From assembly GCA_016932965.1 (NCBI GenBank), contig JAFGBW010000231.1:1-21022 (forward strand): 21,022 bases of DNA. The letters run 5' to 3'. The position numbers and the translations under genes are program-made. Under the pieces are notes generated by a model, which had not been told where the DNA came from, made no database searches, and worked only from the letters and a program-made list of their open reading frames with translations. Positions 1-21,022 of the stretch are shown here, piece by piece. Positions within the stretch are counted from its first letter, which is position 1, and every line of letters starts with the position of its first letter. Source of the DNA: Candidatus Auribacterota bacterium. GTDB lineage: Bacteria > Auribacterota > JAFGBW01.

Positions 1-1373
1 ATGCCTTCCCGTTCCAATAAGATGATGATATCCTGGTCGCTCAGGGGATTTTTGGGATCCTCTGCCTTGATGATATCCTGGATGCGCTGTTTGATGTTTC
101 GCGTGGAAGTAGACTCTCCTGAGACGGTTTTGATTTCCTGGGAGAAAAAATATTTCACCGGAAAGATTCCCTGGGGGGTCTGCACATATTTTTTGCTGAT
201 CGCTCTCGAAACAGTGGATTCATGAATATTCAAGCGGGAAGCGATGTCCTGCATGGTCAGAGGTTCCAGAAAACCGACCCCCTCCCGCAGGAAACGTTTT
301 TGAATCTGGACAATTTCCTTCATGATACGGAGAATGGTGTGTTGTCGCTGTTGGATGTTTTTGATCAGCCATAGTCCCGATTGAACTTTGTTTTTGATAT
401 AAGTTTTAGTTTCTTCCTGGGTTTCGTCATTGTTCATGAGACTGCGGTAAAGGTTTGAAATCCTCAGATGCGGGATGCGGCCGTCGTTTATGTTGATTTC
501 AAATTCCCCATCTTTTTCTTCGATGAAGATATCGGGTATGATGTAAACGACATGTTCCTGAGAAAAATTTCTCCCGGGTTTGGGTTCCAGGGTGGAAATG
601 TATTTGGCGGCTTTTTCCACTTCTTCCGGAGGCACTTTAAAACGTTTAGCAATTTGCGGATATCGGTGTTTAGCTAGGTCCTCCAGATGGTTTTCAATGA
701 GAAGGCGCACCAAGGGGGCATCGTTTTGAGATAAATTCAATTGAAGAAAAATACACTCTTTAAGATCCCGGGCTCCGACCCCGGGAGGATTGAACTGCTG
801 AATCTTGGTCAGGACCCGCTCAATTTGCTCTTCATCACAGGAAAGGGCAAGAGCCATCTGGTCCGTCGGAAGAGACAGGTAACCGTTTGTATCAATGTTG
901 CCGATGATGTATTCGCCGATTTTGTATTCCATTTGTTCCAGGTCAAGGAGTTCAAGCTGTTTTAAGAGGTGTTCGTGGAGTGTCTCGGAAACAGAAATGG
1001 AGGATTCCAGGAAACGTCTTTTTTCTTCATCTAACGTATTGTAACGTCTGAGAGCATATGACTGTTTAAAAAAATCTCTCCATTCATCATCCATATTGGA
1101 AAGGCGTTCAAAACGGTCCTTGAACTCTTCCGAGTTGAAGTCTTCCGGGGAAGAGGAGGGTTCTTTTTCCATCTCTGATAGATTTTTATCCAGGGAAAGA
1201 TCCACGCTCATGGTTTCTTCGAGAATGGGGTTTTCAGCCATTTCCTGGGAAATTTTGGCCCGGAGTTCCATGATGGGCATTTGGAGAACCTGGATGGCCT
1301 GCTGCATTTGCGGAGAGAGCACCATCTGCTGAATGGTTTTCATGCTCTGTTCCATCCGGGTTCCTATAACCAT
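1..1373 (-). CDS. rpoN: RNA polymerase sigma-54 factor RpoN (C-terminus cut by window edge)
   Basis: Alternative sigma factor that directs RNA polymerase to -24/-12 promoters and needs an AAA+ activator. The minus-strand frame is open from ATG at 1373 to the window edge, 457 codons. The N-terminus has the glutamine-rich activator-interacting region (LSPQMQQAIQVLQMPIMEL, about residues 19-37), followed by an acidic linker and the core-binding domain. Near the truncated end is the DNA-binding helix-turn-helix with the family signature HESTVSRAISKKYVQTPQGI. The terminal RpoN box (ARRTVAKYR type) would lie just outside the window; the frame ends LLEREG, which normally precedes it by a few residues. 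Known family members are about 470-480 residues, so only some 20-30 residues are missing. An AAAGGA Shine-Dalgarno lies 7 nt before the ATG; in-frame Met7 and Met11 are less likely starts. It is transcribed divergently from clpB. Confidence 0.96.
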   Translation of the reverse strand, partial: MVIGTRMEQSMKTIQQMVLSPQMQQAIQVLQMPIMELRAKISQEMAENPILEETMSVDLSLDKNLSEMEKEPSSSPEDFNSEEFKDRFERLSNMDDEWRDFFKQSYALRRYNTLDEEKRRFLESSISVSETLHEHLLKQLELLDLEQMEYKIGEYIIGNIDTNGYLSLPTDQMALALSCDEEQIERVLTKIQQFNPPGVGARDLKECIFLQLNLSQNDAPLVRLLIENHLEDLAKHRYPQIAKRFKVPPEEVEKAAKYISTLEPKPGRNFSQEHVVYIIPDIFIEEKDGEFEININDGRIPHLRISNLYRSLMNNDETQEETKTYIKNKVQSGLWLIKNIQQRQHTILRIMKEIVQIQKRFLREGVGFLEPLTMQDIASRLNIHESTVSRAISKKYVQTPQGIFPVKYFFSQEIKTVSGESTSTRNIKQRIQDIIKAEDPKNPLSDQDIIILLEREG

Positions 1374-1892
1374 GATCGATTCCTTTTTTTTAGAATGGCC
1401 AGCTCATCTCAGTTATCCTATCGTTTCCTTCTTACTTTTCACCGGCAGATTGAAAGGTGAATGTCAAATCATGAGGAAACTAAAAGATAGTAAAATCTGT
1501 TTTTCTTTTTATGTGTACTAAATCATGAGGCATGCTTCATGCTTTAGCATATTAAAAACCCTTATCTTCTCTGTCAACGACTGTTTCTATCAGTTATTTT
1601 TCTATTTTTTATATCATGAAAACACTCTCAGGATCAGGAAAATAAAGAATCAAACGATCAAGAGCGGGCCAGTGCATTTTTTGTCTAATGCAGGTAAGAG
1701 GATGATAAAATAGGAACTGGATAAATAGCGTCAAAATGTCTCATTTTAGTGCAGCAAAATCTGTTGATAGCAACATGATCTCCTGAATTCCAGTCAGTTC
1801 TTAAGCAAAATCCCTGGTATATCTTTTGCTATAATTGCCATGTGATACACGAAAGAGATTATTTATTATAGAATGAGGAGCCGCAGAACCAT
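1374..1892. other. Gene-free divergent intergenic region between rpoN and clpB
   Basis: This 519-nt AT-rich gap separates two divergent genes. I see no convincing coding frame: the short open frames here lack ribosome binding sites and family resemblance. It holds the likely clpB promoter near 1827-1835. The 11-mer AAATCATGAGG occurs twice in direct orientation at 1466-1476 and 1520-1530, and an imperfect palindrome (ATGAGGCATGCTTCAT) spans 1525-1540. A perfect TTGACA lies on the minus strand at 1467-1462, pointing to rpoN, but I see no matching -10 at 16-18 nt. No CIRCE element, the HrcA operator common at heat-shock genes, is visible. Confidence 0.6.
1827..1835 (+). promoter_or_regulatory. 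Candidate extended -10 promoter for clpB
   Basis: The sequence TGCTATAAT gives a perfect -10 hexamer preceded by the TGn extension. It lies 58 nt before the clpB start. No good -35 is seen at 17 nt, which is usual for extended -10 promoters. It looks like a housekeeping-type promoter; a heat-shock sigma site is not obvious. Confidence 0.5.
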
Positions 1893-4457
1893 ATGAATTT
1901 CGATCATTACACGACAAAAGCATCTGAAGCAGTCCAGGGGGCTGTTCAATTAGTTGGACAACTCATGCATCAGGGGATCACACCCATGCACCTTTTTCTT
2001 GTTCTGATCGAACAGAAAGATGGAATGATTCCCTCCCTTTTACATAAACTTGAAGTCAACGTTGAGAATTTAAAGGAAAAAGTAAAAAAGGAGCTGACTT
2101 CCTTTCCCCGTATTTCAGGAACCAGTCCCTACCTGACTTCGGAACTCAACAAGGTTTTAGAGCAGGCTGAAAAAGAGGCCGCCCAGTTGCATGATGAGTT
2201 CGTGAGCACGGAACATTTGTTTCTGGCCTTGCTGGAACAGGGGGCCATAAAAATTAAGGTGACCTTTTCCAAAGACGATGTGCTAAAGGCGCTCATGTCA
2301 TTCAGGGGGAACCAAAGAGTCACCGACCAGGAACCTGAGGCAAAATATCGCGTACTGGAAAAGTACACACATGATCTCACTAAAATGGCCCGAGAAGGAA
2401 GGGTCGATCCGGTTATCGGCAGGAATGACGAGATTCGCCGTATCCTTCAGATTCTTTCTAGAAGAACAAAAAACAATCCGGTGCTGGTAGGGGAACCTGG
2501 AACGGGGAAGACAGCCATTGTGGAAGGGTTGGCGCAGAAAATCGTGGACGGGGATGTTCCGGAGGCCATCAAGAATAAAAGACTTTTGTCCCTGGATTTG
2601 GGAGCCATGATTGCCGGAACCAAATACCGCGGAGAATTTGAAGACCGTTTAAAGGCCCTCATCAAGGAAGTGGAAAAATCGTCCGGCCAGATCATCTTAT
2701 TCATTGATGAACTTCATACCATTGTGGGGGCGGGGAACGCGGAAGGTTCCATGGATGCCGGTAATCTATTGAAGCCTGCCCTTGCCAGGGGAACATTGAG
2801 AACCATTGGCGCTACGACACTCAAGGAATACAGAAGACATGTTGAAAAAGACGCCGCCTTGGAGCGGCGTTTTCAGCCTGTCATGGTGGAAGAATCTTCT
2901 GTCAAAGACGCGATTTCGATTCTGCGCGGCATCAAGGAAAAATATGAGCTGCATCATGGCGTTCGTATCCGTGACAATGCGATTGTGGCTTCGGTGCTTT
3001 TGTCGGAGAGGTACATCAACGACCGATTTCTGCCTGACAAAGCCATTGATCTCATGGATGAGGCGACTTCCTGTCTGAGAATTGAGATAGACAGCAAACC
3101 GACGGAAATTGATCAGTTGGAAAGAGTGATCCGCCAGCTGGAAATTGAAAAGGAGGCTCTTAAAAAAGAAAGTGATGAAGGTTCTTTGAGACGGCTGCAG
3201 CAACTTGATAAGGAACTATCGGATTTAAAGGAACAGGAGAAAAAACTGGAGCTTCAGTGGCAGACGGAAAAAGAGGTCATCAACCGTATCAAGGTTTTGA
3301 AAGAAAAAATGGGGTCTTTAAAAGAGGAATCCGTCCAGTCTGAAAGAAGAGGAGATCTGCAGAAAGTGGCCCAGATCAAATACAGCCATATTCCTGAGCT
3401 GGAAAAGGAGATCACCAAGGCGGAGTCCCAGTTGAACGCGATTCAGGAGTCTTCTGCCATTTTAAAGGAAGAGGTCACGGAAGAGGACATCGCTCGCGTG
3501 GTGGCAAGATGGACAGGGATTCCTGTTTCAAAAATTTTGTCAGAAGAAACCTCCAAGCTGGCGAGGATGGAGGAAGAGCTGGCGAAAAGAGTGGTGGGAC
3601 AGAAAAAGGCAATCGCAGCGGTTTCCCATGCGGTCAGGCGCAGCAGGGCGGGAATACAGGAAGAGGGACGGCCTATTGGTTCCTTTATTTTTCTCGGCCC
3701 GACGGGAGTCGGAAAAACGGAATTGGCCAAGGCCCTTGCCCAGTTTCTGTTCAATGATGATAAAATGCTTATCCGGGTAGACATGAGCGAATACATGGAA
3801 AAGCATTCCGTGGCGCGATTGATCGGTGCCCCACCTGGATATGTCGGCTATGATGAAGGCGGGCAGCTGACTGAATCAGTCCGGCGGCATCCTTACAGCG
3901 TGTTGTTGTTTGATGAAATTGAAAAAGCGCATCCGGATGTTTTTCATGTTCTTTTACAGGTATTGGATGATGGCAGGCTGACCGATTCCAAGGGCAAAAC
4001 CGTGGATTTTAAAAATACGGTCATCATCATGACGTCGAATTTGGGAAGCAGGGAGATCGCTGAATTTTCAAGCGACGGTAAAAAGCAGGCAGAAGCGATT
4101 CAAACCATTCTGCATTCCGCCTTCCGTCCGGAATTTTTAAACCGGATTGATGAAGTGATCGTCTTTCAGAAACTTTCTGAAAATGAACTGTCAAAAATCG
4201 TCAAGCTTCAAATGGCTTTGGTGGCAAAACGGCTGGCCGGAAAAAATATTGCCATGGAAATTTCAGAGAAAGCATCCAGCTATCTCGGCAAAGAAGGCTT
4301 TGATGAGGTTTTTGGCGCCAGGCCATTGAAACGTCTGATTCAGAATGAAATCCTGGATGAGCTTTCTTTGGAGATCATTGAAGGTAAAATCAAAGAAGGG
4401 GATCATATCCTTGTGGATTTGGAAAAAGATAAAATTAAAATCAGAAAAATCCAATAA
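1893..4457 (+). CDS. clpB: ATP-dependent disaggregase ClpB (Hsp100)
   Basis: Hexameric AAA+ chaperone that threads aggregated proteins through its pore, working with DnaK/DnaJ in the cytoplasm. At 854 residues it is full length (E. coli ClpB has 857). Domains in order: Clp N-domain (about 1-145); first AAA+ module with Walker A GEPGTGKT at 200-207 and Walker B IILFIDE at 267-273; the charged coiled-coil middle domain (about 400-525) that separates ClpB from ClpA and ClpX; second AAA+ module with Walker A GPTGVGKT at 602-609 and Walker B LLFDE at 671-675; and a sensor-2 GAR motif at 808-810. The start at 1893 fits the N-domain ([13 protein letters not shown]) and a GAGGAG Shine-Dalgarno 12 nt upstream, a slightly long spacing. 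It stands alone as a transcription unit, with a convergent operon after it. No key residue appears missing. Confidence 0.98.
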
Positions 4458-4503
4458 TAGGGCCAGAGGAGTTTGACAATTCCGGAAATATTTCAAGAAA
4501 TAG

Positions 4504-4696
4504 TTTCATCATGGAGGACACGGAGAGCAGAACGAGTTATGAATGTTGAGTTTTGACTCGAAGCCAGGAAAGCGAAGAGGGACGACTTGAGTCACCCGCA
4601 AGGGCACGATGCCCGCAGTCCAATTTTGAGTTCAAATGAAATTTCATCATTCCAACTCATCATTCAAAATTCACAATTCCAGTTTCCGTGATGAAA
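4504..4696. repeat. Dispersed intergenic repeat, copy 1
   Basis: A gene-free stretch between convergent genes with near-inverted ends: TTTCATCATGGA at 4504 and, on the other strand, TTTCATCACGGA from 4696 (11 of 12 match). The left 24 nt match copy 2 (12362-12385) at 20 of 24 positions. On the minus strand 4660-4624 matches copy 2 (12409-12445) at 32 of 37 positions. On the minus strand 4615-4598 matches copy 3 (16730-16747) at 17 of 18 positions, and 4586-4575 matches 16762-16773 at all 12. A GGGCA/TGCCC hairpin lies at 4602-4614. It encodes nothing and has no transposase. It looks like a small non-autonomous, MITE-like or RNA-structure repeat; the class is inferred. Confidence 0.7.
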
Positions 4697-4745
4697 AGAA
4701 TGAATAAGTTTTTTATAGATTATGCCACTATGGCTGAAGAAAAGA

Positions 4746-5120
4746 TTAAAGAGCCCATTTTTCGATGGTTTTTTGCAAGGAATCGAAGATGACCGGTTTA
4801 ACGATGAAGTCATTGACGCCGTTTAAAAAACACTGCTCGCGTTTTTCCCGGCTGGCAAAAGCGGAAAGAATGATGATGGGGATGTTTTTTTTATCCCAGT
4901 CTTTTTCGCGGATTTTTTGAGCTGCAGTCAGGCCGTCCACCTTGGGCATATTGATGTCCATGATGATCAGATCGATTTTTTCCTTTTCAAGGATGTCGAG
5001 TACTTCCTGTCCGTCTCTGGCCAGAACATGAGGATATCCCATGTCTTCCATGAGCAAGGTCAGCAGTTTTAGATTAGAAGGAATATCGTCAGCAATAAGA
5101 ATTCTGGATTTTTTTTTCAT
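4746..5120 (-). CDS. Stand-alone response regulator receiver protein (CheY-like)
   Basis: A 124-residue protein made only of a phosphoreceiver domain, with no DNA-binding or enzymatic output domain. The acidic pocket is D11-D12, the phospho-accepting aspartate is D55 (MDINMP), the switch Ser is S86 and the conserved lysine is K108 (VKP). All needed residues are present, so it should accept phosphate from a histidine kinase, but no kinase is in the window. It is the last gene of a three-gene minus-strand group, 49 nt after the CsgG-like gene, with only a weak ribosome binding site (GGATT). It probably acts through protein-protein contact, for example on motility or envelope proteins; the partner is unknown. 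It could also be a detached piece of a hybrid kinase. Confidence 0.9.
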   Translation of the reverse strand: MKKKSRILIADDIPSNLKLLTLLMEDMGYPHVLARDGQEVLDILEKEKIDLIIMDINMPKVDGLTAAQKIREKDWDKKNIPIIILSAFASREKREQCFLNGVNDFIVKPVIFDSLQKTIEKWAL

Positions 5121-5169
5121 AATCCAATAGCCGTTGAATCATGACCTTTTCTTATTTTTTGATCAAGTT

Positions 5170-5802
5170 TCATTTTTTGCGCGGAGCCTGTCTGCAGATA
5201 TCGTAAGCCATTTCTTTTGTGGCCCGATCCAGTGCATTTGAAATCAAGCCGTCCTTGTTTTTCTCTCCTTCTTTGACCGCACCAAGAGCCTTTTTTACTG
5301 CGGTTTTTTCCTTGCCGTTCCATTTGGAGATGGCCAGGATTTCTCCGGTGGACAGATTCACGAGCCGGCCTTCCAGACTGATTTCCAGAGTAGTCTCCTC
5401 TTTTGAAATGATCCCCAGGCTTTTTTTCTGTTTATTTTCTGAAACATGGATGATGCTGCCCAAGAGCATCAATTCCGCGCCAAGCTGCTTTCCAAGCTGG
5501 CTGACCGTTTCCTGTTTGAAATAATCTGTCTGTTGAATCTGGAGTTCCTGAAGGACAGCCGTCAGTTTTTCCCTTTCTATGATCCTGAAGCGCTGATAAG
5601 AAAAAATTTCATAGATCATCTGGTCGGCAACCGGATTGCCGAGGTATTGGTATTGTTGTTCTTTGGTTTTATCTTCAAACGGCATGACGGCCAGGAGATA
5701 CCTTTCTTTTTCATCAAAAGGTTCCAATATCTGTTTGGATTCTTTGGGAATAAGATGGGTGGAAAGCATAAAAATGATGAGCCACATCCAAGATTTTTTC
5801 AT
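5170..5802 (-). CDS. CsgG/FlgO-like exported protein
   Basis: A 210-residue protein with an N-terminal hydrophobic signal (about 1-19) and no clear lipobox cysteine. The body resembles the CsgG/FlgO/LpoB fold family: AVMPFED at 38-44, a LGNPVADQM helix, the IIEREKL strand at 74-80, then LGKQLGAELMLLGSI at 103-117 and a RLVNLSTGEIL strand near 146-156. Family members bind or build periplasmic and outer-membrane structures (curli pore, flagellar outer-membrane proteins, peptidoglycan synthase activators). The protein is shorter than CsgG (about 260-280), and I see no pore-forming segment, so a secretion channel is doubtful. It overlaps the upstream glycosyltransferase gene by 4 nt (ATGA), so the two are probably translationally coupled. 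The precise role is unknown. Confidence 0.75.
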   Translation of the reverse strand: MKKSWMWLIIFMLSTHLIPKESKQILEPFDEKERYLLAVMPFEDKTKEQQYQYLGNPVADQMIYEIFSYQRFRIIEREKLTAVLQELQIQQTDYFKQETVSQLGKQLGAELMLLGSIIHVSENKQKKSLGIISKEETTLEISLEGRLVNLSTGEILAISKWNGKEKTAVKKALGAVKEGEKNKDGLISNALDRATKEMAYDICRQAPRKK

Positions 5803-6926
5803 GGGGAATTCCTTTTTTTATGAACCGTTTCCTGAATAGCCTGTTTTATTTTTTCAATAAATTCTGCCGCAGAGAACCGGTTAACGGTTTCCCGGAAAGC
5901 TTCAACAGAAAAAGAAGATTGTTCAGCCTTTTGGACGGCCTGGATCAGAGAATCCGTAGTCTGCTCCTGAAAAAAACAGCCGGTTTTTCCTTCTGTAACG
6001 GTTTCGAGAAGCCCTCCTTTATGATAGGCAATGACAGGGGTGGCAAAAGCCATGGCTTCGAGAGGGACAATGCCGAAATCTTCCACCCCAGGGAAAAGAA
6101 GGGCTTTGGCGGATTTAAGCCACTGGAATTTTTCTTCATCTCTCACCCATCCCAGGAATTGGACAGTAGGACCGGCTAATTTTCTTAATCGTTGTATTTC
6201 AGGCCCTGATCCGATTACTTTCAAAGGATACCGGCATAGATTGCAGGCTCTGATGGCCAAATCGATCCGTTTATACGGAACCAGGGCAGACAAAACCAGA
6301 TAATAATTTGATTTCGGCAAAGAAGGGGTAAAGGGAATATCCACGGGTGGGTAAATGATATCGGATTGCCGGTGATAATATTTTTGGATTCTTTCCTGAA
6401 CGGTTTTTGAGATGGCAATGATCCGGCTGATTCTTTTTGCCCCTTCTTCATCCCATCTTTTTAAATGATGAATAACCGGAGACAATAACAAGTGTTTGAG
6501 CTTATTTTTTCCGAAATATTCCTCCTGAAGTTCCCAGATATACCGCATGGGACTGAAGCAATAGCACAGATGAGGGGTCCCTTCAGGCACAGGAACGTTT
6601 TTTGCCGCACAGTGAGAGGTGGACAGAACCAGATCGAAATCCCTGAAATGGAATTGTTTCACTGCGGCAGGATAGAGCGGAAGATACCATCGGTAGAGTC
6701 TGTCCTTATAAGGAAGCTGATTGATGAAGGAAGGATGGATGCTATGATTAAGAATGTCTGCAGAGATTCTGGCCGGGTCCATGTGCAGGGTGTAAATGGG
6801 TGCCCGGGGAAAAAGCCGGCACAGTTGTTCCAGCACTTTTTCTCCTCCCCGCATGCCGTTCAGCCAATCATGAACAAAAGCTACTTTCAGGTTTGAAAAC
6901 ATGGTAGGCAGTATACATTTTTTCAT
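5799..6926 (-). CDS. Glycosyltransferase, GT4 family (group 1)
   Basis: A retaining GT-B glycosyltransferase that transfers a sugar from a nucleotide-sugar donor, most likely in surface-polysaccharide or O-antigen synthesis. From the chosen start it has 375 residues. The N-terminal acceptor domain begins KVAFVHDWLNGMRGGEKVLE, a pattern of WbaZ-like mannosyltransferases. The donor domain starts near VLSALVPYKR (about 211-220) and has the EX7E motif EDFGIVPLE at 282-290. The start is uncertain: an in-frame GTG at 6938 has no ribosome binding site, ATG 6926 has a weak one (GGTG), and ATG 6902 gives the most compact N-terminus. It is first in a three-gene operon, overlapping the CsgG-like gene by 4 nt. 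The sugar and acceptor cannot be read from sequence. Confidence 0.88.
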   Translation of the reverse strand: MKKCILPTMFSNLKVAFVHDWLNGMRGGEKVLEQLCRLFPRAPIYTLHMDPARISADILNHSIHPSFINQLPYKDRLYRWYLPLYPAAVKQFHFRDFDLVLSTSHCAAKNVPVPEGTPHLCYCFSPMRYIWELQEEYFGKNKLKHLLLSPVIHHLKRWDEEGAKRISRIIAISKTVQERIQKYYHRQSDIIYPPVDIPFTPSLPKSNYYLVLSALVPYKRIDLAIRACNLCRYPLKVIGSGPEIQRLRKLAGPTVQFLGWVRDEEKFQWLKSAKALLFPGVEDFGIVPLEAMAFATPVIAYHKGGLLETVTEGKTGCFFQEQTTDSLIQAVQKAEQSSFSVEAFRETVNRFSAAEFIEKIKQAIQETVHKKRNSP

Positions 6927-7065
6927 GGTTATCACCACGAATAACTTTTTATCTGCCCTGTCCGGTAATAAATAGGATCATGAGTTAACCCTGACGAATA
7001 AGTTAGGATTGAGAATTAAGAACAAGGAGCCTATAGACCCGTCATAACCAGGATTCCCATTGAGA

Positions 7066-7094
7066 TTGATAAAATAAAAGAGAAATAATATCAT
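7066..7094 (+). promoter_or_regulatory. Candidate sigma-70-type promoter for the DUF362 gene
   Basis: TTGATA (7066-7071) and TATCAT (7089-7094) each match the consensus hexamers at 5 of 6 positions and are 17 nt apart. The downstream ATG is at 7125, after an AGAGGA ribosome binding site at 7115-7120. Confidence 0.55.
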
Positions 7095-7124
7095 TGGGAT
7101 AGAATCAAGATAAAAGAGGATCCC

Positions 7125-8195
7125 ATGAACCAAGCTGTTGTTTTTCATGTTCCGGTTTCGGAAACAGACACTGTCCAACAGATTCAAAATCAATTTTCCA
7201 GGATGCTTGACTCAAGCGGTCTGTTCCAGGATGTGTTGCCCGGGTTCAAACCGGTTATTAAAATGCATTTCGGGGAGGAAGGCAATACGGGTTTCGTTGA
7301 TCCGTCCTTTGTGAGGGTTTTGTGTCAGGATTTGATTAAAAGAGGATCAAGTCCGGTTCTTGCAGATACCAACACGTTGTACAGGGGACGGCGTGTATTT
7401 TCAGATGAGCATAGAAAACTGGCCTATGAGCACGGTTTCACGCCGGAGAACACCGGCGCTCGTGTTGAAATTCCGGATGAAAGAAGGCAGGAAGAGGTGG
7501 TTATTGTTTCCGTGAATGAGAAACAGGTGAAGGAAGCCAAGCTGTTAAGATTGTTCACCGGGTCGGAAATGCTGGTTTCCCTGGCACATTTCAAGGGTCA
7601 TATCATGTCGGGTTTTGGGGGAACGTTAAAGAATCTGGGAATGGGATGCGCGACCCGGGAAGGCAAGCTTTTCCAGCATGGTGATGTGGCTCCGGTTGTG
7701 GAGTCAGCCGCTTGCATTGCCTGCGGCGCCTGTGTAAATGTATGTCCTGCTGATGCCGTTTCGATGGTGAATGGCAAGGCCCGGGTGGATGAAGGTAAAT
7801 GCATCGGCTGTGCGAGCTGCATTGCCGCGTGCGCTTACGAGGCCATGAGCGTCAACTGGGGAAAGGGCGGTGCGACTCTCCAGCCTAGGATGGTTGAATA
7901 TGCTGCCGCGGTTGTTCGTAGTGTCCGCTCATTTGCCTGCATCAATTTTGCGACAAAGATCACGGCTGAATGCGACTGCCTGGCCAAGGATGACCCCAGG
8001 ATTGTTCCGGACATCGGGATTTTTGCCGGCCGGGATCCTGTGGCTGTGGATCAGGCCTGTTATGATTCGGTGATCCAGAAGGCGGGCAAAGATGTTTTCA
8101 AAGAAGCCCATAGTTACTGTGATCCTGCCGTTCAGCTGGCTTACGCTGAAAAACTCAAAATCGGAACCAGGAAATATAAGCTACAGGTCCTTTGA
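7125..8195 (+). CDS. DUF362 domain protein with two [4Fe-4S] ferredoxin clusters
   Basis: A 356-residue cytoplasmic protein (no signal peptide). The N-terminal and C-terminal parts belong to the DUF362 family (VIKMHFGEEGNTGFVDP near 44-60, LAHFKGHIMSGFGGTLKNLG near 153-172, GRDPVAVDQACYD near 302-314). Between them is a bacterial-ferredoxin insert with cysteines 197/200/203/207 and 226/229/232/236, which should hold two [4Fe-4S] clusters. An extra cysteine pair, ECDC, lies at 282-285. Such proteins are common in anaerobes and are often annotated as Fe-S binding proteins; the reaction is not established, though electron transfer is implied. It has its own promoter and a good ribosome binding site and is monocistronic, convergent with the agmatine deiminase gene. 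The start is well supported. Confidence 0.92.
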   Translation: MNQAVVFHVPVSETDTVQQIQNQFSRMLDSSGLFQDVLPGFKPVIKMHFGEEGNTGFVDPSFVRVLCQDLIKRGSSPVLADTNTLYRGRRVFSDEHRKLAYEHGFTPENTGARVEIPDERRQEEVVIVSVNEKQVKEAKLLRLFTGSEMLVSLAHFKGHIMSGFGGTLKNLGMGCATREGKLFQHGDVAPVVESAACIACGACVNVCPADAVSMVNGKARVDEGKCIGCASCIAACAYEAMSVNWGKGGATLQPRMVEYAAAVVRSVRSFACINFATKITAECDCLAKDDPRIVPDIGIFAGRDPVAVDQACYDSVIQKAGKDVFKEAHSYCDPAVQLAYAEKLKIGTRKYKLQVL

Positions 8196-8295
8196 AAAGG
8201 AATCCGCGAAATATCAGGGAATACCCCACTTTTTTTTTCTGTGGAGGAATCAATTCTCCGTCTGTAAGGACTTTTTGAGAGCCCTGATCAGAGGT

Positions 8296-9333
8296 TCAAT
8301 AGATCTGCTGGGTCAGGCAGTGGACACCCCCAAGTCCACGGACGAATGTGAGTCCAGGAACGGGTATGATTTTCCGCTCAGGACAAAGCCGTGTCAATAT
8401 TTCCATTGCCACTTTGTCTTTGGGATCGTTGAAGACGGGCAGGACGAGGATTTGATTGGCAAAATAAAAATTGGCGTAGGAGGCGGGGATTCTGAAATCC
8501 TGGAAATATTTCGGTTCAGGCATGGGAAGCTTGACGATGTGGAATGGTTTGCCCATGAGATTGGTTTCGGATAATAGCTGTTTATAGGCTTCGTCAAGCG
8601 GCTCAAAATTTTCATCTTTTGGATCCTCTTCATGGGAACAGACAATGATATGGGGATTGACGAATCGGGCGAAATCATCAATGTGGCCGTCTGTATCATC
8701 ACCGGCGATCCCTTGTTCCAGCCAGATGATTTTTCTGATTCCCAGATACTGACGTAATTTGTTTTCGATGCTTTTTTGGTTCAGATGGGGATTTCTGTTC
8801 GGATTCAACAGGCAGCTTTTTGTCGTGAGAAGGACCTCCTCACCATTCACATCAATGGAACCTCCCTCCAAAATCATTTCAGGTTCTAAGAGAGCCGGAC
8901 ATCCTATCCATTCGGCAAACCTTTTTTTTATCTGGTTGTCATCGTCCCATGGAGGATATTTCCCCCCCCAGGCATTATATCCCCAGTTGGTGATGGCCCA
9001 ATTTTTTTTCTCTGAATGAGACCAGACGTAATTAGGACCGGTGTCTCTCATCCAGCAATCATTATTTGAGACAGGAGGAAAATGAATCCGGGACAGATGG
9101 CCTCCCTGGTGTATGACGGATTGAAGGATGGCCTGTTTATCGTCAAGGGGTTTTGTTGAAATATAAACATCTTCAAATTGCGAGATAGCCGAGGCCAGGA
9201 CAGCCATGTCTTCCTGGACCTGGTGTTCTGTTCCTTTCCATGTTTCCGGATTGGTAGGCCAGGCGATGAGCGTCCCGCGATGGATGTTCCATTCAGCAGG
9301 CATAAAGTAGGGGGATTGTCGGCTGTCGTTCAT
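8296..9333 (-). CDS. aguA: Agmatine deiminase
   Basis: Converts agmatine to N-carbamoylputrescine and ammonia, a step of putrescine synthesis from arginine. The 345-residue protein has the family's catalytic landmarks: RDTGP at 96-100, EGGS at 156-159, GDDTDGHIDD at 211-220 with the catalytic histidine H217, and the nucleophile cysteine C339 in GGVHCLTQQ at the C-terminus. The length fits the bacterial enzymes (about 340-370), and no active-site residue is missing. The ribosome binding site is weak; Met11 is an alternative start but would lose the usual MPAEW lead-in. The usual partner, N-carbamoylputrescine amidase (AguB), is not in the window. It follows the exonuclease gene by a short gap and may share its transcript. 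Confidence 0.95.
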   Translation of the reverse strand: MNDSRQSPYFMPAEWNIHRGTLIAWPTNPETWKGTEHQVQEDMAVLASAISQFEDVYISTKPLDDKQAILQSVIHQGGHLSRIHFPPVSNNDCWMRDTGPNYVWSHSEKKNWAITNWGYNAWGGKYPPWDDDNQIKKRFAEWIGCPALLEPEMILEGGSIDVNGEEVLLTTKSCLLNPNRNPHLNQKSIENKLRQYLGIRKIIWLEQGIAGDDTDGHIDDFARFVNPHIIVCSHEEDPKDENFEPLDEAYKQLLSETNLMGKPFHIVKLPMPEPKYFQDFRIPASYANFYFANQILVLPVFNDPKDKVAMEILTRLCPERKIIPVPGLTFVRGLGGVHCLTQQIY

Positions 9334-9369
9334 GGTAAGTCTTTATAGGATTAATTGTTTTTCAAACGG

Positions 9370-9975
9370 TTATGCTTTCTGCTGATGAGAGGGAGGATTG
9401 ATCGAGGGTAGTTTGAGCATTTCCAGATAAATTTGTCTGCACACCCAGGCATCCGTTGCTGCGTAGAGGAGCTGTTTGCGGGTTAGAACCGGATTCTCCC
9501 AATTGGAGGTCCGGGCAGATTTGGAAATCCTGATTTTTAAGAAAATAGCCGCCAGGCTTTTTAAATTTAAAGGCGAACACTTCCATTGTTTGGCCAGAGA
9601 CACCAGATCAATGATCCCTTTGACTTTGACCCCGTGTTCTTCGTTTAATTTGTTTATTTCATATCCGGGTTCCTGTCCAATCTTAAGGATTTTTTCATTT
9701 TGAAGGATATATTTTAATCTGGAGGGGATACCGGTTTTGGATATTGCGAAAAGACAAACATGATCCTGCGACGCCAGCTGAAGCAACGCAATGGGGTGGT
9801 GCTCCCCTTTTTTAAAGGAGGGTTTTGTTTCTGTGTCAAAACCAAGGATTTGTTCATCCTGAAGAAAAGAAAGGATGGAGTCACTTTCCTTTAGGGTGGA
9901 AGCAAAATGAATTTTCCCTGTAAAATGAAACAGGGGAAGATTGATCAAAGTATCCTTGTTGAGCACGTATTCCAT
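9370..9975 (-). CDS. 3'-5' exonuclease domain protein (DnaQ-like, WRN/RNase D type)
   Basis: A 201-residue protein made of one exonuclease fold. Exo I is GFDTET with D47 and E49; Exo III is YAATDAWVCRQIY with Y171 and D175. The family's Exo II aspartate is replaced by glutamate: the motif reads GYEINKL (E106) where most members have D. It lacks the HRDC domains of RNase D, so it resembles the short WRN-exonuclease-like proteins. The substrate (RNA or DNA ends) cannot be told. The frame could extend to a TTG at 10011, adding 12 unconserved residues; I prefer the ATG at 9975, though neither has a good ribosome binding site. It is first in a possible two-gene unit with the agmatine deiminase gene, with no obvious functional link. 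Confidence 0.85.
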   Translation of the reverse strand: MEYVLNKDTLINLPLFHFTGKIHFASTLKESDSILSFLQDEQILGFDTETKPSFKKGEHHPIALLQLASQDHVCLFAISKTGIPSRLKYILQNEKILKIGQEPGYEINKLNEEHGVKVKGIIDLVSLAKQWKCSPLNLKSLAAIFLKIRISKSARTSNWENPVLTRKQLLYAATDAWVCRQIYLEMLKLPSINPPSHQQKA

Positions 9976-10106
9976 GATATGATCATAAATGAAGATTGTA
10001 TAAAATACCAACGTTTTCTTTCATCATAATCGAAAACAATCCAAGTATTTAGTATCTTTAATTATTTCCAGGAAAGCAAGTTATAACTATTATTCGAATG
10101 AATATA

Positions 10107-10134
10107 TTGTTTGGTATTTTATTTGCTAAATAAT
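10107..10134 (+). promoter_or_regulatory. Candidate promoter for the coiled-coil protein gene
   Basis: TTGTTT (10107-10112) and AATAAT (10129-10134, 5 of 6 to consensus) are 16 nt apart. Transcription from it would start near 10141, after the ATG at 10133, which supports translation from the GTG at 10163. Confidence 0.4.
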
Positions 10135-10147
10135 GGCAAGGAATAAA

Positions 10148-10153
10148 AAGGAG
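10148..10153 (+). promoter_or_regulatory. Ribosome binding site that decides the start of the coiled-coil gene
   Basis: AAGGAG sits 9 nt before a GTG at 10163. The upstream in-frame ATG at 10133 has no ribosome binding site, and its extra residues would put ten mostly charged residues in front of an otherwise classic signal peptide. Confidence 0.75.
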
Positions 10154-10162
10154 TTTAAAAAA

Positions 10163-12298
10163 GTGAAGAAAACTCTACTCATTATGATAGCTATATTTGG
10201 TTTTATTACTCTTAGCTGGGCCGCCAAACTGACTTTTTATGATGGAACGATTTTGGATGGTAAAATCGTTAAAGTCACTGAAGATGAAGTGACTTTACAA
10301 TATGATTTTGGCCAGATTGACCGTCAGAGAAGCCAGATTGCCTCCATCACGAATATGGACCCGTCAGAAGAGGCGTTGTTTGCTGCGATAAAACAAAATG
10401 CTGTTCCGGAACGTCAGGAACAGATCGTTTCCTTCAATTCACAACCTGTTCGACAGGAAAGAGATACTTATGCAGTCGCCGATTCTCAAAAAGGATTATT
10501 ACATAGCGATCAGGCAGACACGGAAGAAGACAACCTTGAAAGCGGAGACCTTCGCAAATCCGTCATGAATTCGCTCGCAGCATTAAAGGAAAGTTTAAAA
10601 GTGCAATATGAAAAGGAAAAAAATGAATTGATACAATCCTTTGAGAGGGAGAGGAATTTATTGGGAAATAAGCTTGAAGAACTTTCCGGCAATAATTCCA
10701 GGCTCAAAGAAGAGCTGGAAAGTGAAAAGCTGAAAACCTCGGCCCTGACTGTACGTCTTGAAGAGCAGCGGAATATGAATAATCAGCATCAGGAAAGCAT
10801 AGTGGAGTTTAAAAATGAGCTGGCTCAAGCCCATGAAAACAGTTTGAAAACAGAAGTGGTTTTTACGGAAAAGATGCAGGCCGCTTTGAAAAACAACCGG
10901 GAAGCATACGAGAAAGAAAAGCGATCTTTGATTGATGACTATGATGCCAGAAATTCGGAACTGGAAAAAGAATGGGCGAGGGCGAATAAAAAAATACTGG
11001 AACTGGCCAGAGAAAAGACCGATTTGGAGGCCAGGCTGGCTGCTACGGAAAAATTAAGCGATCAGACAGGAAAGGCTCTGTCTATTCTGGAAAGAGAATT
11101 CGATAAGTATAAAAAGGACATGAAACAAAATCACGCCGAGTTAAAAGCATCTGCTGAAAAAGAAAAGGGAGCGTTGGAAAAACTTCTGAATTCCAGCGGC
11201 GAATCCTTTGTCAGGATCAGGGACGAAAACACAGCCCTTCAGGAAAAAAACACTCAATCGCAGGAGCAGATCGAATCGCTCAAAACCCAAATAGAATCCT
11301 TGAATGATAAAATTGAATTCCTGGAAAATGAAAAGAGGAAAAATCAGGCGGAAATCCTGCGGGTATATGAGAAAATCAAGCAGACAAAGGAAGAGAATAA
11401 ACAGGAAAGAGAAAAACTGCTCAAGTCTCTTATTCAAGGGGCCATGGAGAAAAAGAAACAGGCCGGTTACTCCGGTGCGGCAGCTTCTTTACAAACAGCC
11501 GATGATTCCAGCCTGTTAGGCAGGAGAGGCATGATGGAGTTATTTCAGGATGATTTGAACGCCATGCGCTCCCAGCTGGAAAAAATGAAGAAACACGTAG
11601 CCAGATTAAATGAGGAAAATGCTTTTCTTAAAACCATCGCCCAGAGAAAAAGCCGAGAAATGAATCAGTTGGAAGCAGAGCTTGGCGATGCGAGAACAAA
11701 CATCATCAGACTGGAAGAAGAAAAAACGAATTTAAAAATCGAGATGGACAAAACCGTAAAAAGAATCCGCATGGAAGATAAACTGCATTATGAAAGGGAA
11801 AGAGACCAGATCGCCAAAGAGCATGATCGTTCAGTCCATTCTCTTGAAAGTAGGATCAGGGAGCTGGAAGACCGGATATCAGGAGCTTCCGCATCCCATC
11901 CGGAGCCTCTGCAGGAAGAGGAAGAAGACGTGTTGTCGTTTCCATTTTTGCTTCCCGAGAGGCGGCCCGAGATGAAGGTCTCAACGAAACAGGATGTGAT
12001 TCTAAAAAGGCCTTCACAGCCGGCCCCGGAAGAAATCACGGCCATTCAAAGGTCCTCTTCTATCAAGGTCAATGTTGGAACGGTTTCAGATATTGAACCT
12101 GATTTCAACCGGATTTATATTGAGACAAAAGAAATCGTCCGTGAAGGTGATATGCTTTACTTTTTGACTGACAAAGGCGAGGAGGTTCCTCTTTCCGTCA
12201 TCAAGGTTTTCAAGGATTTAAACGGCGCTATTGCCGAGATAAGGGATCCCCAAAAAATTCAAGGTCTGAAAATCCAGGCCACGGTCTATGCCCGGTAA
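10163..12298 (+). CDS. Secreted long coiled-coil protein of unknown function
   Basis: From the GTG the protein has 711 residues. It begins with a Sec signal peptide (MKKTLLIMIAIFGFITLSWA, cleavage likely after residue 20). A small beta-rich segment follows (AKLTFYDGTILDGKIVKV, about 21-65). Next comes a long, highly charged coiled coil (about 135-575, E/K/Q-rich, few prolines), interrupted near 436-462 by GAAASLQTADDSSLLGRRG. A proline-rich linker leads to a C-terminal beta-rich domain (about 631-711, IKVNVGTVSDIEPDFNRIYI...). I do not recognise the family. The architecture suggests a periplasmic or surface spacer with a globular end at each side. It is monocistronic, divergent from the exonuclease gene. 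Coiled coils give false similarity to myosin and SMC proteins; no ATPase motif is present. Confidence 0.8.
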   Translation: MKKTLLIMIAIFGFITLSWAAKLTFYDGTILDGKIVKVTEDEVTLQYDFGQIDRQRSQIASITNMDPSEEALFAAIKQNAVPERQEQIVSFNSQPVRQERDTYAVADSQKGLLHSDQADTEEDNLESGDLRKSVMNSLAALKESLKVQYEKEKNELIQSFERERNLLGNKLEELSGNNSRLKEELESEKLKTSALTVRLEEQRNMNNQHQESIVEFKNELAQAHENSLKTEVVFTEKMQAALKNNREAYEKEKRSLIDDYDARNSELEKEWARANKKILELAREKTDLEARLAATEKLSDQTGKALSILEREFDKYKKDMKQNHAELKASAEKEKGALEKLLNSSGESFVRIRDENTALQEKNTQSQEQIESLKTQIESLNDKIEFLENEKRKNQAEILRVYEKIKQTKEENKQEREKLLKSLIQGAMEKKKQAGYSGAAASLQTADDSSLLGRRGMMELFQDDLNAMRSQLEKMKKHVARLNEENAFLKTIAQRKSREMNQLEAELGDARTNIIRLEEEKTNLKIEMDKTVKRIRMEDKLHYERERDQIAKEHDRSVHSLESRIRELEDRISGASASHPEPLQEEEEDVLSFPFLLPERRPEMKVSTKQDVILKRPSQPAPEEITAIQRSSSIKVNVGTVSDIEPDFNRIYIETKEIVREGDMLYFLTDKGEEVPLSVIKVFKDLNGAIAEIRDPQKIQGLKIQATVYAR

Positions 12299-12361
12299 AC
12301 AATCAAGCACAGCTTTTGATTTCTAAAAAAGTTTGTTCAATACGGGAATATCTAAAATAAT

Positions 12362-12460
12362 TTTCACCACGAAGGACACGAAGAGAGATTAGAAGAAGAT
12401 TTAAAGTTATGAGTTGGAATGATGACATTTTATCTGAGCTCATAACTCAACATTCCAAGT
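12362..12460 (+). repeat. Dispersed intergenic repeat, copy 2 (short form)
   Basis: It begins TTTCACCACGAAGGACACG, matching the left end of copy 1 (20 of 24), and contains ATGAGTTGGAATGATGA at 12409-12425, identical to 17 nt on the minus strand of copy 1. Two interleaved inverted repeats occur: GTTATGAG (12406-12413) with CTCATAAC (12439-12446), and TTGGAATG (12414-12421) with CATTCCAA (12451-12458). The GGGCA/TGCCC hairpin of the other copies is missing, so it is probably a deleted form. It lies between the convergent coiled-coil and trxB genes. Confidence 0.6.
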
Positions 12461-12505
12461 CCACGGCGTTACCGGAGGTGATTTAATAGGTAGATGATTT
12501 CCGGG

Positions 12506-13432
12506 TTAATCGACGCCGGTTAAAAAGCGTTCAGTTTCCAGGGCGGCCATGCAGCCTGTTCCTGCGGCAGTGATGGCTTGTTTCCAGTAACGATCCTGTA
12601 CGTCCCCGCAGGCAAAAACCCCTTTGATGGAAGTCTTGGTGGAATTGGATTGCGTTATGATGAATCCTTCTTTGTCCAGGAGAATCTGGTTTTTCAAGAA
12701 ATTCGTATTGGGGGTATGGCCGATCGCATAAAACAGTCCGGAACAGGCCAGATTCTTTATTTCGCCGTTTTGGACGTTTTTCAAGTTCACTGACTCCAAG
12801 ATTTTCTGGCCCTTGGCTTCCGTCACAACCGTATTCCAGATGATTTCGATTTTAGGATTTTTCAGCAGCCTTTTCTGCATGATTTGCGATGCTCGTAATT
12901 GATCTCTCCGATGGATCAGATAGATTTTGGAGCCGAACCGGGATAAATGCAGTGCTTCTTCAGCGGCCGAATCACCGCCTCCGATCACAACGAGCACCTT
13001 GTTTCTGAAAGCAGGCAGAGCTCCATCACAGACGGCGCAGGCTGAAATACCCCTCTGCCAGAACTGTTCTTCTCCGGGGATGTTCAATTTTTTTGCCGTT
13101 GCGCCTGTCGCAATGATGAGGGTTTCAGATTCCAGTTCCTGGGTTTGACTTTTGACTTTGAAAGGCCGGGAGGAAAGCTGAACTGAATGGATTTCCTCGC
13201 TGAGGATCCGCACTCCGGCATGAAGAGACTGCTCTTTCATTTTGGTCATGAGTTCCATTCCGTTGATCCCTTCCTGAAATCCCGGAAAATTCTCAATCAC
13301 GGTCGTGGTCGTCAATTGACCTCCGGCCTGAATTCCTTCAAACATCAATGGATTTAAGTTCGCCCTGGCCGCATAAATCGCTGCTGTGTGTCCCGCCGGT
13401 CCTGATCCGATGATTACTACTTTTTCTGTCAT
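12506..13432 (-). CDS. trxB: Thioredoxin reductase
   Basis: FAD enzyme that passes electrons from NADPH to thioredoxin in the cytoplasm. The 308-residue protein has the FAD-binding GSGPAG at 9-14, the redox-active disulfide CAVC at 132-135 followed by DGA, the NADPH-binding GGGDSAAEEA at 151-160 with HRR at 174-176 for the 2'-phosphate, and the C-terminal FAD motif GVFACGD near 271-277. Length and motif spacing are standard for low-molecular-weight TrxB. An AAGGAT ribosome binding site lies about 8 nt upstream of the ATG. It appears monocistronic; palindromes separate it from proA. Its likely partner, the thioredoxin at 17834-18157, is encoded elsewhere in the window. Confidence 0.97.
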   Translation of the reverse strand: MTEKVVIIGSGPAGHTAAIYAARANLNPLMFEGIQAGGQLTTTTVIENFPGFQEGINGMELMTKMKEQSLHAGVRILSEEIHSVQLSSRPFKVKSQTQELESETLIIATGATAKKLNIPGEEQFWQRGISACAVCDGALPAFRNKVLVVIGGGDSAAEEALHLSRFGSKIYLIHRRDQLRASQIMQKRLLKNPKIEIIWNTVVTEAKGQKILESVNLKNVQNGEIKNLACSGLFYAIGHTPNTNFLKNQILLDKEGFIITQSNSTKTSIKGVFACGDVQDRYWKQAITAAGTGCMAALETERFLTGVD

Positions 13433-13527
13433 AGCCGATATCCTTTATTTAGCTTATTAAAATAAGACTGTCTTTTAGTTCTTACTTTAAGAAAAGAGAA
13501 AAACAAAATATTTTTATAATATTATTT

Positions 13528-13562
13528 CGCTTTCATGGGAACATTTTGTTCTCATGAAAGCG
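13528..13562. repeat. Inverted repeat with 16-nt arms and 3-nt loop
   Basis: Left arm CGCTTTCATGGGAACA (13528-13543), loop TTT, right arm TGTTCTCATGAAAGCG (13547-13562). One position is G against T, so the plus-strand RNA pairs fully with one G-U, while the minus-strand RNA has one A-C mismatch. No U-run follows directly on either strand, so it is not a typical intrinsic terminator. It lies upstream of trxB and downstream of proA on the minus strand. Confidence 0.8.
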
Positions 13563-13587
13563 CCGATAAAAATTTTTTGAAAAGGGA

Positions 13588-13623
13588 GCGGGAAAATCTT
13601 TTTTATAAAAAAGATTTTCCCGC
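13588..13623. repeat. Perfect 36-nt palindrome
   Basis: GCGGGAAAATCTTTTTT (13588-13604), centre AT, AAAAAAGATTTTCCCGC (13607-13623). The whole 36 nt equals its own reverse complement. It starts 36 nt past the proA stop on the minus strand. The short G-C-capped stem could end proBA transcription, but the U-run is inside the stem, not after it, so the terminator role is a guess. It could also be a protein-binding or replication-related palindrome. Confidence 0.85.
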
Positions 13624-13659
13624 AAATCCTTACCCCTTGTTAAAATTTAATGTAGATCA

Positions 13660-14943
13660 TTATTCCCGGATATGGCCTTTGCCGATGATCACATATTTAT
13701 AGGTGGTCAATTCTTTAAGCCCCATGGGGCCTCGGGCGTGGAGCTTATCAGTGCTGATTCCCATTTCTGCACCCAGGCCGAACTCGAAACCGTCGTTGAA
13801 CCGGGTGGAAGCATTCACAAAAACTGCGGAAGAGTCCACGTTTTGAATGAATTTGGATGCTGTGGTTTTATTTTCCGTGATGATGCTGTCGGAATGGCGC
13901 GATCCGTACAGTTCAATATGCTCAATGGCTCCCTGCACGGAATCTACAATACGGATGGAAAGGATCTTGTCCAGGTATTCGGTTTTCCAGTCTTGTTCGG
14001 TAGCGGCTTCAAGGGTCGGATCAATTTTTCGTGCGGCTTCGCATCCCTTTAAAAGCACATTTTCTTTTTTATATTCGCTGATCAGTGCCGGCAGAATATC
14101 CCGGGCGATCTCCCGGTCGACTAAGAGTGTTTCCATGGCATTGCAGACGCCTGGCCTCTGTACTTTGGCGTTTAAGGAAATATGAATGGCCTTTTTAAAA
14201 TCTGCTTCCTTGTCGATGAAGACATGGCAAATACCTTTATAATGCTTGATGACCGGAATTTGCGAGTGGTTGGTCACAAATTCGATCAGTCCTTCTCCGC
14301 CCCGGGGGATGATGAGATCCACCTTGTCTTTTTGCTTCAATAATTCCAAAACAGCCTCTCTTTCCTTAAAGGGAATGAGGGTGACACATTCTTCCGGCAG
14401 TTTGAGCTCTTTAAGCGTTTCACAGATGCAGAAAGCCAGGCTGCGATTGGTATAAAAGGATTCCTTGCCTCCTTTGAGGATGACGGCATTTCCGCTTTTT
14501 AAAGTCAAAGCCGCCGCATCAATCGTCACATTGGGTCGGGATTCATAGATCATTCCGATGACTCCAATGGGAACAGAGATTTTGGAGATTTCAAGACCGT
14601 TTGGACGAACGGTTTTATCCAGAATCACACCCAGAGGGTCCGGTAAAGCGACGATCTGTTCAAGAGAGAGCAACAGGCTTTCAAGGCGTTTGTCATTCAA
14701 GGTCAGCCTGTCGAGTATGGCGCTGGTTAATTTATTTTTTCTGGCCAGTTGGAGGTCTTTTTCATTGGCTGCCAGGATCACGGGTTTTTCCTGCTGGATT
14801 TTTTTCGCCAGCAACTTCAGGATTTCATTTCTTTTATCCAGAGGCAGATTGGCGAGGCTAAACCAGGCTCTTCTTGCCTTGAAGCAAATGGATTTGATGG
14901 TTTCAGTTATCTCATAGCTGGATTCAGAAGACTTCGATGTCAT
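13660..14943 (-). CDS. proA: Gamma-glutamyl phosphate reductase
   Basis: NADPH-dependent reduction of gamma-glutamyl phosphate to glutamate semialdehyde, the second step of proline synthesis. The 427-residue protein has an aldehyde-dehydrogenase fold with the catalytic cysteine C267 in RPGVCNAMET, the nucleotide-binding region ESRPNVTIDAAALTLKSGNA near 134-153, and the family C-terminus FEFGLGAEMGISTDKLHARG. Length matches the family (about 415-430). An AAAGGAG ribosome binding site lies about 8 nt before the ATG. It follows proB by 49 nt on the same strand and is the second gene of a proBA operon. No anomalies seen. Confidence 0.98.
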   Translation of the reverse strand: MTSKSSESSYEITETIKSICFKARRAWFSLANLPLDKRNEILKLLAKKIQQEKPVILAANEKDLQLARKNKLTSAILDRLTLNDKRLESLLLSLEQIVALPDPLGVILDKTVRPNGLEISKISVPIGVIGMIYESRPNVTIDAAALTLKSGNAVILKGGKESFYTNRSLAFCICETLKELKLPEECVTLIPFKEREAVLELLKQKDKVDLIIPRGGEGLIEFVTNHSQIPVIKHYKGICHVFIDKEADFKKAIHISLNAKVQRPGVCNAMETLLVDREIARDILPALISEYKKENVLLKGCEAARKIDPTLEAATEQDWKTEYLDKILSIRIVDSVQGAIEHIELYGSRHSDSIITENKTTASKFIQNVDSSAVFVNASTRFNDGFEFGLGAEMGISTDKLHARGPMGLKELTTYKYVIIGKGHIRE

Positions 14944-14992
14944 GATTGATTCAGGCTCCTTTTATAAATTTAAGACATAGGAAGTCATTTTT

Positions 14993-16129
14993 TCATGGGG
15001 GTTGATTCTGGATCACCGCCAGATTGTCCTTATGGATGACTTCCTCATAAATGATGTTGTTTTCCAACACTTGAGAAAATTCCCTGCTTTTCAGCCCCTT
15101 GATTTTCAAGATATCAGCAGAGGAATAATTCACCAGTCCACGGGCCACTTCCTCCCGGTCACAAAGTACACGGACCACCATACCTTTATTGAATTCTCCC
15201 GTGACATTTCGGATTCCGATGGCCAGAAGGGAACTGTTTTTCTTTATGAGGGCGGTTTTGGCTCCCTCATCCACATGAATTTCCCCATGGGGTTTTGCAA
15301 AATACGCGATCCATCTTTTTTTACGTTTCATGAAGGTTTCTGATGGAAGGAACAATGTGCCCAATTCCTTTCCCTCGAAAAGCTCCTGCAAGACATGCAT
15401 TTTATTTCCATTCGCCAGGATGACGGGTTTTTGGCTGTTAACCAGCTGTTGAATCGCGAGGATCTTGGATTTCATCCCTCCTGCCCCGAAAGAAGATTGG
15501 GAATCGGTAATTTTAAAAAGGACGTTTTTATCAATTTTTTCAACAAGCGGGATCACGGATCCGGCTTTTTCCATGTCAAGAAAACCGTCGATATTGCTGA
15601 GGATGATCACGAGGTCCGTGTAAACAGTATGGCTGACAAGGGTGCAAAGCCGGTCATTGTCGCCAAAGGTGATTTCATGTGTGGCTACGGTGTCGTTTTC
15701 ATTGACAATGGGTATGATTTTTTTATTCAGGAGAGCTGAAAAAGTATTGGTGATATTCAAATACCTGTTCGGATTCTGAAAATCTTCCTGAGTAACGAGG
15801 AGCTGGGCAATTTCCACATGATGTTTATTGAACTCGTTCCGGTATGCTTCGATCAAAAGGGTTTGCCCCACGGCAGCCAGGGCCTGGATATCAGGCAGCG
15901 TCTGGGGTCTTGACCTGATCCCCAGTTTTCCCATGCCTGAGGCAATGGCGCCTGAGGAAACCAGGATGATTTGCTTTTTATATTGTGTCGAGAGGATGTA
16001 AATTTGTTCAGCCAGATGGGAGACCCTGGACCGGTTCAAACTCCCTGATTCCGCGGCAAGGACATTGGAGCCAATCTTGATGACAATTCGCTTTGCATTT
16101 TTTAAAATTCGCTGTCTGATGTCTTTCAT
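14993..16129 (-). CDS. proB: Glutamate 5-kinase with PUA domain
   Basis: Phosphorylates glutamate to gamma-glutamyl phosphate, the first and usually proline-inhibited step of proline synthesis. The 378-residue protein has an amino-acid-kinase domain with IVIKIGSN at 15-22, VSSGAIASG at 57-65, NENDTV at 143-148 and FGDND at 155-159. A C-terminal PUA domain follows (about 280-360, GEIHVDEGAKTALIKKNSSL...). The full two-domain form matches E. coli ProB (367). An AGG ribosome binding site lies about 7 nt before the ATG. It is the first gene of the proBA operon and divergent from the small secreted-protein gene, with 79 nt between starts. Confidence 0.98.
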   Translation of the reverse strand: MKDIRQRILKNAKRIVIKIGSNVLAAESGSLNRSRVSHLAEQIYILSTQYKKQIILVSSGAIASGMGKLGIRSRPQTLPDIQALAAVGQTLLIEAYRNEFNKHHVEIAQLLVTQEDFQNPNRYLNITNTFSALLNKKIIPIVNENDTVATHEITFGDNDRLCTLVSHTVYTDLVIILSNIDGFLDMEKAGSVIPLVEKIDKNVLFKITDSQSSFGAGGMKSKILAIQQLVNSQKPVILANGNKMHVLQELFEGKELGTLFLPSETFMKRKKRWIAYFAKPHGEIHVDEGAKTALIKKNSSLLAIGIRNVTGEFNKGMVVRVLCDREEVARGLVNYSSADILKIKGLKSREFSQVLENNIIYEEVIHKDNLAVIQNQPP

Positions 16130-16146
16130 GGTCTGCCTGAAAACTA

Positions 16147-16175
16147 TTGTTTTTTTTAATGGGATAGGATATAGT
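16147..16175 (+). promoter_or_regulatory. Candidate promoter for the small secreted protein gene
   Basis: TTGTTT (16147-16152) and TATAGT (16170-16175) with exactly 17 nt between them. The -10 matches 5 of 6; the -35 only 3 of 6. An AGAGGAG ribosome binding site follows at 16193-16199. Confidence 0.4.
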
Positions 16176-16208
16176 ATACATTAGGTAGAAAAAGAGGAGT
16201 TTATTAAA

Positions 16209-16637
16209 ATGAAATCTTTTTTTCAAATAATAATGTGTTGCTGGCTGGGACTGAGTCTGGCTTATGCGGAGGGTCCGGTTATTTATCAGGGCATTCCGGT
16301 TTCAGTCGAGCAAAATACCGATAAAAACAGGGTGGTCAGAGGAATTTTGGTCGGGCGCCCCTATCGTGAAGCGGTTGTATATCAGGGCTATCGTGTGGAT
16401 ACACGCCCGGTGTATCGGGGCATCCTTGTTTCCCCGGGGTGGGGTAGCAGCACGACCACCCGTTATCATTATGAGGACCCCGGTTACGCCCTGGCGGAAA
16501 GCCTCATTACGTTTGGAATCGTCGGAGGATTGACCGCTCTTATTCTCTCTTCCGGACATCATCATGGGTATGCATCATGGGGACATCATCATCGGTCTTC
16601 CCGTTGGAGAGGGACATGGGGTTTCCATCGCCGCTAA
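16209..16637 (+). CDS. Small secreted protein with YQGI-type repeats, a hydrophobic helix and His clusters
   Basis: 142 residues of unknown family. A signal peptide (MKSFFQIIMCCWLGLSLAYA) is followed by four short related strands: VIYQGIPV (24-31), RVVRGILV (41-48), VVYQGYRV (56-63) and PVYRGILV (67-74). A hydrophobic stretch lies at about 95-115 (ESLITFGIVGGLTALIL), then a C-terminal tail rich in His, Trp and Arg with HHH at 117-119 and HHH at 126-128. The repeats could form a small beta structure; the hydrophobic segment could anchor it in a membrane; the histidines could bind metal. These roles are inferred from composition. The ribosome binding site and start are strong, so the gene is probably real. 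It lies divergent from proB and has no co-oriented neighbour. Confidence 0.75.
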   Translation: MKSFFQIIMCCWLGLSLAYAEGPVIYQGIPVSVEQNTDKNRVVRGILVGRPYREAVVYQGYRVDTRPVYRGILVSPGWGSSTTTRYHYEDPGYALAESLITFGIVGGLTALILSSGHHHGYASWGHHHRSSRWRGTWGFHRR

Positions 16638-16642
16638 TTTTT

Positions 16643-16789
16643 TAACCACGAAAAGCACGAAAATATTCTTTATGATAAAACATCCTTAATATGATTTTAG
16701 GATAATCAATTTTTCGTGTCTTGGGATTTCGGGCATCCTGCCCTTGCCTTACGGCGACTACGTCGTCCCTCTTTACCGTCGTGGTTTCT
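16643..16789 (+). repeat. Dispersed intergenic repeat, copy 3
   Basis: Its ends are a perfect 8-nt inverted repeat: AACCACGA at 16644-16651 and TCGTGGTT at 16779-16786. The inner part holds the hairpin GGGCATCCTGCCC (16731-16743), and 16730-16747 matches copy 1 on its minus strand at 17 of 18 positions. GTCGTCCCTCTT (16762-16773) is identical in copy 1. It lies between the convergent small secreted-protein gene and moxR. No coding frame is present. Confidence 0.65.
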
Positions 16790-16825
16790 AATCTTTTTTA
16801 TTTTTAAGGATAAAAAGTATTTTAG

Positions 16826-16840
16826 TGATGCAGCGCATCA
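16826..16840 (-). terminator. Possible terminator after moxR
   Basis: On the minus strand, TGATGC / GCATCA arms with a 3-nt loop begin 12 nt past the moxR stop and are followed by an A/T-rich stretch with TTTTT about 10 nt later. The 6-bp stem is weak and the U-run is not immediate. Confidence 0.3.
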
Positions 16841-16851
16841 GCGGGATAGTT

Positions 16852-17841
16852 TTATTCTGTGACGAATTCCAGGAGTTTATGGATGATATCGCGGGAATTT
16901 TTTCCTTCCGCTTCTGCATTGAAATTGGTGAGGATACGGTGATTCATGACCGGATCAGCCACGGCCCGGACATCTAACGTGGCTACGCTGAAGGACCCTC
17001 TCAGTATGGCATTGGCCTTGGCTCCCAGGATAAGATAAAGGGCGGCTCTGGGGCCTGCTCCCCAGCTGACCCATTCCTTGATAAAATCCGGAGAATCCGG
17101 ATTTTTCGGACGGGACTTTCTGACCAGTCTAACGGCATATTGAATCACATGGTCTGAAACAGGAATGCCCCGGATGATGGAAGGAATCTGGACCAGTTCT
17201 TCTCTGGTGAGAACCGGTACAGGAGAGGGGCCGACAGACCCGGTTGTCATTTGAACAATGTTTTTTTCTTCTGTTTCATTGGGATAATCGATGAAAATCT
17301 TGAACATGAAACGGTCCAGCTGGGCTTCTGGGAGGGGATAGGTTCCTTCCTGTTCCACAGGATTCTGGGTCGCCATGACGTAAAAGGGTTTATCCAAGGG
17401 ATGATTGACACCTCCGGAAGTTACACAGTATTCCTGCATGGCCTGGAGAAGAGCCGCCTGGGTTTTAGGAGGGGTGCGGTTGATTTCATCTGCCAGGAGA
17501 AGATTGGTGAAGATGGGGCCTTTTAAAAAACGGAAGGATCTCTGGCCGGTTTCCTTATTTTCCTCGATGATTTCAGTTCCTGTAATGTCGGAAGGCATGA
17601 GGTCGGGCGTGAACTGGATGCGGGAAAATTTCAGATCCATGACTTCCCCCAGTGTTTTGATCATGAGGGTCTTGGCCAGTCCAGGCACTCCTTCAATAAG
17701 GCAGTGCGCCCCGGAAAAAAGAGCGATCAGCATTTCCCGGATCACTCTCGTTTGGCCGATCACGCTTTTTTCCATTTCATTCATGAGCGAAGTGCTGGCA
17801 TGGGCCAGTTTCTCTATGGCCTCTTTTTCTATTTCAGCCAT
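16852..17841 (-). CDS. MoxR-family AAA+ ATPase
   Basis: MoxR ATPases act as chaperones that assemble or activate protein complexes, often with von Willebrand A-domain proteins. From the ATG at 17841 it has 329 residues. Walker A is GVPGLAKT at 51-58, Walker B NLLLADE at 113-119, sensor 1 ATQNP at 157-161, and an arginine-finger region lies at QLDRF (about 174-178). A longer frame to 17928 exists but would overlap thioredoxin by 95 nt and adds unrelated residues, so the ATG that overlaps the thioredoxin end by 8 nt is preferred; the genes look translationally coupled. The DUF58 and vWA genes that usually follow moxR are absent: moxR is the last gene here, followed by a repeat and a convergent gene. 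Its client is therefore unknown. Confidence 0.93.
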
Positions 17842-18157
17842 GATAGGAATCCAATTTAGTTGAGATCGCATTTTCCTGCTGAAGACCGACCATTCTTTCG
17901 ACTTCCTCGCCGTTTTTAAAAATGACAAGAGTGGGTATGCTGAAAATCCCGTACTGATTTGCTACTTCCTGATTGTCATCCACATTGCATTTTCCCACTT
18001 TGATTTTTCCCGCGGTTTTTTCGGCGATTTTTTCGATGATCGGGGACTGCATCCGGCATGGATTGCACCAAGTGGCCCAGAAATCGACCAGAGTGACGCC
18101 CTCTTTTATTTCTGATTGAAAATTTGCATCCGTGAATTCAATGACATTCTGACTCAT
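17834..18157 (-). CDS. Thioredoxin with WCNPC active site
   Basis: A 107-residue single-domain cytoplasmic thioredoxin that reduces protein disulfides using electrons from TrxB. The active site is WCNPC (W30, C31, N32, P33, C34), where the canonical sequence is WCGPC. The cis-proline motif IPT is at 74-76, and the end [15 protein letters not shown] is thioredoxin-like. The frame extends to 18223, but the ATG at 18157 has a strong AAGGAG 7 nt upstream and gives the standard thioredoxin length. The stop overlaps the moxR start. The Gly-to-Asn change in the redox motif may shift its redox potential; that is an inference. It is first in a two-gene unit with moxR. Confidence 0.94.
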
Positions 18158-18313
18158 GAGATTCTCCTTTTTCTGAGATGTGCCAAACAGTGAGTTAATC
18201 GTCTTACTACTAATGAAATCCATTCATTCACAAAAACAGCCCGATACAGGTCTTTTGTATTTGAGGGGGTTTTTTTCTGTTATTGGATATTCATATTAAT
18301 GGGATCATCCTGG

Positions 18314-18342
18314 ACTATCAATACAAAAATATACCAAGTCAA
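18314..18342 (-). promoter_or_regulatory. Candidate promoter for thioredoxin-moxR
   Basis: On the minus strand, TTGACT (18342-18337, 5 of 6) and GATAGT (18319-18314, 4 of 6) are 17 nt apart. This would give a leader of about 150 nt before the thioredoxin ATG. Confidence 0.35.
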
Positions 18343-18357
18343 TCATAAGAGCAGCTA

Positions 18358-19788
18358 TCATCTTTGAGGATTTCCCGGCGGCAGGGGGGCTGATCCGGTC
18401 AAAGAACGGCGGATTTCCAATAGGAGTTGTTTTGCGTCTTGATGATCCGGGTCCAGATGCAGAATTTTTTGGACCGCTTCCAGGCTTTCTTTGATTTGAT
18501 TTCTGCGCAGTTGAATCACGGCATAATTATATAAAGACGGAATGTGAGCCGGATCGAGCTCGAACGTTTTTTGGAAAAAAAGAACCGCTTCCTCAAGCAG
18601 TCCTGCCCCGGCATAAAACACAGCCCTGTAATAGAGATACGGCCGGTCCCTGGGCGTTTCTTTTTCAAGCTGGTCAAACCATTTCAGTCCGTTTATATAA
18701 TCCCCTTTTTTTTCCATGAACCGGATGATCTGCCATATCACGAAACCCTTGGCTTTAACATGATTCAAACTCAGTTGAAAAAATTTTAAAGCTTCCTCAT
18801 CTTTTTTCAGTGTTTGGCAGAGTATTCCCATCTGGTATAAAGATTTGCCCTGAAGAGGCGGGTCGGCCAAAGCGCAGTTAAAACACTGTAAAGCCTCTTC
18901 ATATTGTTTTTTTTCCTGAAGAATCAGCCCGAGATAAAACCAGGCCAGATAAAAATTTTTTTTCAGCGAAACCGCCTTTTTGAAACAGTCTTCCGCTTCA
19001 TCTAATTCCCTGAAAAAGCGGTGGCTGAGGCCGAGTTCATAAAATGGTTTGGCCTCCTGCGGAGTCAACCGCACCTGTTTTTTCAGAAGTTCCATGTACT
19101 TCAAAGCCTTGTTGTTTTCCCCGGATTCAGGGAAACCATAATTGTGGATCAAAATATCCGCCTCTGCGATTTCCTTCCCCTGTTCCAGAATGGATTTATG
19201 GACAGATTCATGAATGATGCCTCTGTATCGGATTTTTTCATGAGACCTGAAGCAGATCAGGCGCTTGGATAAGGTAGCCCCATTTTGGGAGGGGTCCAGC
19301 CTGGAATCATTCGCCGGATAAAAGTAATCGAATTCACCGAAATTTTCCGGCTGCCTGTAAATGGCTATGGTTAGAGACAATCCCCAGACCGATTCAGGAA
19401 CCGTTTCAAGGTAATGGATCAATTTATTCAGTTCTGCCGCATCGATGAATTCATCGCTATCGAGTGTCAGTACCCATTTTGTCCGGACGATGTTGTTGAG
19501 GTAGACATTTCTGGCCTCAGAAAAATCATCATTGAAGGAAAAAGACAGGACTTGGACCCCGAGATTTTTCAATAAAGACACGGTCTGATCCGTTGATCCT
19601 GTATCGACTGCGACACAATTTGAAAACACCCGGATCAGTTTAGATAGGCGTTTTTTGATCTCCGGTTCATTGTTTTTAACGAGCAAACAGAGAGTGAGAT
19701 TGCCGGTATGGGTTACACACTCAGGCTGACAGACTGCTGGGAGAGCTGGGTTTTCTGGGATTGCATCTGTTTTTCCGCCTGTTTCCAT
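18358..19788 (-). CDS. GT2 glycosyltransferase fused to TPR repeats
   Basis: A 476-residue cytoplasmic protein. The N-terminal inverting GT-A domain starts at LTLCLLVKNNE (about 31-41), with DTGSTDQT at 62-69, SEARN at 90-94 and the metal-binding DSDEF at 110-114. From about 230 to 460 come repeated helix pairs of TPR type (for example AWFYLGLILQEKKQYEEALQ, SLYNYAVIQLRRNQIKESLE). GT2-TPR proteins are known near flagellar genes and often modify flagellin or other surface proteins; the position right after fliD-fliS supports flagellin glycosylation, by inference. The frame starts inside fliS, overlapping by 76 nt. The only later start candidate (a TTG at codon 35) would cut into the first strand of the fold, so the overlap is probably real. 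The ribosome binding site is weak. Confidence 0.88.
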   Translation of the reverse strand: METGGKTDAIPENPALPAVCQPECVTHTGNLTLCLLVKNNEPEIKKRLSKLIRVFSNCVAVDTGSTDQTVSLLKNLGVQVLSFSFNDDFSEARNVYLNNIVRTKWVLTLDSDEFIDAAELNKLIHYLETVPESVWGLSLTIAIYRQPENFGEFDYFYPANDSRLDPSQNGATLSKRLICFRSHEKIRYRGIIHESVHKSILEQGKEIAEADILIHNYGFPESGENNKALKYMELLKKQVRLTPQEAKPFYELGLSHRFFRELDEAEDCFKKAVSLKKNFYLAWFYLGLILQEKKQYEEALQCFNCALADPPLQGKSLYQMGILCQTLKKDEEALKFFQLSLNHVKAKGFVIWQIIRFMEKKGDYINGLKWFDQLEKETPRDRPYLYYRAVFYAGAGLLEEAVLFFQKTFELDPAHIPSLYNYAVIQLRRNQIKESLEAVQKILHLDPDHQDAKQLLLEIRRSLTGSAPLPPGNPQR

Positions 19789-20141
19789 GTGCTTTTAAGA
19801 TCCAGAAGCATGTTTTTGACCCCGTCCAGCGGGGCAATATTATTATCATTTGCCACGGTCACATTGATCAAGGTATTGATAATATAACTGTATAAATTAT
19901 TCAAGCGGATTGCGATTTCTCCGGCTTCAAAATTCAAGGCATTCCGTAATTCACCCACGCATTTTTGGGCATGGATGATGGAATCAGTGAACTTCTGACG
20001 TTCTCTTTTTTTGGCGAAACATTTTGCCTCTTCGATATCACGGACTGCCCCGTCGTAGAGGATGTAGATCAATTCCATGGGACTGGCGCTTTCAACTTTT
20101 ACCCTGAAATACTGTTCTGCCTGGTTGATCCTGGTCGCCAT
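19713..20141 (-). CDS. fliS: Flagellar export chaperone FliS
   Basis: Binds the C-terminus of flagellin in the cytoplasm to stop premature filament assembly before export. The 142-residue helical protein has the family's N-terminal pattern YFRVKVESASPMELIYILYDGAVRDIEEA (about 11-39, split by conserved SPMELI and LYDGA) and the late LKSTWKQA helix (near 114-121). Length is close to the family's 120-140, with a polar Gln/Ser-rich tail. AAGGAGG lies about 6 nt before the ATG. It follows fliD by 20 nt, the standard fliDS order. Its last 25 codons overlap the start of the GT2-TPR gene in another frame. Confidence 0.95.
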   Translation of the reverse strand: MATRINQAEQYFRVKVESASPMELIYILYDGAVRDIEEAKCFAKKRERQKFTDSIIHAQKCVGELRNALNFEAGEIAIRLNNLYSYIINTLINVTVANDNNIAPLDGVKNMLLDLKSTWKQAEKQMQSQKTQLSQQSVSLSV

Positions 20142-20161
20142 GTTTTCCTCCTTCTATATCA

Positions 20162-21022
20162 TCAACTTTTAATGAAATTGATCTGATAAGCCTGGGCCTG
20201 CGTATAATTGTACTCCAATTGCTGCAGGACGGTTTGCATTTTTACTAGGGTCTCGATTAAAATATCTCTTCTTTTGCTGAAGTAGTCCTCTTTGCGCTGG
20301 ATCTGATTTTGAGTCTGGGTGATGCTGTCGGAAATGGTTTCCTGTCTTTGTCCTATGAATCCGGTGGCCCGGGTGTATTCGTAAAGGTAATTCTTCATCA
20401 CATTGGCAATACCGCCGTTGTCCCGCAGACCGTTGCTGTCGGAATCATAGGAAAAGATTGAGACGGTTGAATCCGTATCAGTGGATAAATTGGAACGGAG
20501 CTTCGTTTCATCCAGTTCCAATTTTCCTCTTGATTCCCCTCTGGAAAATGAGAGGCCTATATCGGTTATATAATGATAAGAATACGGGTTGTCGACCTCC
20601 TGGATCAAAAGGCTGCGCATGCCTGTTAAAATTCGGGTTAACATGGTAGAGCCGGAAGCAGAAGTTGTTTCCGCCTCTCTGACCTGATTGATGGTGTCGA
20701 CGGCGGCATTATAGGCATAAACCATGGAACCGACAGCCGATACGATTTTATCATGGTCGGGTTCCACTTTCACCGTGGATGTGCCGGTGCTCAGAAAGGT
20801 GAATGTGGTGCCGCTGATAGTCAGGGTATTCCCGTCCGTATGCATGGTGGTTCCGTTGACGACCACCGTGGATTGCGCCGGGATATAGGTGGATTTTCCG
20901 GGGTCCCCGTCCTGATCGCCGGTTGCATCCAGAATATGAATCGCATCTAAAAAACCGGAAGTGGTGTCATTTTTCAGGACAATATCCTGACCATCCACTT
21001 TGGATGTCATGATGATTTCATC
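20162..21022 (-). CDS. fliD: Flagellar hook-associated protein 2 FliD (N-terminus cut by window edge)
   Basis: FliD caps the flagellar filament and guides flagellin folding at the tip; it acts outside the cell after export. The frame has no stop to the window edge, so only the C-terminal 287 codons are seen; the ATG at 21010 is internal. The visible part has a beta-rich middle (VVVNGTTMHTDGNTLTISGT) and the FliD C-terminal domain, with the helix VGSMVYAYNAAVDTINQ, DIGLSFSRG, GKLELDETKLRS, and a long coiled-coil tail (ITQTQNQIQRKEDYFSKRRD) ending YQINFIKS. It is first in the visible fliD-fliS-glycosyltransferase operon. Confidence 0.93.
   Translation of the reverse strand, partial: DEIIMTSKVDGQDIVLKNDTTSGFLDAIHILDATGDQDGDPGKSTYIPAQSTVVVNGTTMHTDGNTLTISGTTFTFLSTGTSTVKVEPDHDKIVSAVGSMVYAYNAAVDTINQVREAETTSASGSTMLTRILTGMRSLLIQEVDNPYSYHYITDIGLSFSRGESRGKLELDETKLRSNLSTDTDSTVSIFSYDSDSNGLRDNGGIANVMKNYLYEYTRATGFIGQRQETISDSITQTQNQIQRKEDYFSKRRDILIETLVKMQTVLQQLEYNYTQAQAYQINFIKS

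Follow-up and report, generated by a model that had tools for sequence, protein, structure and literature searches.

Three short repeats lie between genes in a 21,022-nucleotide stretch of DNA (the window) from an Auribacterota MAG that is 92.6% complete, and they raise the question of what kind of element they are and to what they are related. All three copies are non-coding. Copies 1 and 2 were alike, in inverted orientation, over 47 nt (4624-4670 against 12399-12445, 81%), and copies 1 and 3, likewise inverted, over 24 nt (4598-4621 against 16724-16747, 88%) and again at 4555-4586 against 16762-16793 (75%). The best local scores, 24.5 for copies 1 and 2 and 22.0 for copies 1 and 3, exceeded the maxima of 300 dinucleotide shuffles (17.0 and 14.5), and the shared blocks reported by an earlier, sequence-only reading of the window were present where that reading had placed them. 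Copies 2 and 3 by themselves were not significantly similar (score 12.0, shuffle maximum 14.0). Genome-wide BLAST gave 45 matches for copy 1, 52 for copy 2 and 33 for copy 3, and the repeat end CCACGAAGGACACGAA had 256 pattern matches in its own genome against 29 for the reversed control. As these genome-wide searches settle the question, the repeats were accepted as real: the shuffles and the match counts rule out chance similarity, and the family is dispersed, as had been proposed, its copies far exceeding a handful.

Each window copy consists of unrelated dispersed intergenic units nested together. Copies 1 and 2 share an outer unit, U, and an inner AT-rich inverted pair, and a hairpin module, H, is common to copies 1 and 3. 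The remaining unit is a short element whose inverted ends are built of ~9-bp iterons. In copy 1, on the forward strand throughout, the left part of U (GTTTGACAATTCCGGAAATATTTC..., 4471-4503) is followed by the left terminal iteron arm TTTCATCATGGAGGACACGGAGAGCA (4504-4529), which matches the pattern CCACG(A/G)AGGACACG(A/G)AGAGCACG(A/G)AG with substitutions. The left inner AT-rich arm GAGTTATGAATGTTGAGTTTTGA (4534-4556) pairs in inverted orientation with a stretch that ends at 4672; the right inner arm (4624-4672) was delimited by its pairing with copy 2 and by an inverted-pair search, and the AT-rich module recurs in many copies in the genome. H, with three hairpins, occupies 4553-4623 (TTGACTCGAAGCC...GGGCACGATGCCCGCAGTCCAA), and the decayed right terminal arm CCGTGATGAAA (4686-4696) is the inverted counterpart of 4504-4514 in the left arm. 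Copy 2, also on the forward strand, comprises the left part of U (12330-12361, genome match at 12328-12366), a left iteron arm TTTCACCACGAAGGACACGAAGAG (12362-12387, with an exact 16-mer match at 12367-12382) and the AT-rich inverted pair AGTTATGAGTTGG...CTCATAACT (12399-12447), which was located by comparison with copy 1. In copy 3 the left iteron arm AACCACGAAAAGCACGAAAA (16644-16663, forward strand) was read from the sequence, and the right arm, on the reverse strand, is split by H (16723-16779, from alignment with other H copies) into an inner part (TTTTTCGTGTCTT, 16710-16722) and an outer part (CGTGGTTT, 16780-16787), the latter inverted to 16644-16650. The claim that the ends are inverted repeats holds for copies 1 and 3, where these are short; it fails for copy 2, in whose sequence no right iteron arm is recognizable.

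The U sequence flanks ~34 other iteron elements, and elsewhere U occurs without an iteron element. H was found in 21 copies within the stretches taken around genome matches, and at another locus (C86) it lies within a decayed gene of the GxxExxY family described below. The differing order of blocks among the copies, previously ascribed to modular rearrangement, is therefore better explained by the nesting of several independent repeats. The hairpins of H are conserved, and the GGGCA/TGCCC hairpin with an altered loop was found as claimed. The kept hairpins and double changes in 5 of 15 pairs weakly suggest the RNA structure that had been proposed; the covariation term, at -0.03, does not.

The core unit in this genome is a short element between inverted arrays of ~9-bp iterons (CACGAAGNN / CACGGAGNN). 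These elements are non-coding and multi-copy, with a median length of 137 bp, and 40 distinct inward-facing arm pairs were identified. The two arms are concerted: 70 of 79 A/G positions agreed, against a shuffled mean of 40.2 and maximum of 54. Convergent genes do flank all three window copies. Genome-wide, however, tandem, convergent and divergent gaps numbered 47, 21 and 9 with the arm motif, against 42, 19 and 17 without it. Convergence is thus no trait of the family, a preference for convergent genes is ruled out, and the setting of the window copies is due to chance.

The iteron ends are shared by many phyla, down to identical 26-mers. Among loci retrieved solely by the 26-mer, each of the five arm pairs 380-650 bp apart enclosed a GxxExxY gene, against 1/6 of those 200-380 bp apart and 0/77 shorter pairs. 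Not one nearest arm pair in these sampled loci spanned 650-1500 bp, and no gene other than GxxExxY was recovered from within arm pairs of element size; no DDE, HUH, serine or tyrosine transposase lay there. Conversely, matched inverted iterons (flanking inverted repeat score of at least 14) bounded 97/117 GxxExxY genes and 0/129 control sites. When Auribacterota genes were taken irrespective of any repeat, 42 of 49 had flanking inverted repeats, against none of 111 controls. A TIGR04256 match above the curated cut-off lies between inverted iterons in the coding units and not in the non-coding window copies. Plasmid records agree on iteron-flanked GxxExxY (e.g., Bacteroides finegoldii, Gemmatirosa), although only 8 of 72,556 carried the gene, and no relatives were found among viral contigs. 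In the window's own genome there are five GxxExxY loci, each beside iteron arms; four are decayed, and the one intact copy has CGCAGAG ends. GxxExxY units with CACGAAG ends are present in other genomes, whereas the window's genome has them in decayed form only. The copy number, terminal inverted repeats, short length and coding relatives with the same ends bear out the earlier view of a mobile, non-autonomous repeat.

GxxExxY (TIGR04256/PF13366, PDDEXK_3) is a family of ~120-aa RecB/Cas4-like PD-(D/E)XK nucleases that is annotated by motif only. The predicted catalytic residues were retained in 117/117 (D79), 111/117 (E89) and 117/117 (K91) proteins. The PDB held no sequence relatives; fold comparison ranked Cas4 (4ic1) first, with a Z of 9.1, followed by Hjc and others. 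The open-access literature searched contained no description of GxxExxY as a mobile element or of its iteron ends.

Homologous copies at unrelated loci aligned over only ~430 bp and the alignment stopped at the iterons; in the clearest pairs it ran from about -2 to -10 to about +2 to +8 of the outer iterons. The iteron class follows the protein clade, even inside one genome: two label changes were counted, against 16.6 when labels were shuffled within genomes, and 0/500 shuffles were as low. Simple co-inheritance of arms and gene would also yield this co-evolution. No excess of direct repeats indicative of target-site duplication was seen at GxxExxY units, and no clean pair of empty and filled orthologous sites was found: the sufD-sufS slot was occupied in 6/6 Herpetosiphon genomes, and other slots in this genus were occupied by different palindromes. 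Beyond the iterons, the flanks of GxxExxY units had a modest inverted excess (5.31 against 4.68, sd 0.13). For the short elements of the own genome, neither interiors (8.3 against 7.4, sd 0.64) nor outer flanks (5.67 against 6.27, sd 0.35) rose above partner shuffles, and insertion into palindrome centers is therefore not claimed.

We consider it probable that the mobile element to which the window repeats belong encodes a single protein, GxxExxY, and that the repeats themselves are its non-autonomous or decayed forms. The coding members are ~430-bp units lying between host genes, with the GxxExxY gene between two sets of inverted iterons. The units mostly follow the direction of the host genes (53 genes were co-directional with both neighbors and 4 opposed to both) and are therefore probably read along with them. 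Most likely, GxxExxY would recognize its element's own iterons, or a hairpin or cruciform formed by them, and cut there; host repair or recombination would then copy or move the unit and its gene-less derivatives. Besides the missing target-site duplications and clean empty sites, three results count against this explanation: the short elements bore no trace of a GxxExxY gene except at the four decayed loci, about one sixth of GxxExxY genes had no detectable arms, and the window's genome contained no intact GxxExxY with CACGAAG or CACGGAG ends.

The iteron palindromes might instead be selected structured RNA or terminator elements, at which GxxExxY genes tend to sit as passengers. The elements are intergenic, their arms change in step as a paired stem would, and the H hairpins are kept with some double changes. 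We nevertheless regard this as unlikely: the setting is mostly tandem without enrichment at convergent 3' ends, the Rfam search returned no family above the gathering score (only tRNAs, in neighboring loci), the 26-mer ends are identical in many phyla, boundaries are visible at unrelated loci, and iteron class follows GxxExxY clade within a single genome. Less likely still are MITEs of an unfound conventional (DDE) insertion sequence with GxxExxY as cargo. In size, copy number and terminal inverted repeats the elements, small and abundant as they are, do resemble MITEs, but target-site duplication was not found, and in the sampled loci the insertion-sequence size range of 650-1500 bp was empty and GxxExxY the only gene within arm pairs.

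Slightly less probable again is a free-standing homing-type nuclease that cuts an unoccupied intergenic site, or trims the co-transcribed mRNA that encodes it where the arms pair, with the short repeats as target-site relics. Intergenic homing genes insert between operon genes in the operon direction, as GxxExxY does at sufD-sufS, fabD-fabG and radA. Yet it is inserted at diverse sites and not at a single allelic one, and it is bounded by matched inverted iterons; we know of no homing gene so bounded. REP/BIME elements spread by a RAYT (Y1 tyrosine transposase) are the least credible source, even though H is a small palindromic module found in mosaics, as known from Planctomycetes and other phyla (PMC3733652): Y1_Tnp (PF01797) had no match in the own, 92.6%-complete genome, by a search that was positive in 5/14 control genomes, which argues against this identity, and the defining ends are 9-bp iterons with no GTAG-tagged hairpin.

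Matching iteron ends around GxxExxY in many phyla suggest that a family of very small mobile elements has been overlooked. There is perhaps an even chance that GxxExxY and its inverted 9-bp iterons constitute a class of minimal mobile element that spans phyla and has not been described before. Such an element would be ~430 bp long and encode one RecB/Cas4-like nuclease, with neither a recognized transposase nor target duplication, and its gene-less derivatives would explain several recurrent intergenic repeats of bacterial genomes: CACGAAGGA, CACAGAGGA, CGCAAAGNN, CACAGATTA, CGCGGATTN and related types. If so, a large, uncharacterized nuclease family would gain a biological role, a set of intergenic repeats recurring across phyla would be explained, and these would be among the smallest self-contained bacterial mobile units, without a known transposase. 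Each GxxExxY protein is then predicted to recognize the class of iteron that bounds its own element.

Among known systems, MITEs resemble the window-type elements in being short, non-coding, high-copy and intergenic, with terminal inverted repeats in common with a coding partner. The ends described here, however, are arrays of 9-bp iterons, target duplication was not detected, and the coding relative carries a PD-(D/E)XK nuclease gene instead of a DDE transposase. Like REP/BIME elements with their RAYT (TnpA-REP), the repeats are mosaic, palindromic, dispersed and intergenic, but iteron arms take the place of the GTAG-tagged unit and there is no Y1 transposase. GxxExxY shares its fold and the D...ExK and QxxxY-type residues with Cas4/RecB nucleases (e.g., SSO0001, 4ic1), whereas it is only ~120 aa long and its sequence matches Cas4 models marginally. 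The gene enclosed by the iteron ends is itself a member of the GxxExxY family.

The intergenic repeats at 4504-4696, 12362-12460 and 16643-16789 of the window (copies 1, 2 and 3) had been read from sequence alone as one dispersed family, and the blocks they were said to share were indeed present: similarity of copy 1 to copies 2 and 3 exceeded that in all 300 dinucleotide shuffles, and copies 2 and 3 compared alone stayed within the shuffled range. The source genome is an Auribacterota MAG of 3.14 Mb in 300 contigs (92.6% complete; the window is contig 17), in which the genome-wide search returned 45, 52 and 33 BLAST matches for copies 1, 2 and 3, respectively. The end motif matched this genome 256 times versus 29 times for the reversed control. 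All three copies lie between convergent genes, as had been described, but the family shows no preference for such gaps. The exact variant end CCATGAAGGACATGAA occurs in six places (contigs C53, C101, C116, C165, C182 and C196), which suggests a sub-family of recent spread. The window also contains a perfect palindrome at 13588-13623, with 20-bp arms (GCGGGAAAATCTTTTTTATA/TATAAAAAAGATTTTCCCGC).

From the fetched stretches of the source genome, 40 distinct inward-facing arm pairs were assembled (median 137 bp). Each arm consists of two or three iterons, CACG(A/G)AGNN, preceded by TTTCA or TTTAA, and the two arms of an element carry the same A/G version at 70 of 79 positions, against a mean of 40.2 and a maximum of 54 in shuffles. 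The elements contain further repeated modules, among them an AT-rich inverted pair (GAGTTATGAGTT...AACTCATAACTC) and a hairpin module, H (TTGACTCGAAGCC...GCAGTCCAA; about 75-90 bp; 21 copies in the fetched stretches). H has short ends of its own (TTGACT/AGTCCAA), lies at 4553-4623 and 16723-16779 of the window, and interrupts the right iteron arm of copy 3. An outer dispersed unit, U (TTAATCCGGTAAACCACCGGCACAGCCTTTGGACTGGCAAAGTTTGACAATTCCGGAA...), is present in some 45 places of the genome, including 4471-4503 and 12330-12361 of the window; it holds an iteron element in about 34, lacks one at L426:1504, L438:1504 and L106:2192 (minus-strand readings), and at L128 carries a 40-bp palindromic stub instead. 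What the sequence-only reading took for modular rearrangement is a nesting of these separate repeat units (inner modules, iteron element and outer U). U had no match in Rfam; it may be either an RNA with a regulatory role or a further mobile unit, whose ends would be CACCGGCANAGCC. In two cases, L053 and L419, it is immediately followed by a ribosome-binding site and a start codon.

The same ends surround genes for GxxExxY (TIGR04256/PF13366), a small RecB/Cas4-like PD-(D/E)XK nuclease family, and the association was found in both search directions. Groups represented among the listed exact matches to the 26-mer CCACGRAGGACACGRAGAGCACGRAG include Chloroflexota, Planctomycetes, Verrucomicrobia, Proteobacteria, Acidobacteria and spirochaetes. 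When loci were picked from these listed matches by the 26-mer only and the nearest inward arm pair was measured, the spacing was <100 bp in 54, 100-200 bp in 23, 200-380 bp in six, 380-650 bp in five and >650 bp in none; GxxExxY lay inside 5/5 pairs of 380-650 bp and 1/6 of 200-380 bp. Starting from the gene, a flanking inverted repeat (score at least 14) was present at 97 of 117 near-full-length GxxExxY genes from about 50 genomes versus 0 of 129 control sites, and at 42/49 Auribacterota genes picked without regard to repeats versus 0/111. The arms are arrays of iterons that recur about every 9 bp, and left matches right at each locus, while their sequence varies among loci (CACGAAGGA, CACAGAGGA, CGCGGAGGC, CGCAAAGNN, CACAGATTA, CGCGGATTN, ACAGGATNN and others). 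Matched arms also occur on named plasmid records (e.g., Bacteroides finegoldii and Gemmatirosa). On a Fusobacteria plasmid (L514), GxxExxY is flanked by a 22-bp repeat, CAGATTTAATCCGTGTACCTAT, which is direct, not inverted. In the source genome, GxxExxY was found at five loci, each next to iteron arms; the single intact gene has arms of the CGCAGAG type, and the other four, which are decayed, have arms of the CACGAAG type. Beyond these four, the short elements contained no gene remnants. H was also found within the decayed gene on contig C86, and a palindrome near this remnant (near L287:1330), GCGGGAAGATCTTTTTTATAAAAAAGATCTTCCCGC, is similar to that at 13588-13623.

Homologous units at differing genomes and loci were 73-83% identical, and in the clearest pairs, which include L274/L306, L304/L306 and L274/L304, the identity was confined to the iteron-bounded stretch, ending 2-10 bp beyond one outer iteron and 2-8 bp beyond the other; some other pairs ran further on one side. 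On these alignments the unit is about 430 bp long, and arms and GxxExxY are taken to evolve as one. On a GxxExxY protein tree made without the arms, the arm classes '...AG' (54 genes) and '...AT' (30 genes) changed twice, versus an average of 24.8 changes in free shuffles and 16.6 in shuffles within genomes carrying both classes, where 0/500 were as low as observed. Co-inheritance alone could produce this result; therefore, we only infer specific recognition of the iterons by GxxExxY.

The predicted GxxExxY fold (six sequences, mean pLDDT 85.6) matched Cas4 SSO0001 best (Z 9.1); the next matches were other PD-(D/E)XK enzymes, among them restriction enzymes and Hjc. Across the 117 sequences, E39, D79 and K91 are invariant, and E89, Q103 and Y107 are kept in 111, 113 and 114. 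The gene runs in the direction of both neighbors 53 times and against both four times, as in sufD-[GxxExxY]-sufS of Herpetosiphon (gene names read from the flanks) and fabD-[GxxExxY]-fabG of a Sphingomonas plasmid for the former arrangement, which suggests that it relies on host read-through.

Target-site duplications were looked for and not found, and no clean empty site was seen in the orthologous slots compared. The sufD-sufS site was occupied in 6/6 Herpetosiphon genomes, and other orthologous slots in sister species held differing palindromes, which demonstrates rapid turnover, though no single clean event. The palindromes in these Herpetosiphon intergenic slots (L489-L508) are of CACGAAG, CGCAGAG, GGCTATNN, GGATGAAG and GGGATCAG iteron types, some of which have no GxxExxY link in these data. 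The window copies may no longer be mobile at present, because the source genome, at 92.6% completeness, contained no intact GxxExxY with the end type of its many short elements.

We conclude that the window copies are non-autonomous and belong to an iteron-ended family of elements linked to a nuclease. This family appears to be undescribed; neither GxxExxY as a mobile element nor these end sequences were found in the open-access literature searched (subscription papers and preprints lay outside this scope). REP/RAYT elements were ruled out for the window copies because no Y1 transposase was found in the 92.6% complete source genome. The window copies behave as MITEs do, except that they do not pass the test for target duplications.
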